From Sporosarcina sp. FSL W8-0480 (lineage in GTDB: Bacteria; Bacillota; Bacilli; Bacillales_A; Planococcaceae), in the NCBI RefSeq assembly GCF_037963765.1, contig NZ_CP150166.1, positions 3,107,501 to 3,171,500 of the forward strand: a DNA stretch of 64,000 bases, given 5' to 3'. The notes under the pieces were generated by a model. The model did not search any database. It had not been told where the DNA came from and saw only the letters and a list, made by a program, of their open reading frames with translations. The translations under genes were made by a program, and so were the position numbers. Shown one piece after another: positions 1-64,000 of this stretch. Position 1 is the first letter of the stretch. Each line of letters opens with the position of its first letter.

Positions 1-210
1 CATGGACTTGGCCTGTCGGAACATGAAGAGCCCTATTTGCGATTTGATAATGATTTGGTTTTACAAGAAGGGATGGTCTACACGATTGAGCCGGGAATTT
101 ATGTGCCCGGCGTAGGTGGATTCAGACATTCCGATACAGTCATCTTAACGGAAAACGGCAGCCGCTCAATCACCGAGTATCCTCGGGATTTCGAAAGTAT
201 GCAGTTTTAA
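1..210 (+). CDS. M24 family metallopeptidase (Xaa-Pro peptidase), C-terminal end only
   Basis: The window opens inside this gene; reading frame 1 gives 69 residues and a TAA stop. The fragment shows the end of a pita-bread-fold M24 peptidase: HGLGLSEHEEP (metal-binding His region), then TIEPGIYVPG with the conserved metal-binding Glu, then GGFRHSDTVILTENG near the C-terminus. Such enzymes are cytoplasmic dinuclear-metal peptidases that cleave Xaa-Pro bonds. The N-terminal part lies outside the window, so the exact subfamily (aminopeptidase P or prolidase) cannot be decided. The next gene starts 24 bases downstream on the same strand and may be co-transcribed. Confidence 0.85.
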   Translation, partial: HGLGLSEHEEPYLRFDNDLVLQEGMVYTIEPGIYVPGVGGFRHSDTVILTENGSRSITEYPRDFESMQF

Positions 211-234
211 CTAATAACAGAGTAGGGGAAACGT

Positions 235-747
235 ATGCTGTCCATAATTCTTACGATAATCGTCATTAACTTGACGTACGTCTCGTTATTCACGTTGCGC
301 GTCCTGTTTACATTCAAAGGACTTCGGGTCATTGCCTCAGTCGTTTCGATGGTTGAAGTGTTTGTCTATTTAATGGGGCTGAAATTGGTGTTAGACAATC
401 TCGATAATCCAATCAATATTGCCGCATACTGTTTCGGTTGGGGGCTTGGTGTATATGTCGGAAGCCGGATTGAGAAAAAGCTTGCGTTAGGGTATACAGT
501 ATTCGAGGTCGTCGTAAATGACACCGACACGGACATCTGCCGCTATTTACGCGAGAAAAACTACGGTGTAACATCATGGTTTGCAGATGGAAAGGATGGC
601 AAGCGGCTTGTGATGAAGGTCCTTGCCAAGCGAAGAGATGAGCAAAAACTTCGGAGCACCATTTTAGAATTGGCACCAAGGGCATTTATCATCTCCTATG
701 AACCGACTACGTTTAATGGTGGGTTTTTGGTGAGGAATTTGCGGTAG
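235..747 (+). CDS. UPF0316 / DUF2179 family membrane protein
   Basis: 170-residue protein with about three hydrophobic segments in the first 80 residues (roughly 3-25, 30-50, 60-77), then a soluble domain of about 80 residues (from GYTVFEVVVND to the end) of the DUF2179 type. This architecture matches the UPF0316 family (B. subtilis YebE-like). The molecular function of the family is unknown; the C-terminal domain is also found in YitT-type membrane proteins. The start is supported by an AGGGGAA ribosome binding site 6 bases upstream of ATG. The stop is followed directly by the 41-bp tandem repeat array. Confidence 0.85.
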   Translation: MLSIILTIIVINLTYVSLFTLRVLFTFKGLRVIASVVSMVEVFVYLMGLKLVLDNLDNPINIAAYCFGWGLGVYVGSRIEKKLALGYTVFEVVVNDTDTDICRYLREKNYGVTSWFADGKDGKRLVMKVLAKRRDEQKLRSTILELAPRAFIISYEPTTFNGGFLVRNLR

Positions 748-749
748 TT

Positions 750-954
750 GAGATCTTGCACGAAAGAATGCGCTCTTCCCGGGGATTAATGAGCTCTTGG
801 GCGAAACAATGCGCTCTTCCCCGGGATTAATGCGCTCTTGGGCGAAAGAATGCGCTCTTCCCCGGGATTAATGCACTCTTGTGCGAAAGAATGCGCTCTT
901 CCCCGGGATTAATGCGCTCTTGGGCGAAAGAATGCGCTCTTCCCCGGGATTAAT
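750..954. repeat. Tandem array, five 41-bp units
   Basis: Five consecutive 41-bp units (750-790, 791-831, 832-872, 873-913, 914-954) differing at only a few positions. Each unit is itself a near-duplicate of two half units that both begin GCGCTCTT: one ends GGGCGAAAGAAT, the other CCCCGGGATTAAT. The family recurs at 2472-2592, 38008-38046 and, degenerate, around 63786-63836. It contains no sensible ORF. The array sits between a gene end and an IS256-family element. Confidence 0.95.
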
Positions 955-1061
955 GAGTCAAGTCCTTAGTCTTGTGTAAATTCCCTTTAATGTTTTCAGG
1001 TTAATATAAGACGTTACAAATATGTTAGGCAATACTGGATATGCCTACGAAACTCTATCTC

Positions 1062-1172
1062 GCAACTTTACTTGGAGAGGCGGACATGATAGCCTTGGCG
1101 GGAAAAGCCAGCCCTAACGGCTGGGTTTCCTGGCTTGGGACTCATGCCCGCAGAGGCTCCAAGTCAAGTTGC
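1062..1172. other. Long imperfect hairpin element, copy A (candidate structured RNA)
   Basis: About 111 bp that folds into one long stem-loop. The outer stem is 1062-1077 (GCAACTTTACTTGGAG) with 1157-1172 (CTCCAAGTCAAGTTGC), 16 positions with one T/C mismatch. Further in, GCGGACAT pairs with ATGCCCGC (1144-1151), and the tip is CCAGCC-CTAA(C)-GGCTGG near 1108-1124. A related copy lies at 9523-9640 behind a different transposase. Position: 19 bases beyond the stop of the IS256-type transposase, inside that element. Strand is not determined because the element is palindromic; relative to its transposase it is in the opposite orientation to copy B. Confidence 0.75.
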
Positions 1173-1190
1173 TTCACGATGCATCAAGTC

Positions 1191-2369
1191 TTACGACTTT
1201 TTAGCTGTAAACAATCGTTTATTCCAGTATTTATTTGATTCGACATAACTGATGAGTACGGCGCCAATCAACCTAAAAGCGGATTGGGTATTCGGGAAGA
1301 TCCGGATAACTCTTTCACGCCTGCGGATCTCTTCATTCAGCCTTTCTACACCATTAGTGCTTCGTATCGACTTGCGATGGGCGATAGGAAAATTCATGTA
1401 TTGGATTGAGTCTTCAAATCCCTCGTCAAGTATTTTTAATGCTTTTTGGTACTTGGGATTCTCTTCGTACTTTTCAAAGAACAGCTCTTTCAGACTTCGC
1501 ACGGTGTCCATATCTTCTGCGGCAAATATGCTTTTTAGTAGACTGATTGCTTCCTGGTTGTCCTTTTTAGGGAAAGCTTCTACGATGTTGCGTTTGAAGT
1601 GGACATTGCATCGCTGCCAAGAGGTTCCTAAAAAATCCTCTTGAATGGCTTTTTTAAGACCTTCATGGGCATCGGAAACAACCAGTTTTGGTGATTGTAG
1701 ACCTCTTGAAATAAGATGTTGGAAAAAGGAGGACCAACTCTTATAACTTTCGTTATGATCTACTTTCAACCCTAAGATTTCCCGACGACCTTCCTTGTCC
1801 ACTCCCAAAGCGATGTAGACGGCTTTAGAGACTACACGGTTGTGCTCCCTAACTTTAATGTACATTGCGTCCACAAATAAGTAAGGATAAAAGTTTGTAT
1901 TCAAAGGACGATTTGCCCATTCATTGACAATGGGATCCAGTTTCGCTGTAAGGGAGGAAACGAATGATTTTGACACACTCTTACCGCAAAGCTGTTCAAC
2001 AATCTTGGTGACTTTTCGTGTTGACACCCCATTCACAACCATTTCAAGCATGGATAGAACAAGGGCTTGGTCACATCGCGCATATCTTTCAAAGACTGAG
2101 GGAGCGAAATCACCTTGGCGAGTACGGGGAACCTTCAAAGTAATCTTTCCGATACTCATGGTAAAATCACGCTCATAATATCCGTTTCGATAATCTACAC
2201 GGTCGGCAGAACGCTCGTAGGACGCAGCGTTCAAGTACTCATCCCGTTCCATTTCCATGTATTCGTTCAGGACTAAAACGATTGTGGATTTGACGACAGC
2301 ATCAATGTTTGAATTCATCACAGAGTCTTTTAAAACATCCATATCTAGGTTAAAATTAAGTTGGGCCAT
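1191..2369 (-). CDS. IS256-family (mutator type) DDE transposase
   Basis: 392-residue transposase from the ATG at 2369, chosen because TTTGGAGGA lies 9 bases upstream; an upstream in-frame TTG overlaps that site. The catalytic triad of the family can be seen: Asp in LFVDAMYIKVRE, Asp in LVVSDAHEGLKKA, and Glu in NGVERLNEEIRRRERVIRIF near the C-terminus. Length is typical of IS256-type enzymes (about 390-400). It cuts and pastes its own element through a circular intermediate, as known for the family. The frame is intact, so the copy may be active. Confidence 0.95.
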   Translation of the reverse strand: MAQLNFNLDMDVLKDSVMNSNIDAVVKSTIVLVLNEYMEMERDEYLNAASYERSADRVDYRNGYYERDFTMSIGKITLKVPRTRQGDFAPSVFERYARCDQALVLSMLEMVVNGVSTRKVTKIVEQLCGKSVSKSFVSSLTAKLDPIVNEWANRPLNTNFYPYLFVDAMYIKVREHNRVVSKAVYIALGVDKEGRREILGLKVDHNESYKSWSSFFQHLISRGLQSPKLVVSDAHEGLKKAIQEDFLGTSWQRCNVHFKRNIVEAFPKKDNQEAISLLKSIFAAEDMDTVRSLKELFFEKYEENPKYQKALKILDEGFEDSIQYMNFPIAHRKSIRSTNGVERLNEEIRRRERVIRIFPNTQSAFRLIGAVLISYVESNKYWNKRLFTAKKS

Positions 2370-2471
2370 TTTCCATTCCTCCAAATGTTTATCGTGGTTG
2401 AAAACATTTTATCACAAGGGATGGAAAAGGCCTTTTCCTATTTACACAATTATATGGACTTAATCGATTAA

Positions 2472-2592
2472 TGCGCTCTTGGGCAAAAGAATGCGCTTTT
2501 CCCGGGATTAATGCGCTCTTGGGCAAAAGAATGCGCTTTTCCCGGGGATTAATGAGCTCTTGGGCAAAAGAATGCGCTTTTCCCGGGATTAA
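2472..2592. repeat. Tandem array, three 40/41-bp units
   Basis: Three units (2472-2511, 2512-2552, 2553-2592) of the same family as the array at 750-954, but of a slightly different subtype: GGGCAAAAGAAT instead of GGGCGAAAGAAT and GCGCTTTTCCCGGG instead of GCGCTCTTCCCCGGG. Units within each array resemble each other more than units of the other array, which points to local homogenisation. An open reading frame on the minus strand across it is a by-product of the repeat. Confidence 0.92.
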
Positions 2593-2650
2593 TGCTGCTC
2601 TTGCCGGCACCTAAAAAGCCCCGCTTCCCTGCAGAGCCCCGTAGTGTACG

Positions 2651-2695
2651 GCACCGGGTTATAAAACAATTCTGAATTCAATGAGAACCTGGTAC
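2651..2695. repeat. REP palindrome
   Basis: Copy of the window's REP family (outer arms ACCAGGTTC and GAACCTGGT, inner core AACAATTCTGAATTCAATG). Its left outer arm is diverged (ACCGGGTTA). The minus-strand TGA stop codon of the gene at 2678-3028 lies inside it. Confidence 0.8.
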
Positions 2696-3028
2696 TCGCT
2701 CCCCCCGCTCCCCTAAGTACACCAAAATACTATTTACTACCGTTAGTATTCCAAAAACAATTGCCAACAACTGCTTTCCAACATCGTATAAAGCTAAAGC
2801 CGCTATACCAAAAATGATCAGTTCAAGTATTACTCGTCTAAAACCTTTGAATTGCATAGGAGCCTTAGGCGAGACAAAGAGACCCCAAACAATTGCCATT
2901 AACAGAGGTGAGCCAATGCCTAATACAGACTTCATTAGAAAACCACTACCACTTTGAAAGCCCCAGTATGACACTGCAATTAGGCCACACATTTCTAAAA
3001 TAAATCGAAGTGTTAGGTTTACTATCAT
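2678..3028 (-). CDS. YrdB-like (DUF2568) small membrane protein
   Basis: 116 residues, four hydrophobic segments (about 4-24, 30-48, 66-84, 86-106), matching the small integral membrane family DUF2568 typified by B. subtilis YrdB. Function unknown. The start ATG has GGGAGA 6 bases upstream. The last residues (VPGSH) and the stop codon are read from the REP palindrome at 2651-2695, so the natural C-terminus has probably been replaced by a short REP-encoded tail. Confidence 0.75.
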   Translation of the reverse strand: MIVNLTLRFILEMCGLIAVSYWGFQSGSGFLMKSVLGIGSPLLMAIVWGLFVSPKAPMQFKGFRRVILELIIFGIAALALYDVGKQLLAIVFGILTVVNSILVYLGERGERVPGSH

Positions 3029-3089
3029 TCCCGTTCTCCCTTACTTTTCATAGTTGCTTTTCTACGTACTCTTCAAGGAATTGGTTTCA

Positions 3090-3112
3090 TACCAGGATGA
3101 GAACCTGGTACC
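3090..3112. repeat. Short REP palindrome (internally deleted)
   Basis: TACCAGGATGAGAACCTGGTACC: the two outer arms of the REP family brought together without the usual inner core. It lies in the gap between the genes at 2678-3028 and 3178-3444. Confidence 0.65.
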
Positions 3113-3120
3113 CGCTCCAT

Positions 3121-3164
3121 AAAAAAAGTACCATGTTTCAGAACAATTCTGAAACATGGTACTC
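3121..3164 (-). terminator. Intrinsic terminator
   Basis: On the minus strand, GTACCATGTTTCAGAA pairs perfectly with TTCTGAAACATGGTAC around a 3-base loop and is followed by seven T. It lies 14 bases after the stop of the 3178-3444 gene. The stem resembles a REP palindrome in which the outer arm has been changed and perfected. Confidence 0.85.
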
Positions 3165-3177
3165 GAAATTTCTACAT

Positions 3178-3444
3178 TTACTGTTCAGGCTGTAATAGGA
3201 ATACAGCTTCATCTAACTGAGCAATCTTATGCTTCAGATATTTAATGTCGCTTTGTGCAAGTGTAATAAAGCGTTTATCAGCTGATTCAAAAAGAGTAGC
3301 TGTTTCATCAAAGCCACGGGTTACCCGTCCTTCTATAACATCCAACTTTCTATTTACTTCTAAAAATTGCTTTTTCACTTCTTTAAAGCCCTTTTCCATG
3401 TTACTGTTCATCATTGTTAAAAAATCCATCAGTTCTTTATCCAT
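3178..3444 (-). CDS. Small coiled-coil protein of unknown function
   Basis: 88 residues from the ATG at 3444, which has GAGGTG 7 bases upstream; the longer frame would start on a GTG inside that ribosome binding site. The sequence is strongly charged and helical, with heptad-like spacing (MNSNMEKGFKEVKKQFLEVNRKLDVIEGRV and onward), so a coiled coil is likely. I do not recognise a family. It has its own terminator. A 58-bp remnant of a second copy of its C-terminal end is present at 33985-34042. Confidence 0.6.
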   Translation of the reverse strand: MDKELMDFLTMMNSNMEKGFKEVKKQFLEVNRKLDVIEGRVTRGFDETATLFESADKRFITLAQSDIKYLKHKIAQLDEAVFLLQPEQ

Positions 3445-3530
3445 CCGAATCACCTCTATTATAGCAAGTATAAATGTTTTTTTAATGAAAAGAAAGAAGC
3501 ACCGTATTTAAGCAGATATTTTTCAAAGTA

Positions 3531-3570
3531 ACAGTTCTGAAACGATTTTGAATTCAATGTGAACCTAACA
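3531..3570. repeat. REP palindrome, degenerate, at the 3' end of the RAYT gene
   Basis: AAACGATTTTGAATTCAATG followed by TGAACCTAAC: core and right arm of the REP family, diverged. It supplies the TGA stop codon of the RAYT gene that ends at 3554. Confidence 0.65.
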
Positions 3571-4150
3571 GCACTGAATCTTCCTTTCCTTCCTCCCCCC
3601 TCTCCCGACAATACCTCGCATATCCCCTCCCCGTCTTCTCCCACCCCACCGGCAATAAGGAAGGCAATAACTTCAAATTCAAAAACACATGGGGGCTTTT
3701 ATGTTCATAAAAATAATATTGGTAGGATGAATAGCGATACTGATCCATCGAATCGACCATCGGCTCTTTTGTTTCAATCGGGTTCCTATGTATATATGAT
3801 CCAACATTCAATAGACCGATTGGGTCGACAATCTCTTTTGAGTAATACCTGTTTTGATAAATTTGACCGACATAGTTGTATTTTTTGCGGTAATAATCAC
3901 TGTACCGACGATTGAGTCGCATCATGACTTTCCCAAGCGGAACAAGGCGTGAACGAATCAGCAGATGGACATGGTTGGACATGATGCAATACGCATACAA
4001 TTCGAATGGGCATTTGCTATTTACATAGTTCAGGTTCCTAAAATATTCATACATATCTCGTTCAGTATTGAATATGTTCTGTCGATTGTTGCCCCGGACA
4101 ATGATGTGGTAAAAGCCGTTCGGATGCCACCCCCTCTTCCTATTAGCCAT
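3554..4150 (-). CDS. REP-associated tyrosine transposase (RAYT, Y1/HUH type)
   Basis: 198 residues from the ATG at 4150 (AGGTGG 8 bases upstream; the frame extends 9 codons further without a better site). The N-terminus has the RAYT signature NGFYHIIVRGNNRQNIF; the HUH motif is SNHVHLLI near residue 60; the Tyr-rich stretch RRYSDYYRKKY before the NRY motif should hold the nucleophile; RNPIETKE follows. RAYTs are single-copy relatives of IS200 TnpA that nick REP hairpins and are thought to spread them. The final residues (LLGSH) and the stop lie in a REP copy, so the gene is directly linked to its likely substrate. A decayed second copy is at 17701-17842. Confidence 0.88.
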   Translation of the reverse strand: MANRKRGWHPNGFYHIIVRGNNRQNIFNTERDMYEYFRNLNYVNSKCPFELYAYCIMSNHVHLLIRSRLVPLGKVMMRLNRRYSDYYRKKYNYVGQIYQNRYYSKEIVDPIGLLNVGSYIHRNPIETKEPMVDSMDQYRYSSYQYYFYEHKSPHVFLNLKLLPSLLPVGWEKTGRGYARYCRERGEEGKEDSVLLGSH

Positions 4151-4170
4151 CGGCAACCACCTCGAACTTA

Positions 4171-4362
4171 TTACCATGAATCGCTGATGCTATCCGTAGG
4201 TAATCTATCGATCGCTACTGAAATGGAAGCCTCGCTGTTGGATTGGATGAATCGTTCCTGCTCATCTGAAAGCATGGCCTCTTTCTCATCCCGCACATTC
4301 GCTTCCACCATCACTTTATGCCCTTTCATCCCCTCCAGCCCAACGCTCAATACATACCCCAC
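4171..4362 (-). pseudogene. Truncated fragment resembling the N-terminus of a YifB/ComM-type Mg-chelatase-like ATPase
   Basis: 63-codon frame beginning with GTG (GTGAGG 6 bases upstream). The first 28 residues, MGYVLSVGLEGMKGHKVMVE and on, resemble the start of YifB/ComM-like AAA ATPases. The rest departs from that family and a stop follows, so most of a protein of about 500 residues is missing. It ends just before the RAYT gene start, which suggests loss by rearrangement next to the RAYT. The assignment rests on a short match only. Confidence 0.35.
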
Positions 4363-4378
4363 AACCTCACCCCTATTT

Positions 4379-4807
4379 ATTTTCCTTCACCATACAGCAA
4401 ACTGATTTTTATGTAAATTTTCTAAAAAGGGGAATAATGAGGATTTGAGGGGTTTTTTGGGGGTAAATATTTATAACCTCAGTTTAAAAAACAACGACAA
4501 ACCTAACAGACTTGCGGTTCATTGATTAAATGGGGGTTATGCAAAATTTCTTTTTTGGGTAGAAGGTTTTTTGTATTTTTCCATATTAATTCTGAACCTA
4601 CCATCAAAAAAAAGATTCCATAGGCGTAATTCGCCTCGGAATCTTTTTCATATTAAAATCGGTAAAAGGTACCGACTATGGACCAATTCGGAACCCAGTG
4701 GGAACCTTGTATTCTAAAAACATAAGACAACCATTCGCTTGAATAGAATGATAGGAAAGCGATAGCCAAACCCACAATATAGTACTTTTGATCTCTTTTT
4801 GATTATC
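4379..4807. other. Intergenic region with one hairpin repeat
   Basis: No convincing gene. Holds the terminator-like repeat at 4598-4650 and a degenerate REP-like stretch near 4680-4710. The rest is AT-rich sequence in which I see nothing. Confidence 0.5.
4598..4650. terminator. Bidirectional terminator-like repeat, copy 1
   Basis: A-run, then GATTCC-ATAGGCG-TAAT-TCGCCTC-GGAATC, then TTTTT: the hairpin has a T-run on either strand. A second copy with several base changes is at 33865-33915. On the minus strand it could end transcripts from the 5168-5967 module. Confidence 0.65.
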
Positions 4808-5052
4808 TTAAAGGTGAAGGGGGAGTAATTCAAGCTCTGTCGCTCTATGTTTGGAAAGATAGCTTAGAGAGGATATGATAAAAATGGATCTATTGATTTT
4901 CATTGTTGGTGCTTCTTGTGAGTTTATACCACATACGTATATACAGTTTTCTATTGTGTTTAAGGTATTGTGGCAGAAGGTTCTATGTTCCGTTAGTTTT
5001 AGAGAACAAATGGTCCTGCCTAACATAAATTTGTCGCTTAAATAAAAAACGG

Positions 5053-5097
5053 AACCAGGTTCTAAAACGATTCCGAATTCAATGAGAACCTGGTATC
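5053..5097. repeat. REP palindrome
   Basis: Near-consensus copy: GGAACCAGGTTCT, core AAACGATTCCGAATTCAATG, then AGAACCTGGTATCC. Located downstream of the DUF3990 module. A 114-codon minus-strand frame across it is not believable as a gene. Confidence 0.85.
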
Positions 5098-5167
5098 CTA
5101 ACACCCGAGAAACCGGTATCAAAAAAGGAAAGGAGATATAACCACTTTTCACATGGCCTCTCCTTTC

Positions 5168-5419
5168 CTATTGATAAAAATGTTTTTCCAACGCTTCATA
5201 ATCATTTTGATCAGTTAATATGCTGAGTGCCCAATTATAGGGGGATTCATGAAAACCTATTTTATCTTTAATTAAAGAATCCTCCACGTGAGAGTCAATA
5301 ATTATTCGCATCGCTTCCTCTTTGCTTTTACCAAACTCATTTATCAATTCCGTAGTGATATGCTGAACCATTAAATCAACTTCATAGCGAAGTCTGCTTG
5401 TATTATTTGTATTTAACAT
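5168..5419 (-). CDS. Small helical protein, DUF3791-like partner of the ART-like gene
   Basis: 83 residues, predicted mostly helical (VDLMVQHITTELINEFG, SKEEAMRIIIDSHVEDSL). Start ATG has AGGTGG 4 bases upstream. It overlaps the upstream gene by 7 bases, so translation is probably coupled. Size, helical nature and position next to a DUF3990 protein fit the DUF3791-type partner often found in such pairs, where it may act as antitoxin or specificity partner. Family membership is inferred from context more than from sequence. Confidence 0.6.
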   Translation of the reverse strand: MLNTNNTSRLRYEVDLMVQHITTELINEFGKSKEEAMRIIIDSHVEDSLIKDKIGFHESPYNWALSILTDQNDYEALEKHFYQ

Positions 5420-5967
5420 TTTACCACCTCCAATAGTTCCAAATGCTGTGCAGCTTCATCCGTTAATACCGCTAACTGATTCTTATTATGATATGCTTTT
5501 ATATCCTTAAAATTCGTTGACAATAAACCACCGTCAGCAACAGGGCCATAAATCCAATCTTTAGATTTTAAGGGATCTTGATTCCCTTGGCGCATATTCC
5601 ATACAAATTCTCTCCACACCGAATCTTCAGCCCCGAATACCTTATAGTTTAACTCTTCCCATTCGGCAGCATCCTTAATCCTAAACTTGAGAACAGTGGG
5701 TTGAAAATCCTTTTTCATACCGAGAAAATCACCGATTGTTATACTGGATAATTCCAGAATTGATTTAATAGGAATCGGTTTTTCTGTACGCCGTTTTGCC
5801 CAATTCTCGGCTTGTTCAAAATTACTTGTCAAGTAAAAACCTGGTCCAAAATCAACTCCGCCTTTTTTCCTTGGAAATATCTTCACCCCATGTTTAAGAA
5901 CGCTATCGGAATATAAATCTATCGTCCCATGATATAAGGGTAGATTAGGATCATAATTAATCAACAA
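5413..5967 (-). CDS. DUF3990 family protein, ADP-ribosyltransferase-like fold, candidate toxin
   Basis: 184 residues. The pattern LYHGT near the N-terminus, then GVDFGPGFYLTSNFEQAENWA, and IYGPVADGG further on, is typical of DUF3990, whose His-Gly-Thr and Tyr-X-X-Thr/Ser motifs match the NAD-binding core of ADP-ribosyltransferases. The start is a TTG with GGAG about 9 bases upstream. It is the first gene of a two-gene unit with 5168-5419. A toxin-antitoxin or anti-phage role is plausible; the target is unknown. Enzyme activity is inferred from motifs only. Confidence 0.7.
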   Translation of the reverse strand: MLINYDPNLPLYHGTIDLYSDSVLKHGVKIFPRKKGGVDFGPGFYLTSNFEQAENWAKRRTEKPIPIKSILELSSITIGDFLGMKKDFQPTVLKFRIKDAAEWEELNYKVFGAEDSVWREFVWNMRQGNQDPLKSKDWIYGPVADGGLLSTNFKDIKAYHNKNQLAVLTDEAAQHLELLEVVKC

Positions 5968-6078
5968 TCATATTGACTCCATTCCAGTTTTCTAAATTAT
6001 ATCATGAGTTTCTGAATATTTCATTTCCCTACTCCATTTTCGCAACTATTTAACCGGACGACCACCAAGCTAAAATCG

Positions 6079-6118
6079 GTACCAAGCACTGGAAAATTCC
6101 AAGTTCAATTAGAACCTG
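6079..6118. repeat. REP palindrome, degenerate
   Basis: GGTACCAAGCACTGGAAAATTCCAAG with TTCAATTAGAACCTGAAAT: recognisable REP arms with several changes, about 110 bases upstream of the 6220-6771 gene start. Confidence 0.55.
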
Positions 6119-6219
6119 AAATACTTATTTTGAAAGCAACTTTAGATTTGCTTGTTAAAACTATGATTAGTGAATCAAGGACTTTGTGATAAGATGAAGA
6201 TAAAAACGGAGTGATTTGG

Positions 6220-6771
6220 ATGGGATGTACAATTTGTGGAATCTCCCCTGTGCGCGTACAGTTCGACGGAAAGCCGCTTTGTATGGATTGCTATAATGCT
6301 TGGATGGCGGAGGAGTTCGGGGTAGACCTTCCCAAGCTGCCCAAGACATTTTCCGTGGACGATGAAAATGGTGTTCAACGTATTTTCGAAGTCGAACGCC
6401 AGATCACGGGTACAGCAATTTTGCTGACTGCCCGCGAAAGATGGGAGCACGGCTATGAATTTGCAGTGGATGGGGAGTTAATTGCCGATCAACATGCACT
6501 GTTCGACCAACTTAAAGAAAAGACCGAACGGGGGCTGTCAAAGACTTATCTCGAAAAAGGAGAGTTTCCTGGTGGTGGGCCGTATATCAGCGTTAAAGGC
6601 TATCACTTGAAAGGCTTGCTGTCCTATAATGAAAACGAGAGCGAAGCACCACTCGTCATCATAGACGGCAAACCATATACATGGGAAGAAGTCGGCCATC
6701 TTTTGCGGGCATTTGAAGGCTTTCAGGTGAAGATTGAAATGAAGGATTTGGCGGATGAGTGGGATGAGTAA
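6220..6771 (+). CDS. Zinc-ribbon protein of unknown function
   Basis: 183 residues from the ATG at 6220 (CGGAGTG 6 bases upstream; the GTG in that site is a less likely start). The N-terminus CTICG-12-residue spacer-LCMDCYNAW forms a CxxC...CxxC zinc site; the remainder is an acidic mixed alpha/beta domain ending in KIEMKDLADEWDE. I do not recognise a defined function; similar proteins occur as hypothetical genes in Bacillales. A fragment of a second copy (last 27 codons, about 85 percent alike) lies at 38052-38138. Confidence 0.75.
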   Translation: MGCTICGISPVRVQFDGKPLCMDCYNAWMAEEFGVDLPKLPKTFSVDDENGVQRIFEVERQITGTAILLTARERWEHGYEFAVDGELIADQHALFDQLKEKTERGLSKTYLEKGEFPGGGPYISVKGYHLKGLLSYNENESEAPLVIIDGKPYTWEEVGHLLRAFEGFQVKIEMKDLADEWDE

Positions 6772-7189
6772 ACAAAAAAATACCAGGTTCTAGAACTAAT
6801 TCGATTCCATGGAGTACTTTGAGAGAACAAAATTTAACTAATACAAACAGCCCTTGGAACATGTTCTGTTCTAATGGTTTTAACGTTTATTTAGATAACA
6901 ATGGTCATCTGTCCCGCGCTTATACACTTATTAGCTTTCACGTCCGCAATCAGTGGTTCGATGATCCGCACGGCTGTGACATTCTTTACGCATTACTAAT
7001 ATAAATTAACATTGACAAGAAAAGCGGTAATTTAAGGACAATAGATCACATCAACTTCCGGTCGATTTTTATGTCATTAATAGAAAGCTAACACATTAAA
7101 CAAACGAGGGGCATCCGTTTGACAGGTGTCTTTTCCTTTAGTGACAGATGATTCTTTTTACACTATGATTAGTGTAGGGGGGTTGTTTT
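6772..7189. other. Intergenic region with a half REP and a promoter
   Basis: A partial REP copy (ACCAGGTTCTAGAAC) is at 6783-6797. A frame of 61 codons at 6819-7004 has no ribosome binding site and no family signature. The promoter of the SLATT gene is near its end. Confidence 0.5.
7141..7169 (+). promoter_or_regulatory. Predicted sigma-A promoter for the SLATT gene
   Basis: GTGACA (7141-7146), 17-base spacer, TATGAT (7164-7169), 20 bases upstream of the start codon at 7190. Confidence 0.45.
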
Positions 7190-7837
7190 ATGGGAATTAA
7201 TAATCAATTCAACGTAAACCTTGGTTGTAATGGAAAACATAAAACAAAGAGAGTGGATATTTTGGATGTGTTTTATGATTTAAAGCGCAGAATCAAGATA
7301 ACTAGAAAATCTCGAATTATAGCCTCGAAAAGGTTAAGGACTAAACACGAATACTTTGAGAAAATCACTACTTTTTATTCGGTTTTAGTTCTTCTGTTTT
7401 CTGTGGCGTTTATAGACAACGTCGATGCAGTGCAAATTCTATTGGTGCTGTCAATCTCTTTAACTTTCTTTACGATGTTTCTTAATAATAAAAACTATAA
7501 AGAAAGAGCTGGTAATTTTGAAACGAATTATCAGCATTTAGATATTTTATTAAATAAAATAGAGAGATTAGAAACAAATTTAGATAGCATCGACATGGAA
7601 ACGGTGAAAGGACTTCACCGAGATTACGAGAAACTCCTCATAGAAAAAGAGAATCATCACGATATAGACTACATGACATCCAGCGAAGAATTAAAGTCAT
7701 CCAATAAACAAGAGATAGTAAGTTACCATCGTAAGACTAAAACTATACATTTTTTATTGGCTATTTATCCTCTGATTTTAATTATTTTAATATTTACTTT
7801 TCGTTGGATTGTCGAGTTGTATAAAACATGGTTTTGA
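7190..7837 (+). CDS. SLATT-domain membrane protein, candidate pore-forming immunity effector
   Basis: 215 residues. A basic N-terminal helix (KRRIKITRKSRIIASKRLRTKHEYF) leads into two close membrane helices (about residues 61-76 and 80-97), then a long charged helical stretch, and a third hydrophobic segment at the C-terminus (about 185-208). This is the layout of SLATT proteins, predicted two-helix membrane effectors found with nucleotide-signalling and reverse-transcriptase defence systems. GGGGGG lies 7 bases upstream of ATG. It stands alone with its own promoter and terminator; no sensor or nucleotide cyclase gene is adjacent, which is unusual for the family. Confidence 0.7.
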   Translation: MGINNQFNVNLGCNGKHKTKRVDILDVFYDLKRRIKITRKSRIIASKRLRTKHEYFEKITTFYSVLVLLFSVAFIDNVDAVQILLVLSISLTFFTMFLNNKNYKERAGNFETNYQHLDILLNKIERLETNLDSIDMETVKGLHRDYEKLLIEKENHHDIDYMTSSEELKSSNKQEIVSYHRKTKTIHFLLAIYPLILIILIFTFRWIVELYKTWF

Positions 7838-7863
7838 GCACCTTATACGGGGTGCTTTTTCTA
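7837..7863 (+). terminator. Intrinsic terminator of the SLATT gene
   Basis: AGCACC-TTATACGG-GGTGCT followed by five T, immediately at the stop codon. Confidence 0.8.
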
Positions 7864-7930
7864 TTACATAAAAGTTAGCATCAAAATGTCCCCACATTTT
7901 AATTAAATATTAACCATGCGATAATTGAAA

Positions 7931-7972
7931 GGCACCAGGTTCTGGAACAATTCCGAATTCAATGAGAACCTA
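7931..7972. repeat. REP palindrome
   Basis: GGCACCAGGTTCTGGAACAA with TTCCGAATTCAATGAGAACC: near-consensus left side; the last bases of the right arm are lost. It lies just upstream of the IS110-family element. Confidence 0.85.
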
Positions 7973-8084
7973 TTATGTAATATAACTTCTAAAACGCAAA
8001 AAACCATCGTTTTCAGGGTATATAGAAAGTACCAATCACAGAACTTCCTTAACCCAATCCCACTACAATGAAGGAGTGAAAACG

Positions 8085-9482
8085 ATGGCTGTACAGCTAT
8101 TTAATCATAAACCGGGGAAAAATGGAAGTCATTGGATTGAACTACTAAGAAGCGGGAAGGCTCATACGATTCTCGTGGTAGCTATCGACATTGGCAAATA
8201 TACGCACAAAGTGATGATGGCAAATGTCTATCAGGATGTGGTGGTTAAGCCGTTTGAATTAGATGCTTCCCTTTCGGGTTTTCAGCTGTTGGTTGCGAAG
8301 ATTGAGGAAACATGCCAGAAGAATGGGCTGGATGAAGTCGTTGTTGGCATTGAGACAACTGCTCATTATTATGAGGATTTGGTGAGGCTTTGCCACGAAA
8401 AAGGGTATGTTGTCCGGGTGATCAACTCCGCTACCACTTCCATCGAACGAGAATCCATGTTGAACTGGTCAAAGACCGATGATTTAGACTTGGTTGCCAT
8501 TGTCCATTCCATTCTCCAAGGAAGAGGCAACCCACCAAAAAGCTTGCGGAAGGAACTGCGAACGTTAAAGAAGCTAACGCGCTTTCGCAGGGAATTGGTA
8601 TCGCAAAGAACTCGACTGACGAACCAGCAGTTTGCCTTAATGGATACCATCTTCCGGGAATTCCAAGGAAAGACCGTATGGGTGGATGGGAAAAAGCAGA
8701 AGAAAAAACCCTTCTCCACGATGGAAACCAAGACAGTTCAATATTTAATGCGACATCACCCGCACCCTGAAGATATCCTAACCCTTGGAGAGGAAGGTCT
8801 CTACGAACTTTCTCGGAAAGAGAATTTAAAGCTTAGAAAAACAGCCGTTGACTGCCTTTTGGAGTTCGCTAGAGAATCCATCTCCCAACCGAAAGAAGAA
8901 CTCGCTGCCGAATTGTATCAACTGAAAGTGACTCTTGATCTGTTAGACAACCTAAAAGAAAAGATCAGTGACCTGGAAAAGAAGATTGAAGAACTTCTCC
9001 TTCCGACTGACGGGGCTCTCCTCCTAAGCATTCCTGGAATCGGGAAAGTCTTGGCGGCAGAATTGCGTGCAGAAATTGGACCAATCGACGACTACACACA
9101 CGCTGGGCAACTGATCAAATTAGCAGGCACTAACCCCATCGTTAAGCAGTCGGGCGGGCACAAAGCGACCTACGGAGGAATCTCCAAACAAGGGCGTAGA
9201 CATTTCCGTTCGGTAGTCTACTTGGTTGGAAGTAAATGCGCGGTCTCCAACCCGGAGCTAAGGAAGCACTACTTGGCACTGATTGATCGAGGCAAGAAGC
9301 CAAGACAAGCCTACATCGCCATTGGAAACCGAGTTCTTCGATTGGCATTCGCCATGCTTAGAGACCGGCGACTTTACCAAAGTACAGATTCTGATTACTC
9401 GTTAAAAAGCATCCTTGAAAACAAGATTGGCACCCATGAAAACCGGCGTCAGTTCTGCGAAGCATATGTATTCTCATCTTAA
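8085..9482 (+). CDS. IS110-family transposase (DEDD recombinase)
   Basis: 465 residues from the ATG at 8085; AAGGAG is 9 bases upstream, while the in-frame GTG at 8076 overlaps that site. The N-terminal RuvC-like domain shows the DEDD set: Asp in VVAIDIGKYTHKV, Glu in VVGIETTAHYYEDL, and the Asp pair in SKTDDLDLVAI. The C-terminal Transposase_20 domain has LLSIPGIGKVLAAEL and the catalytic Ser region KQSGGHKATYGG. IS110-family enzymes use a bridge RNA encoded in the element's non-coding end to choose donor and target. The short 5' side and the long structured 3' side suggest the RNA lies downstream here. Confidence 0.95.
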   Translation: MAVQLFNHKPGKNGSHWIELLRSGKAHTILVVAIDIGKYTHKVMMANVYQDVVVKPFELDASLSGFQLLVAKIEETCQKNGLDEVVVGIETTAHYYEDLVRLCHEKGYVVRVINSATTSIERESMLNWSKTDDLDLVAIVHSILQGRGNPPKSLRKELRTLKKLTRFRRELVSQRTRLTNQQFALMDTIFREFQGKTVWVDGKKQKKKPFSTMETKTVQYLMRHHPHPEDILTLGEEGLYELSRKENLKLRKTAVDCLLEFARESISQPKEELAAELYQLKVTLDLLDNLKEKISDLEKKIEELLLPTDGALLLSIPGIGKVLAAELRAEIGPIDDYTHAGQLIKLAGTNPIVKQSGGHKATYGGISKQGRRHFRSVVYLVGSKCAVSNPELRKHYLALIDRGKKPRQAYIAIGNRVLRLAFAMLRDRRLYQSTDSDYSLKSILENKIGTHENRRQFCEAYVFSS

Positions 9483-9900
9483 CGCATAAAGGATAGACAT
9501 AATGGACAGAAGCTGCGTAGCGTTGCCACTTTACGTGGAGAAGCGGGCATTGATAGCCTCAGCAGGCAGAGCCAGTTCTTAATAAAACTGGCTTCCTGGC
9601 TTGGAAGTCATGCCCGCAGAGGCTCCGTGTCAAGTGACAACAAAGGAACCAATCATCGCTATTGCCTAATGAAGAAACTTGTCAAAAGCAACAAAGAATT
9701 CAACAAACATACGCATGTTTCCGGGACATTTGATCACATCGAACCGAGAACCAGAGGCATTGTGACCTCGTGTACCAGCGTTATGGATCTTGTCCTGCAA
9801 ATACGAATAATACGTGAAACGATCTCGAGTTTAGATTGAATAGGCTGTATCCCTGCAGGATGAAAACACAAGATCCTTTCGTGTCGCGTAAACATGCGCC
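9483..9900 (+). ncRNA. Structured 3' region of the IS110-family element, candidate bridge RNA
   Basis: About 400 bp with no gene downstream of the transposase. It contains hairpin element B (9523-9640) and then a long-range pairing: GGATCTTGTCCTGCA (9785-9799) with TGCAGGATG-AAAAC-ACAAGATCC (9855-9877), enclosing about 55 bases. A near-identical copy of 9722-9838 occurs at 40995-41111. IS110-family elements encode a bridge RNA in a non-coding end, so one or both structures are candidates. The element boundaries are not resolved by eye. Confidence 0.5.
9523..9640. other. Long imperfect hairpin element, copy B (candidate structured RNA)
   Basis: Homologue of 1062-1172. Outer stem TTGCCACTT-T-ACGTGGAG (9523-9540) with CTCCGTGT-C-AAGTGACAA (9623-9640); inner stem GCGGGCAT with ATGCCCGC; tip CCAGTT-loop-AACTGG. 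Compared with copy A the tip stem has changed from CCAGCC/GGCTGG to CCAGTT/AACTGG, a compensated change, while unpaired segments such as GATAGCCT and GCAGAGG are conserved. It starts 41 bases beyond the IS110 transposase stop. Confidence 0.75.
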
Positions 9901-10189
9901 TATACTGTTCTGTGATGGTGAGGTTTTTAAAAAATAACTTTAAAAGCTTTAGTTTCGTGCGGCCATTTTTCGTAAAATATATGGCTTGACTTATATTGCA
10001 TTATACGCTGGTACCCAAAATTAAATTGAATCATCTAATTTTAATCCTCACGGAGGAAATACTAACAAATAAAAATGACGAAGTGTACCAATATACATTT
10101 GCATCTATCCATAGAATTTTAACACAAAGTAGAATTAAGTATGAACATTTCCACATGAAGATACCGCAGGTGCTAAACATTTGTAGACA

Positions 10190-10224
10190 AAAGGGTTGGA
10201 AATCATTTTGATTTCCAACCCTTT
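10190..10224. terminator. Strong hairpin, probable terminator
   Basis: AAAGGGTTGGAAATCA pairs with TGATTTCCAACCCTTT around a short TTT loop. On the minus strand the stem is followed by TTTTG, so it can end transcripts from the 10287 gene. Confidence 0.65.
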
Positions 10225-10286
10225 GCCGATTAATTCATGTTAATTCGTTGAAAAAATCTAATGTAGCGATTGGCCCTTTTTCAACA

Positions 10287-11147
10287 TTAGCCGGAAATCA
10301 AATAATCGATTTTTTCTGCAAAAGATTTCAATGTTTCAAAATGAATTGTGACTGTTTTTTCGAGTTTTCCAATGGATATGTCGTAACTGACTGTTTCCTC
10401 TAAATCAGTAAGAATAAATTCGGGTATGTCATTGAGGGAAGCTAATAAGAATTGAATCGCGTCTTCCATCTTTTCAAACTCAAGGACTTGGGAATCATAG
10501 GAATTCGATGTTTGAAAACACCATACTTTATTGAAAGTAGCCAAAATCAGATATGACGATCTTGTATAGTCCTCTATAAGGAAATGGAAATCTGCGTATT
10601 TTTTAAAGTATATATAATCATTCCAACTCTCCTCATTTTCTTCCATCACATCATAGAGATCATCAATTCCACTGAAGGGAACCTTTCCTAAAAAATCGTT
10701 TATTTCACCAATCAAAGTATTAATTTTCGTCTTCGGCATATAATCACCATCATTCATATTTTCCGATTGAATTTGAATACCACCATCTTTACAACTCATT
10801 GCTTTTTCATAGATTGCTTTAATTCTCCAATATACTTCTTGAATGGTGGATGCGTTCTTATTTTTAAACACGCCTTGTTTGATAGTTCCAGACTTGCCCT
10901 CCTCCTGAAGACTGGAGAGATTCTCCAAAATAGAAGTGCAGATATTTAAGAAAACATGTGAATTTCTTTTAGATGAAATATCCTCATATTTAAATTGCGT
11001 TCTAAACCTAGATAACTGCTTCTTAACTCTTTCAAAGCAAGCTAATGGTTTATTACAATTACATAATGCCGGATGCAATAACTCATTAATAATTTCAGTG
11101 ATTGAGAGGTTTAACTTCACTTGTAAAACATCAATTACTTCCTTCAT
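10287..11147 (-). pseudogene. Unknown gene, 5' end cut off by the IS21-family element
   Basis: 286-residue open frame beginning at an internal ATG that has no ribosome binding site. Removing the IS21 element and one copy of its ATTGA duplication restores an in-frame start: ATG at 13729-13727 preceded by AAGGAT with 7-base spacing, giving MSQYPMKEVIDVLQ. The protein shows CNCNKPLACFERVKKQL near the N-terminus and is otherwise helical and acidic; I recognise no family. Before the insertion it was the second gene after the Mrr_N-like gene at 13767-14030, 37 bases apart. Expression from an outward IS promoter cannot be excluded. Confidence 0.7.
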
Positions 11148-11251
11148 TGGATATTGATGTTTTTGTCAACATGAAATTGAGCCAGAGCGATCACATCAAA
11201 AGTGAGCCACTTTATTCTTTTGATTCCCCAGTATTGGGGAATTATGGATGT

Positions 11252-12055
11252 TTATGATTCTGGCCCCGAGGGGCCAGAATCATAAACATCGCGCGCGCCT
11301 TCAACCCCCTGATTTGCTTGTCGGAGGCTTTGTCTGAATCGATAAGATTCGCCATTTAACAGGTGGATGTGAGATCGATGTGTTAAACGATCAAGCAACG
11401 CAGCTGTCATTTTTTCATCTCCAAAGATGGTAGTCCATTCTGAGAATTCCAGATTGGTGGTAATGATGACGCTCGCGCGTTCATAACGTCCCGAGAAAAA
11501 CTGGAATAGTAATTCCGCACCGGTTCTTGAAAAGGGGACATAGCCTAACTCATCCACAATGATCACATCATATTTGAGCCACTTCTTCTCAAAAGCACCT
11601 CGTTTGTGTTCTTCGTTAGCCATCAAAAGCTCTTCCACCAGTTCAGCTGCCGTAATGAATTTGACATTGAAACCATTCTGAATAAGTTCAATCCCCAGCC
11701 CAGTTGACAAATGAGACTTCCCAGTCCCACTGTTACCAAGAAAAATTATATTCTCCTTCTTTTCGATGAAATCTCCTTTGGCCAATGTCAGGAACCGATT
11801 TCGATTAAGACTTGGCATCAGGCTGAAATCATACATATCCAATGTCTTATGGACAGGGAACTTTGCCTGTTTTAGGCGTCGTTGTCGCTGATTTTCCTCT
11901 CTGGTCGCCACCTCTACCTCCAATAATGCAAGTAGATACTCCTCGTAGCTCAAATTTCTTTCTTCAGCTTCCCGTGCAAGTGACCGATATTGTCTGGCGA
12001 CTGACGGCATACGAAGTTGTTTTGTCATATGGTCTAAAAGTAATTCAGTTGTCAT
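11252..12055 (-). CDS. istB: IS21-family helper ATPase IstB
   Basis: 267 residues. AAA+ ATPase of the DnaC/IstB type: Walker A GNSGTGKSH near residue 107, Walker B DVIIVDELGYVPF, sensor region SVIITTNLEFSEW, and DRLTHRSHIHLL near the end. IstB stimulates strand transfer by IstA and selects the target. Its ATG shares one base with the istA stop (TAATG), so the two are translationally coupled. A 5'-truncated, nearly identical copy is at 41206-41899. Confidence 0.96.
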   Translation of the reverse strand: MTTELLLDHMTKQLRMPSVARQYRSLAREAEERNLSYEEYLLALLEVEVATREENQRQRRLKQAKFPVHKTLDMYDFSLMPSLNRNRFLTLAKGDFIEKKENIIFLGNSGTGKSHLSTGLGIELIQNGFNVKFITAAELVEELLMANEEHKRGAFEKKWLKYDVIIVDELGYVPFSRTGAELLFQFFSGRYERASVIITTNLEFSEWTTIFGDEKMTAALLDRLTHRSHIHLLNGESYRFRQSLRQANQGVEGARDVYDSGPSGPES

Positions 12056-13584
12056 TATGAGCGACCTCCCAGTAATTGTTCGTATTTCTCCACATTGGTC
12101 TTTTGGACTTTATACTCCAATAGATTTGTGGGTGTCTTTTTCTGGGGTAGTTGGTCAAACTCGACAACACCATTGGTGTTCCTTTGGATGATTTCGTGGA
12201 CTACCTCATATCTGTATACCTGCGTCTGTTCCGCTTCCTGTAAGGCTTTCGTCAACCCTTCCATTCCGATTTCCCGATGGAGCAGAAGTAGTCTGATAAA
12301 CTTTCGATCTCCTTCTGCTCCCTCCTGTTCCCTCATCTTACGATGAAAATTTCGGAACACCTCGGGGATTGCATCTGATTGGAATGCATGGGCATCCCTA
12401 ATGGCACGTGGCTTTTTCAATAAGATATCTAAGTAGTGATCCAAAATGGTGATCCTATCATAACGATCATTAGAACGAATATGTTCAGCGATCACTTGAT
12501 TTTGAGCCACGACTATCACACGATCGACAAAAATTTTTGCCCATACGGCCTGTCCTACAAAATGAGTTGGTACAGAATATTGATTTGTGTCCACTGTAAT
12601 TAGCGATGTCTTATCGACCTGGCAGGATAGAAGCCTGCATGCTTCAAAACGGTCTACCGGTAGGGGGTGCAATTTGGACTTTTCCTTTTCCCACACTTCT
12701 TTGACCGTTTCTTTTGAATGCGGCACCATTCGTTTTTCCGCGTCGCGCAGACACCATTTCAAAAGGTATTCATTCAATTCCTCCATGGATTGGACTTGTG
12801 GATAGGGAACAAGGGCATTCCTTCTGACATATCCAACCGTCCCTTCCACACGCCCTTTTTCATTACCCTTCCGAACATTGGCGAACTCGGCTTTGAAAAG
12901 ATAATGAGCCTGTAGGGCCAAGAAAGCTTCCTGTTCCAATCGTTCCCTGCCCTTAAGTATCTTCACGACAGCTGTTTTCAGATTATCGAATAATCCTTCC
13001 GTTGGGACGCCTCCAAAAAATTCAAATGCATGAACAAAACCATCCAAAAAAGCCTCTTGTTTACCGTGTAGATACGCCCTGACAAATCGCAGACGACTTG
13101 CCGAAAGCTGTATGCAGAAGAGGTATATGCGTTGCGTTCGACCCTGTAGTATAATGTCCGCCTCTCCCCAGTCGAATTGGAATTGGTGGCCGATTTGAAA
13201 CTCAAGTGGAATAAAGGCTTCTTGGAGTTTTTTCTTGCGCTTTGCGACAATCTTTCTAATATTGGATTCTGATCCCTTAAAGTCATATTCCTCTTCTAAT
13301 CTACGGAAGATATTCGCGGCAGTATGTTTCTGTTTTGACCAGGTCTTAAGATCATCTTCAAGCCATTGATCAATGATAGGAAGAATTCGCTTGGTTTCAT
13401 CCGAGTATTCTTTCTTTCCGTGAACCGTCTGTCGTTGAATCGTTGTCGGAGGCTTCGCCCCTTCTTTTAGGTACTTACTGACCGTGTTTCTTGATATTTC
13501 CAGCTTCTTTGCGATTTGTCTTTCGGATAGTCCTTCAACCTCTTTTAAAAATTTGATACGATGATATTGAGCCATGTCGATCAT
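12055..13584 (-). CDS. istA: IS21-family transposase IstA
   Basis: 509 residues from the ATG at 13584 (GGGAGG 8 bases upstream); the open frame runs 27 codons further but without a ribosome binding site. The N-terminus is a helix-turn-helix (EGLSERQIAKKLEISRNTVS). The rve-type integrase core follows, with Asp in FQFDWGEADI and Asp in GLFDNLKTAV; the C-terminal part binds DNA. It catalyses strand cleavage and transfer of the element. Confidence 0.95.
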   Translation of the reverse strand: MIDMAQYHRIKFLKEVEGLSERQIAKKLEISRNTVSKYLKEGAKPPTTIQRQTVHGKKEYSDETKRILPIIDQWLEDDLKTWSKQKHTAANIFRRLEEEYDFKGSESNIRKIVAKRKKKLQEAFIPLEFQIGHQFQFDWGEADIILQGRTQRIYLFCIQLSASRLRFVRAYLHGKQEAFLDGFVHAFEFFGGVPTEGLFDNLKTAVVKILKGRERLEQEAFLALQAHYLFKAEFANVRKGNEKGRVEGTVGYVRRNALVPYPQVQSMEELNEYLLKWCLRDAEKRMVPHSKETVKEVWEKEKSKLHPLPVDRFEACRLLSCQVDKTSLITVDTNQYSVPTHFVGQAVWAKIFVDRVIVVAQNQVIAEHIRSNDRYDRITILDHYLDILLKKPRAIRDAHAFQSDAIPEVFRNFHRKMREQEGAEGDRKFIRLLLLHREIGMEGLTKALQEAEQTQVYRYEVVHEIIQRNTNGVVEFDQLPQKKTPTNLLEYKVQKTNVEKYEQLLGGRS

Positions 13585-13766
13585 CCTTTTTTCCTCCCTA
13601 TGTAGAAAGCTTGAGCACTCTCTATCATAAGGAAGGTTAGTAGAATTGGAAATCGGGTGGCTCATTTTATATGTGATCGAAACGTAGATTAGTGGCTCAA
13701 TACTAGATTATCAAATACAATTGACTCATTGGTAAGATCCTTTCTATTACCGCCTCTTTATTTGGA

Positions 13767-14030
13767 TTATACAGCTGCCCAAACCCCCCATCTTACGGAA
13801 TATACAAAACCCTCATTTTGAAGATCAAGTTTCGCATATCTAATCCGATTACGTAGTATCGTATCGTACTTATCACCATCCACCAGTGATTCCTTATCAG
13901 CCCACGGAAATGACTTTTCCACTTTTTCATAGACTTCATCGACTGATAATTCTCCAGACCTTTTAAGCACGTATAAGATAAATGCTTTTAACACTTGACG
14001 GGCTGGTATCTTTTTGTCATCCAATTTCAT
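13767..14030 (-). CDS. Mrr N-terminal-like winged-helix protein
   Basis: 87 residues. The pattern LKAFILYVLKRSGELSVDEV, then NRIRYAKLDLQNEGFVYSV and RWGVWAAV at the end resembles the winged-helix N-terminal domain of Mrr-type restriction proteins, here as a stand-alone domain without nuclease. Ribosome binding site GAGGA directly precedes the ATG. It was followed 37 bases later by the gene now split by the IS21 element, which suggests a small two-gene unit, possibly defence-related. Confidence 0.55.
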   Translation of the reverse strand: MKLDDKKIPARQVLKAFILYVLKRSGELSVDEVYEKVEKSFPWADKESLVDGDKYDTILRNRIRYAKLDLQNEGFVYSVRWGVWAAV

Positions 14031-14179
14031 TCCTCATTTCTATTATTTTATTGATTCTAAGTCTATTGTACTCAAACCAGCCTGGACTTTTGCGTGACAA
14101 TAAAAGACACTTCGGGACATAGTAGCATTCCGATCAACCGCTTGAGTAAGATACCCTTGAATGTGAGGAGAACACAGGC

Positions 14180-14341
14180 ATCTATACTAGACGAAAAATC
14201 GAGGTAGAAAGCACGTTCGGTCATATCAAGGGCAGTCGGCCCGCAGCTAAAATCTGCGGAACAAAAATGGTGGCAGAAGAAAACAAATCTTTTACCGCCA
14301 TTTTTATTTTAGGGGCTTATTGGACAGCCTCTTCTTCATAG
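14180..14341 (+). pseudogene. Remnant of an IS1182-like transposase
   Basis: A 53-codon open stretch reads YTRRKIEVESTFGHIKGSRP, the C-terminal signature of DDE transposases of the IS1182/IS5-like group (typical form ARRKIEVEPVFGQIK), followed by GTKMVAEENKS. Everything upstream is gone. It marks the left edge of the defence island. Confidence 0.7.
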
Positions 14342-14668
14342 TTTGCCTTTTAATTTTGCTTCTCTTCTTAGAGATTTTGTTGTAGGAAGAACTGAATATA
14401 TAATTCTTTCAACAACTGGTGTAGAAAGTATCAGCCCAAAGAGTACGTATGTATTTGCACTTTTAAAAACCATCCAATATAAAACAACCCAACGAATAGA
14501 AAAAATAATGCAATTCCATTTGAGACTTTCCTTCTATCTTTTTTGTCATTTCGGTCACCCTCCTCTACCGGCTTTTGCTCTATTAATCAGCTAACAACAC
14601 AATAATTGTAGTTAATTTTCCTACTATTAGTTACAATTAAAGTATATCAAATTAGCAAGGAGAAGATT
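14342..14668. other. Intergenic region
   Basis: About 330 bases with an 83-codon frame (14343-14594) that has no ribosome binding site or recognisable motif. Contains the upstream region of the NERD gene; otherwise I see nothing. Confidence 0.4.
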
Positions 14669-15508
14669 ATGTTATTATTTCTAAACTTTTTTAAAAAGAA
14701 AGAGAATAAGAAAGAGGACAAATCAAAAACAGTTAGTAGGATCCCATCAAAACCCAAAAAGGCGAATCAACGGGTTACTGCAGAGAGAATAGGTGAATTA
14801 GGAGAGTACAAAATTAATATTCAACTTGATCAGCTACCAAAGGAATATTACTACCTAAGCGATCTCCTCGTTAAAAATCCCAAAGCCAAGTCAGGTTATT
14901 CACAAATTGACCATGTGGTATTAACTCCATACGGTATCTTTGCCATTGAAACTAAAAACTATCAGGGGACCATCTATGGAGGGAAGGAGCGCAAAACATG
15001 GTTGGTTAATGGAAAGTTCAAAATGATGAACCCATTTGTGCAAAACTATGGGCATATACAAGCATTAAAATCATTTATTGATGAGAAATACCATGATTTA
15101 TTTATCTCCATGGTATCTTTTACAAAACGCTGCACATTTAAAGTCGACTTAGATTACCGTAAAATAGCATCTAACGAACTTATTGTGTATGACGTCGAGT
15201 TATCAGAGTTTATCCATCGGAAAGTGTCGGTTTTGAAAATTCATCATAAAGAACCTTTGCTCACTGAAAGTGACATCATAACAATTTTCAACGCCTTTTC
15301 AACAGCAAATATTACTGACCCAATAGCGAGAGAGGATCATAACCGTTTATTAGGAACGCATGTTTCAGTAAAGAAAACCGACACGAGTTTTAGTTGTTCA
15401 GTTTGTAATAAACCTGTTTCTAATAAAGTTAAAGAGTATTGTTTATCAAACGATAAATTTAAAGGTAACATCTATTGTTATGAACATCAGAAGATGGTTC
15501 AAAAATAG
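14669..15508 (+). CDS. NERD-domain nuclease-related protein with C-terminal zinc finger
   Basis: 279 residues. A lysine-rich N-terminus with a short hydrophobic start precedes a NERD domain (about residues 40-150): GELGEYKI, YSQIDHVVLTPYGIFAIETKNYQG, which holds the Asp and Glu-X-Lys of a PD-(D/E)XK-like site. The C-terminus has CSVCNKPV and paired cysteines near the end, a probable zinc finger. AAGGAG lies 5 bases upstream of ATG. It is 58 bases upstream of the GHKL-ATPase/nuclease gene on the same strand, so the pair is likely co-transcribed. NERD proteins are often found in phage-defence loci. Confidence 0.85.
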   Translation: MLLFLNFFKKKENKKEDKSKTVSRIPSKPKKANQRVTAERIGELGEYKINIQLDQLPKEYYYLSDLLVKNPKAKSGYSQIDHVVLTPYGIFAIETKNYQGTIYGGKERKTWLVNGKFKMMNPFVQNYGHIQALKSFIDEKYHDLFISMVSFTKRCTFKVDLDYRKIASNELIVYDVELSEFIHRKVSVLKIHHKEPLLTESDIITIFNAFSTANITDPIAREDHNRLLGTHVSVKKTDTSFSCSVCNKPVSNKVKEYCLSNDKFKGNIYCYEHQKMVQK

Positions 15509-15566
15509 AAATCAAGGTGACAAGATACGTGAAGCATAATAATGCACATTAATTGGGGGGAGTAAA

Positions 15567-17642
15567 ATGTCATTGCTTAATATAAATGCTGTACATACAT
15601 ATATACAAATAGTACAAAATTCAAAGAAACCGTTAGAAGTAATTAGGGAAGCTATAGCAAACGCTTATGATAACGGGGCAAGTTACTTGGATATTATTGT
15701 GGAATATGAAAAGGAAAAAGACACCATAAATATTTCTTTCTGTGATGATGGATCAGGGATAGAAAAAGAAGGAATAGAAGTATATATATTTGGGTTAGGA
15801 AACTCCACTAAAAGTGATTCCGATGGTTATATTGGAAACAAGGGTGTCGGTACTTTACTATTTCTTAAGTCAAAAAAAGTGACAGTTACATCATTTTTTA
15901 ATGGGAATGGCGCCCGACAAATTTGGACTGAACCGTATAGTTCTCTCTTAAAGTATAGAAATAATATTGAAGATGTAACCCGTGAGGATTTAGGTCTTAG
16001 TGCCCCCGAAAAATTCCCATATTCCGGGAAAGCAAATGGGACAAAAATAGAAATAAAAGGGTTCCTGCATAAAAATCCGCTTGAATATCATCATGAAAAT
16101 TTGAAGGATTTTATACTCTGGTTTACTAAGATTGGATCATTCGAAAAAGACATAAAACTTATAAGTAGTAAACCTTTTATTGTAAATCTCAAAGGACTAG
16201 AGTTTAGTGAAAATAAGAGTGCCGCTTCTATTAATGAGCAAGATATCATAGATACAGGAAAAGATACTTTTATAAACCGAAACAAAATTAAAACCAGAGA
16301 ATCTTTTGAATCCATCAAGTTGGGGTTCTCTTTCCCTACATTGTCTGATGAGGATGAACTTATTAACCACATTAATCACATAAACCTATCAGGTTGTTCG
16401 GATGAAAATATAAAAAAAGAAATTAAAAAAATAATCAAGAAAAATCTTGTACTTAAATTCAATAGTGAAGAGGATGGTTTTGAAGACTTAAAGTTTACAT
16501 ACAAAGATAGTTTAAGCGTAGACAAGACAGCTGAAATAGAATTTGTTGTATATAGGATTGGCGAAACAGCGAGAATTAATCACAATAAAATGATTAAGGG
16601 TTCTACAAATCAAACTCCAAGCTATAAATATTTAGTTAGTGAAAGATACGGAATATATATTGCAAAAGATTATATACCAGTCCAATCAATTAACTCTGAA
16701 TTACAAAGTATTGGTGGCGGAGGACATGGATACACACAATACTTAGGTTTTTTTAACTCGCAAGCAATCGATTTAACCATAGATCGTACTGGAGCGGCTA
16801 CAATTGACGAAGAACTGCAGATTAAGTTGATGAATCGTATTAATAAGATTATGAAGCAAATTGATCGAAAAGTTAATGATTACATCGAGGATATTACTAC
16901 ATCAATTTACTCCCAATTAAACGATAGACCTGAAATCGATAATGTAGAGGATAATACTGAAACTACCTCAGGTAATCAAGGTGTTGCTAATAGTGAAGCA
17001 GAAGCTGCAAATGTAAGCGATGAACAAGAAAACAGAAATACAGAAATTGATAACAATCAAGAAAATAATGAAGACAACAATGATACTGGTTCAACTTTTA
17101 GTGTAGAAGTCCAGCGTTTGGAAAGACAAGAAAAATTTTTGAGGAAAGTAGGAAGAATTCATCGTATTAAATTAAAGAAGAACTTATCTTCCATTACACT
17201 TGAGAATAAAAAGATTGTAATAAGTGAACCAAATAATGAGTCAGAATTGTATGGTGTGCTTATGCAAGTAACAACCCTGAGACCTGACCTCTTGGATTTT
17301 TCGATTTTAGACTATAATACAACAAATGGTATCGACATCCTCGCCAGGGATGGAAATCTTCCAGAAACAAATTTCAGTGATTTATTTCATGTAGAATTAA
17401 AGTTAGTTCTAAAAACTAACTTTAACCACCTACTCACGGATGCAAAATATATTGTTTGTTGGACAATACATGAAGACTTAAGAAGTCGTATGCTATTAAA
17501 AGATAAATTTCAAAATCATTATAGGTTAGACCGTGATATGGATGGGTTTGTACTTGTTTGCAACAATCCAGGACATACGGTTAAAATCATTGAACTTAAA
17601 GATATAATCGAAAGGCAATTTGGCCAATTCTCAGCTAACTGA
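15567..17642 (+). CDS. GHKL (Hsp90-like) ATPase fused to a PD-(D/E)XK-like domain
   Basis: 691 residues. N-terminal GHKL ATPase: N-box EVIREAIANAYDNGAS (about 23-39), DDGSGI (about 60), GYIGNKGVGTLL (about 89-97), and later NGTKIEIKG. A middle region includes QSIGGGGHGYTQYLG and DLTIDRTGAATI. An Asn/Glu-rich linker (about 455-510) leads to a C-terminal domain with NGIDILAR (Asp near 588) and FHVELK (Glu-X-Lys near 609), the spacing of a restriction-type nuclease. The layout suggests an ATP-gated clamp that controls a nuclease. GGGGGGAG is 5 bases upstream. Linked to the NERD gene. The nuclease reading is inferred from motifs. Confidence 0.8.
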   Translation: MSLLNINAVHTYIQIVQNSKKPLEVIREAIANAYDNGASYLDIIVEYEKEKDTINISFCDDGSGIEKEGIEVYIFGLGNSTKSDSDGYIGNKGVGTLLFLKSKKVTVTSFFNGNGARQIWTEPYSSLLKYRNNIEDVTREDLGLSAPEKFPYSGKANGTKIEIKGFLHKNPLEYHHENLKDFILWFTKIGSFEKDIKLISSKPFIVNLKGLEFSENKSAASINEQDIIDTGKDTFINRNKIKTRESFESIKLGFSFPTLSDEDELINHINHINLSGCSDENIKKEIKKIIKKNLVLKFNSEEDGFEDLKFTYKDSLSVDKTAEIEFVVYRIGETARINHNKMIKGSTNQTPSYKYLVSERYGIYIAKDYIPVQSINSELQSIGGGGHGYTQYLGFFNSQAIDLTIDRTGAATIDEELQIKLMNRINKIMKQIDRKVNDYIEDITTSIYSQLNDRPEIDNVEDNTETTSGNQGVANSEAEAANVSDEQENRNTEIDNNQENNEDNNDTGSTFSVEVQRLERQEKFLRKVGRIHRIKLKKNLSSITLENKKIVISEPNNESELYGVLMQVTTLRPDLLDFSILDYNTTNGIDILARDGNLPETNFSDLFHVELKLVLKTNFNHLLTDAKYIVCWTIHEDLRSRMLLKDKFQNHYRLDRDMDGFVLVCNNPGHTVKIIELKDIIERQFGQFSAN

Positions 17643-17654
17643 GACAAAAAATGA

Positions 17655-17697
17655 TGCCAAGCTCTGGAACAGCCGAATTCAATGATGAGAACATGGT
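17655..17697. repeat. REP palindrome, diverged
   Basis: ATGCCAAGCTCTGGAACA, then GCCGAATTCAATGATGAGAA and CATGGT. It lies just beyond the 3' end of the RAYT fragment, the same arrangement as at the intact RAYT gene. Confidence 0.7.
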
Positions 17698-17700
17698 AAT

Positions 17701-17842
17701 TACATTATGTAAATACGATTCAACATTCAATATGCCGACCGAATCGTCAATCTTTTTTTTAGTAATATCTGCTTTGATAGTTTTTACCGACATACTTTTT
17801 TGCGCTAATAGTTAATGTGCCGACGATTGAGCGGTGCCATAT
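17701..17842 (-). pseudogene. Decayed RAYT fragment
   Basis: Base-level similarity to the RAYT gene at about 3783-3925: CAACATTCAATA.GCCGA, TCGTCAATCT, AGTAATA.CTG.TTTGATA, and GTGCCGACGATTGAG are shared in the same order. Numerous indels make it non-coding. The preserved neighbouring REP shows that RAYT and REP moved or were duplicated together. Confidence 0.7.
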
Positions 17843-18068
17843 GGTTGTAAAACTATGTACTTTTATTGTGCATAATACGGATTGGAAGAAATAATATGTT
17901 TAATATATTAATATCCGATAACGAATTAATAATTGTAAGAGCAAAAGATGGTTTTGGAATATAAAGAGGAACTTTTCAAAGCATCAGAAAAAGAAAGTGT
18001 AATTGTAAATGGTAGGTTCGTATGTGCTTTTGGAAGTCCTAATTTTGAGGCTTAGCCTGAAATCAAAA

Positions 18069-18102
18069 AGGTACCAGGTTCCAATCGGAACCTGGTATCC
18101 TA
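18069..18102. repeat. Short REP palindrome
   Basis: GGTACCAGGTTCC-AATC-GGAACCTGGTATCC, a near-perfect hairpin lacking the AATTC core. Confidence 0.8.
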
Positions 18103-18262
18103 AAATTTACAAGAAATTTTTTATTAGGGGAACCAACGCTTTATCACGTCAAAATAAACTAATCGAATACTGGTAAGCTTCTGTATTTTCCTTTGCATTA
18201 TTATGTACTTTTATCTTGCAAAACACACTCAGTATTAAGAATTTTGGAAAGTAGGTAGGTTC

Positions 18263-19690
18263 ATGCAATTGATGTCCTTGTATATAAAAGAATACAAACT
18301 CTTGGATGATTGCCAAGTTGTATTTGTTCCAGAGGGGGGTTATCCGGAACATTATTACGAGTATTTCAGCAACAATAATTTTACGATCTTGGTAGGTGAA
18401 AACGGCAACGGGAAGACTACTCTAATGAGTTTTCTTGCAAATATGTTTAATGACCTTCAAAGATACCATGATAGAATTGCTTCTGATTTTTGTTTGAAAT
18501 ATAAGATTGAACATAGTAATGAAACAAGGGTGGTAATAATTGAAAAGGATGAAGGACAAGTTTTTATTACTGTAGAGAACCTTCTTCCTAAATCAGTTTT
18601 AATTGAGCTTCACCCTCGTAATGGGTATATGCCAAAAGAAAATCAAATTCACTTTGAACACAAGGTGACTTACGAGGAAATTAGGAATTTCCTGCCAACC
18701 AAAATAATTACATCTGTTTTTTCATTTCATGGTGAATATCCGTTTAAACGGCCAAGTAATTTTATTGGAGATAGGTTAGTAGAGAATTATGATATATCGA
18801 ATGTATATGGTGCTAACCATTTCAGGTTTTCATCCCTTTCTAAAGGAATATCAAAGTTCGTCGAAATTTATTTTCATAAAAGACACATAGTGGATGAATT
18901 ACTTAGTCTTCTGAATATAAAATTCAGCAATAAAGTATTAATTCGAAATCGAGGCGAAACATTTCCACCTTATGGGCTGGATATTGATGATGAATATTTT
19001 GAGGATTTACTTACAGAAGAAGATAGGGAACGGATTAATGAATATAAATCTATAGATAGACTCATTAAGCAGTATTCCCAAGATGAAGATGATTGGGTTG
19101 TAGTGTGTGAAGAAAACTATGAATTCCTTATCAATTATGTAGAACAAGAATTGATTTATATGAATGATGTAGCTTTTGATAAAGACGGTGAAATTGTTTC
19201 TTTGGCTAATATGAGTTCTGGTGAAAAAATGTTTTTTATAAGAATCTTATCTTTACTGTCCACAATTGAAAATCACTCATTAATTGTTATCGAAGAGCCA
19301 GAATTGCACTTGAATCCTTCTTGGACTAAACAGATAATCACTATGTTGCAAATGCTATTTGGAGAATATAAGGTGCATTTTTTAATATCTACACATAGTT
19401 ATGCCTTTATTAATACTGTATTTCCTGAAAACATCTTATTTGCAAATCAAAAGAGATTCACCAATGCAGATCCAAATATAAATACCTTTTTAGCAAATGA
19501 AGTTGAAATTAGCAACCTGTTTTTTGCTAATTCAAAGAAAGTAAATTATGTTGAGAATATCCTTTGGAAGAAAATTGAAGATGCAAGTGAAGAGGAATTA
19601 GAGAAGATAATTGAGTATTTAGGAGAATCATATACCAAGTTTAAAGCCTTCAATATATTATTACAAAAACAAGGAAACACAAAGGAATAA
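18263..19690 (+). CDS. ptuA: Septu-type ATPase PtuA (AAA/ABC-like)
   Basis: 475 residues. ABC/SMC-like ATPase of the AAA_21 type: Walker A LVGENGNGKTT (Lys near 51), ABC signature ANMSSGEKM (near 315), Walker B LIVIEEPELHLNP (near 342), H-switch LISTHSYAF (near 377). Four bases downstream begins an HNH endonuclease gene; this pairing defines the Septu anti-phage system, in which PtuA oligomers hold PtuB and loss of ATP/nucleotide sensing releases DNA cleavage. The ribosome binding site is weak (GGTAGG 4 bases upstream). Many ATPase-HNH pairs exist, so the subtype is not certain. Confidence 0.8.
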   Translation: MQLMSLYIKEYKLLDDCQVVFVPEGGYPEHYYEYFSNNNFTILVGENGNGKTTLMSFLANMFNDLQRYHDRIASDFCLKYKIEHSNETRVVIIEKDEGQVFITVENLLPKSVLIELHPRNGYMPKENQIHFEHKVTYEEIRNFLPTKIITSVFSFHGEYPFKRPSNFIGDRLVENYDISNVYGANHFRFSSLSKGISKFVEIYFHKRHIVDELLSLLNIKFSNKVLIRNRGETFPPYGLDIDDEYFEDLLTEEDRERINEYKSIDRLIKQYSQDEDDWVVVCEENYEFLINYVEQELIYMNDVAFDKDGEIVSLANMSSGEKMFFIRILSLLSTIENHSLIVIEEPELHLNPSWTKQIITMLQMLFGEYKVHFLISTHSYAFINTVFPENILFANQKRFTNADPNINTFLANEVEISNLFFANSKKVNYVENILWKKIEDASEEELEKIIEYLGESYTKFKAFNILLQKQGNTKE

Positions 19691-19694
19691 TCAA

Positions 19695-20708
19695 ATGTGG
19701 CACATAAAAAATGATATAAATAAACACTACCTTCAAACTTTCGAACGAGAGATTATACTTCCATACCTTCAAATGATTAGCGATGTTGTTACTGAGATTG
19801 AAACAGGTCGAATTAATAAGCCATTACAAAGAATTGATATTTGGAAAGACACGGAAATATTTACAACTGCAACTGATGACAAAAAGAATTTATTTGTTTA
19901 TATAATGGAGAAAACGGTATCGGGGAAGAAGTTACAAGACCTCTTTATTTCAATGGCGGAAAGATTTGATTCGATTGCTGTCGAAAATATTATTAAACTA
20001 TACAAAGAGCAAAATAGACATGTATATTCCGGTAACTATAACTTTCCCCTAGTACAAATTGATGAACTCTTTAAAGATTTGTTTGTAGTTTATTTTTATA
20101 ATACCTTTTTTGCGGATGAATATATCTGGAGTACCATGGTTGGAGAACGGTATAATCGGAAAGCGTTTCATAGAAATTTTAAATCTGAAAATAAGATGGT
20201 TGTTTGTCCATATTGTGATATTGATACCGCGGTCACAGTCTCAAATAACAACATAGAACATTTTTTACCAAAGTCAAAATTTCCATTGATAGCTATGAAT
20301 CCATTTAACTTACTTTCTTCCTGTATTGCATGTAATAAAGCTGATGAAGGTAAAGGAGATCGGATACCTGATTACCCAATACTATCCCCATATAATGAGA
20401 TGATAGGAGATTTCGCATCATTTGATGTGGATTTTTTATCAAAAAAAATCACATTAAGTAATGTTGGAAAAACCCGACACGATAACTATTTCAAATTTTT
20501 AAAGCTATATTCAAGATATTCAGATCCCATTGTTTATGAATGTGTTGACCATGCGGCCCAGAGTCTATTTGAAACATTATCTAATTACAAAGCACCTTCA
20601 AAAAGTGTAATAGACTTATATATTCGTAGAAACCAAAAAATGAATAACCTTTCTTTTGCCTTAAAATCGGTAATTAGCAATTATCCAGAATATAATGCTC
20701 TGAAGTAA
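19695..20708 (+). CDS. ptuB: Septu-type HNH endonuclease PtuB
   Basis: 337 residues. The N-terminal half is helical; the HNH/zinc core is VVCPYCDIDTAVT (Cys pair near 171-174), NNNIEHFLPKSKFP (His near 189), then MNPFNLLSSCIACNKADEGK (Asn plus second Cys pair near 209-212). The C-terminal part is helical. AAGGAA lies 6 bases before ATG. It is the nuclease partner of the preceding ATPase. At 337 residues it is longer than many PtuB proteins, so a variant Septu or a related two-gene system is possible. Confidence 0.8.
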   Translation: MWHIKNDINKHYLQTFEREIILPYLQMISDVVTEIETGRINKPLQRIDIWKDTEIFTTATDDKKNLFVYIMEKTVSGKKLQDLFISMAERFDSIAVENIIKLYKEQNRHVYSGNYNFPLVQIDELFKDLFVVYFYNTFFADEYIWSTMVGERYNRKAFHRNFKSENKMVVCPYCDIDTAVTVSNNNIEHFLPKSKFPLIAMNPFNLLSSCIACNKADEGKGDRIPDYPILSPYNEMIGDFASFDVDFLSKKITLSNVGKTRHDNYFKFLKLYSRYSDPIVYECVDHAAQSLFETLSNYKAPSKSVIDLYIRRNQKMNNLSFALKSVISNYPEYNALK

Positions 20709-21190
20709 CCCTTTTATCGTAAGCCCCCAATCAAATGACGCATATTTTGAAACGCATCTCCTTGTATGATTGATATATCAACTTGAAGGAGGTGCTTTTC
20801 TAATGCCACAAAAACCATTAACCATAGTCCTCGTGCGTGGAGGAGCGTATCAATACTGAAGTTCAAAACATCTACATTATTTGTGGAAAAACCGATATGT
20901 GGAAAGGGATAGACGTTTTGGCTACTTATTCAAGACTCTTTCGAGCTGAATCCGTGCAATTCCATCTTTCTCTTCGCGGGATTGAAAGAGAATCGGTATA
21001 AATGTCTTTATTTTGACGGTGGCGGCTTCGCCATGTAAGCGATTGGTAACGGAACGTTACAATCGCATTGCCACGTCATTTGTTCACGGTGACACCAGTC
21101 CTCGCTCATTTGTTATATTCCACGTTTCGTAAATATGATTTCACGTACCAGTTATGGTTCCTATTTACTTATATTACATAAGTTCACCAT
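20709..21190. other. Intergenic region, right edge of the defence island
   Basis: Contains the IS66 tnpB remnant (20860-21043) and a hairpin GATTGGTAACGGAACGTTACAATC at 21041-21064; no intact gene. Confidence 0.6.
20860..21043 (+). pseudogene. Frameshifted remnant of an IS66-type TnpB gene
   Basis: One frame reads NIYIICGKTDMWKGIDVLAT, the N-terminal signature of IS66 Orf2/TnpB; after a frameshift another frame gives NRYKCLYFDGGGFAM, the next conserved block. The rest is missing. The plus-strand frame is also broken by stops. Confidence 0.8.
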
Positions 21191-21227
21191 ACAAAAAGAA
21201 GCCTGTCAAAAATCAATGACAGGCTTC
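21191..21227 (-). terminator. Intrinsic terminator of the nine-gene operon
   Basis: Minus strand: GAAGCCTGTCA-loop-TGACAGGCTTC (11-bp perfect stem) followed by TTTTTG, 11 bases after the last stop codon of the operon. Confidence 0.9.
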
Positions 21228-21237
21228 CCATTTCATC

Positions 21238-22248
21238 TCAATATCCCAAATTGTATTCCCCCGGCATCTCTAACTCAACACCCAATTCAACAGCCGCCTC
21301 TTTTGCCCAGTAAGGATGTCGTAGCTGCCCCTTCCCTATGCTAATCAAATCAGCCATGCCTTCCTGTAAAATCATTTCGGCTACTTTAGGATCTCGCAAT
21401 TCCCCTACTGAAATCGTAGGCACATTAAAATGATTTCGAATTTCATTTGAATATGACGATTGATACCCTGGGTAAACATGCGGCCGATGAATTGAATTGC
21501 CTCCCGTAGAAACGTCTAATATATCCACGCCACAATCTATAAATTGCGGGATCAACTTCTTCATAAAAGTAAAATCATAACCATCTGGATGATACTCTCT
21601 GGCTGAAATACGTAAAATCAATGGCATCTCGGACGGCATTTCACTTTTCACTGCTTCGATTACTTCTTTTGAAAACTTGGAAGGATGTCCATACTCATCG
21701 GAACGCTTATTGGATATCGGAGATATAAACTGATGCATTAGATATCCATGTGCTCCGTGAAGTTCGATTGCATCAAATCCCGCTTCGACAGCTCTCTTCG
21801 CTCCTTCTGCAAATCGCTCTATAATTTGGTGGATTTCATCTACTTTTAGTTCGCGTGGAGTGGGCCTACCATCAGAAAAAGGAATACTGGAAGGGGCAAC
21901 AAGATCTCCTCCTTTAATGGTCGACTTCCTTCCTGCGTGGGCAATCTGAATTGCTGTTTTTGCCCCATACTTATGAATTTCTTCATTGATTTCTTTAAAG
22001 CGATCACGCTGCACATCCGAATAAATCCCCAAGCAGTTTTCAGTTATTCGACCCCTTGGTTCTACATTCACCATCTCTGTCATAATCAACCCTGTTCCCC
22101 CGATCGCACGAGAAACTAAATGAATTAGATGCCATTTATTTGGCTCACCTGATTGATTTTCAGCTTTATACTGGCACATAGGTGATAAAACAACCCGATT
22201 TCTTAACTCAAGATTTTTTAATTTATAGGGTTCGAAAAGTTTAGCCAT
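21238..22248 (-). CDS. Old yellow enzyme family NAD(P)H:flavin oxidoreductase (YqjM/NamA-like)
   Basis: 336 residues from the ATG at 22248 (the frame also offers a GTG four codons earlier; both have weak ribosome binding sites). FMN-dependent TIM barrel: VLSPMCQY with the redox-tuning Cys near 22, QIAHAGRKS, ELHGAHGYLMHQF (substrate His pair) and LISIGKGQLRHP at the phosphate site. The usual GG(S/T)xENRxRF loop after DEYG is shortened to HPSKF, an unusual change near the substrate side. Last gene of the operon; such enzymes reduce activated C=C bonds. Confidence 0.85.
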   Translation of the reverse strand: MAKLFEPYKLKNLELRNRVVLSPMCQYKAENQSGEPNKWHLIHLVSRAIGGTGLIMTEMVNVEPRGRITENCLGIYSDVQRDRFKEINEEIHKYGAKTAIQIAHAGRKSTIKGGDLVAPSSIPFSDGRPTPRELKVDEIHQIIERFAEGAKRAVEAGFDAIELHGAHGYLMHQFISPISNKRSDEYGHPSKFSKEVIEAVKSEMPSEMPLILRISAREYHPDGYDFTFMKKLIPQFIDCGVDILDVSTGGNSIHRPHVYPGYQSSYSNEIRNHFNVPTISVGELRDPKVAEMILQEGMADLISIGKGQLRHPYWAKEAAVELGVELEMPGEYNLGY

Positions 22249-22317
22249 ATTATCACACACTTTCTATATTAATTTAGAATCTTTCCTCTCAAAAAACTCC
22301 AAACTCAGTTCCCCTTT

Positions 22318-23355
22318 TCACTTATATATCGAATCATTCTTCTCCAACAAAATCTCTAAATTCCCCAATCCAAATTCACGTTTTCCTTCTTCAATTTCAT
22401 TTAATAATGACAGCAGTAATTTAGTAAGCGGCATTTCAATGTTAGCCCTCTCTGCTATTGTGAAGATAGGTTTAAAATGATAAGGTTTCTCGGTTCTTCG
22501 TTTGCGGACTGCGATGTCACGCCAAATTCCACTTCGGACCTTTGAATAACCTTGTAATCGTTTAACATGAATGTCTAATTGCGCATTCATTTTTTCATTG
22601 TCTCGGGATTCGATTGGATACGCGTCTTTCGGATCCCAATCATCGAATTTCACAGTTTCAATATTCATATAGTCTGCAACAGCCAAGACTTCGCTGGCAA
22701 GATTCATAAGCATTTGACGATAACGGTGATTGGCAAATATATCTGCCATTATTTCATTTGTTAATGCCGTTGCAGTAAGAATTGCACCGTAAGCTAGCTT
22801 TGCCCATAAATACCCCAACACATTTTCGCTTATACGAACGTCCTCAAGATCACTTAACTCTTGCTCGAGACGTTTTAATCTTTCACTAATTGTACCGTCT
22901 AATTCTCCAATTGAAACAGAACCTTTACCACCATAACTGATTACCCCAGGTTCTATATAATCAGCGAAGATATTAACGAATCCTCCCACAGTACGATCTC
23001 TTCCAACGACTTCTTCAATGTCAATTTCACACAAACCATTTTGAATCGAGACGACGAAAGAATCTTCTTTTAATAGTGGGAGCAATGGTGTTAGGGCATC
23101 CTTGGTGAATTGTGCCTTCACACATAATAAAATACATTCAATCGGTTCTTGTCGTTGAACTATTTGATCGGGCGTTGCCGCTTTAATATTTACGAGCCAA
23201 TCGTCCTCTTGTGTTTTAACTAACAGACCATCATTATTTATTTTATTCACATGTTCTTCTACAATATCGACTAATTCCACGTCTCGACCAGCCCTGGCCA
23301 ATTGTGCACCTATGACGCCTCCGATAGCACCGGCCCCAACTACTGTAATCTTCAT
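22318..23355 (-). CDS. Ketopantoate reductase-like (PanE/ApbA) dehydrogenase
   Basis: 345 residues. N-terminal Rossmann fold with VVGAGAIGGVIGAQLARAG, nucleotide-binding, and IECILLCVKAQFT; the conserved YLWAKLAYGAILTATALTN carries the Lys of the ApbA_C domain. The C-terminal helical domain is longer than in true PanE (about 300 residues) with an insertion around 240-290. Being embedded in a transport/peptidase operon, it more likely acts on a catabolic 2-oxo or hydroxy acid than in pantothenate synthesis; this is inference. AAAGGAG is 8 bases upstream. Confidence 0.75.
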   Translation of the reverse strand: MKITVVGAGAIGGVIGAQLARAGRDVELVDIVEEHVNKINNDGLLVKTQEDDWLVNIKAATPDQIVQRQEPIECILLCVKAQFTKDALTPLLPLLKEDSFVVSIQNGLCEIDIEEVVGRDRTVGGFVNIFADYIEPGVISYGGKGSVSIGELDGTISERLKRLEQELSDLEDVRISENVLGYLWAKLAYGAILTATALTNEIMADIFANHRYRQMLMNLASEVLAVADYMNIETVKFDDWDPKDAYPIESRDNEKMNAQLDIHVKRLQGYSKVRSGIWRDIAVRKRRTEKPYHFKPIFTIAERANIEMPLTKLLLSLLNEIEEGKREFGLGNLEILLEKNDSIYK

Positions 23356-23379
23356 TGTTCACACTCCTTTTTTGGAAAT

Positions 23380-24513
23380 TTAAGCAATTGCGATCAATGC
23401 TGCTAATAATGCTGTTCGTGGTACTAAATGTTCTTTATAAATATATTCTTCAAGGGTATGTGCCCCATCACCAACTGCCCCCAACCCATCAAGTGTGGGA
23501 ACGTATTGTGAGATGATATTTCCATCGCTCGCACCGCCAACACTTGCTCTTGGCAAAGGGAGGTTTGCTTGAATCTCCATAAATTGCTTTGCTCGTTTAT
23601 ATAGCTCTTCAGTTTGAAGTGACGATTCCATAGGAGGTCGTGTAAATCCTCCTTCAATCGAAACTTTAATCTTGGAGTTAAAAGGAGTAATTTGAGTAAT
23701 AAAGGTATCTATTTCGTTTAAATCTTCCATGGTTGACACGCGTACATCAATTTTTAATTCTGCGAAGTCCGGAATTGTATTTTTCGTTGTACCACCATGG
23801 ATAACTCCACAATTCACAGTGATTCCACGCTTAAAATCGTTTAATTCTTGGAGTCTAATAACCTGGCGACTAATTTCTTCTATTGCATTTTCACCTTCTT
23901 CAGGGGCATTTCCAGCATGAGCTGACTTACCGTAAGCTTTGATCGTATAAGTGCCTACGCCTTTTCGTTCCATTTTTATAGCCCCTTCTTGTCCAAAAGA
24001 TGGTTCGAGTACAAATGCAACCTTGCTATTTTTCGCCTCATTTATCAAGATCTCTTTTGATGTCGGACTTCCGACTTCTTCATCTGCATTAAATATAAAT
24101 TTAATGCGTTTATTTCCGAGTCCATTCAATTCTACTAATGCATGTAATGCAAAAATGCCTTGTATTAACCCTGCTTTCATATCATAAATACCAGGACCGA
24201 AAATCTTACCTTCTTTTAGCCTATATGAATTGTGTTTAAGCGTATCAATTGGATGTACCGTATCAAAATGGCCAACGAGTAAAATTTGTTCATCTCCATC
24301 ACCAACAGTACCAATCAGGTGATTACCGTATTGGTCATTTTTTACTTTCTCAATTGTCCCGCCGGTATAGTTAATAAACAGGTTAGAAATTATCTCTCCA
24401 AGCAGATCGTTTTGTTCTTTGAGAGATGTTGGACTTTCAATCTCTACGACCTCCTTTATAAGGTCTAAAAGCTGTTTTTCTTTATCCTGTATAAATTGAA
24501 TGTACTGTTTCAC
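23380..24513 (-). CDS. M20 family metallopeptidase (carboxypeptidase G2-like)
   Basis: 377 residues from a GTG at 24513, chosen because AAGGAG stands 7 bases upstream; the frame runs on 14 codons but without a site. Dinuclear zinc peptidase: GHFDTVHP (His ligand near 82), GIYDMKAG (bridging Asp near 111), NADEEVGSP (catalytic and ligand Glu near 145-146), SAHAGNAPEEGENA in the dimerisation domain, GDGAHTLEEYI (last His) near the end. Family members cleave amide bonds, often releasing glutamate. Cytoplasmic; part of the TRAP operon. Confidence 0.88.
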   Translation of the reverse strand: MKQYIQFIQDKEKQLLDLIKEVVEIESPTSLKEQNDLLGEIISNLFINYTGGTIEKVKNDQYGNHLIGTVGDGDEQILLVGHFDTVHPIDTLKHNSYRLKEGKIFGPGIYDMKAGLIQGIFALHALVELNGLGNKRIKFIFNADEEVGSPTSKEILINEAKNSKVAFVLEPSFGQEGAIKMERKGVGTYTIKAYGKSAHAGNAPEEGENAIEEISRQVIRLQELNDFKRGITVNCGVIHGGTTKNTIPDFAELKIDVRVSTMEDLNEIDTFITQITPFNSKIKVSIEGGFTRPPMESSLQTEELYKRAKQFMEIQANLPLPRASVGGASDGNIISQYVPTLDGLGAVGDGAHTLEEYIYKEHLVPRTALLAALIAIA

Positions 24514-24544
24514 TATGTTACTCCTTTCACCTCGCAATTTAACA

Positions 24545-24572
24545 AGAGCCGGCATAAAAGCCGACTCTTTTA
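24545..24572. terminator. Intercistronic hairpin after dctP
   Basis: AAGAGCCGGC-ATAAAA-GCCGACTCTT lies between dctP and the M20 gene. The minus-strand stem lacks a T-run right after it, so partial attenuation or mRNA stabilisation of the transporter part is more likely than full stop. Confidence 0.55.
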
Positions 24573-24587
24573 TACATTAATCAAGGA

Positions 24588-25622
24588 TTAGTAGCCTTCA
24601 TATGCCTCAAGAAACTGCTTATAGATTTCACGTGCTGGATAACCAGCTTTTTCTTGCTCTTCTAACCACTTTTCAGTTAATGGTGTTAGACGGCTTTTAA
24701 CTTCCGCTACAACTTCATCCGAAACGTCGTAAATTTCCATTCCAGCTTCTTCTGCTAATTTCCAAGCTTCAACACTTGTATATTCTTTTATAAATTTACC
24801 AAGCTCTTCAGTTACTTCTTCACTTGCCTGATCAATAGCCGCTTGAATGTCGCTTGGTAGACTTTCGTATGTGTCGTTATTCATAGAGAAAACTCCACCC
24901 CAACCATTTAGTGGAAGGTTTTTGATCCCATACTTTAGAACTTCGGTAAACTGATAGTCTAACCATGAAGTGGTAGAACCCCAATATCCATCAACTGTTC
25001 CACGTCTTAAAGCCTCAAGTGATTCTGAAGCACTGATTGCTACAGGAGTGGAACCAATTGCAGCAGCTGCTTCATCGTGTAAACCGCCAGAAGAACGTAA
25101 CTTTAATTGGGCCAATTCTTTAATTGATTCTGGTTTTGTATCTACTGTTGCAATAGTATATGGTTCCCAAACAACGGCCATAATCGGTTTGATACCTATT
25201 TTCTGTAGTTGCGACTTAAATGGTTCCTGTTTTAATACAGACCAATAAGCAGCGGTTCCAGCTTCTGGATCACTATATAAATCGGGTAGCATCGGGAAAT
25301 CCATAATTGGGAGTGACTTTTCCATATAAAGCGTGTATCCAGCATCTAAAACTCCGCTTTGTACAAGGTTAAATGTATCTGCTGCTGCACCCATTTGAGA
25401 ATTCGGATAATGTTCGAAAGTTACTCTTCCATCCGTTAACTCTTCAACGCGTTTCATCCAAGGGATAACTGCATTGACTGTTAAGTTATGATTCTCAGTT
25501 AGGTGTGTACCAAATTTCAGTACATACTTCTCGTCCTTCTCTTCGCTTTTCGACGAAGATTCACTACATGCAGATAAAACCAGCAAAAGCATAGCAACTA
25601 GCAAGATTGATAATTTCTTCAT
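24588..25622 (-). CDS. dctP: TRAP transporter solute-binding lipoprotein DctP
   Basis: 344 residues. Lipoprotein signal peptide MKKLSILLVAMLLLVLSACS with the lipobox Cys at 19. The mature part is a DctP-type extracytoplasmic binding protein: KFGTHLTENHNLTVNAVIPW, FEHYPNSQMG, KLRSSGG with the conserved Arg that binds the substrate carboxylate, and WGSTTSWLDYQF. The ligand is most likely a carboxylate. GGGGGG 6 bases upstream. Works with the membrane subunits encoded just upstream. Confidence 0.93.
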   Translation of the reverse strand: MKKLSILLVAMLLLVLSACSESSSKSEEKDEKYVLKFGTHLTENHNLTVNAVIPWMKRVEELTDGRVTFEHYPNSQMGAAADTFNLVQSGVLDAGYTLYMEKSLPIMDFPMLPDLYSDPEAGTAAYWSVLKQEPFKSQLQKIGIKPIMAVVWEPYTIATVDTKPESIKELAQLKLRSSGGLHDEAAAAIGSTPVAISASESLEALRRGTVDGYWGSTTSWLDYQFTEVLKYGIKNLPLNGWGGVFSMNNDTYESLPSDIQAAIDQASEEVTEELGKFIKEYTSVEAWKLAEEAGMEIYDVSDEVVAEVKSRLTPLTEKWLEEQEKAGYPAREIYKQFLEAYEGY

Positions 25623-25661
25623 TCTGTTTCCCCCTATTTTTTATTAATGGTTAACCATAAT

Positions 25662-26186
25662 TCATACATTGTCTGTTACTTCGCTAATTGATACGTTATT
25701 AACGCCTTTTTTTATAATTCTTCTCATGCAGACTACAAACTCGGCTATTAATCTTAATACTAAAACTGCAGATCCTAATGGCAACCAAATGTAAGCAAGC
25801 CAAATTGGCCATCGTATTAACCCTGAAGTCAAATTGTTGTTTTGGAATGCCGTAATGGTTCGCTCCAAACCTGTGTATCCAATAATCCCCATTATAAAAA
25901 TACCGATGAGAAGTATCATAAGATAGGTTACGTTCCTTAAAGCTATTGGAAGTTTATTATGAATAAAGGTGATACTGATATGGCCTTTTTTCGCCCACGT
26001 ATATCCAAATGCAAGAAAAATCATTGCCACCATTAAATAGTTTTCTACTAATACATAAGCACCTTTTATAGGAATATCAAATACTTGCCTCATCAATCCG
26101 TCTATCGCTACGATCACCATAACAGCGAAAAGCATAATGCAAGAAACTGCAATAAGGATCTTGTCAATATAATTAATGAATTTCAT
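25662..26186 (-). CDS. dctQ: TRAP transporter small membrane subunit DctQ
   Basis: 174 residues with four membrane helices (about 7-29, 45-64, 85-106, 125-147). The conserved pattern MRQVFDIPIKGAYVLVE and WAKKGHISITFI is typical of DctQ. It pairs with DctM to form the Na+-driven carrier. GAGGTGAG 4 bases before ATG; 16 bases separate it from dctM. Confidence 0.92.
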   Translation of the reverse strand: MKFINYIDKILIAVSCIMLFAVMVIVAIDGLMRQVFDIPIKGAYVLVENYLMVAMIFLAFGYTWAKKGHISITFIHNKLPIALRNVTYLMILLIGIFIMGIIGYTGLERTITAFQNNNLTSGLIRWPIWLAYIWLPLGSAVLVLRLIAEFVVCMRRIIKKGVNNVSISEVTDNV

Positions 26187-26201
26187 CTATCTCACCTCGA
26201 T

Positions 26202-27476
26202 TCATAAGATTGACGTTAACCATGGGAAGAGGAAAAGTATTAATATTACGCCGAATTGTGCTGCCACAAATGGCATTACACCTTTAAAAGTCTCTTCCAA
26301 CGATTCACCAGCGGTTCCCGATGCGACATAGCAGTTTAAACCAAGAGGAGGTGTAACTAATCCTGTTTCAGCTGCAGCTACAATCAAAATGGCAAACCAA
26401 ATCACATCCACACCAAGTGCTTCCACAACTGGAATCGCAAGAGGTAGTGTTAAGTATAAAATAGCAACCTGATCCATGAACAAACCAAGGAACGCGTACA
26501 GTAAAACAAAAATCAAGACAATGTATATGGCTGCCATATCAAGTTCTGAGATGAAGACAACCAATTTTCTTGTAATCTGGGTTAATGTTAAGTAATATCC
26601 AAAAACCATGGCGCCGACAATAATTGCAAAAATCATCGTAGTTGTTTTAATAGTGTTTTGTAAGGCGACAAATACTTTTTGAAAAGATAACCTCTTCATG
26701 AACAATGGAATTAGGAAAGACCCTAAGGCTGCGACTCCCGCGGCTTCCGTAATAGTGACCCAACCGGAAAAAATGCTTAAAATAACAATGACCAATAATA
26801 ATAAAATGGGCCATAAATCTTTCAACGAAGCGAGTTTTTCCATAAAAGGTACTTTCTCGTTCAAACGAGGAGCATCGCCCGGACGTTTTTTCACCCAGAT
26901 TAGAACAACAATTATATAAACGATTGTTGTTAAAATCCCCGGTATAATGGCCGCTCTAAATAATTCGGTTATTGAATAGCCCGAAATCAATCCAAAGATA
27001 ATCAATGTCCCACTCGGTGGAATCATAATTGCAAGTGTTCCACTCATACTTACAACTCCCATTGATAATCTGGTGGAATATCCGTGTTTATTCATTTCTG
27101 GCACAGCAGCCCCGGCTAACGTAGCTGCAGATGCTGTACTTGTCCCACTCAATGCGCCTAAACCAGCACCTGCTAAGACAGTTGCAATCGCCAATCCCCC
27201 TGGCAATCTACCAATCCATTTCTGTGCAACCCAAAATAAATCCTTTGTAATATTGCTTGTTGTTAAAAAGTTTGCCATTAAAATGAATAGTGGGATTGAT
27301 AGAAAACTGTAGTGCGCCACTGACGTATAAGAGTTCGTTGAGAATATACCTAAAAGGGTGTTGAAATCAGCTACGAATAGTAACCCGATCGCCCCAGCCA
27401 TAGCCATAGACAGGAAAACCGGTACGCCAAGGGCTAAAAATAAAAACAGCAAGACTATCCCTATATAAATTTCCAT
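26202..27476 (-). CDS. dctM: TRAP transporter large membrane subunit DctM
   Basis: 424 residues, about twelve hydrophobic segments. Typical DctM stretches: SIPLFILMANFLTTSNI, GALSGTSTASAATLAGAAVPEM, IMIPPSGTLIIFGLISG, ETGLVTPPLGLNCYVASGTAG. It is the ion-coupled elevator subunit that moves the substrate delivered by DctP. Ribosome binding site GGGGAGGAG. Note that the gene order M-Q-P is the reverse of many operons that begin with dctP. Confidence 0.93.
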   Translation of the reverse strand: MEIYIGIVLLFLFLALGVPVFLSMAMAGAIGLLFVADFNTLLGIFSTNSYTSVAHYSFLSIPLFILMANFLTTSNITKDLFWVAQKWIGRLPGGLAIATVLAGAGLGALSGTSTASAATLAGAAVPEMNKHGYSTRLSMGVVSMSGTLAIMIPPSGTLIIFGLISGYSITELFRAAIIPGILTTIVYIIVVLIWVKKRPGDAPRLNEKVPFMEKLASLKDLWPILLLLVIVILSIFSGWVTITEAAGVAALGSFLIPLFMKRLSFQKVFVALQNTIKTTTMIFAIIVGAMVFGYYLTLTQITRKLVVFISELDMAAIYIVLIFVLLYAFLGLFMDQVAILYLTLPLAIPVVEALGVDVIWFAILIVAAAETGLVTPPLGLNCYVASGTAGESLEETFKGVMPFVAAQFGVILILFLFPWLTSIL

Positions 27477-27497
27477 AGTTCTCCTCCCTTTAGTAAT

Positions 27498-29189
27498 TTA
27501 TTCGTTTAATATATACATAACATCTTTAACACCCTGTTTAAGAATAAAACTCACCTGATTTACTCGTCGTTGTATTTCTGTTACTAACATGAAATATGCC
27601 TTATCGTTTCGGTTATAGTCTTTCAATTCATGAATAGATGCTAATAATGGAACTGGCGGTAAAGGTAAAGCCGGATCCGGTTCAAATTCAGATATATTAA
27701 CCTGCATCAGTCGAACAACCACCCGTGAAATTGATTTAATGAGTTCATTATTCTTTTGAATATCATCTTCTTTGCTCTGTTTAATTTTGGTGATCACTTT
27801 ATCTGTTAGTTGATAAAACTCATTAAAATAGTGTTTTAATTTCTCTGTGTTAACTGAATCCTGAGCTAGTTTCATATAGTTTTCAATGAAACCTTTTAAT
27901 TCCTCTACTCCTGAATGAATGTCCAACGGAATTAATTTATCATGACAACAACGATAGACAAATGACAAATAGACTTTGGCGTCTCGTTCAAGAATGGACT
28001 CATCAATTTTGTCGAACGTATCCTCCGTAGTATGCCACCACCATCCGAAGCCTGAACTATCCGGCCCATTATTGAACTGTTTAATCATATAGTAGGTGTC
28101 GAGCTTCTCTGGTGGGTTTTTCATTGGCTGGCCAGAGAAACCCATAAAAGCAGAGGGAACCCCTGCACCCCAAAAAGATTGATCTCCACTTCGTCCAAAT
28201 GGCTTGCCTTTAAATGTTTGGCCTGTTTCTTCTTTAATAACTTCTGCAGCAATTTTTTTAGTCAATGCCATAATATTTCCTTCGGTAACAATCGTTGCGC
28301 CTTTTGCTCCAACCGAGTCAACGTTCACATGCAGTAAACAATTATCATAAATTTCATGGAAGTTTTGGTCGTAATAATGGGCCGATCCTGCATAACGACC
28401 ATGAGAATGGCCAGACCAAAATGCAACTTTTAATGATCTTCGCAGTGGATATTGTGATATGATTCGCGCCACCTCAATCATAACTGCATTGGCAGTCCCG
28501 TTATCCATGGCACCATAATGCCAGGAATCAACATGGCCACTAAACAAAATATATTGATCCGAATCTTCTTCGCCTTCAATATCAGCTATCAAACTTGGAA
28601 TCTTGCGCCATCCCTCATCAAGACGTGTAGTGATGTGGGCTTGCTTTTGTTCTTTTGCAGCTTCAATAATTTTCATCCCTGCGTTTTGCGCTACATTAAG
28701 AATATATAATCTAGGAATTTCATGGATTGTCTTTCTAGTCGGGTTCCCCCATACAGGGGAAACAATCATATTATGTACATACTCACCGTTGATAAATATG
28801 CACCCTTTAGCTCCCTTAATCATGGCTTTTTGCACTATTCCCCGCTCTGCAAAACCGTGTATAATTAGTGCTTTTCCAGTGCAGTCAAACAAGGGATCAT
28901 CTAATAACATGTTATCCTCGATGTATAGCAAATTCAAACTCACACCATCTTCGCCAGTCGCTCCAGACATTGAAGTTGTTATACATGGGAAACTTACGCC
29001 ATCGATTAACAGCTCCGATTTGAGCGGTAAACTTATAAATGCATCATGAAATTTTAAGGATGTTTTAATACCGAATGACCGAAGGGTCGATTCGATATAT
29101 TTAAACGCTTTCAATTCATCTATTGACCCGGAATTACGTTCATACTGTGAAATATTGTATGTGTAATCCATTAGATATGAGGATTCCAC
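27498..29189 (-). CDS. M28 family peptidase-like protein with altered catalytic loop
   Basis: 563 residues: PA-like inserted domain (about 60-190, with KGAKGCIFINGEY), then an M28 core: SGHVDSW (metal His near 217), GAMDNGTANAVM (bridging Asp), HVNVDSVG (Asp ligand), WWWHTTEDTFDKID (last His), and a helical C-terminal region. Where most M28 enzymes have the Glu-Glu pair (EExGLxGS), this protein reads WSGHSHGRYAGS, so the general base and one ligand are replaced by His/Ser. Start is uncertain: GTG at 29189 or ATG at 29171. No signal peptide, so cytoplasmic. It may have changed chemistry or act as a hydrolase of amides. Confidence 0.8.
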   Translation of the reverse strand: MESSYLMDYTYNISQYERNSGSIDELKAFKYIESTLRSFGIKTSLKFHDAFISLPLKSELLIDGVSFPCITTSMSGATGEDGVSLNLLYIEDNMLLDDPLFDCTGKALIIHGFAERGIVQKAMIKGAKGCIFINGEYVHNMIVSPVWGNPTRKTIHEIPRLYILNVAQNAGMKIIEAAKEQKQAHITTRLDEGWRKIPSLIADIEGEEDSDQYILFSGHVDSWHYGAMDNGTANAVMIEVARIISQYPLRRSLKVAFWSGHSHGRYAGSAHYYDQNFHEIYDNCLLHVNVDSVGAKGATIVTEGNIMALTKKIAAEVIKEETGQTFKGKPFGRSGDQSFWGAGVPSAFMGFSGQPMKNPPEKLDTYYMIKQFNNGPDSSGFGWWWHTTEDTFDKIDESILERDAKVYLSFVYRCCHDKLIPLDIHSGVEELKGFIENYMKLAQDSVNTEKLKHYFNEFYQLTDKVITKIKQSKEDDIQKNNELIKSISRVVVRLMQVNISEFEPDPALPLPPVPLLASIHELKDYNRNDKAYFMLVTEIQRRVNQVSFILKQGVKDVMYILNE

Positions 29190-29240
29190 ATTGTTTGTTA
29201 GGTGTAAAGTAATAACTTGTCACTCCCATACTGAATCGTA

Positions 29241-30020
29241 TTAATTGCTAATAGGAATAGTAAAATCTCCCGCACTATTGCCTCCATCGACGTAAATCGA
29301 GGAACCTGTTATGAAATCAGCTGCTTCAGAACATAAAAAAAGAATCGTCTGTGGAGCATCATTTGGTCCAGATGTACGCCCTAATGGAATTTTTCGGCAC
29401 ATCGCTTCGATATATTCATCACTTAAAGCATTTACTTCACTCCCTGGTGCAAAACCAGGGCTAACCGCATTAACACGGATTTTATATTCTGCTAATTCCA
29501 TCCCAAAACCTCTTGTCATCATCTCCAATGCAGCTTTTGACATTGCGTAGGGAACTCCCCCAATTCTAGGGGTTTTGGCTGATTTTGATATAATATTAAT
29601 GACAGATCCGGGCTTCTCTTCTTGAATTAATAACTCACTAAATTGCTTTGTCATGACAAATGGAGCACGGATGTTTAAATCCATAACTTGATCCCACCGA
29701 CATAAATCGGTATCAAGTAATTTCCCATTGGGATAAATGCCAGCGTTATTAATAAGAATATCGGCGTATCCCCATTCACGCTGAACCTCTTTAAAAAAAA
29801 TTTGTACACTGGTTTCTTCGGTTAGGTCAAATGTTGATAGTCGAACCCTATCTCCTTTAAATGCTTTAGTGAAGTTCAGTAGTTTATCTTCATCTATGTC
29901 AATCAGCCATAAATCTGCCCCAGCAAGATGAAACGCTTTACTAATCCAAGATCCAAACATCCCTGCCGCACCTGTAACGATCACTTTCTTATTTGTATAA
30001 TTAAATGAAACAGTGGACAT
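29241..30020 (-). CDS. Short-chain dehydrogenase/reductase
   Basis: 259 residues from the ATG at 30020 (GGGAGGTCAGAT directly upstream); the frame continues 16 codons into the preceding gene without a site. Classical SDR: VTGAAGMFGSW cofactor loop, LINNAGIY, Ser in NIISKSAKTP, YAMSK active-site Tyr and Lys, and RVNAVSPGFAPGS. Ends with the usual SSIYVDGGNSAG. NAD(P)-dependent alcohol/ketone conversion of an unknown intermediate of the operon's pathway. Confidence 0.9.
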   Translation of the reverse strand: MSTVSFNYTNKKVIVTGAAGMFGSWISKAFHLAGADLWLIDIDEDKLLNFTKAFKGDRVRLSTFDLTEETSVQIFFKEVQREWGYADILINNAGIYPNGKLLDTDLCRWDQVMDLNIRAPFVMTKQFSELLIQEEKPGSVINIISKSAKTPRIGGVPYAMSKAALEMMTRGFGMELAEYKIRVNAVSPGFAPGSEVNALSDEYIEAMCRKIPLGRTSGPNDAPQTILFLCSEAADFITGSSIYVDGGNSAGDFTIPISN

Positions 30021-30033
30021 ATCTGACCTCCCT

Positions 30034-31134
30034 TTAAGACAACTCTCCAACTTCCCCGTTAATAACAAATTGTGTTCCCAATACTGCTGAATGCTTCTCC
30101 ATTCTTTTTAAAACATTTATCGCCCTATCCCCTTCGATGAATTCGGGTTCGCCATAACGATTTAATGCAATAGGGTAAAATTTAAATTTACATTTAGTTG
30201 AGTCGGAGATTATAGTTTCCATGAGAACTGCTTCCCTAGCTTCACCTGTCTCTAAGCTGTCAACATTGTAAGGAGGATATTTTGCCGTTAAATGTGTTTC
30301 ATGATCTTCGCTCATACTATGGAATAAAAAGTTACCAAGACTATAAACGATGTATCCTTCTTTATACTTTTCTACACCGTGGACTACATGTGGATGGTGA
30401 CCCATAATTACATCCACACCGGCGTCTATCAAAGCGTGTCCCATTGGCTGTTGATAGTCTGCAAGAGGTCCTTGAAATAATGCACTCCAACCATGAGGAA
30501 CCCCCCAGTGAACTTGAGCAATTAAGACATCAACATCTTTTTTAATAGACTCGATCTTTTTACAAGCGTAGACTAAATCATCCCCAACTACAGACGTTTC
30601 AACCCACGGAGCCATGCCCGGCTGTTCGTCAAGGGTGACGCTATCAATATAAAAGCGCGATTTAGCCCGAATGGGTGCGACGCCAGGGCGATGTTCGTTT
30701 GCGCCAAAACCGGTTGGCAAAGCCGTACATAAACCGATATGTGCAATTTTTATTCCATTGATTTCTTGAATAACTGGTTCGAATGCTTCATTACTGTTTT
30801 TCCCAGCACCAATTACGTAAACGCTTTCATTTCTCAGGTTAGACAAAGTATCTTCAAGACCTTGTCTTCCATAGTCCATGGCGTGATTATTTGCAAACGA
30901 AACAATATCAATTCCAACCTCTTTAAGTGACTTTGCAATACTTGGATCTGCCTTTAAGTTTATTACTTTATCCGCTTTCTCTTTTGAAGTCGTCAAAGGT
31001 AGCTCTAAATTTACAATACCGATATCCGCAGCTAAAAACTTTTCCCAAATGAGGTGAACGTTCTTCTCGCAGTCATTGACATGTCTTAAAGGAGCTAAAT
31101 CACCAGCGGATATTATGCTAACTGTTTTTTGCAT
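30034..31134 (-). CDS. CapA family (PGA_cap) metallophosphatase-like protein
   Basis: 366 residues, no signal peptide. CapA/PgsA-like fold of the calcineurin type: SAGDLAP, NLELPLTTS, SFANNHAMDYGRQGL (metal-binding Asn-His), AQVHWGVPHGW and MGHHPHVVHGVEKY (His cluster), YSLGNFLF. In capsule loci CapA takes part in poly-gamma-glutamate export, but here it is the first gene of a catabolic-looking operon and lacks the membrane anchor, so a soluble phosphoesterase or amide-processing role is more likely. First gene after the divergent promoter region. Confidence 0.8.
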   Translation of the reverse strand: MQKTVSIISAGDLAPLRHVNDCEKNVHLIWEKFLAADIGIVNLELPLTTSKEKADKVINLKADPSIAKSLKEVGIDIVSFANNHAMDYGRQGLEDTLSNLRNESVYVIGAGKNSNEAFEPVIQEINGIKIAHIGLCTALPTGFGANEHRPGVAPIRAKSRFYIDSVTLDEQPGMAPWVETSVVGDDLVYACKKIESIKKDVDVLIAQVHWGVPHGWSALFQGPLADYQQPMGHALIDAGVDVIMGHHPHVVHGVEKYKEGYIVYSLGNFLFHSMSEDHETHLTAKYPPYNVDSLETGEAREAVLMETIISDSTKCKFKFYPIALNRYGEPEFIEGDRAINVLKRMEKHSAVLGTQFVINGEVGELS

Positions 31135-31448
31135 AACGTTAATTCCTTTCTATAGGTTAATAGTACTCCACGCGTTAAATATTCCAATTATTCAACTACA
31201 TTTAGATTAACATCAACTGAAGAGACTGAGAAATAGATTTAATCTAATGAAATTTGCTTCTAATACAGTACTTTCTATCACTGGAAAGATTTTAAATAGC
31301 ATTGACTACTTCAAATTGAATTTTAATCCTCATTTAACGCCAACTTTTCACCGCATCAGAAAAATTAATCTTTAAATTCATTTCAAAGTATTCCAATTGA
31401 TGATAGGATATATCTATCAGACATATAGATTTTAAATGGGGGATTGGT
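31135..31448. promoter_or_regulatory. Divergent promoter region between the operon and its LysR regulator
   Basis: 314 bases, AT-rich. Palindromes suited to LysR binding (T-N11-A type): GATAG-GATATAT-CTATC at 31402-31418, 31 bases before the lysR start, and AGATTTAATCT at 31235-31245. The position of the first suggests autoregulation; the second could control the operon. Confidence 0.5.
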
Positions 31449-32336
31449 ATGAATATTGATCATATTATGTCGTTTATTTATATTAATCGGTTCAAAAATT
31501 TCCATAAAGCAGCTAAGACACTATATATCTCACAGCCGTCATTAACATCAAGAATTAAGACCCTTGAAAAAGAATTAGGTGTTAGATTGTTTAATCGCAA
31601 CACAAAAAAAGTTGAGTTGACAGAAGACGGTGAAATTTTTTTACCCTATGCCAACCAAATATTTAATAGTTATTTAAAGGCGAAGGTGAGTTTGTCAAAA
31701 AGTAATAGCTCATTAACAATCGGATCTATTATTTCGGTTTCCATGTCAATCCTTCCAAAAGTCGTGTTTGATTTTCAGCAAATCAATTCTCATACTACAA
31801 TAGAAATAATTACTGCAAAGACTGTTACTATGATTGATAAATTGTTAAGAGGAGACTGTCAAATAGCCATAACTGAATCTGTCAATCATCCAAAAATAAT
31901 TTCAGAGCCAATCCATCATGATAATGTTTCATTGTTCGTTAATAAATCACATCCATTCGCTTCCTACAATCGACCAATCACTCTGGAAGAAGTCTCTGGT
32001 GAACCATTAATTTGCTTTAATCCAAGGTCAAATTATTGGAAAGACATTTCAACAAGTTTTAAGTCCAATGGTTTACCTATGAATGTAGTTTTTAATATTG
32101 ATAGTTTGGAGGCAGCCAAATCAGCCATAACAAAAGACATTGGCATTTGTTTTCTTCCAGAACTTTCTTTGGAAAATGACATTTCTAATGGAACTCTAAT
32201 ACGTATCCCACTGGAAAGTAATAAAGAATTCAAACGTGAGATTACTTTAAATTACTTAATGGATGCAAATGATGAGATAAAGCGATTAGCAGAATTCTTA
32301 TTGCAAGCATTTAAAAGGCAAGTTATACAGAGTTAG
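31449..32336 (+). CDS. LysR family transcriptional regulator
   Basis: 295 residues. N-terminal winged helix-turn-helix (NFHKAAKTLYISQPSLTSRIKTLEKELGVRLFNR) followed by a periplasmic-binding-like effector domain (about 90-290). GGGGGA 6 bases upstream. Divergent from the nine-gene operon, the standard arrangement for a LysR activator responding to the substrate or an intermediate. The effector is unknown. Confidence 0.93.
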   Translation: MNIDHIMSFIYINRFKNFHKAAKTLYISQPSLTSRIKTLEKELGVRLFNRNTKKVELTEDGEIFLPYANQIFNSYLKAKVSLSKSNSSLTIGSIISVSMSILPKVVFDFQQINSHTTIEIITAKTVTMIDKLLRGDCQIAITESVNHPKIISEPIHHDNVSLFVNKSHPFASYNRPITLEEVSGEPLICFNPRSNYWKDISTSFKSNGLPMNVVFNIDSLEAAKSAITKDIGICFLPELSLENDISNGTLIRIPLESNKEFKREITLNYLMDANDEIKRLAEFLLQAFKRQVIQS

Positions 32337-32459
32337 GAAATTGATGCAACGAAAAATTGGCTATTGCAGAAGATATTCAGTTTTCACTGACTTCCGCAAT
32401 AGCCACAACGAATTGTTAGTATGATGTTTTCCAGTCTCAAGTACATAAACTCAGACTAA
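32337..32459 (+). terminator. Hairpin downstream of lysR
   Basis: TGGCTATTGC-GAAG (32358-32371) pairs with CTTC-GCAATAGCCA (32391-32405). There is no T-run after it, so termination is uncertain. Confidence 0.45.
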
Positions 32460-32664
32460 AAAAACATTCTTTCTAAATACACTTCCACACCCTCCCACAA
32501 CTCAAAAACAAAAGCACAAAAAGTCAACAACACCAAACAGATCTGTATAAAGATAAATATCTTATAAGCAGAAGCCTTCAAAAAGAACTTCTTATATAAA
32601 AATGGGTAAGGCACACGGCCGGCTTTAACAGATGCTTCGAAAAACTCTTTTGATGGTTTGATTT
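32460..32664 (-). pseudogene. Fragment of a membrane protein
   Basis: A minus-strand open stretch reads FFEASVKAGRVPYPFLYKKF, then a hydrophobic helix (YKIFIFIQICLVLLTFCAFVF) and ends ELWEGVEVYLERMFF. There is no proper start codon after the preceding in-frame stop, so I take it as the C-terminal remnant of a membrane protein. Family not recognised. Confidence 0.35.
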
Positions 32665-32790
32665 TTTTTAACTATAATCTTCCTTATAGGAGGTTTCTTT
32701 CGTTTGATACACATCCCCTACTAATTCGATTGGGTGTATTTTTTATATTTCGCGCATTCAATCCAACTATGCCCAGACCCCTCCACCCAC

Positions 32791-33522
32791 TCATCCCAAC
32801 ACCCACAAATTCATCAAATAAATCATCACCGGAATAGTCAGAAATGCTACTAAAGTGGATAAAATAGTGGTTATCGTCCCCATCTCTTCATCTGCGGAAT
32901 ATTTGGCGAAAAGAATTGTCGATAGTGTCAGCGTCGGCATTGCAGCCTGGAGGGTTTGCAACATCACTTGGTCTAATGACAAGGCCTTTCCGATAAGTAC
33001 TGCAAATACCGGTAGAAGAGCCAACTTGACCAATAGCGGTAGCCACAGTATCGATCGTGTTCCTGTCATCCCTTTAGTTGACCTAACTTTAAAAAGGCTA
33101 ATGGTCATGATACCGATATAGAACATGGCCAGTGGGGCGGCTAAAGCGGCCAATCGGTCGAACAAGTCTGTAAGGAGGAATGGCGGTCGATAATGAAAGA
33201 GGACCATTGCCAACCCAGCGATTATGGCAATGATGGGTGGGTTAATCATCGTACGCAGCATGCCGAGTCCAATTTGACGCTCTTATTGAAGCAACAGTGC
33301 GCCGACCGTCCAAATTGTGAAGTCAACACCCGCATCGAACATTGCGGCATACAATGCACCTTCAGGACCAAGTAGCACCGCGCATAGCGGAATCCCGATG
33401 AATCCGGTATTGCCAAGTCCCGATAGGATAGCAAGTTCCTTAGCCCGGTTGGCTTTCCGATGGAACAAAACAGCAAATATGTAACCAATGCCGATCAGAA
33501 AGCACTGTGCTCTATTATGCAC
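32791..33522 (-). pseudogene. AEC (auxin efflux carrier) family permease, truncated and interrupted
   Basis: Two adjoining frames of the same phase make up an AEC transporter: first GLGNTGFIGIPLCAVLLGPEG and DAGVDFTIWTVGALLLQ, then an in-frame TAA, then MINPPIIAIIAGLAMVLF and AALAAPLAMFYIGIM to the normal C-terminus. The first 70-90 residues are missing: the apparent start lies in a hairpin (33507-33533) that joins it to an M20 peptidase fragment. A dead gene. Confidence 0.85.
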
Positions 33523-33533
33523 AGTGCTCGTCT
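33507..33533. terminator. Perfect hairpin at a deletion junction
   Basis: AGCACTGTGC-TCTATTAT-GCACAGTGCT sits exactly between two gene remnants and may have been the terminator of the M20 gene; the AEC remnant begins inside it. Confidence 0.6.
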
Positions 33534-33535
33534 AA

Positions 33536-33790
33536 TCACTTGTAATCTTTTAAAAATTGAAGAACTGAGTGGACTAACAATAGGGTTCGACTCTCAAATG
33601 TGTCAAGTTCCATATATTCTTCTTCTCTATGCCAAATTCCACCGACTGGGCCCATTCCACAAATTGTCGGGATGCCCATAGAGGCTGTGAAACCTGCGTC
33701 GGCAGCACCATTAGTGCGCTGCTCTGTTACCTCAATGCCAAGTTCATCCCCCGCCCGTTTTACAGCTTGATAAAGTGTGATATCACTCAT
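33536..33790 (-). pseudogene. C-terminal fragment of an M20 peptidase
   Basis: 84 codons: NGAADAGFTASMGIPTICGM followed by GPVGGIWHREEEYMELDTF matches the last section of M20 peptidases, including the C-terminal metal His region. About 280-300 N-terminal residues are missing and no ribosome binding site precedes the first ATG. Confidence 0.8.
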
Positions 33791-33864
33791 TCGAAGTGGT
33801 CAAATTAACGTAAGAATGATTTTGTATAGTTAGTTGAATCAATAAAAAACATAGGAATCTGGTC

Positions 33865-33915
33865 TATAAAAAAATGATTCCATAAGCGTTATTCGCCCCG
33901 GAATCTTTTTCATTA
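33865..33915. terminator. Bidirectional terminator-like repeat, copy 2
   Basis: GATTCC-ATAAGCG-TTAT-TCGCCCC-GGAATC between an A-run and TTTTT; diverged copy of 4598-4650. Downstream of the DUF4275 gene on the minus strand. Confidence 0.65.
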
Positions 33916-33984
33916 TCAATTTGTCAATTCCTTAAAAATAGTAAAAGCTAATAGGTACGTCATCATCAGAACTTTCCATTAGTG

Positions 33985-34042
33985 TTCATGCTGTAATAGG
34001 AATACAGCTTCATCCAACTGCGTAATCTTATGCTTTAGATAT
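33985..34042 (-). pseudogene. Fragment of a second copy of the coiled-coil gene
   Basis: About 58 bases match the 3' end of the gene at 3178-3444 (GCTGTAATAGGAATACAGCT, TTCATC.AACTG.G.AATCTT, ATGCTT.AGATAT). It lies 120 bases from terminator repeat copy 2; copy 1 is likewise about 1.4 kb from the intact gene. Confidence 0.75.
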
Positions 34043-34179
34043 AAAGAGAGCCGATTATAATAATAACGGGTTCGGTTGATGGGGATAAAACGCTAAAACA
34101 CACATCAATTTCTTCCCTAATCAGCAGCATACGATTCGTACCATAATTAAAAATCGCGCCCGTTTGTTGAAATTACCTT

Positions 34180-34596
34180 TTATAATTTTTGAATAAAATA
34201 AGGACCCAACCCTATATCAGTTTCATGTGTGATGACAAATGTCCATTTGTTTTCCCAATCCATCACGTAGATGTCTGTATAGTTCCAATCCCATTCATCG
34301 TAAGGTAAATCTTTCATTTTTAGGTTCTTAGCATTTTGAACTAAGAATGCTTCATTCGTGAATTGGTAAAAGATTGTACAACGGTTCTTTATCTGTCTTT
34401 CGAATGCCCTTATAGCATCTTCCCTTTCAAAACATGTAACCTTTTCGTAACTACAAAGGTGCCATAAAAACGATTCTATATCTATTTCCTTTTGCTCCTG
34501 CTTTGAAAGATGATTAGCAAAGTTTTCAAGCCACTTTCCACGTAAGTAACGTCCCCACTTCGGTATTTCCAACACCCTAAACTCTCTATTTTGCAT
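34180..34596 (-). CDS. DUF4275 family protein
   Basis: 138 residues. Matches the DUF4275 pattern: SFLWHLCSYEKVTCFEREDAIRAF, then TIFYQFTNEAFLVQNAKNLK, DIYVMDWENKWTFVITHE and GPYFIQKL at the end. Function unknown; soluble, cytoplasmic. Ribosome binding site AAAGG. It stands alone among gene debris. Confidence 0.75.
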   Translation of the reverse strand: MQNREFRVLEIPKWGRYLRGKWLENFANHLSKQEQKEIDIESFLWHLCSYEKVTCFEREDAIRAFERQIKNRCTIFYQFTNEAFLVQNAKNLKMKDLPYDEWDWNYTDIYVMDWENKWTFVITHETDIGLGPYFIQKL

Positions 34597-35395
34597 AATA
34601 TTTAACCTTTCTAAACAAGTACCAAGTGCTAATTCTAGTGACTTGTTTTAAAATTCTTATTCATAATCTGGCCCGTTTGTTGAACAAGCCGACTTCTTAT
34701 ATTACTATTTTATCACAAAATCATCTGTTCCCTTCAATTTTTCCAGTTAATTCCAAAGTGATTTTCCAACCTCCAAATCAACATACTTATTAGCAGCACA
34801 ATTTACACTGTAATTCGCAATGGCGCATAATTTTATGCGGCGCTGTGAATTAACGTGCTAATGGGTATGCCAATTCACCTGAATTAGAAGCCATTACGTT
34901 GAAACAGTTCAGAATTCAATGAGCTGGTATCCGAAATTACAGCTTCTTATGCACGATGTGCAATATGGAGACATCTATTTAAAATCACACGAATTAAAAA
35001 AACTTAATATTCAAAGTATACCGATGTTAGACTTTAGTTGCTATCCAATATACCTATTAAAATGAAATCATCCGATGATAGTAGTCTTAGTCACTTTATA
35101 CAGATGTCTATAAAATTATTAGAAGCACACCTATCGGTGTGCTATGATCCATGTTGATACAGGGGATGTTTAATTATCAACCCGAGCGTATCTCCCCTCC
35201 GCCCGATCTTCAAGACCCAATTTCATCGGATTTCCAGACACTTAACAACTCAAATCCCAAATTGTATCCATGCATGCGCACAAAGGATATTCTGTTTATA
35301 CATTAAATGTGAATAAAAATAAGTCCAGCATCAAAAAAACCAGCCTTATATAATTTCATTCTTATAAACATACAATTGTAGTGAATTGACTGAAT
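34597..35395. other. Intergenic region of about 800 bases
   Basis: Contains a hairpin (CGCATAA..TTATGCG near 34827-34846), a degenerate REP copy (34891-34932), a 38-codon frame from 34949 without a ribosome binding site, and a perfect hairpin AGCACACC-TATC-GGTGTGCT at 35122-35141. No convincing gene. Confidence 0.5.
34891..34932. repeat. REP palindrome, degenerate
   Basis: CATTACGTTGAAACAGTTCA, GAATTCAATGAG, CTGGTATCC; arms shortened relative to consensus. Confidence 0.6.
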
Positions 35396-35896
35396 TCATT
35401 CATGCACAGGTACCTTTACAAACATCTCCCGTACCTTCTGCAATACCCGCTGCCTTCGTTTCTTCACACCCGACACGGAAATGCCAAATCTCTTCGCACA
35501 TTCCGCCTGACTGCATGCCTCGATAAACAACCATTGCAGCAATTTCCGATCATCTTCTGTCAGCGATTCAATCACGTTTTGCAGCTGTCTGTTTCCGCAA
35601 TTCCCCCCTCCATCATCCACTTCAATCAAATTTGTCAACATTTCATCCTCAGTAGGCATGTGATGTTGCTCAAAGCGATTTTCTCTTTTCATCTCATCCA
35701 TCATTGCACCGCGAATAGACCAATAGGCGAATGGTGTGAAATCCCCTTTTTGCTTATCAAATCGTTTCCATGCATACCAGAGGGCTACCCTACCTGTTTG
35801 CTGGAATTGGTCAAAATCGCGATAGATATTCAATTGCCGTATACATGCCGAAATCATTGGTTCATATTGAGTTAACACGTCTTCAAAATTCAACAC
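35396..35896 (-). CDS. Sigma-70 family RNA polymerase sigma factor (short, regions 2 and 4)
   Basis: 166 residues, GTG start with AAAGG 8 bases upstream. Region 2 is DFDQFQQTGRVALWYAWKRF with DFTPFAYWSIRGAMMDEMKR; region 4 is SLTEDDRKLLQWLFIEACSQ then AECAKRFGISVSGVKKRRQR, a helix-turn-helix. No region 1.1 or 3. The size and pattern resemble the SigH/ComX-like competence and Bacillales alternative factors rather than typical ECF factors. It lies divergently next to comK, with 246 bases between the starts. Confidence 0.85.
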   Translation of the reverse strand: MLNFEDVLTQYEPMISACIRQLNIYRDFDQFQQTGRVALWYAWKRFDKQKGDFTPFAYWSIRGAMMDEMKRENRFEQHHMPTEDEMLTNLIEVDDGGGNCGNRQLQNVIESLTEDDRKLLQWLFIEACSQAECAKRFGISVSGVKKRRQRVLQKVREMFVKVPVHE

Positions 35897-36142
35897 TTGG
35901 TTGACCTTTCCGATCGTGCACGATTCAGTTTATTCCCGGGTATCTTCATCATAGAGGGAACGAACTATAGACACCAATGAGCATTTATGACGTTTGGCTT
36001 ACCATACTTGGTATATAAATAGGGTAAAAGAGGTCTTTTGTAGACAATTTTTAAAATAAATATGTATTTTCTACATCTTTTGACTATTTTTTATTGGAAT
36101 ATTACGGTAAGATAGAAGAATGAGAATAAAGGAGGATATAGT

Positions 36143-36613
36143 ATGAAAGATGATAGTTTTTTGTTAGATAGTCGGGCATTGGCTCTAAAACCTTATTTTT
36201 CTGAGAAGTACTTGTCCAAAATTATTACAACTCATGGCATCTACTACTCATCATTAAACCCTAAAGAACTGTTAGACAAGGCATGCCTGCGCCATTATTC
36301 TTCTAAGGCTGGCCGCAAGGAGGCGGCGAGGAAACTTCTAAAGTTCAATAGGAAGACACCGTTCTTAATCAGCGATGAGGTTGGCGTTTTTCCAACAAAA
36401 TCTTCAAAACATGATGATTGCATCTACATCTTCAGTCATTTTTTCCAGACTGAACCGATAGATAGTAAGAACACATTAATTACTTTCAACAATGACATTT
36501 CCATCAAAGTATCGGTTTCACCATACACAGTCCGTCAGCAGAAGTCGCGTCTTCATATGCTACTCAGTCATGTACAGCTATCCAAACGCCAATACATAAT
36601 CACCCCGGTTTAA
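36143..36613 (+). CDS. comK: Competence transcription factor ComK
   Basis: 156 residues. Clear ComK pattern: HGIYYSSLNPKELLDKACLR, then HYSSKAGRKEAARKLL (compare FGSSYAGRKAGTYEV in B. subtilis), TPFLISDEVGVFPTKSS, IYIFSHFFQ, and LITFNNDISIKVSVSPYTVRQQKSR. ComK binds AT boxes to switch on DNA-uptake genes. AAAGGAGG is 7 bases upstream. It is shorter than the 192-residue B. subtilis protein, lacking the C-terminal tail involved in MecA/ClpC control, as in many Bacillales ComK proteins. AT-rich upstream DNA (36040-36080) could hold its own binding boxes. Confidence 0.88.
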   Translation: MKDDSFLLDSRALALKPYFSEKYLSKIITTHGIYYSSLNPKELLDKACLRHYSSKAGRKEAARKLLKFNRKTPFLISDEVGVFPTKSSKHDDCIYIFSHFFQTEPIDSKNTLITFNNDISIKVSVSPYTVRQQKSRLHMLLSHVQLSKRQYIITPV

Positions 36614-36657
36614 AAAGTACGGATATCAACACCAAAAATTAGTTTACCAATAGTAAG

Positions 36658-36699
36658 AGGCACTACAGACCACCACAATCTGTAATGCCTATTTTTTTA
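36658..36699 (+). terminator. Intrinsic terminator of comK
   Basis: AGGCACTACAGA-loop-TCTGTAATGCCT followed by ATTTTTTT. Confidence 0.85.
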
Positions 36700-36759
36700 T
36701 GTTGAAAACCGTGCTATTATCCCCAACAAACAACTTTTAAAATAAATTACCCCACGAAG

Positions 36760-36806
36760 TATCCCTTTTGCCCTTTCCCATCTATATAGATAGTAAAGGG
36801 GGACAT
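36760..36806 (+). promoter_or_regulatory. Conserved leader of winged-helix paralogue 1
   Basis: GTATCCCTTTTGCCCTTTCC then ATCTATATAGATAGTAAAGG GGG, almost the same as 38206-38250 upstream of paralogue 3. It contains the perfect palindrome TCTATATAGA, a possible operator, and the ribosome binding site. Confidence 0.6.
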
Positions 36807-36810
36807 CAAA

Positions 36811-37608
36811 ATGCTACATTACTTAAAACAACACGCTCGCTTCAATACAATCGAGGAAATGGACACTGCCGCAGAGCAGCATATCATGCGCCACTATGAT
36901 GAAATGACGAAGTCGGATCGCCAAGTTTTAGAGATCATCCGCCGCTATTCCGTAAAATACGGAGCTGCACATTTGAAGCATGAAACGATTGAGACCGCCA
37001 TAGGTAAATCAAATATCACTGTGAGACGCGCCATCCGGAAACTTGTCCAGTTAGGCATCATTGAAAAAGTCCGCTTTATCCGTCCTATAATGAGCGGTCT
37101 CGGCGCCAACATCTACGTCATCTTACCCTTAGATGACCAGGGGAAAATGGTCGATCGGGATGATGACAATAAACCGCATGACGACAAGGAGTACAAGCAA
37201 ATTTTTAGGGACCAAGCTCTTCCTTCTAAATCTCTATTAAAATCTAAAGATCTTACTAACACGTCTCCAGTGGAGTCGCAAAAGTTATCCACAAGTCTAT
37301 TCAGTCGAATGAAAAATCTCCTTGCAGGAACAATTGGAGACTCAAAATTAGCCCGTGAATTCTTCGGTATCCACAGGGCCATCTCGGGACGAATGTTGAA
37401 ATATGAGATTTATCAGGATGACAAGCATGTGTTTGAGGACCTTGCGTATCGTGCGTTGATGATCACTGTAATGGCGACAAAAAGGAAGGAAATCCGCAAT
37501 TTGCCGGGGTACTTTAAAGGTGTGTTGGACAAGTTGATCGATGAGACATATTTCAAGGATATTTTTATGCTGTATGATGTGCCGGTAGAGGAATTCCATT
37601 GTTCCTAA
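36811..37608 (+). CDS. Winged-helix DNA-binding protein, paralogue 1
   Basis: 265 residues. An N-terminal helix-turn-helix domain (about 33-110): MTKSDRQVLEIIRRYSVKYG, AAHLKHETIETAIGKSNITV, RRAIRKLVQLGIIEKV, with GLGANIYVILP closing the wing. A charged linker follows, then a helical C-terminal domain (about 165-255) that is absent from the two decayed paralogues. Similar proteins are annotated as helix-turn-helix or plasmid replication-like proteins; I cannot name the function. AAAGGGGG is 7 bases upstream. The only intact one of three tandem copies. Confidence 0.7.
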   Translation: MLHYLKQHARFNTIEEMDTAAEQHIMRHYDEMTKSDRQVLEIIRRYSVKYGAAHLKHETIETAIGKSNITVRRAIRKLVQLGIIEKVRFIRPIMSGLGANIYVILPLDDQGKMVDRDDDNKPHDDKEYKQIFRDQALPSKSLLKSKDLTNTSPVESQKLSTSLFSRMKNLLAGTIGDSKLAREFFGIHRAISGRMLKYEIYQDDKHVFEDLAYRALMITVMATKRKEIRNLPGYFKGVLDKLIDETYFKDIFMLYDVPVEEFHCS

Positions 37609-37649
37609 TGGGTATTTCGGCTTATTATAAAAAATCTTTCGCATACGAT

Positions 37650-37905
37650 CCTTCACTGGAATGAATTGACCAAGTCAGATCGGAAGGTTCTTGATGTCAT
37701 CGTCAGTCATTCAGAAGAATACGGGGCTGCAAAATTGAGGTGCAAAATGATCGAGGAATCTATTGGGAGATCCAATGCAACAGTACGCAGGGCAATCAGT
37801 AAGTTAGTTAGGTTGAATGTCATTCACAAGTTTCATTATTTACATCCTGTGAACGGTGGGATTGATGCTAATATTTATGTGGTCTTGCCGGTTAGGGTGT
37901 CGTGA
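37650..37905 (+). pseudogene. Winged-helix paralogue 2, truncated at both ends
   Basis: Starts in frame as HWNELTKSDRKVLDVIVSHS with no start codon or ribosome binding site and ends after IDANIYVVLPVRVS, right after the winged helix. It corresponds to residues 28-107 of paralogue 1 and lacks its leader and C-terminal domain. Arose by tandem duplication followed by loss. Confidence 0.75.
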
Positions 37906-37951
37906 ATTTTACCGCAAATAGCTTTGAAAGAAGGCTCCGATAGTGCAAGGG

Positions 37952-37990
37952 CGTCACATTCCGGAACAGTTGGGAATTCAATAGCACCTA
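37952..37990. repeat. REP palindrome, degenerate
   Basis: ACATTCCGGAACAGTTGGGA then ATTCAATAGCACCTAATGG; a weakened copy immediately before the isolated 41-bp repeat unit. Confidence 0.55.
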
Positions 37991-38007
37991 ATGGTAGTTC
38001 ACTCGGT

Positions 38008-38046
38008 GAGCTCTTGCGCGAAAGAATGCGCTCTTCACGGGATTTA
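38008..38046. repeat. Single unit of the 41-bp repeat family
   Basis: GAGCTCTTGCGCGAAAGAAT followed by GCGCTCTTCACGGGATTTA; one copy, not tandem. Directly followed by the zinc-ribbon gene fragment. Confidence 0.85.
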
Positions 38047-38051
38047 CATAG

Positions 38052-38138
38052 AAAGAAATCGGCCGTTTTTTGCAGGCCTTTGAAGGATTTCAGGTGAAGA
38101 TCGAAATGAAGGATTTCGCGGATGAGTGGGACGAATGA
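38052..38138 (+). pseudogene. 3' fragment of a second zinc-ribbon protein gene
   Basis: Reads EIGRFLQAFEGFQVKIEMKD then FADEWDE and stop, matching the last 27 codons of the gene at 6220-6771. The break point coincides with the 41-bp repeat unit. Confidence 0.88.
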
Positions 38139-38205
38139 AATTGTATGTATACTTCGATTGCGACAAGCAGTTCGGAAGATGGAAGTTAAATTATTTTCCT
38201 CACAA

Positions 38206-38250
38206 TGTATCCTTTTTGACCTCTCCTGTCTATATAGAAGGTAAAGGGGG
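38206..38250 (+). promoter_or_regulatory. Conserved leader of winged-helix paralogue 3
   Basis: TGTATCCTTTTTGACCTCTC then CTGTCTATATAGAAGGTAAAG; carries the same TCTATATAGA palindrome as 36760-36806. Confidence 0.6.
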
Positions 38251-38258
38251 AATTACCA

Positions 38259-38759
38259 ATGACACAATGTTTTAAGGAACACTTCAAGTTCGCAGATACA
38301 GGAGAGATGTTTCACGCTTCTTTCAAGCACACGAATCGCCACAACGCTGTTCTGACGAAGGATGATCGCAATATATTGGATTTGATCCGTTTCTACACGG
38401 CTTGGCATGGGGCTGCCAATCTGACATATGAACTGATTAAGTCTACCGGGAGATGTCTATCCACCATTTATTGCGCTATAAGGAAGCTCATTAAATTAGG
38501 CATCATAAGCGAGTGCTATTCTGAAATCGACGGTATTCCAACTGTGCTTTATACAATGCAGCCGTTTGAAGAGGATTCGGTCGGAGCATTGTCAAGGTTC
38601 GGCAGACCCGTTCAAAAAGGTACCAGATTCCGGAACAATTCTGAATTCAATGAGAACCTGGTACCTGAAATTAAGAGAAGAAAAAGACAGGAGTCAAGCA
38701 ACAGGTTTTTTTGTTATTGTTTCAGCAGTTGCATTAGATGCAGGAGTATTATCAACTAA
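38259..38759 (+). pseudogene. Winged-helix paralogue 3, cut by a REP palindrome
   Basis: Good start (AAGGGGG 8 bases upstream of ATG) and an intact leader. About 115 residues align with paralogue 1: LTKDDRNILDLIRFYTAWHG, AANLTYELIKSTGRCLSTIY, CAIRKLIKLGII. From codon 119 the frame runs through a REP copy (38617-38668), and the remaining residues are unrelated, so the C-terminal domain is lost. A short winged-helix protein may still be made. Confidence 0.65.
38617..38668. repeat. REP palindrome inside a reading frame
   Basis: GGTACCAGATTCCGGAACAA, TTCTGAATTCAATGAGAACC, TGGTACC: the best-preserved full-length copy, inserted in winged-helix paralogue 3. Confidence 0.88.
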
Positions 38760-39317
38760 ATACTTATTAAATCAAAGCCATGCATGAAAATAATCCCCTT
38801 CCGCAAGTACCACAGTTGCTATCACAAACAATTTTTAAGACTTGGATTTTCAAGGTAGCTTAATCCTGTTGTAAAAACTATTTAAGTGAATACTTTACCA
38901 TTGGTAGGCTCCTTTCGCGAAAGGATAAATATGACTTAGTTTCAAAATCATTCACTTTTTGTGATTTCACTGTACCTGAAGTGTTACTAGTGGATGGTAT
39001 TAAAAAACTGTACCAACTTCTGAAACAATTTAGAATTTAATGAGAACATGGTATCCAAAATTAAGACACAGCATTAACATCTTACCCGACCGGAGTCCGA
39101 CCTACTATGTGCTCAACTTTGTCCAGTAACTCAACTTGGTGCCCGAAATCAATGTTATAAAACTTGGAGATTCTATAGTAGGGTAACCCAAGGTTTTTAT
39201 TTTTTTTGCAGTTTTCTTTTTCAGGTTTTTGAAGTCTTAGAAATATATCTCATTGTCTATGTTTTAAATTACTTCATTTTATGTTATATTGTGATTAAAT
39301 TCTAAGGAGTGTATATA
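38760..39317. other. Intergenic region with a REP and a promoter
   Basis: Contains a REP copy (39006-39058) and, near its end, an extended -10 element TGTTATATT (39282-39290) 28 bases before the next gene. Nothing else recognised. Confidence 0.5.
39006..39058. repeat. REP palindrome, diverged
   Basis: CTGTACCAACTTCTGAAACA, ATTTAGAATTTAATGAGAAC, ATGGTATCC. Confidence 0.7.
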
Positions 39318-40310
39318 ATGCCAAAAGTTGCATCTTTAGTTAAAGAATTAGTTGAGATTGCCCAAGACTATGAAAATTGTACTTTTGACGAGGCTCATGT
39401 GACTAAATGGTTAAGTCAATTCCCAGAAAGATATCATGAAGTCATTATGCGTGAATTTGTTTATATTATAGGTAAAATCTATGTAAGCAAAAGTCAAATG
39501 ATTAATTACGTAGATTCTATTATAAAAAGCGATAAAATATTTAGTGATAATTCAAAAGACCATTACTTTTTGAACATCCAAGACACTGGTACGAGTCAAA
39601 TTGATTTACTTCATATTTTGAAAGATATAATTGGAGACGACTCTGATTTTAATATTATAGAATCAGATGAAGTAGCAGAAGGGTCATATGTATATATAGA
39701 TGACGTTTTTTATACTGGTAACAGGTTAAAAAGAGATATAGAAAGATGGGTTGAACAAGTAGATGATATAACTAAAGTGAAAAAATTGGATGTTATTTAT
39801 TACATTGTTCATACAAAAAATTATTCTTATATAAAGGAAGAATTGAAAAAAATATTACCTTATACTGAGATTAGCATTTGGTATAAGAAAGCATTAAGCA
39901 ATAATATTAAAAAGTTAGAGACCTATGATGCTTATCTGCCTTCCGATAAATACAAATTCACGAGTGAGGCAACTAAATATATTTCTGAAATCGATAACGA
40001 AAGATCGGAAAAACAGAAGCAGTATATTAAATTAATTAGACCAGATGGTTTGATAAATAATAGCAAGTATTTTCAGAGTCAGGAAGACAGAAAATTATTG
40101 GAACACCTATTTTTTGAATCCGGAGTAAAAATAAGTGAGCTTGTTGCGAACAAAAGTTTTAAAGCAATGGGGTATGATTATGGTTTGAGCTTAGGTTTTG
40201 GAAGTATCGTCATTACTTATCGAAATGCTCCAAATAATAGTCCGCTTGTTTTATGGTGGGGAAATTCAACATTAAATAATTGGTATCCTTTGTTTCCAAG
40301 GATAGTTTAA
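39318..40310 (+). CDS. Phosphoribosyltransferase-like protein, candidate conflict-system component
   Basis: 330 residues from the ATG at 39318 (AAGGAG 9 bases upstream; the GTG three codons earlier overlaps that site). The core motif GSYVYIDDVFYTGNRLKRDI matches the PRPP-binding loop of type I phosphoribosyltransferases (hydrophobic-DD-x3-TG). The flanks are helical and there is no known base-specific hood. Such divergent PRTases occur as predicted components of nucleotide-based conflict systems. The next gene, 10-15 bases downstream, is NADAR-like, so the pair may act on (ADP-)ribosylated nucleotides. Much lower GC than the polysaccharide genes; probably acquired. Confidence 0.65.
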   Translation: MPKVASLVKELVEIAQDYENCTFDEAHVTKWLSQFPERYHEVIMREFVYIIGKIYVSKSQMINYVDSIIKSDKIFSDNSKDHYFLNIQDTGTSQIDLLHILKDIIGDDSDFNIIESDEVAEGSYVYIDDVFYTGNRLKRDIERWVEQVDDITKVKKLDVIYYIVHTKNYSYIKEELKKILPYTEISIWYKKALSNNIKKLETYDAYLPSDKYKFTSEATKYISEIDNERSEKQKQYIKLIRPDGLINNSKYFQSQEDRKLLEHLFFESGVKISELVANKSFKAMGYDYGLSLGFGSIVITYRNAPNNSPLVLWWGNSTLNNWYPLFPRIV

Positions 40311-40325
40311 TAGGAAGGTGATAAT

Positions 40326-40976
40326 ATCTCAAATAATGAAAGAACGTATAGGCGTACAAATGTCATTTCCTTCAGGAAAACTAAGGAAGACTTTGGTGGA
40401 TTATCCAATATGGCAGCTGGGTTTCCAATAAAAATAAACAATGTGAAAATCAAAAGTTCAGAAGCTTTATATCAGGCGCTTAGATTCACTGAGTATCCAG
40501 AAATTCAAAGCGAAATTATAGCTCAGAATAGTCCCATGACCGCTAAAATGAAGAGTAAAAAGTATAGGCAATATAGTAGGCAAGATTGGAATGATATAAG
40601 AATTTTAATAATGAGATGGTGTTTAAGAATAAAACTAATTCAGAATTGGGAAAGCTTTGGAGGGTTACTTGTCGAAACTATTGGCAGAGATATAGTTGAA
40701 GAGTCTGTAAAAGATAAATTTTGGGGTGCTATACCTATTGAAGACCATACATTAGTAGGTGTAAATGCACTTGGGAGACTTTTAATGGAACTTAGAGACG
40801 AAATGCCTAACTACCTAAAATCAAAAGAATTATCACCTCCTAAAATTTCAAATTTGAAGTTATTTGGAAATGAAATAGGGTGCATTTCTTTTAGTATTAC
40901 AGAAATGCCATTTGCTAATGACGCTGACGTTATACAAAAAAAAATAGAAAATCTAACGATTTTTGATATTAATTAG
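40326..40976 (+). CDS. NADAR (YbiA-like) family protein with non-standard start
   Basis: NADAR fold signature: VISFRKTKEDFGGLSNMAAG (aligns with the INFYSTSDDYGDFSNFAAW region of E. coli YbiA), SSEALYQALRFTEYPEIQ, SPMTAKMKSKKYRQYSRQDW, and LVGVNALGRLLMELRDE. NADAR enzymes remove ADP-ribose from bases or cleave N-glycosidic bonds. The first ATG in frame (40410) lies inside the conserved domain. Upstream in frame there is no ATG, GTG or TTG before a TAG at 40311; AGGAAGG is 7 bases before an ATC (40326). So it starts at a rare codon, needs a frameshift, or is damaged. The end codes about 45 residues beyond the NADAR core. Confidence 0.7.
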   Translation: MSNNERTYRRTNVISFRKTKEDFGGLSNMAAGFPIKINNVKIKSSEALYQALRFTEYPEIQSEIIAQNSPMTAKMKSKKYRQYSRQDWNDIRILIMRWCLRIKLIQNWESFGGLLVETIGRDIVEESVKDKFWGAIPIEDHTLVGVNALGRLLMELRDEMPNYLKSKELSPPKISNLKLFGNEIGCISFSITEMPFANDADVIQKKIENLTIFDIN

Positions 40977-40994
40977 TGTGGTTTGTTTTTTAAA

Positions 40995-41111
40995 GGGACA
41001 TTAGATTACACCGAACCGAGAACCAGAGGCATTGTGACCTCGCGTACCAGCGTTATGGATCTTGTCCTGCAAATACGAATAATACGTGAAACGAATTCGA
41101 GTTTAGATTGA
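40995..41111 (+). mobile_element. Fragment of the IS110-family element's 3' region
   Basis: About 117 bases nearly identical to 9722-9838 (GGGACATT..., CGAACCGAGAACCAGAGGCA, TTATGGATCTTGTCCTGCAA, ATACGTGAAACGA). It stops exactly where the second IS21 copy begins; the right half of the long hairpin seen in the first copy is therefore missing. Confidence 0.85.
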
Positions 41112-41899
41112 TGTTTTTGTCAACATGAAATTGAGCCAGAGCGATCACATCAAAAGTGAGCCACTTTATTCTTTTGATTCCCCAGTATTGGGGAATTATG
41201 GATGTTTATGATTCTGACCCCGAGGGGCCAGAATCATAAACATCGCGCGCGCCTTCAACCCCCTGATTTGCTTGTCGGAGGCTTTGTCTGAATCGATAAG
41301 ATTCGCCATTTAACAGGTGGATGTGAGATCGATGTGTTAAACGATCAAGCAACGCAGCTGTCATTTTTTCATCTCCAAAGATTGTAGTCCATTCTGAGAA
41401 TTCCAGATTGGTGGTAATGATGACGCTCGCGCGTTCATAACGTCCCGAGAAAAACTGGAATAGTAATTCCGCACCGGTTCTTGAAAAGGGGACATAGCCT
41501 AACTCATCCACAATGATCACATCATATTTGAGCCACTTCTTCTCAAAAGCACCTCGTTTGTGTTCTTCGTTAGCCATCAAAAGCTCTTCCACCAGTTCAG
41601 CTGCCGTAATGAATTTGACATTGAAACCATTCTGAATAAGTTCAATCCCCAGCCCAGTTGACAAATGAGACTTCCCAGTCCCACTGTTACCAAGAAAAAT
41701 TATATTCTCTTTCTTTTCGATGAAATCTCCTTTGGCCAATGTCAGGAACCGATTTCGATTAAGACTTGGCATCAGGCTGAAATCATACATATCCAATGTC
41801 TTATGGACAGGGAACTTTGCCTGTTTTAGGCGTCGTTGTCGCTGATTTTCCTCTCTGGTCGCCACCTCTACCTCCAATAATGCAAGTAGATACTCCTCG
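41112..41899 (-). mobile_element. Truncated second copy of the IS21-family element
   Basis: 788 bases, nearly identical to 11158-11944 with only a few base differences, from the same end through most of istB; istA and the start of istB are gone. It is preceded by ATTGA, the same pentamer used by the complete copy. At 41899/41900 it joins a lipoprotein gene in frame. Confidence 0.93.
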
Positions 41900-42396
41900 G
41901 GTAAGGAGGAATCCTTGGTATATTCTATGTCTGTTACAACAAGCTCTCTTTTGTTATTGCCAATAAGTGTACCTAAGGTGAAGATAAGGGTGGTATCTTT
42001 AAATGGAACTATGTAATTTCGATTTAAATAAAGAAATCCATTTGGATAAATGCCTTCCAATTGCGTATATGTTGAATTTATCCCAATTCCTAATTTAGTT
42101 TCAAATTCTTCGTCTGTGGAGATAATTGTAATGACTTTATCATCATATATGCCAAATGAAATATTATTGTATTCGTAAACAAGCAATTCCATACCATACA
42201 GAACTTTATTTTTCTTCTCTATCGGTATACCAAGTTTCTCTACTACCATATCTTTGGTATCTCCAAGTTTTATATTATACGTCGAAAATTCCTCCCCACT
42301 ATCATTAATATTACCTGCAAGAGTATTTGTATTGCATGCACTTAAAAAAAGGATAATAAATAAAGTTAAAATAACTGACATATGATTTCTTTTCAT
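41206..42396 (-). CDS. Lipoprotein fused in frame to a truncated IstB
   Basis: 396 residues from the ATG at 42396 (GGAAGG 6 bases upstream). Residues 1-165 form a lipoprotein: signal peptide MKRNHMSVILTLFIILFLSA with lipobox Cys, then a small beta-rich domain (IKLGDTKDMVVEKLGIPIEK) like outer-surface SmpA/YjgB-type modules. From about residue 166 the sequence becomes IstB (EEYLLALLEVEV onward) lacking only the first 37 IstB residues and keeping Walker A GNSGTGKSH. The frame is open across the junction, so a secreted chimera could be made, but an IstB domain outside the cell would have no function; the lipoprotein gene is best seen as truncated at its 3' end. Confidence 0.85.
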   Translation of the reverse strand: MKRNHMSVILTLFIILFLSACNTNTLAGNINDSGEEFSTYNIKLGDTKDMVVEKLGIPIEKKNKVLYGMELLVYEYNNISFGIYDDKVITIISTDEEFETKLGIGINSTYTQLEGIYPNGFLYLNRNYIVPFKDTTLIFTLGTLIGNNKRELVVTDIEYTKDSSLPEEYLLALLEVEVATREENQRQRRLKQAKFPVHKTLDMYDFSLMPSLNRNRFLTLAKGDFIEKKENIIFLGNSGTGKSHLSTGLGIELIQNGFNVKFITAAELVEELLMANEEHKRGAFEKKWLKYDVIIVDELGYVPFSRTGAELLFQFFSGRYERASVIITTNLEFSEWTTIFGDEKMTAALLDRLTHRSHIHLLNGESYRFRQSLRQANQGVEGARDVYDSGPSGSES

Positions 42397-42540
42397 TGTA
42401 TTTTCCTTCCATTCCATTATTATTAATGATGAACATACTTTAAATCATCCTTTATGCCTGCCCTAAATCTTCCCAAAAAATATTCACAAATAAATTTAAC
42501 TTTTAAAGAAATTCCCTGATTAAATATTCCAATAACTAAA

Positions 42541-42575
42541 TCTATAAAATTGCCCCAGCCATTTAAAGCTGAGGC
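42541..42575 (-). terminator. Terminator of the polysaccharide cluster
   Basis: Minus strand GCCTCAGC-TTTAAATG-GCTGGGGC followed by AATTTTAT, 28 bases after the last stop. Confidence 0.75.
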
Positions 42576-42602
42576 AAAATCATCCTATTCTATTCCTATA
42601 TC

Positions 42603-43757
42603 TCAAACAATACCCTGCCCACACAAAACACCACAAACAACCCCAATAACCCTCTCCTGCTCCTCGACCGTCATACTCGATCCCGAAGGAAGACAAATCC
42701 CACTCGCAAACAATCGCTCACTAACCACATCATCCTCAGCATGCGCATAAAATGCACACCCTTCAAACAGCGGCTGCAAATGCAACGGCTTCCAAACAGG
42801 TCTCGCCTCAATGTTTTCTGCTTCCAAGGCATCAATCAGTTCATAAGGAGTTACACTGATCTTTCCAGGATCCAATAACATTGCAGTCAACCATCTATTA
42901 GAATAAGTACCTTCCAACTCCGGCATAAACTCAACACCTTGAATGCTTGCAAGAGCTTCCACATATCTTTCATACACCGCACGTCTCGCCTCTATACGCT
43001 CATCCAACACCTCAAGCTGCGCTCGGCCCACACCTGCAAGTATATTACTCATTCGATAGTTATAACCAACCGAACTATGCTGATAATGTTTCGCTGCATC
43101 ACGGGCTTGTGTTGCTAAAAATCTGGAACGTGCCAATCCATCCAGGTCATCCGATACTAACATTCCCCCACCCGAAGTTGTTATGATCTTATTTCCATTG
43201 AAGGAATAAACACCATATTGGCCAAACGTTCCACTCTGCTTCCCTTTATATAACGATCCCAATGATTCTGCAGCATCCTCGATCACTGGGACTTCGTATC
43301 GGTCACAAATTGCCATTAATTCATCCATCTTGGCACTTTGGCCATACAAATTCACAACAATGACGGCTTTGGGCAATTGCCGCCTCGATTGTGCCACTTC
43401 CATGGCACGTGCTAATGCAATCGGTGACATATTCCATGTTTCGTCTTCGGAATCAATAAAGACAGGGGTAGCCCCCGAGTATAGAATTGGATTGGCACTT
43501 GCCACAAATGTTAAGCTTGAGCAGAAAACAGTATCCCCCTTACCTACTCCAAGCAATTCTAAAGCCAAGTGAATTGCCGCTGTACCGGAAGAAGTCGCTG
43601 CAGCTCCGCCACTACCAACATAGTTTGATAGTTCACTTTCAAATGCATTTACATTCGGTCCAAGCGGTGCAATCCAATTCGTTTCGAATGCCTCATTTAT
43701 ATACTTCTGTTCATTCCCACTCATATGTGGGGGGGAAAGTAAGATTCGTGCATTCAT
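42603..43757 (-). CDS. pglE: DegT/DnrJ/EryC1 family aminotransferase (PglE-like)
   Basis: 384 residues from the ATG at 43757 (GAGG 10 bases upstream). PLP-dependent sugar aminotransferase: SSGTAAIHLALELLGVGKGD, DSEDETWN, EDAAESLGSLYKGK, and SFNGNKIITTSGGGM with the Schiff-base Lys. It should convert the 4-keto sugar made by the PglF-like dehydratase into UDP-4-amino-4,6-dideoxy-GlcNAc, the second step to UDP-N,N'-diacetylbacillosamine. Last gene of the cluster; substrate inferred from the presence of PglF, PglD and PglC homologues. Confidence 0.85.
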   Translation of the reverse strand: MNARILLSPPHMSGNEQKYINEAFETNWIAPLGPNVNAFESELSNYVGSGGAAATSSGTAAIHLALELLGVGKGDTVFCSSLTFVASANPILYSGATPVFIDSEDETWNMSPIALARAMEVAQSRRQLPKAVIVVNLYGQSAKMDELMAICDRYEVPVIEDAAESLGSLYKGKQSGTFGQYGVYSFNGNKIITTSGGGMLVSDDLDGLARSRFLATQARDAAKHYQHSSVGYNYRMSNILAGVGRAQLEVLDERIEARRAVYERYVEALASIQGVEFMPELEGTYSNRWLTAMLLDPGKISVTPYELIDALEAENIEARPVWKPLHLQPLFEGCAFYAHAEDDVVSERLFASGICLPSGSSMTVEEQERVIGVVCGVLCGQGIV

Positions 43758-43928
43758 TAAAATCATTCCTCATCATGAAGTATTAAGTTTCATTTTATAG
43801 TCTAATTAACATATAACCTTTTTCAAAAAAGCTGATCTTCCTTATTTCTTAAAGCATTCCGATTTCAATCCATGTCTTCTGAATAACTTATTCACTGCGG
43901 ATCAGGCATCTGCACTTTATATCGACTA

Positions 43929-45017
43929 TTAAACTTTATCTATTTCAGATAAATATGCATTTATTATAATACTGCGATCAAATTGATTCTCCATCTTTTC
44001 ACGCCCTGCGATACCCATCAGTTTTTTTTCTCCGTAAGGCATCTCCAAGAAATGAATAATAGCTTTATGCATACTTTCCGCATTCATTGCTTCAAACCCG
44101 ATACCACTTACTCTTTCGTCAAAGGTCTCTATACACCCAGGAATATTGGAAGCGATAACAGGTCGACCCATTGATGCAGATTCCAATAAGACGTTGGACA
44201 TTCCTTCATGATGTGATGGATTAATTATTGCATGACTATCTTTTATGAAAGGACGGACATCATTTTGGGATCCGTGGTATTTTAATATACCTTTCCTTTC
44301 ATATTCCATTAACAATTGGTAATAACTTTCCTCGCAGCTACCAATAAAGTTAAAATCAACATTTGAATAACTCTTCTTTACCATTTCGGCAACCTTCAAT
44401 AATTCATTAATTCCTTTTGACTTCATCATCCGACCAATAAAAAGAAACTTAATTTTTCCACTATCTGGCGGGTAATCCTCTAAAGGGAATTGTTCTAAAT
44501 TAACTCCTGAGCCAGGAATTAATCTTGCCTTATCCAAAACGATTTTTTTCTCTTTAAAAACCTCTAAATTTTTGTCGTTCTGAAAAAAAACACACTTTGC
44601 TTTTTTTAATCCAACCTTATAAAGATATAAGGAAATTAATTGTAATAATCCTTTGTTTTCAATTGATGTCCCTAAACCTGTTATATTTGCTATATATGGT
44701 ATTCTAAGCATTCTACAAGCAATTCCACCATATATATTTGGTTTAATTGTATATGTCAATACAAGAAATGGTTTAAGGTCTTTCAGAATATTAAGGTAAG
44801 ACATGAATAGTTTCAAATCAGTTAATGGGTTCTTCCCACGTCTATTCATTTTCACCTCTATGCATTTAAATCCTTTTTGTTTAAAATAAGACATTTTCTC
44901 ATGTTTAGGTGATGCAATATAAACTTCATAACCTTCCATCAATAGCCTATCTAAAAGCTCTCTTCTAAAAAGGTATAGACCTTTTGTTGCATTAGCCAGT
45001 ATTAAGATTTTTTTCAA
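43929..45017 (-). CDS. Glycosyltransferase family 4 (PglA-like)
   Basis: 362 residues from the TTG at 45017 (GGTGG 4 bases upstream; gives LKKILILANATKGLYLFRRE, the usual N-terminus); an ATG seven codons upstream lacks a site. GT-B fold: YTIKPNIYGGIACR, IANITGLGTS, FLFIGRMMKSKGI, and PSHHEGMSNVLLESASMGRP with the Glu of the donor site. The pattern matches PglA-type enzymes that add the second sugar to undecaprenyl-linked bacillosamine. Cytoplasmic face of the membrane. Confidence 0.85.
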   Translation of the reverse strand: MKKILILANATKGLYLFRRELLDRLLMEGYEVYIASPKHEKMSYFKQKGFKCIEVKMNRRGKNPLTDLKLFMSYLNILKDLKPFLVLTYTIKPNIYGGIACRMLRIPYIANITGLGTSIENKGLLQLISLYLYKVGLKKAKCVFFQNDKNLEVFKEKKIVLDKARLIPGSGVNLEQFPLEDYPPDSGKIKFLFIGRMMKSKGINELLKVAEMVKKSYSNVDFNFIGSCEESYYQLLMEYERKGILKYHGSQNDVRPFIKDSHAIINPSHHEGMSNVLLESASMGRPVIASNIPGCIETFDERVSGIGFEAMNAESMHKAIIHFLEMPYGEKKLMGIAGREKMENQFDRSIIINAYLSEIDKV

Positions 45018-45134
45018 ATTACCACCATTTCTTTCCATAGACTAAAACGCTTACCGTCCTAACAATTTTCAAATTACCTCAATAAACTTTCGCATGAAAT
45101 CAACGCTTAAGTTCATCAAATTGCATTATTTATC

Positions 45135-46439
45135 TTACTTTTTATACTCACTAATTATGTAGGGTCTTTTTCCCGACTTTAAAGGGGGAATTGTAGATGT
45201 ATATTCAAGAATAATTTCTGCGTCATTACCAAGTACATTCTTTAAACGTGTCAATATTATTGATTCAGTTTCACCTTTTATATATGAATCAAGTACAGAT
45301 AATCTTAGTATATAGAGTGATGCATTCTTTTGAATGAACTGAAATTGAAAAACATGATTGATATCACGCATGGTACTATTTATAGCAAATGGAGATATTC
45401 TTATCCCCGATGTATTGTAAATTATTTCAACGTTTCTTCCTTCAATTCTTTCAAACACTGGAGAATCAAACCCACATTTACATTTAAAATTTTCTTTTAA
45501 AACTGCCAAATCCCCTGTGTCATATCTAATAAGTGGCATTGCATGTGAATAAAGGTCTGTTACAACCACCCTTCCTAACTCTCCTCTTGTTACGGGACGA
45601 TCTTCATCAATTGCCAATAATTCAATTTTATAACTTGCTTCGTTCAAATGATAATTTCTTTCCTGAATACACTCATGTGCTATAACACCTAATTCTTCAG
45701 AAGCATACCTTCCCACTACTGCACAACCAAATATCTTCTCGGCAATTTCCCTTGTCTCTTCATACAACGGTTCTGATGTTGCAATTATTCCCGTAATATT
45801 AAAATTAGCGGCTGTATCTCCCTTTGATTTACAGAATTCAGCTAATGCTTTAATTACGGAAGGATAACCAATAATGGTTTTGACGCCTTTTTCCAACAAA
45901 GTTTTTCTTTGTTGTTCTAACCAACTAATATCTAATTCTGTTGGCTTCATAAATATTTTATTTTGTAATAGCATATTAATACGACTTCTATCTTTTGCGC
46001 CTATTAAAACATGTTTCATTCCAATCTTGTAATCTACCCAGCTATTAAAAAATACAACTTCCGAGAATTGGCGCTTCTTTTTATGCTTAGACAATAAAAA
46101 CGTGAAAGGGGTTCCATAAGAACCACTAGTTGTTACCTTTATTAATGAATTTTCTTCATATTTATTTGATAGAAAGTCATTATAGTATTGTCTAATGACA
46201 TTTTTACCGATAACTGGAAATTCACCCAAATCAGTTTTACCCTTGTAATTTTTATAGAAATTTGTGGTTTCACAAGCATGCTTTAATAGTTCTTTAAGTC
46301 TTATACTACTTGTTTTTCTCATTAAAGAAGAATTACTTGAAAATGAAGTTAGTTCTTTAAGGTTCTTTAAAACTGCGCCTCCCATAAGTAGGTCAGTTCC
46401 CCAAAAACCAATATTCCTAATTCTCTCAGACAAATTCAC
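45135..46439 (-). CDS. CapK / phenylacetate-CoA ligase-like adenylate-forming enzyme
   Basis: 434 residues, GTG start (GGAG 8 bases upstream). Adenylate-forming enzyme of the CapK type found in capsule loci: TTSGSYGTPFTFLLSK (phosphate loop), YASEELGVIAHEC, MPLIRYDTGDLAV, FERIEGRNVEII. A zinc-like CKCGF occurs near residue 330. CapK proteins probably activate an acid for attachment to, or modification of, the polysaccharide; the substrate is unknown. Confidence 0.85.
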   Translation of the reverse strand: MNLSERIRNIGFWGTDLLMGGAVLKNLKELTSFSSNSSLMRKTSSIRLKELLKHACETTNFYKNYKGKTDLGEFPVIGKNVIRQYYNDFLSNKYEENSLIKVTTSGSYGTPFTFLLSKHKKKRQFSEVVFFNSWVDYKIGMKHVLIGAKDRSRINMLLQNKIFMKPTELDISWLEQQRKTLLEKGVKTIIGYPSVIKALAEFCKSKGDTAANFNITGIIATSEPLYEETREIAEKIFGCAVVGRYASEELGVIAHECIQERNYHLNEASYKIELLAIDEDRPVTRGELGRVVVTDLYSHAMPLIRYDTGDLAVLKENFKCKCGFDSPVFERIEGRNVEIIYNTSGIRISPFAINSTMRDINHVFQFQFIQKNASLYILRLSVLDSYIKGETESIILTRLKNVLGNDAEIILEYTSTIPPLKSGKRPYIISEYKK

Positions 46440-46509
46440 TTTTTCAACTCCTGTAAAGGCACTCTATTATTAAAAATTGCCTTATTTCAATATATAAGTG
46501 ACTTTTATT

Positions 46510-47154
46510 TTACTTATTTACTTTTGTAGCTGGGACTCCCACATACAAGCTGAAGGGGTCAACATCCTTTATTACAACAGCACCAGCCCCAACAATCGAG
46601 TATTGGCCAACTCTAATCCCTTGAATAATGCAACTTCCAGTACCAATCATTGAAACCATTTCAATATTAACATTTCCCGAAATATTACAACCTGGATTTA
46701 ATGTCGAAAAGTCATTTAAATTCACATCATGTCCAACTGTGCAGCCGATGTTAATATTGATATGATTACCAATTGAATACATTGGATTTATTATTGCACC
46801 AGCACATACTATATTACCTATACCTATATTACCGTGCTTGGAAATAACTGCTTTCGGATGAATTAAATTAACCCAATTTACATTTAGTAATTTATCGGCA
46901 ATCCTCTTCCTGATTTGGCCATTTCCGATAGCAATTACTGCATTAATTTCATTAATACTTGAGATCTTTTTTAAATAGTCTGTATCTCCTACAATTTCAT
47001 ATCCTAATACATTTTTCCCTTTCTTTTTTAAATCATCATCAATAATCCCTTTGATAAGATATTTTTGCCTATTCGAGCTGCTATTTATTTCTTCAACTAT
47101 CTCTATAACCTGTTTGCTGAATCCTCCGCTACCTATTACAAAAATATGTTTCAT
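46510..47154 (-). CDS. pglD: Sugar O/N-acetyltransferase (PglD/NeuD family)
   Basis: 214 residues. N-terminal Rossmann-like part (FVIGSGGFSKQVIEIVEE) followed by a left-handed beta-helix of hexapeptide repeats (GNIGIGNIVCAGAIINPMYS, IGCTVGHDVNLNDFSTL with catalytic His, GAGAVVIKDV). PglD acetylates the 4-amino group to give UDP-N,N'-diacetylbacillosamine using acetyl-CoA. Its ATG shares one base with the stop of pglC, so the two are coupled. Confidence 0.9.
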   Translation of the reverse strand: MKHIFVIGSGGFSKQVIEIVEEINSSSNRQKYLIKGIIDDDLKKKGKNVLGYEIVGDTDYLKKISSINEINAVIAIGNGQIRKRIADKLLNVNWVNLIHPKAVISKHGNIGIGNIVCAGAIINPMYSIGNHININIGCTVGHDVNLNDFSTLNPGCNISGNVNIEMVSMIGTGSCIIQGIRVGQYSIVGAGAVVIKDVDPFSLYVGVPATKVNK

Positions 47155-47762
47155 TAGATTTTGTTTCCTTTAAACTTATTTGTGTCACCATTTGAATTAT
47201 ATTGAATACCTTCCCTGACAAATACTTTTTTCAATGTTACTATAATAATTTTTATATCAATAAAAAGATTGTAATTATCAACATACCAATTATCATAATC
47301 AAACTTTTCATTCCATGACACAGCATTCCTACCATTTATTTGCGCCCACCCTGTGATTCCTGGTTTAACATTATGCCTTCTTGCCTGCTCCTTATTATAA
47401 AGGCTTAAATACTCAACAAGTAGCGGTCTAGGACCTACCAAGCTCATTTCCCCTTTAATAACATTGATTAGTTCAGGTAATTCATCCAGACTTGTGCTTC
47501 TTAAAAATCTTCCAAAACCAGTTAATCTATCCTCATTAGAAAGAAGTACACCATTTTTGTCCTTTTCATTTGTCATTGTTCGAAACTTGTACATTGTAAA
47601 TTTCTTTTCATTCAATCCAGGTCGTTCCTGTTTAAACAATATAGGACTACCCAATTTAGTTTTAACTAAAAAAGCGACCAATAATAGAATAGGGCTTAGT
47701 AAAATGATTGCCATTAATGAGACAACCAAGTCAATAGCTCTTTTGAAAAACTTTCGATACAA
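47154..47762 (-). CDS. pglC: Initiating phosphoglycosyl transferase (PglC-like)
   Basis: 202 residues, TTG start (AGGAGG 9 bases upstream). Monotopic phosphoglycosyl transferase: re-entrant N-terminal helix (AIDLVVSLMAIILLSPILLLVAFLV), FKQERPGLNEKKF, MYKFRTM, the Asp-Glu dyad in STSLDELPELINV, MSLVGPRPLL, and VKPGITGWAQINGRN. It transfers the first sugar phosphate to undecaprenyl phosphate and so starts the repeat unit. The size and lack of extra membrane domains fit PglC rather than WbaP. Confidence 0.92.
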   Translation of the reverse strand: MYRKFFKRAIDLVVSLMAIILLSPILLLVAFLVKTKLGSPILFKQERPGLNEKKFTMYKFRTMTNEKDKNGVLLSNEDRLTGFGRFLRSTSLDELPELINVIKGEMSLVGPRPLLVEYLSLYNKEQARRHNVKPGITGWAQINGRNAVSWNEKFDYDNWYVDNYNLFIDIKIIIVTLKKVFVREGIQYNSNGDTNKFKGNKI

Positions 47763-48095
47763 TTATAAAACCTCCTTGAATAAACATTGGCAAAATAGAG
47801 TACCAATTTAACAAAGCCCGTAGAAAAATGCGAAAGGCTATTTCACCGGCTTGCTTAATCACTTACACATATTGAAAAACCCGTCCCGATGGCTTGCAAG
47901 ACCAGTACATATTGGCTTGGTTGTCCGTATATAGTCGCATAAGAATTTGCACCGCTGGCTCAATCTTCCCACAAAACTCTGATAAGGATTTACAAAGTTA
48001 TATCTATAAAAACTCTAATTAACAAACAATCATCTTAGAAGTTGAAAATTTGTACATTAACCCAATAAGAAGGAACATAACATAACACTTTTTTA
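47763..48095. other. Gap inside the polysaccharide cluster
   Basis: 333 bases between the nucleotide-sugar dehydrogenase and pglC, the longest gap in the cluster. No gene in any frame; there are short inverted segments but no clear terminator or promoter. Could be a leader for the downstream half of the cluster. Confidence 0.4.
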
Positions 48096-49376
48096 TTATA
48101 GTCTCCATAAATCAATTTTCTCAGGCTTTTGTTCTTTATCCAGTGCACTTTTAATATCTACAACTATCCCTTTACCATGTTTTAATAGTTTATCAAACTG
48201 TGGCCAGCCTTCCTGAATGTACTCATCATGTGGAACTGCTAAAACAACTGCTTCTGCTGGCAATAGTTCATTATAATTAGTTAAAGATACCTCGTACTCT
48301 CTCAATGCAGAAGCATTGTCTGCCTGTGCATCTGTTATTTGAACATCGACGCCGTATTCCTTCAATTCCTGGATTACATCAATAACTTTGGAATTTCGTA
48401 GATCTGGAACATTTTCTTTAAACGTTAATCCAAGTATTGTGACTCTTGCTCCTTGTACTGGTAAATTAGACTTAATCAACTTCTTAACTAATGTTCTTGC
48501 AATATATTTTCCAATTTCATCATTGATTCGGCGTCCAGCCAAAATAACCTCCGGGTGATGTCCTACCATTTCTGCCTTATGTGTCAAATAATAGGGGTCT
48601 ACACCAATACAATGTCCTCCTACTAAGCCAGGAGTGAATTTGAGGAAGTTCCATTTTGTTCCTGCCGCTTCCAATACTTCCGCTGTATCAATCCCAATGC
48701 GGTCAAAAATCAAAGCCAATTCGTTCATTAATGCAATATTCACGTCACGCTGTGTATTTTCAATCACTTTTGCAGCCTCCGCCACTTTAATAGAACTTGC
48801 TTTATGTACACCTGCAGTAACAACACTTGAATAAACCTCTGCAACAATATCCAACACTTCAGCTGTTTGTCCAGATACAACTTTTGTAATATTGGTAAAT
48901 GTATGTACTTTATCTCCCGGATTAATGCGTTCAGGTGAATAACCTACAAAAAAGTCTTTACCACAAACTAGTCCCGAAGCTTTCTCTAATACTGGAACAC
49001 AAGCTTCCTCAGTAGCACCAGGAAATACAGTTGATTCAAATACTACAATAGTTCCTTTTTGAATATTAGCACCGACAGTGTGTGACGCCTTTAATAATGG
49101 TGTCAAGTCTGGTTGGTTATGAGCAGTTATAGGGGTGGGTACTGATACAATAATAAAATCTGTTTCATTTAACCGTTCTCCCTTGGTAGTGAATTCAATT
49201 TGAGCAGCTTGTAAGTCCGCTGGTTCTACTTCATTTGTATAATCAATACCTGATTTCAATGTTTGGATACGATTTTCATTAATATCGAAACCAACAACAG
49301 GATGTTTCTTCCCAAAAGCAACAGCAACAGGTAATCCAACATATCCTAATCCGACTACAGCAATTTTCCGATTCAT
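48096..49376 (-). CDS. Nucleotide-sugar dehydrogenase (TviB/WbpA-like)
   Basis: 426 residues from the ATG at 49376 (GAGG 8 bases upstream; an earlier in-frame GTG overlaps the previous stop). UDP-sugar 6-dehydrogenase: VVGLGYVGLPVAVAFGKK (NAD fold), VSVPTPIT, ESTVFPGATEE, NTQRDVNIALMNEL, PGLVGGHCIGVDPYYL with catalytic Cys, and TFKENVPDLRNS. The sequence is of the UDP-N-acetylhexosamine dehydrogenase type, giving UDP-GlcNAcA or UDP-GalNAcA. Confidence 0.9.
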   Translation of the reverse strand: MNRKIAVVGLGYVGLPVAVAFGKKHPVVGFDINENRIQTLKSGIDYTNEVEPADLQAAQIEFTTKGERLNETDFIIVSVPTPITAHNQPDLTPLLKASHTVGANIQKGTIVVFESTVFPGATEEACVPVLEKASGLVCGKDFFVGYSPERINPGDKVHTFTNITKVVSGQTAEVLDIVAEVYSSVVTAGVHKASSIKVAEAAKVIENTQRDVNIALMNELALIFDRIGIDTAEVLEAAGTKWNFLKFTPGLVGGHCIGVDPYYLTHKAEMVGHHPEVILAGRRINDEIGKYIARTLVKKLIKSNLPVQGARVTILGLTFKENVPDLRNSKVIDVIQELKEYGVDVQITDAQADNASALREYEVSLTNYNELLPAEAVVLAVPHDEYIQEGWPQFDKLLKHGKGIVVDIKSALDKEQKPEKIDLWRL

Positions 49377-49387
49377 CTCTACCATCC

Positions 49388-50398
49388 TCACAGTTTTACT
49401 TTGTAATAATCAATATACCAATCTACAAACTTACCCACCCCGTCTTTTATTAAAGTCTGAGGGCGGAATTCTATGGTACGATAAAGATCTTCCACATCTG
49501 CATAAGTTGCAGGTACATCCCCTGCCTGAAGTGGCATAAAGTTCTTAATTGCTTTTTTTCCGACCTTTTCTTCAATTGCTTCAATGAATTCCATCAAATT
49601 AACTGGGCTATTATTCCCAATATTATATACTTTATATGGTGCGTAACTTGAACTAGGATCAGGATTCTTACCTGACCAATCTGGATTAGCCTTGGCTGGC
49701 TTTACAATCAATCGTGAAATCGCTTCAACAATATCATCGACATATGTAAAATCACGTAGCATTTCACCGTTGTTATATACATCAATTGGCTTACCTTCAA
49801 TAATGTTCTTTGTGAATTTGAATAGTGCCATATCAGGGCGTCCCCAGGGTCCATACACAGTGAAGAAACGGAGCCCCGTTGTCGGAATTCCATATAAGCT
49901 ACTATATGTATGGGCCATCAACTCATTTGCTTTTTTTGTAGCCGCATACAAGCTTAATGGGTGATCGATATTATCACTCGTAGAAAAAGGTAGTGATGTA
50001 TTTGCACCATAAACGGAACTTGAAGATGCATAAATCAATTGATTAACCTTACTATGTCTGCAGGCTTCCAAGATGTTCATAAAGCCTACAATATTCGAAT
50101 CTATATATGCATGGGGATTTTCCAAACTATAACGTACTCCGGCTTGTGCCGCTAAATTAATAACTACACTTGGTGATTCATTTTTAAATATTGTATTTAT
50201 AGCCTTGCGATCTTCTAAATCTTTCGGATAGAATTTAAAGTTTGACTCATTAAGTATTTTAAGGCGATTTTCTTTCATTGATACTTCATAGTAATCGTTC
50301 ATATTATCAATTCCAATTACTTGGTAGTTTAGTTCCAACAGTTTTTTAGCTAAATTAAATCCAATAAAACCAGCTGAACCAGTTATTAAGATTTTCAT
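49388..50398 (-). CDS. NAD-dependent UDP-sugar 4-epimerase
   Basis: 336 residues. Extended [64 protein letters not shown] (catalytic Tyr/Lys), [20 protein letters not shown]. Matches UDP-glucuronate/uronate 4-epimerases of capsule loci and acts with the adjacent dehydrogenase to supply a galacto-configured uronic sugar. Confidence 0.9.
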
Positions 50399-50402
50399 AA
50401 AA

Positions 50403-51497
50403 TCATCCTATCTGATATATTTTTTTATACATCGTTTCGTACTCTTTTACAATTCTTTGAATCGAAAACTCTTCTTCTATTCTTTTTCTGGCTTGTGTTT
50501 TAATTTCCATTAGTTTGGTTTTATCGATATTAAGCGCCTTCTGTATTCCATCTGCAAGTTTTTCGGGGCTACAGACAGGAACAACCGTACCTAATCCGCC
50601 AATTATTAATTCTGTATCACCTGCATTTGTTGCTACGCAATACAATTCCGATGACATTGCTTCACCAATAACGTTAGGAAAACCTTCACTTATTGATGAG
50701 GACACATAGATATCGGAAGAATACATTATATCTGGAATGTCCTTTCTTACTCCTAATAATTTTACTTCATTTTCTAAACCATAATAAGAAATTAAATTTA
50801 TTAAAACTTTATTTTTATAATCAATGTTTTTTCCAACTAATAATAATTCAAACTTAATGCCATTAGTTTTGAGAATATTAGCGGCAGCTAATAATGTATT
50901 ATGGTCTTTCAATGGCTCCCAACGTGAAATATTTAATAGTCTCAAGAGTTCGGTTTCCTTAATTCCAAAACCTGAATCCGGATTAAATTGTTCCAAATCA
51001 AAGCCGTTTGGAATCACTAAAAAACACTTGTTGTGGTATCCAAAATTCAAGTGATTTATTTTCCCTACTTCCGTACAACTGACAATTCCATCTACATACC
51101 CACTAAAAAAAGAACACACTTTCGCAATAAAATATGTTCTTTTATTCATTTTCTCCTTAGCTAAATAACTTCTTCGAATTCCCCAAACAACCTTTTTTTT
51201 CAGCAAAAGTTTTCCGAAAATCAACGCTATTAAATCTGAGTGATACATCCAAGATTGAACAATATCCGCACCCTTAAGAATGTTAATGATTTTAAACACA
51301 CTCTTAATTCTGAGTTTCTTAATATTTATTTCATGTACAGAAATATTCATTTCCCGAATTTCATTTGCATAAAAACCATCTGAAATAAAAGTAATAATTT
51401 CAATATCCATTTCGCTTTGTCTAAATTTCAGCAACTTATAGAGCATTGTTTCTGCTCCTCCTGAATTTAGGGAAGGAATTATATGAACTATTTTCAT
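50403..51497 (-). CDS. Glycosyltransferase family 4
   Basis: 364 residues. GT-B fold with [18 protein letters not shown] at the N-terminus, [13 protein letters not shown] in the linker, [20 protein letters not shown], and [20 protein letters not shown] holding the donor-site Glu. Cytoplasmic, sugar specificity not predictable. Starts 4 bases after wzx. Confidence 0.9.
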
Positions 51498-51500
51498 TGG

Positions 51501-52757
51501 CTACCTCATTGTTTTCTCTTTTGAGATTTTATTTATCACAATATATACGAATAAAATTATGTATAAAAATGTCTGTGTTAATCTTGATATAAACAAAGTC
51601 CATGCCGCCCCGTATATACCAAATGACTTAATTAATAAAAACCCTGCGACTATTGTAACAATCACTGTAACAGTATTTATTATTGGTTGAATTCGAATAG
51701 CTCTTGCAGCGATAACAGAAATGTTTAGAAACGCAACCAAAAATCCAAATACTAAAGTGGAAGAAATTATTAAAAAGGTATCCTGATATAACGCATATTC
51801 ACCGCCATACAATAATGTTAATATTAAGTCTCCTCTTATAAATATAGGTACAACAATTAACAATGATCCCAAAATCGCTATAAGAAAAAGCTGAATATTG
51901 ATTTTTATAAACGGTCTGACTGTCTTGCTTTTAAGGGTTTTTGCAATTCTGGGTGCAGCTAATAATGAAATAGGTGATATTAACATATTACTTGCCACCA
52001 AAATATAATATAGTGCGGAAAATACTCCTACATCTGCAACACTAGTATAATGATCTAAAAAGTATCTTGGTATATTAGTATTTAGAGAACTAATTAACGA
52101 GGTAAGACCTAAGGGAAAAAACCATTTAATTTGTTTTATAGCATTTTGATCAAATATTGGTTTGTAAAGAGTAAAACGTGATAAGTTTCTAAAGTCATAG
52201 AATATTAATCTTAAAACCATAACGATTAGGAGAATCAATATTGAAATTACTATACTCTTCGTTAGAATATAAAAAACTCCAAAAAAGAGCATACTAAATA
52301 GTCCTCTAAAAAACTGTGATCTTCCTATAAGATCGATTCTACTTTTTCTTTGAAAATAGCCCATACATATATCACTTAACGATTCAACATATTTTACTAA
52401 TCCAATCAAAAGAATGACGAAGAGTGTGATAGTATCTTTGCTATATAATAAAGAAATGCAAATAATTATAATATAAGCTAAAGTTAAATGAACTATTCTT
52501 CCTCCTAAATATTTAGGAAAATTAAATTCTTCATTAGTATCAGTAGCTAATATCACTCTAAGTTGAAAGTTAAAAAAAAGAATTATTGGAGCAGTAACTG
52601 CTAAACCTAATGAATATATCCCCAAGTCCTCTGCAGAACCGTATCTTGCAATAATAGAAATTATTCCCCATTGCGAAATTGCATATATTAGATTTCCAGC
52701 CAATGACCATGAAACTTTTTTACGAAACACTTTTATCCTGTTCCAATTTTTCGACAT
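51501..52757 (-). CDS. wzx: Polysaccharide flippase Wzx
   Basis: 418 residues with about twelve membrane helices; MATE-like oligosaccharide flippase pattern: KVSWSLAGNLIYAISQWGII at the start, SAEDLGIYSLGLAVTAPII, FSALYYILVASNMLISPISL, and helix-rich C-terminus. Moves the lipid-linked repeat unit across the membrane. Two bases separate it from the wzy stop. Confidence 0.88.
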   Translation of the reverse strand: MSKNWNRIKVFRKKVSWSLAGNLIYAISQWGIISIIARYGSAEDLGIYSLGLAVTAPIILFFNFQLRVILATDTNEEFNFPKYLGGRIVHLTLAYIIIICISLLYSKDTITLFVILLIGLVKYVESLSDICMGYFQRKSRIDLIGRSQFFRGLFSMLFFGVFYILTKSIVISILILLIVMVLRLIFYDFRNLSRFTLYKPIFDQNAIKQIKWFFPLGLTSLISSLNTNIPRYFLDHYTSVADVGVFSALYYILVASNMLISPISLLAAPRIAKTLKSKTVRPFIKINIQLFLIAILGSLLIVVPIFIRGDLILTLLYGGEYALYQDTFLIISSTLVFGFLVAFLNISVIAARAIRIQPIINTVTVIVTIVAGFLLIKSFGIYGAAWTLFISRLTQTFLYIILFVYIVINKISKEKTMR

Positions 52758-52759
52758 TT

Positions 52760-54091
52760 TTATAAATCCTTCTCTTCTCTCAACTTGGAATCAGCATACT
52801 TAATATTAATAAAAGTTAAAATTAAAGTTGGAAAAGTATCGTAATATGAAATGAAAAATTGTCCAAACTGTGCGGACAAGAACAACCCGAACAACGGTAA
52901 AAACGGTAGGAAAGATTTATAAATTAAATTTCTTTTGATTTTCATTGACTTATATAATGTTATAAATAAGGAACATACAATTATCATACCTAACAAACCC
53001 CATATTGCAATTACCTCTATGAAAACATTATGGGATGAAGAAACAATATTATTATTTATTGCATTATATTTTGTTACATATTCTTGCATCCCTACACCGT
53101 AGATTATATTAGGCGAATTAATTAAAGTATCAGTATACTCCTTATAAATCTTATCTCTAGAACCAGTTATATTATCACTCTCTATTCTCGCACTAAACAT
53201 TTCTAAAGTATCTTGCATATTATTAGTTACGAAGAAAATAATAATCAAAGAGGTTATAATCATAGTTAATAAAACTTTTATATTTTTCCTTATTTTTATA
53301 ACCATTTCAATTGTATATATAATCAACAATATAATGCTTATTAGCAAAAAAGATCTCGACCCTGTAAATATGCCGAAAATTATAAAATAAAATATTAAAA
53401 AACTAATTAAGAATCTAAATTTCTTTTCAAACACTAATACTGTTAACAAACAAAATACTGTAAGAAAAACTAGTTTTCCTAGTGTATTAGGGTTTATAAG
53501 TAAACTAGTACTACTTGTATCAAACTGAGATGACATATATCCGAATCTTCTGATACTACTTGTTAGATTTGATAATCCATATTGATTTGCATACTTCAAA
53601 AAAAGAATTCCGCATAAACTTGCTAAACCTAAACTCCATGAAAAGATAAGTGGAATAAAATTCAAGTGTAACTTTTCACTTGTAATTATAACAATTGTCA
53701 CTATCAAACAAATAGAAAAACCAAACAACTTTACAATATTTTCATCAAACCCTAGAAAAACACTTGGTATTAAATGAAGAGCTTCCCAAAGAATTAATAT
53801 AGTCCCAACTATAAAAGTATTTTTCACGTTAATTTCTTTATAAAACTTAACTATGAAGATTAATCCGAATACGGCATTTACAAAATACAAAATGTTTCCT
53901 ACACTTAAAGGTATAAGAAATAAATAAAAGTAAACTAATTCTTTAACATTTAAGAATAACAAGGAAATTAATATCACAGTCAGTATCAGAAATAAAGGAA
54001 CACTATATCCAAGTCCATCACGGAACAAAAAAATAATAATAGTTGTAATCATAAAAAGAATACTTCGAAAACTAATGTAGTTATTTTCCAC
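52760..54091 (-). CDS. wzy: Polysaccharide polymerase Wzy / O-antigen ligase-like
   Basis: 443 residues, about eleven hydrophobic segments and one large outer loop (about 290-350) with YGVGMQEYV and SSHNVFIEVIAIWGLLG, typical of the Wzy_C/O-antigen ligase family. Joins repeat units outside the membrane. GTG start with AGGTG upstream. Very AT-rich, as usual for this gene. Confidence 0.85.
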   Translation of the reverse strand: MENNYISFRSILFMITTIIIFLFRDGLGYSVPLFLILTVILISLLFLNVKELVYFYLFLIPLSVGNILYFVNAVFGLIFIVKFYKEINVKNTFIVGTILILWEALHLIPSVFLGFDENIVKLFGFSICLIVTIVIITSEKLHLNFIPLIFSWSLGLASLCGILFLKYANQYGLSNLTSSIRRFGYMSSQFDTSSTSLLINPNTLGKLVFLTVFCLLTVLVFEKKFRFLISFLIFYFIIFGIFTGSRSFLLISIILLIIYTIEMVIKIRKNIKVLLTMIITSLIIIFFVTNNMQDTLEMFSARIESDNITGSRDKIYKEYTDTLINSPNIIYGVGMQEYVTKYNAINNNIVSSSHNVFIEVIAIWGLLGMIIVCSLFITLYKSMKIKRNLIYKSFLPFLPLFGLFLSAQFGQFFISYYDTFPTLILTFINIKYADSKLREEKDL

Positions 54092-54123
54092 TTCAACGGC
54101 ACCTATCCAATATCAAAAATTTA

Positions 54124-55095
54124 TTATCCCTGCAGATTATGACTCTCGTCTTCCAAATTAATCCAACCACCAATTTCGTATGACCATTTTTCTGGAGTAA
54201 TCCTTTGAGTTGCTCCTCCAGGGTAAAATGTTATTTCACCGAAATAAATTTCTCCCTGTATATTATATAAATCTACTCGGCAGTGAGGAAACGGTTTAGA
54301 TAATATCTCAGCATATTCTATCATTTTGCTAAAATTTTTAGGTTTTGATATTAATTTATTATCAAATTGTTGTCGACCTATCTTAATATCTAAATAGTTG
54401 AAATCATTATCATAAATATTCCTCAATGCCTTTGGATTATGTGAACCATCTGGTGAAGCAGTATTTATATCCACAAGTATCAGCTTTACTTCTCCATCAA
54501 AGCACATAAACCTATAATCAATTAGAGAAACGTTTTCCTTGTCAGTTAACAATTCCTCAACAATTATCCTTGGTTTAATATTCTTGTAGTTCCATTCTCT
54601 TGACTGATAGTAATAATTCTTTTTTAAAGCCCGATTGAACTTCTTCTCAAATTTAATTTTATTAAATTTTTCTTTATCGTATATTATATTTGTCCCAGAC
54701 CCATGGTTACATTTTATAAAAGCTTTCTCAGGAATAACATTGTAATCTATGTTTTCCGCATTATCATATACTCCGTAAATTGTAGTTAAAATATGTTTTA
54801 ATCCCTTTTCCTCAACATACTTACGTACCTCGAACTTATCTGAACAAACAGTTAGTAAAGGGTTCCTATTATTAAGCTTTAACCACCATAGCTTTTCATT
54901 ATATGTTTTTGGATTACTCAGATTAAGCGTTTGACCAGTATTTTCTTTATACTTCATTTTCGCGAACGTTTCATCACTAATGTTTTTCAATAGATACATT
55001 TTTACTTTATTTGAAGTTAGATACAATCTTTTTACAAATATATTGTTGTGTGATAAAGTTCTAACTACCTTTTTAATAGGATATATCACTGTCAT
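54124..55095 (-). CDS. TupA-like ATP-grasp protein
   Basis: 323 residues. ATP-grasp enzyme of the TupA type: NLSNPKTYNEKLWWLKLNNR, SDKFEVRKYVEEKGL, AFIKCNHGSGTNIIYDK, DYRFMCFDGEVKLILVD, HCRVDLYNIQGEIYFGEITF, and FYPGGATQRITPEKW. TupA takes part in teichuronopeptide synthesis by ligating amino acids; the capsule may therefore carry a peptide or amino acid substituent. GGGGGA is 2-3 bases upstream of the ATG. Confidence 0.85.
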   Translation of the reverse strand: MTVIYPIKKVVRTLSHNNIFVKRLYLTSNKVKMYLLKNISDETFAKMKYKENTGQTLNLSNPKTYNEKLWWLKLNNRNPLLTVCSDKFEVRKYVEEKGLKHILTTIYGVYDNAENIDYNVIPEKAFIKCNHGSGTNIIYDKEKFNKIKFEKKFNRALKKNYYYQSREWNYKNIKPRIIVEELLTDKENVSLIDYRFMCFDGEVKLILVDINTASPDGSHNPKALRNIYDNDFNYLDIKIGRQQFDNKLISKPKNFSKMIEYAEILSKPFPHCRVDLYNIQGEIYFGEITFYPGGATQRITPEKWSYEIGGWINLEDESHNLQG

Positions 55096-55182
55096 TCCCC
55101 CATCTACAAAGCCTATTTTATTTCTTTTTTCGAATCAACTATATATTATCTAATTCATTTAACCTTAGTGATACTACTTGTA

Positions 55183-57018
55183 TTATACGGTAACCTTTAA
55201 AGAAGATTCCACATACTTCCGATTAGCTAACCCAACTAAAGTCTTTCTTAACTCCTCCACATCCATATTAAGCAACCTATCCAACACATACTGCTGCTCC
55301 AACTCAGATATCGGAGTAGCCTTCCCAACATAAATCTTCGGAAACACATACTCACTCTGCCGTTCATTCTCATTCAACAACTCTTCAAACAACTTCTCTC
55401 CAGGCCTAATCCCACTAAACTCTATCTTAATCTCATTCTCGCTATAACCAGATAGATTAATAAGGTTCTTCGCCAAATCCACAATCTTCACAGGCTCACC
55501 CATATCAAGCACAAACACTTCCCCACCACGAGCAAGAGTTCCCGCTTGAATTACAAGCCTTGATGCTTCCGGAATCGTCATAAAATACCGAGTCATCTCC
55601 GGATCCGTAACCGTTACCGGCCCCCCTGCCGCAATCTGATTCCTAAACAACGGGACAACACTTCCACGAGATCCAAGTACATTCCCAAAACGAACCGCCG
55701 CAAATTTGGTCTGACTGTTCTTTGCCAGATTCTGCACAATCATCTCCGCAAAACGCTTCGTCGCACCCATTACATTAGGAGGGTTTACCGCTTTATCAGT
55801 TGAGACTAATACAAAATGCGGTACTCCAAACATATCCGCCGCTTCCGCAACATTCTTCGTACCAAATATATTATTTTTTACTGCTTCCATAGGATTCGCT
55901 TCCATCAACGGTACATGCTTATGAGCCGCCGCATGGTAAATCACATCCGGTTGATGCTCCGATACGATATCAAAGATCCGTTGTCTATCTTGTACATCCG
56001 CAATAACGGGAACAATTTCTGTTTCAAGTGAAACTTTTTCCCTAAGTTCACGTTCTATTAAGTAGATGGAGTTTTCACCATGCCCTAACAAAATGAGTTT
56101 CTTCGGTGTAAACCGATTCACTTGCCGGCAAATTTCCGATCCGATCGAGCCGCCAGCTCCTGTGATCATGATCGTTTTGCCCGTCAGCTTATTCGCTATT
56201 GCTTCCATATCAAGCTGTACTTCATCACGCCCTAACAAGTCCTCGATTCTGACGTCCTGCATATCAGTTACAGAGACTTTACCTGTCATGATGTCCTCGA
56301 TGCGCGGGATTTTTTGTGTCTTTATCCCGGTGTCGACACATCGTTTCAAGAGCTCTGCCTGTTCTTGTTTATCCATTGATGGAATAGCAATTATTATCTT
56401 TTCAATATCATTATCTTCCGCAATTGCTTGGATATATTTAGTTCCACCACTAACCTTCACGCCATAAATCTCAAGTCCTTGTTTCTTCCTGTCATCATCA
56501 ACGAAAACGACGGGAGTCATCCCACAATCAGGGTTCTGTAAAATTTGACGTACAATCATGCTGCCGGCTTGTCCAGCCCCGACAATCATCGTACGCTTCG
56601 CTTCTACATCCTGCTTCCGATTAACCGTATCACGGTACAACCTCCACGAAAGCCTTGAACCTCCGATTAACAATATATGTAGCATCCAAGTGATCGCCAG
56701 TGCTCTGAAGTAAATGTCTTGGGCAATTACCAATTGAACTAAAGCGACAACTACGATTGCCCACGTAACTGCCTTGAAAATCAATTTCAACTCTCCGATG
56801 GATGCGTATGTCCAAGCTTTCCGGTACAAGCCAAAATACCAAGCTAATACGTGATGGGCGATTTGGATTGCTATGACGCTGACTAACAACACCTTATTTG
56901 TTAAAAGATTGATAGTCGGATTTAGGATGAAATACCCTATGAAGATTGAAAAAAGCACTATAAAAGAATCCACCAAAAACAACATCGTCAACCTATTTTT
57001 AACAGATATGCGACTCAC
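55183..57018 (-). CDS. pglF: UDP-N-acetylglucosamine 4,6-dehydratase (PglF/CapD-like)
   Basis: 611 residues, GTG start. Four N-terminal membrane helices (about 10-120), a CoA-binding-like domain (VGAGQAGSMIVRQILQN), then the SDR catalytic domain: ITGAGGSIGSEICRQV, YHAAAHKHVPLMEANP, VSTDKAVNPPNVMGATKRFA, and SGIRPGEKLFEELL. In this family the catalytic Tyr is replaced by Met, as here (NVMGATK). Forms UDP-2-acetamido-2,6-dideoxy-4-keto-hexose, first step to bacillosamine. Confidence 0.92.
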   Translation of the reverse strand: MSRISVKNRLTMLFLVDSFIVLFSIFIGYFILNPTINLLTNKVLLVSVIAIQIAHHVLAWYFGLYRKAWTYASIGELKLIFKAVTWAIVVVALVQLVIAQDIYFRALAITWMLHILLIGGSRLSWRLYRDTVNRKQDVEAKRTMIVGAGQAGSMIVRQILQNPDCGMTPVVFVDDDRKKQGLEIYGVKVSGGTKYIQAIAEDNDIEKIIIAIPSMDKQEQAELLKRCVDTGIKTQKIPRIEDIMTGKVSVTDMQDVRIEDLLGRDEVQLDMEAIANKLTGKTIMITGAGGSIGSEICRQVNRFTPKKLILLGHGENSIYLIERELREKVSLETEIVPVIADVQDRQRIFDIVSEHQPDVIYHAAAHKHVPLMEANPMEAVKNNIFGTKNVAEAADMFGVPHFVLVSTDKAVNPPNVMGATKRFAEMIVQNLAKNSQTKFAAVRFGNVLGSRGSVVPLFRNQIAAGGPVTVTDPEMTRYFMTIPEASRLVIQAGTLARGGEVFVLDMGEPVKIVDLAKNLINLSGYSENEIKIEFSGIRPGEKLFEELLNENERQSEYVFPKIYVGKATPISELEQQYVLDRLLNMDVEELRKTLVGLANRKYVESSLKVTV

Positions 57019-57189
57019 GCCCTTCGTTTTTATTTCTAATAAACTATTATTACTATATAGTAGTTACTATTATACCAGTCACCTATGAAATTGTCATTAC
57101 TACTATTTAGGAAATTTTCTAACAAATTGGCGTTTTTTTTGCATATTTACGATTTCGTGTCATGAACTTGAATCGGTTTGTATAAGTAC

Positions 57190-57963
57190 TTAAATCTTTA
57201 CTCCTATTTTCCACCAACTTTTTTTCCTTACATCACCCATCTCTAACTGAATGAGCGGTTTATCCAAGAGAATTCTTGCATTATTTTCAAGAAAAACTCC
57301 GACTATTTCCTCGAATTTCTTTTTCTCCAATATATCAAGACCTTTGGCATACTCAAGAGGTCTCGTCTCCATGTTATGGACATCCGATCCATACGTATGA
57401 ATACAATTTGCCTCTATTAACCTCATTGACAGATCTTGTATCCCTTTACCGAAATGTCCTGAAACACTTCCTGCGGTAATTTGGGCATATGCACCATGAC
57501 GAATGAGCCTTTGGAGTCTCTCCGGTTTTTCCGCAATCGCCCGATTTCTCTCAGGATGGGCAATGATTGGGACAATACCGATCTCCGTTAATTGTTCAAT
57601 GACTTTCACTGTGTAGGATGGGACTGTATGAGACGGCAATTCAAGTAACATATATCGGGAATCCGCAAGTGTTAATAGCTCATCTGCCTCATAGTTCTTG
57701 ATGATCGAATCATGTATTCTGACCTCTTGTCCTATATGCACCCTTAATGGAATCTTTTCTCTCTCGATATACTCCATTAATTCAACTACTTGTTTCGATG
57801 TCTCTGCAGCTGTTACATGAAAATGTGGATTATGCACATGGGGCGTTGCAATCAAATCTGTAATTCCTTCGTTGACTGCGCTTTGTATGATTTTCAATGT
57901 CCCTTCCATAGAGTCAGGACCGTCATCTAAACTATGCAAAACATGGGAGTGTATATCTACCAC
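57190..57963 (-). CDS. cpsB: Tyrosine-protein phosphatase CpsB/YwqE (PHP family)
   Basis: 257 residues, GTG start (AAGGGGG upstream). PHP-type metal phosphatase: VDIHSHVLHSLDDGPDS, IATPHVHNPHFHV, GQEVRIHDSI, IAHPERNRAI, GSDVHNMETRPL. Dephosphorylates the tyrosine cluster of the kinase encoded next to it, setting chain length and output. Confidence 0.93.
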   Translation of the reverse strand: MVDIHSHVLHSLDDGPDSMEGTLKIIQSAVNEGITDLIATPHVHNPHFHVTAAETSKQVVELMEYIEREKIPLRVHIGQEVRIHDSIIKNYEADELLTLADSRYMLLELPSHTVPSYTVKVIEQLTEIGIVPIIAHPERNRAIAEKPERLQRLIRHGAYAQITAGSVSGHFGKGIQDLSMRLIEANCIHTYGSDVHNMETRPLEYAKGLDILEKKKFEEIVGVFLENNARILLDKPLIQLEMGDVRKKSWWKIGVKI

Positions 57964-58013
57964 TGGAAAATCCCCCTTTTAAATGGAAAAAGAGTATGGG
58001 AACAACTAGTCCC

Positions 58014-58721
58014 TTACTCTTCCATTCTATAATAGTTATAGTAATAATGATCTTTCGTAAGGTTGAAGTTGTTAAGGACAACCCCTAAAATCGGAGTCTT
58101 CGTCAATAATAGCGCTTCTTTCGCTTTTACGATATTCTCCTTTTCTGTTGACCCCGAGCTGACGACAAGGATAGCCCCATCACATTTCTGTGCAAGGACT
58201 TGCCCATCAGTCACCGATAGGAGAGGGGGTGCATCAAAGATGATAAGATCATATTGTTCTTTTAACTGTTCAAGTACATTGTCCATAGATTTAGACGCTA
58301 ATAGCTCTGCAGGGTTCGGTGGAATCGAACCGCAAACAAGTACATCAAGGCCTTCCACTTCACTCTTCTTTACAGCAACTTGAAGAGTCGTGTTTTTCGC
58401 TAATAGATTCGTTAATCCAACGTTATTCATTAGAGAAAATGTGTAGTGAACTGTCGGTTTACGCAAATCGGCATCTACAAGCAATACCTTCTTACCGTTT
58501 TGTGCATAGACGACAGCAATGTTCGCTGCAATCGTCGATTTCCCTTCGCTTGGTGCTGCAGAAGTGACAAGGAGAGTTTCAAGGTCATTATCTGGTGTCG
58601 AAAAATCGATACTTGTTCGGATTGTTCTGAACTGTTCCGAGATAATTGATTTCGGCTCTTGATGTGCAACTAAAATTCTTGCAGCTTTTTGAAGGACTTT
58701 CTTTTTACGTTTAATTAGCAT
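58014..58721 (-). CDS. cpsD: Capsule tyrosine kinase CpsD/YwqD
   Basis: 235 residues. BY-kinase: EPKSIISEQFRTIRTSIDFS, Walker A TSAAPSEGKSTIAANIAV, Walker A' VLLVDADLRKPTVH, Walker B DLIIFDAPPLLSV, and the autophosphorylation tail DHYYYNYYRMEE. Needs the membrane modulator encoded just upstream; the two overlap by 11 bases. Confidence 0.94.
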   Translation of the reverse strand: MLIKRKKKVLQKAARILVAHQEPKSIISEQFRTIRTSIDFSTPDNDLETLLVTSAAPSEGKSTIAANIAVVYAQNGKKVLLVDADLRKPTVHYTFSLMNNVGLTNLLAKNTTLQVAVKKSEVEGLDVLVCGSIPPNPAELLASKSMDNVLEQLKEQYDLIIFDAPPLLSVTDGQVLAQKCDGAILVVSSGSTEKENIVKAKEALLLTKTPILGVVLNNFNLTKDHYYYNYYRMEE

Positions 58722-59454
58722 GTGCTTTCTCCTTCTTTCTTGCTGTTAAAGGTTTTGTTGCATTATTTTGTAGGATTTCATTTGGAAACTTCCCTACAAT
58801 TCCAAGGACTGGCAAGCCGACAAGTTCTTCGATGTCTTGTTCAGTTTTAACTGTTGTATCAAGGTACTCTAATAGGAAAGCAAGTCCCACTCCAAGCATC
58901 AATCCGACAACTGCTGCAATTGCAATGTTCAACAGTTTCTGCGGTTTAACAGGAGATGGAAAATCTACATTGACAGCTGGTGAAAGGATATTGACGTTAT
59001 CGACATTCATCAGCTTTTGGATTTCTTCTTGGAAAACAAGTGCTGTCGTATTGGCAATATCAACTGCTCTGAAGTGCTCTGTATCTTGGACAGTCAAGTT
59101 GACGACTTGTGAGTTTTGCGCACTGTTGACAGTGAGTTGTCCTTTCAGCTGAGCCGGTGTCATGTTGAGGTCTAAATTATCAATTACTTTTGATAGGATT
59201 GCTGGACTTGTGATGATGACGTTGTATGTGTTGATGAGCTGGAGGTTCATTTGAATTTCTTGTGTATTGAATTGGTTGTTTTGGTCATTTTTTTGATTGA
59301 CAAGGATTTGTGTCGATGCTTGGTATATCGGCGTCATGAAGTAATAGCTTGCAACGGCCGCGATGCCCATAGCAATGATTGTTAGAGAGATGATCAGGAC
59401 TATTCTTTTCTTTAACGTTTGGAACAAATCTTGTAGGCTGATTGTTTCTTCCAT
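58711..59454 (-). CDS. cpsC: Chain-length/kinase modulator protein CpsC/YwqC (Wzz family)
   Basis: 247 residues. Two membrane helices (about 18-40 and 176-197) enclose an extracellular helical domain (IYQASTQILVNQ, NTYNVIITSPAILSKVI). A cytoplasmic C-terminal tail activates CpsD. First gene of the regulatory trio; AAAGGAG lies 11 bases upstream. Confidence 0.92.
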   Translation of the reverse strand: MEETISLQDLFQTLKKRIVLIISLTIIAMGIAAVASYYFMTPIYQASTQILVNQKNDQNNQFNTQEIQMNLQLINTYNVIITSPAILSKVIDNLDLNMTPAQLKGQLTVNSAQNSQVVNLTVQDTEHFRAVDIANTTALVFQEEIQKLMNVDNVNILSPAVNVDFPSPVKPQKLLNIAIAAVVGLMLGVGLAFLLEYLDTTVKTEQDIEELVGLPVLGIVGKFPNEILQNNATKPLTARKKEKAHAN

Positions 59455-59503
59455 GTATGTGTATTCTCCTTTTTTGTTAGTTAGTATTTTTTATCATGGG
59501 CCG

Positions 59504-59628
59504 TTGCTTTCCGTTCCGGGCGGACGCGTTCCGCGGGGCGCGGGTGAGCCTCCTCGTCGCTTCGCTCCTGCGGGGTCTCACCATTCGCGCTTAACCCCGC
59601 AGGAGTCGCCGCCCTCCACTCCAAGCAA
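59504..59628. repeat. GC-rich structured repeat, copy 1
   Basis: About 125 bp, strikingly GC-rich. Outer ends TTGCTT and AAGCAA pair, then GGGCGG with CCGCCC, and GCGGGG with CCCCGC. It shares GGACGC-TTCCGCGGG and GGAGTCGCCGCC with copy 2 at 63605-63723. Similar blocks are widespread between genes in Bacillaceae genomes. It separates cpsC from the next gene. Confidence 0.8.
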
Positions 59629-59658
59629 CTACCTTCTTGGAATATTTAAAGGAGCATT

Positions 59659-60453
59659 TTATCTATTTACTACTTTTTTCATTAGAGCGTCTTTACGGCT
59701 TTTCTTTTGTGCGTTGTATTGATCTTGGAAGCTCTTTGCGTATGATTTGTCATAGCCGTTTTTTTCGAGGTCTTTCTCAACGACTTTTAGAACACCTTTG
59801 AAGACGCTGTCCGTTCTGCCTTCAAGTTCTGCAGCGGCGCTTGTGTATTTATTGTAGAAATAACCGTAGTCGATTTTCTCGCCGTTTTCTTTTTTAGTTA
59901 AGTACTCATTTTTGGCCCTGCCGATCAATGCATTCAATTTGCTTTCCGCCTGATTTTCGAGTGCATTGAATGCCGGGTTGTACTTTTCTTTGATCGAAGC
60001 GACGGTCACTTTTGTTCCTGTATTCCCGGGTCCTGCGGTGGAGTTACCTGTTGCTGGTTTGGATGTTGAACCTGAACCTTTGTTTGTGTTCGAGTTTGAG
60101 TTTGAGCCGCTGTTAGACGTTCCGGAAGGAGTTTTGGATGATTGGTCCTTGCCGCTTACCGGAATGGATGATTCGTCTTCCGAGTCGTCTGTTGTTGAGT
60201 CGGAACTATCTTGTCCTTCTTCATCACCGTGTTCTTTATCGGATTCTTTTTTGACAATGTCTTCCCCGCTATCATCGAGTGTGATGATTGTGCCATCGGG
60301 CAATTCGATTTCGAATGACTCTTCAATGATTTCATCGATGGATTCATCCGCAACGTCGTATTCTTTGAATTTTATTATGTATAATAGGTAGCCGCCTACG
60401 CATAATGCGATAACCATGAGTGCAGATAATGATATAATCAGCTTTTTTTTCAT
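59659..60453 (-). CDS. Membrane-anchored protein with low-complexity linker, unknown function
   Basis: 264 residues. One N-terminal membrane helix (KLIISLSALMVIALCVGGYLL), an acidic stretch, a Ser/Asn/Gly/Thr-rich linker (about 90-145) and a basic, helical C-terminal domain (about 150-264) starting VASIKEKYNPAFNALEN. Topology suggests an outside-facing domain held away from the membrane. No family recognised. It precedes the capsule regulatory genes and could sense or attach to the wall polymer. AAAGGAG 6 bases upstream. Confidence 0.7.
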   Translation of the reverse strand: MKKKLIISLSALMVIALCVGGYLLYIIKFKEYDVADESIDEIIEESFEIELPDGTIITLDDSGEDIVKKESDKEHGDEEGQDSSDSTTDDSEDESSIPVSGKDQSSKTPSGTSNSGSNSNSNTNKGSGSTSKPATGNSTAGPGNTGTKVTVASIKEKYNPAFNALENQAESKLNALIGRAKNEYLTKKENGEKIDYGYFYNKYTSAAAELEGRTDSVFKGVLKVVEKDLEKNGYDKSYAKSFQDQYNAQKKSRKDALMKKVVNR

Positions 60454-60549
60454 AATTAACTCCTTTTCGGTAAGTTCATATGTTTAATAGTCTACCACGA
60501 ATAAAAAGGGAAGTGAACTATAGCTATATAGAATTATTGAATAAAAGCA

Positions 60550-60586
60550 AAAAAATCCATGAAGAAGGGATCTTCACAGATTTTTT
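60550..60586. terminator. Bidirectional terminator
   Basis: AAAAAATC-ca-TGAAGA-AGGGA-TCTTCA-ca-GATTTTTT; ends the SLH gene transcript on the minus strand. Confidence 0.75.
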
Positions 60587-60690
60587 GCCGCACCATCAAC
60601 CAAGGCCATTAAGATTCTATAGTGTAAAAGGAAAAACTCTACATAGATAGTGTACCATAATTTTCTGCAATCTCAAAGACTATTTTTCTA

Positions 60691-63465
60691 TTACTTTATT
60701 GCCATTGTACGATGCAAGAATACCGAGAAATCAGCTCTGCTGATGTTTTGCGCAGGTCCGTACTTCCCTCCGCCAATACCTTGGGTAATATTGTTAAATG
60801 CCAGGGAATTGATAGCGTCTTTTGCGAAGCTGCCATTGCTGTCCGTGAAGTGATTCTTGTCGCTAAGCGGTAGCTTGAATCCTCTTTGTAGGATGGCCGC
60901 CATCTCAGCACGAGTCAACTTACCGTTCGGGTCGAATTTCGTTCCTTTTTCCTTCCCATTAATAATGCCTGCGTTTGCGACAGCCGCCACTTCTTTATAG
61001 AACGTCATTGTCGGAGCCATGTCTTCGAAACCTGGATCCGTCACGTTGTCTGTTGGTAGCTTAAGTGCTCTTGCCAGTAAGATTGCAGCTTGCTGTCTCG
61101 TCAACTCTTCGTATGGACCGAAGTTCCCGTCAGCGAAGCCTGCAATGACGCCTTGGTTCACGAGTGACGTGATTTCACCTTCAGCACGGAACGTGAGTCC
61201 TGTGTCTTTGAAGAGAGCTTCTTTGTAACTGTTCGCGAAGACCGCTTTCAGGTCATCGATTCGGATGCTGCCTTTTGTTTTCAGACTGTCTGTCGGCTGT
61301 GCGATATAAATTTGCTTGAGTGATAGATTACCAGTTACACCTGCAGGGATAGTAGCTGTCACATAGTTCCAGCCAAGCCATTTCAAGCCGTTTTCCGGCG
61401 TGAAGTCGACAACGTACTCTTTGCCCTGGCCATCCTGGATGCGTCCACGTAGCCAAGTGTTACCTGCATCTCCATAGACACGAGCTGTGATCTTAACTGG
61501 AGTACCAGTTAGGCTTACGGGTGTCTTCGCATCGATATAAGCAGCTGAAGTTCCTGTTGTTCCAGTAAAATCATATGTGAGCTTTAATGAGCCGTTACCT
61601 TCGAATGCAGGCTCTTTATCACTGTTCATTGAAAGTGTTGCTTTACCGTTTGTTGCTGATGCTGTCCAGTTGTTCAAGGATTCCATTTTATCCACTCTGG
61701 AGTAGTCGCCTGTAATTGTTACTGGTATGGAGATTGTTTTGCCGCCTAATGTTGCTGTTACAGAGCCTGTGCCTTCTTTGGATCCCGCTGTGAATGTGCC
61801 ATTTGCCGTGATTGTCCCGATACTATCAGCTGCACTCCATTTAACGAGAGCCGGGTCAAAGATGACTTCCCTGTTTTTAGCGTCGAAAGCTTTTACAGTT
61901 AATGTAGTTGAGCCATTTTTTCTAACCTCGAATGACGGGCTTGAAGGCTGAACTGTATGGATAGATTCAACTACTTCAAAAGGTATATTTGCTGTTGCGT
62001 TATTGTACTGAGCAGTGATTGAGCCTGCTCCAGCTTTTTGAGCTGTAAATTCAAGGCCGTTTGTTGAGATTAGCCCTTGAGGTGAGCTTAGCTTGACATC
62101 CGCTTTATTGAATGTGACTGGATTGTAGTAGTTGTCCATCACGTAATCTACTAAAACTGAACCTTTCGTCCCTTTTAAATAGACTCCAGGTTTTGACAGA
62201 TGTGCTCCGACTGTTGTCGGTGTCCCTACTGGTGCTTTTGATACTGCGAAAAGTGCAGTGGAGACGGAGCGCTCTCTGCCGTCTGATGGTTTATTGAATA
62301 GGGAGACGTTGAAGTCCCCAGGCTTACGGACAGCCATCGTCGTGGAGCCGCCACCATCCAAGTTAAGCGCTTGGTGCGCGCCGATCGACACAAGGTATTC
62401 CGCGAATTCCCTCATGTTTTGTCCACGGCTATAGCCGGATTGTCTTCCGTCTACAGTAACCATGAATACTTTTGTTCCTGTTTTATCGATCGCAATCGCC
62501 GTACGTGGTGCGCGTTCCGTTGCACGGTCACTGTTCGGATCGATTCCAAGATTCACTTTGCCGTCTTTGACAAGTTCAGGACCGGACGTAAGCATGAATG
62601 ATGCGCCTTTCCATTTGTCGTCGATATCGGCAGTGATGGAGATTGTTTCACCGATTCCGATGTCCTTGATAAGTTGCATCGCTTCCCCGTGTGCTGACAG
62701 GACGAATCCGTCTTTCGGGATAGTGGAAGCTGTCGGGTTGTTGCGTTCCCGGATTTTTGTTACTTTACCTGTTACTGTTTCCCCGAAGTTAAGGGCTGTT
62801 CCGCCTGTAACGCCTTCAATGACGAGTTCGATTCCAAGTGCGTTAGTTTCAGTAGTTGGTTTCGGGTAAAGTGGTGTATAAAGGATTAAGTTGTCATTCG
62901 AACGGTGCTTGTCCGTTGAAGTGATCGGGTAATCTTGTCCATTATGATTGAATGATAGACTTAAGTTATACGAATCTATCTTTCCTTTATTAGTGCTGTC
63001 GATACCGAATGCAATCGGTTGGTTGACGTATTGGTCTCTACCGGATGCGATGATTCCCGCGTTCATGAGTCTATCGCGGTAGGCGATGAGATACATTGGT
63101 AGGTAGCCTTGGTCAGATCCCCAGAAGAATGAACCGTTGATCGCACCTGCTACTTGCTGGCCTAATGCAGTGTATGCGTTTGCTTGGCTTGTAGTAGTTG
63201 CGAGTTTGCTAAGCGGCGTCGGAATGCTGACGTCGATTGTTGTGAATGGGTCGTTCAGGTCAACGATTAACTGTTTAAATGCTTGAGCCTCATTGTTTAC
63301 TATTGTGTTCGTAGATTCATATTGGACACCTTGTGAGATTTTAGTAGATTCCGTGATAGGTGCCGCTGTCGTATTTGGTGTTTCTGCTAATGCGAGATTT
63401 GGTATTAATAGAAAAATCACAAGAAGTAGGGTGCTGAGTTTCGACAGTTGTTTACGTTTATGCAA
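60691..63465 (-). CDS. Surface protein: phosphodiester glycosidase domain, Ig-like region and three SLH domains
   Basis: 924 residues, TTG start (AAAGGGG 9 bases upstream). Signal peptide ends near LALAE. Residues about 60-410 form a NAGPA-type phosphodiester glycosidase domain: AGAINGSFFW, SFMLTSGPELVKDG, PRTAIAIDKTGTKVFMVTVD, and ALNLDGGGSTTMAV. Beta-rich bacterial Ig-like repeats follow (about 420-590), then a carbohydrate-binding-like domain (about 595-745), then three SLH domains to the end (VIAGFADGNFGPYEELTRQQ, IINGKEKGTKFDPNGKLTRAEMA, ITQGIGGGKYGPAQNISRAD). SLH domains bind pyruvylated wall polymer. It may trim or bind the capsule or teichoic-acid-like polymers. Confidence 0.92.
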   Translation of the reverse strand: MHKRKQLSKLSTLLLVIFLLIPNLALAETPNTTAAPITESTKISQGVQYESTNTIVNNEAQAFKQLIVDLNDPFTTIDVSIPTPLSKLATTTSQANAYTALGQQVAGAINGSFFWGSDQGYLPMYLIAYRDRLMNAGIIASGRDQYVNQPIAFGIDSTNKGKIDSYNLSLSFNHNGQDYPITSTDKHRSNDNLILYTPLYPKPTTETNALGIELVIEGVTGGTALNFGETVTGKVTKIRERNNPTASTIPKDGFVLSAHGEAMQLIKDIGIGETISITADIDDKWKGASFMLTSGPELVKDGKVNLGIDPNSDRATERAPRTAIAIDKTGTKVFMVTVDGRQSGYSRGQNMREFAEYLVSIGAHQALNLDGGGSTTMAVRKPGDFNVSLFNKPSDGRERSVSTALFAVSKAPVGTPTTVGAHLSKPGVYLKGTKGSVLVDYVMDNYYNPVTFNKADVKLSSPQGLISTNGLEFTAQKAGAGSITAQYNNATANIPFEVVESIHTVQPSSPSFEVRKNGSTTLTVKAFDAKNREVIFDPALVKWSAADSIGTITANGTFTAGSKEGTGSVTATLGGKTISIPVTITGDYSRVDKMESLNNWTASATNGKATLSMNSDKEPAFEGNGSLKLTYDFTGTTGTSAAYIDAKTPVSLTGTPVKITARVYGDAGNTWLRGRIQDGQGKEYVVDFTPENGLKWLGWNYVTATIPAGVTGNLSLKQIYIAQPTDSLKTKGSIRIDDLKAVFANSYKEALFKDTGLTFRAEGEITSLVNQGVIAGFADGNFGPYEELTRQQAAILLARALKLPTDNVTDPGFEDMAPTMTFYKEVAAVANAGIINGKEKGTKFDPNGKLTRAEMAAILQRGFKLPLSDKNHFTDSNGSFAKDAINSLAFNNITQGIGGGKYGPAQNISRADFSVFLHRTMAIK

Positions 63466-63604
63466 TTATTCATTCCCCTTTGTTAGTTGATGTATGTTCA
63501 TTATAATCTCTTATCCTTTTATTTGTATAGTAATGGGAGATTTTCGTTCTAATAGACTACTAAAAAAAGAAAGTCCGGAGGACTGCCTAATACTGTTGAT
63601 TTGC

Positions 63605-63723
63605 ACTTCAGGCGGACGCTTTCCGCGGGCACGGCTTCAGCCGCTTCCCTCGCTGCGCTCAGTCCAGGGTCTTCAGCTCGCGCTGTTCCCGCTGGAGTCG
63701 CCGCCTTACGTTCCAATCAACGG
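63605..63723. repeat. GC-rich structured repeat, copy 2
   Basis: Shares GGCGGACGCTTTCCGCGGGC and CCCGCTGGAGTCGCCGCCTT with copy 1 at 59504-59628; AGGCGG (63610-63615) pairs with CCGCCT (63701-63706). Overlapping short frames are artefacts of high GC. Confidence 0.8.
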
Positions 63724-63770
63724 AAACTCCATCTAAACACCACAGAGTGTCAGGCGCGGAGAATCCGCTC

Positions 63771-63836
63771 TCAGGGAGGAAGAACGAGCTCTTGAGCTGG
63801 AAGAATGAGCTCACGAGAGAAACAATGAGCTCTTGG
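63771..63836. repeat. Degenerate units of the 41-bp repeat family
   Basis: GAGCTCTTGAGCTGGAAGAA, TGAGCTCACGAGAGAAACAA, TGAGCTCTTGGGC: about three 20-21-bp half units in the same phase as in the 750-954 array. Confidence 0.65.
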
Positions 63837-64000
63837 GCATTGAAGTGCTTTTAGATTGTCAAAGGCATTAGGCGCGAATCAGTGTGTGGAGATAATAGAG
63901 AGTAACCGCGGGCAGAAAAGACCAGGTACGCGGAAGGGTAATGTTTTCTCATAGGAGTATTTTGACGCGCTTAATGCCTTTAACAAATTAGGGTTTATTA

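What the first reader, a model, noticed from the sequence alone, without database searches (positions are those of the whole stretch)
1062..1172. Same structured hairpin element behind two unrelated transposases, with compensated stem changes
Copies at 1062-1172 (IS256-type element, 19 bases after the transposase stop) and 9523-9640 (IS110-type element, 41 bases after the stop) fold into the same long stem-loop. The tip stem is CCAGCC/GGCTGG in one and CCAGTT/AACTGG in the other, and the outer stem also varies while staying paired; unpaired blocks are conserved. This pattern argues for selection on structure, not chance. Orientation relative to the transposase differs, so the element seems to have joined the two transposons independently. 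It may be a structured RNA, a hairpin DNA substrate or a passenger. I do not recognise it as a named RNA.
Basis: partly seen in the sequence, partly recalled or inferred. Interest (0 to 1): 0.82.

Follow-up and report, generated by a model that had tools for sequence, protein, structure and literature searches.

The report
One hairpin shared by unrelated transposons
A short folded sequence, kept intact by matching changes on both sides of its stem, has been picked up by several unrelated kinds of jumping gene in Bacillus-like bacteria, which suggests that it does a job these elements share and that, as far as could be searched, nobody has named.

Summary
Window 1062-1171 and 9525-9637 (both + strand) are two members of one ~110-nt structured family with no Rfam match. 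In 69 non-redundant copies a 22-pair stem keeps 93% standard pairs and has 116 cells changed on both sides (32.5 in shuffles, 0 of 500 as high). Wobbles are 84 G-U against 12 A-C, so one strand is the folded molecule. A covariance model finds it in 89 of 398 Bacilli genomes.

It lies on the 3' side of transposase genes of IS256, IS3, IS30, IS110, ISL3 and ISLre2, and inside MITEs with several unrelated terminal repeats. Orientation is mostly constant in IS256, IS3 and IS30, mixed in IS110. Hairpin sequence barely tracks IS family, and many related IS256 and IS3 elements lack it: it is an exchangeable accessory. It is not an ORF or an intrinsic terminator.

All six families are on a published list of eight copy-out-paste-in families; of 150 listed DDE_Tnp_1 transposases in 57 carrier genomes only one is near a hairpin. 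My mechanism, inferred and not shown, is a strand-specific folded site used at the host-replication step of that pathway. RNA-level insulation and hitchhiking remain open.

The parts
1062..1171 (+). hairpin copy 1, inside the IS256-type element, antisense to its transposase
   Evidence: model R1, 118.1 bits, E 6.5e-31 (this copy is one of the sequences the model was built from); fold z -6.1
9525..9637 (+). hairpin copy 2, inside the IS110-type element, same strand as its transposase
   Evidence: model R1, 112 bits, E 3.8e-29 (also in the training set); fold z -6.8
1191..2384 (-). IS256-type transposase (PF00872)
   Evidence: Pfam E 1.7e-132
956..2465 (-). IS256-type element, edges estimated by comparing genomic copies and relatives
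8076..9482 (+). IS110-type transposase (PF01548, PF02371)
   Evidence: Pfam E 5.5e-23 and 1.6e-20
7968..10014 (+). IS110-type element, approximate edges
   Evidence: homology of three genomic copies (7928/7934 to 10014/10016) and of a more distant copy starting at 7968

Best explanation
The two hairpins belong to one family of ~110-nt folded single-strand elements that works as a portable accessory module of DNA transposons, mostly in Bacillota. Shown here: the structure is under selection on one strand; the module lies on the transposase 3' side of six IS families and inside several kinds of MITE; it has passed between them. Inferred: it acts in cis as a folded single strand at the step these transposons share. 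In copy-out-paste-in the transposase nicks one strand and makes a figure-eight, and host replication must then copy the element into a circle. The hairpin on the exposed strand would load or direct that host machinery (priming, helicase loading or strand protection). This would account for its independence of transposase family, the lack of its own promoter or reading frame, its working in either orientation, its presence in MITEs and its mostly Bacillota host range.
For: Covariation: 116 double-changed cells against 32.5 +/- 7 in shuffles, 14 of 22 pairs with changes on both sides. Strandedness: 84 G-U against 12 A-C; + strand more stable in 63 of 68 copies. Of 202 unique copies, 77 match a representative transposase or RT within 300 nt, 71 on its 3' side and 6 on its 5' side (some matches are fragments). 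Families with the hairpin between stop codon and IS end (IS256, IS3, IS30, ISL3, ISLre2, IS110) are all among the eight copy-out-paste-in families named in PMC9333248 (passages read). In 57 hairpin-positive genomes, 16 of 150 listed rve domains (412 found) but 1 of 150 listed DDE_Tnp_1 domains (525 found) lie within 900 nt of a listed hairpin. Hairpins near IS1634-, IS66-, Tn552-, IstB- and DDE_Tnp_1-type genes have a T1-type MITE end beside them. No excess of promoters or T-tracts. IS-resident copies are 98.4% paired, others 95.5%.
Against: No experiment shows any function. Relatives without the hairpin exist: of 30 fetched loci each, 1 IS256 and 4 IS3 homologues carried it, and hairpin-free ones (L314, L323) come from genomes with several similar copies, so it is not required. 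The family bias rests on few independent acquisitions (the 16 rve cases reduce to about five elements) and IS21 support is weak. G-U excess fits RNA as well as folded ssDNA. An IS110 relative (L110) carries the hairpin within T1-like MITE ends, so that case looks like a MITE insertion.
Confidence: 0.38

Rival explanations
1. RNA-level insulator or processing element. When read-through transcription copies the + strand, the RNA folds and is bound or cut by a host factor, separating transposon and host transcripts or shielding the transposase message from antisense transcription.
For: Covariation and G-U tolerance on one strand are the classic RNA signature. In sense cases the hairpin follows the transposase stop closely, 0-62 nt in ten examples. 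A hairpin-free relative, L314, has a different perfect palindrome at the same place.
Against: No dedicated promoter (21 of 194 against 26.4 expected) and no T-tract (16 of 191 against 29 expected). In most IS256 and in the IS30 and ISL3 cases the functional strand is antisense to the transposase, so its transcription would depend on flanking promoters. A generic barrier does not explain near-invariant stem sequence.
Confidence: 0.3
2. Hitchhiker. The hairpin is a selfish module moved inside MITEs; copies in IS elements are MITE insertions that landed in the only tolerated place, just after the transposase stop. Its structure is kept for its own movement, not for the IS.
For: 35 of 118 standalone copies lie between inverted repeats with a target duplication, 3 of 118 with shuffled flanks. 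T1-like ends surround the hairpin in the IS110 relative L110. Hairpin identity is nearly independent of IS family. Many relatives lack it.
Against: The MITEs have several unrelated terminal repeats, so the hairpin is not the mobility signal of one MITE. IS-resident copies show no structural decay (98.4% paired). Within IS256 hairpin and transposase identity correlate (rho 0.58), so it persists by descent there. The bias against DDE_Tnp_1 elements is unexplained.
Confidence: 0.25
3. Chance or a known repeat: an ordinary terminator, a REP/RAYT palindrome, an IS end, or a described RNA.
For: A stem-loop family Bhal-1 (74 bp) was reported in Bacillus halodurans (PMC2267715, table passages read), and H. 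halodurans carries this hairpin (L201). Bhal-1's sequence could not be compared here.
Against: No Rfam match at gathering threshold; at E <= 10 only a cobalamin fragment at E 5.4, below gathering. Shared by several IS families, so not the end of one. No T-tract.
Confidence: 0.05

Closest known systems
MITEs and palindromic repeats (ERIC, BOX, bcr1, Correia/NEMIS; features recalled)
   Same: short, structured, repeated, mostly intergenic; 35 of 118 standalone copies here look like MITEs with target duplications
   Different: those are each defined by one terminal repeat or one sequence; here one covarying core is shared by MITEs and full IS elements of unrelated families
IS110/IS1111 bridge RNA (seekRNA; features recalled)
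   Same: structured non-coding part of an IS110 element; copy 2 lies in the 3' non-coding region
   Different: bridge RNAs belong to one transposase family; this element also occurs with five DDE families, and the IS110 copy has about 375 nt of other sequence beyond it
TnpB omega RNA and RAGATH-18-derived RNA (abstract lines seen in a listing)
   Same: conserved RNA at the 3' side of a transposon gene
   Different: no TnpB among the neighbour families shown, and no fixed orientation towards the transposon end as a flank-derived guide would need
Folded ssDNA sites: attC, single-strand origins, primosome assembly sites (recalled)
   Same: strand-specific imperfect hairpin with an asymmetric internal loop and a variable tip; proposed working likeness
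   Different: likeness is by shape only; no homology was shown and no integrase or rolling-circle replicon is linked to it here

Membership tests
Rfam 15 families | reaches a family's gathering score | tested here: not met
   0 matches in the whole window; best at E <= 10 for window 1030-1195 is E 5.4, below gathering.
Intrinsic terminator | stem followed by a T-tract | tested here: not met
   16 of 191 copies against 29 expected from shuffles on the + strand
Small coding gene | reading frame kept across copies | tested here: not met
   109 of 202 copies measurable; spacing mod 3 is 41/36/32
MITE | terminal inverted repeats and target-site duplication | tested here: met
   35 of 118 standalone copies, 3 of 118 in the shuffled control; the two window copies are in full IS elements
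Structured RNA or ssDNA family | compensatory changes beyond column composition | tested here: met
   0 of 500 shuffles reach any of five measures; slid structures pair 24-46% against 93%. The shuffles do not keep relatedness
IS110 bridge RNA | restricted to IS110-family transposases | tested here: not met
   also found with IS256, IS3, IS30, ISL3, ISLre2
attC site | GTTRRRY-type core (recalled) | tested here: not met
   no such conserved core in the A5 consensus; integron integrases were not searched for separately
Primosome assembly or priming site | loads the host primosome or primase on ssDNA | not testable with these tools
   needs a replication assay
Copy-out-paste-in accessory | confined to copy-out-paste-in families | tested here: inconclusive
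   six families agree with the list in PMC9333248 and DDE_Tnp_1 is 1 of 150 listed against rve 16 of 150 listed, but independent events are few

The most novel reading that the evidence does not exclude
A transposon-family-independent, strand-specific folded site: a portable module that any copy-out-paste-in transposon can acquire to recruit host replication proteins to its single-stranded intermediate, and that passes between unrelated transposons.
Probability: 0.3. Interest if true: 0.92.

Novelty: categorically new. Interest (0 to 1): 0.74.

Why it matters
IS elements are normally described as an independent transposase gene plus ends. A conserved structure shared across six transposase families and several MITE types would be a common accessory that unrelated transposons trade. 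In copy-out-paste-in the step from figure-eight to circle is left to the host, and this hairpin gives a defined cis element with which to test whether the DNA itself helps. If the function turns out to be RNA-level, it is still a widespread structured family without a match in Rfam 15.

Tried and rejected
ORF idea: ATG/GTG/TTG follows a GGAG motif, but spacing is even mod 3. Terminator and own promoter: no excess. Named RNA: none. Ancestral part of IS256: not supported, 1 of 30 fetched homologue loci has it; those loci were one per genome, several were cut at contig ends, and another listed match, G167:C59, does carry it (L129). Empty relatives L313 and L315 have roughly 50 nt between stop and IS end; L314 has more, with its own palindrome. 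Omega-RNA-like guide: rejected because orientation towards the IS end is not constant. IS66, IS1634, Tn552-like and DDE_Tnp_1 as true carriers: set aside because a T1-type MITE end lies beside those hairpins. IS21: only L308 remains as a possible true carrier, since L123 has T1 ends and L137's match is to the N-terminal part of IstA.

Literature: six searches aimed at the element or its kind listed nothing that describes it; three more were about mechanism. The library lacks most subscription papers.

Rows dropped: palindromic antisense re-reads; two model hits (one in a locus fetched twice, one cut at an edge); 27 of 229 hits with identical flanks, 115 of 202 copies passed the length, GATAG and GAGGCT filters and 68 remained below the 0.80 similarity cut, to which window copy 2 was added for A5 (69 rows). 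The motif filter favours conserved copies. Of 119 pattern stretches, 115 carry a model hit; L183, L205, L221 and L232 hold only the 3' arm. Representative transposases were chosen from neighbours already seen, so family counts lean to those; Pfam on 30 ORFs, 30 more and 116 of 149 listed ORFs (top 25 of 129 families shown) is the less biased check. In one search only the 150 best-scoring listed rows of each family were compared, and only with hairpins listed. The table was cut; I used rows that were shown.

Full report
What is there. The window lies in a Sporosarcina genome, inferred from same-genus contigs whose lengths match named Sporosarcina records. Copy 1 (1062-1171) and copy 2 (9525-9637) were confirmed by alignment, folding and BLAST. 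The own genome holds 13 distinct places (21 rows, 8 of them antisense re-reads): six inside near-identical IS256-type elements, three after an IS110-type transposase, one after a second IS110-type transposase about 49% identical to it (L021/L024), and three others.

Family and structure. From 20 copies I built covariance model R1. At E <= 1e-3 per genome it finds 89 of 398 Bacilli genomes and 57 of 145 genera, and 22 of 398 genomes sampled across the phylum, some of them Bacilli again. Plasmids gave 13 records by BLAST, one of them an Aeromonas plasmid where the hairpin starts about 22 nt after an annotated IS3 transposase. Phage records gave none and viral contigs one stretch. Other phyla were not searched with the model.

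The alignment of 69 non-redundant copies reads NNNCTTTACATGGAGnGGCGGGCATGATAGnCT, variable tip, AATCATGCCCGCAGAGGCTCCATGTCAAGNNN. The outer stem varies but stays paired (column pair 12-139: 27 GC, 16 CG, 13 AU, 6 GU, 3 UA, 4 unpaired). Inner stem and loops are nearly invariant. In none of 500 shuffles does any of five measures reach the observed value, and sliding the partner by 1-3 columns drops pairing from 93% to 24-46%. The shuffles do not keep relatedness, but five pair types at one position are hard to get by descent alone. One pair in the tested structure, 17-134, is mostly a T-C mismatch (59 of 69 unpaired). G-U outnumbers A-C 84 to 12 over the other 21 pairs and the + strand folds better in 63 of 68 copies, so the + strand is the folded molecule, as RNA or as ssDNA.

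Where it sits. I fetched contexts and reduced 229 hits to 202 unique ones. In 77, a representative mobile gene matches within 300 nt: 71 on the gene's 3' side, 6 on its 5' side; some are fragments (L137, L139, L155, L159). On the 3' side the orientations are IS256 25 antisense and 4 sense, IS3 23 sense and 2 antisense, IS30 5 antisense, IS110 3 sense and 2 antisense, IS21 3 antisense, ISLre2 2 sense, ISL3 1 antisense, group II intron RT 1 antisense.

Among 118 standalone copies with enough flank, 35 lie between inverted repeats with a target duplication, against 3 with shuffled flanks. The repeats are of several kinds: GGCTCTTCGCTAT-like with 8-bp duplications (by eye in Evansella and Paenibacillus copies; by script in L195, L251, L302; resembling ISL3 ends, as recalled), TGTTTATTGCAAAA-like (T1) with 5-7 bp, and others. 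So the hairpin is a core shared by unrelated MITEs.

It is exchanged. Hairpins 89-93% identical occur beside unrelated transposases, with similarity ending within 3-11 nt of the model's edges (IS3 L263 and IS30 L180 or L115; IS256 L160 and IS3 L133). Mean hairpin identity is 0.806 within and 0.783 between families. It does not follow the IS3 transposase (rho 0.06, 181 pairs) but partly follows IS256 (rho 0.58, 293 pairs). Of 30 fetched homologue loci each, 1 IS256 and 4 IS3 carry it. Several empty relatives run almost straight from stop codon to terminal repeat (L313, L315; L345, L347, L349), others have longer 3' ends without the hairpin (L314, L346).

What it does. There is no conserved frame, no excess promoter on the + strand (21 of 194, 26.4 expected) and fewer T-tracts than expected (16 of 191, 29 expected). 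The families that carry it between stop codon and IS end, IS256, IS3, IS30, IS110, ISL3 and ISLre2, are all among the eight that PMC9333248 lists as copy-out-paste-in (IS1, IS3, IS21, IS30, IS256, IS110, ISLre2, ISL3; passages read). PMC7780238 (passages read) describes the figure-eight and its conversion by host replication. In the same 57 hairpin-positive genomes DDE_Tnp_1 domains are more common (525) than rve (412), yet 1 of 150 listed against 16 of 150 listed lie near a hairpin. The 16 include identical copies and reduce to about five elements, so this is suggestive, not proof. Hairpins near IS1634-, IS66-, Tn552-, IstB- (L123) and DDE_Tnp_1-type (L227) genes have a T1 MITE end beside them.

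From this I infer a cis-acting folded single strand used at the host-replication step. Against it: hairpin-free relatives do well, the L110 IS110 case looks like a MITE insertion, and the strand signal fits RNA equally well. IS-resident copies pair at least as well as others (98.4% of cells in 30 and 95.5% in 39, p 0.15), so they are not decaying relics.

Novelty. No Rfam family matches, and six full-text searches of the open library aimed at it listed no description. Petrillo et al. 2008 (PMC2267715, passages read) list a stem-loop family Bhal-1 of 74 bp in B. halodurans that I could not compare. A 2024 review of bacterial MITEs (PMC10969869, passages read) says that MITE transcripts form stable stem-loops; the passages I saw name no cross-family core. 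I rate it categorically new because one structure is traded among unrelated transposon families, while its function stays open.

Noticed in passing
window 749-957 and 2466-2603; L001-L006, L029, L031, L032, L043-L045, L052: The IS256-type element lies in or next to tandem arrays of about 20-21 bp period. All 13 loci examined with hairpins of this IS group (six in this genome, seven from relatives) contain such an array, which suggests a target preference for tandem repeats. No random control was run.
   Followed up: partly
window 7936-7977; L022, L023, L024: The IS110-type copies lie in a REP-like palindrome (GGTACCAGGTTCT...GAACCTATTATGT); seen at the left edge of three copies and in shorter form in L024. 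A RAYT-like Y1 transposase lies at window 3554-4177.
   Followed up: partly
window 9764-10010: The 3' non-coding part of the IS110 element is about 73% conserved in a distant IS110, a possible bridge/seekRNA region beyond the hairpin.
   Followed up: no
L314 (3' of an IS256 transposase, coding strand): An IS256 relative without this hairpin has a different, perfect palindrome of 22-bp arms at the same place.
   Followed up: no
L183, L205, L221, L232: Four pattern matches hold only the 3' arm of the hairpin; in L183 the arm follows what looks like IS3 transposase coding sequence without the 5' arm. Truncated copies, or signs of recombination inside the hairpin.
   Followed up: no
L439 (NZ_CP019642.1): A hairpin match starts about 11 nt after an AAA ATPase plus UvrD-helicase gene pair on a Planococcus plasmid, an arrangement that resembles Gabija (recalled).
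   Followed up: no
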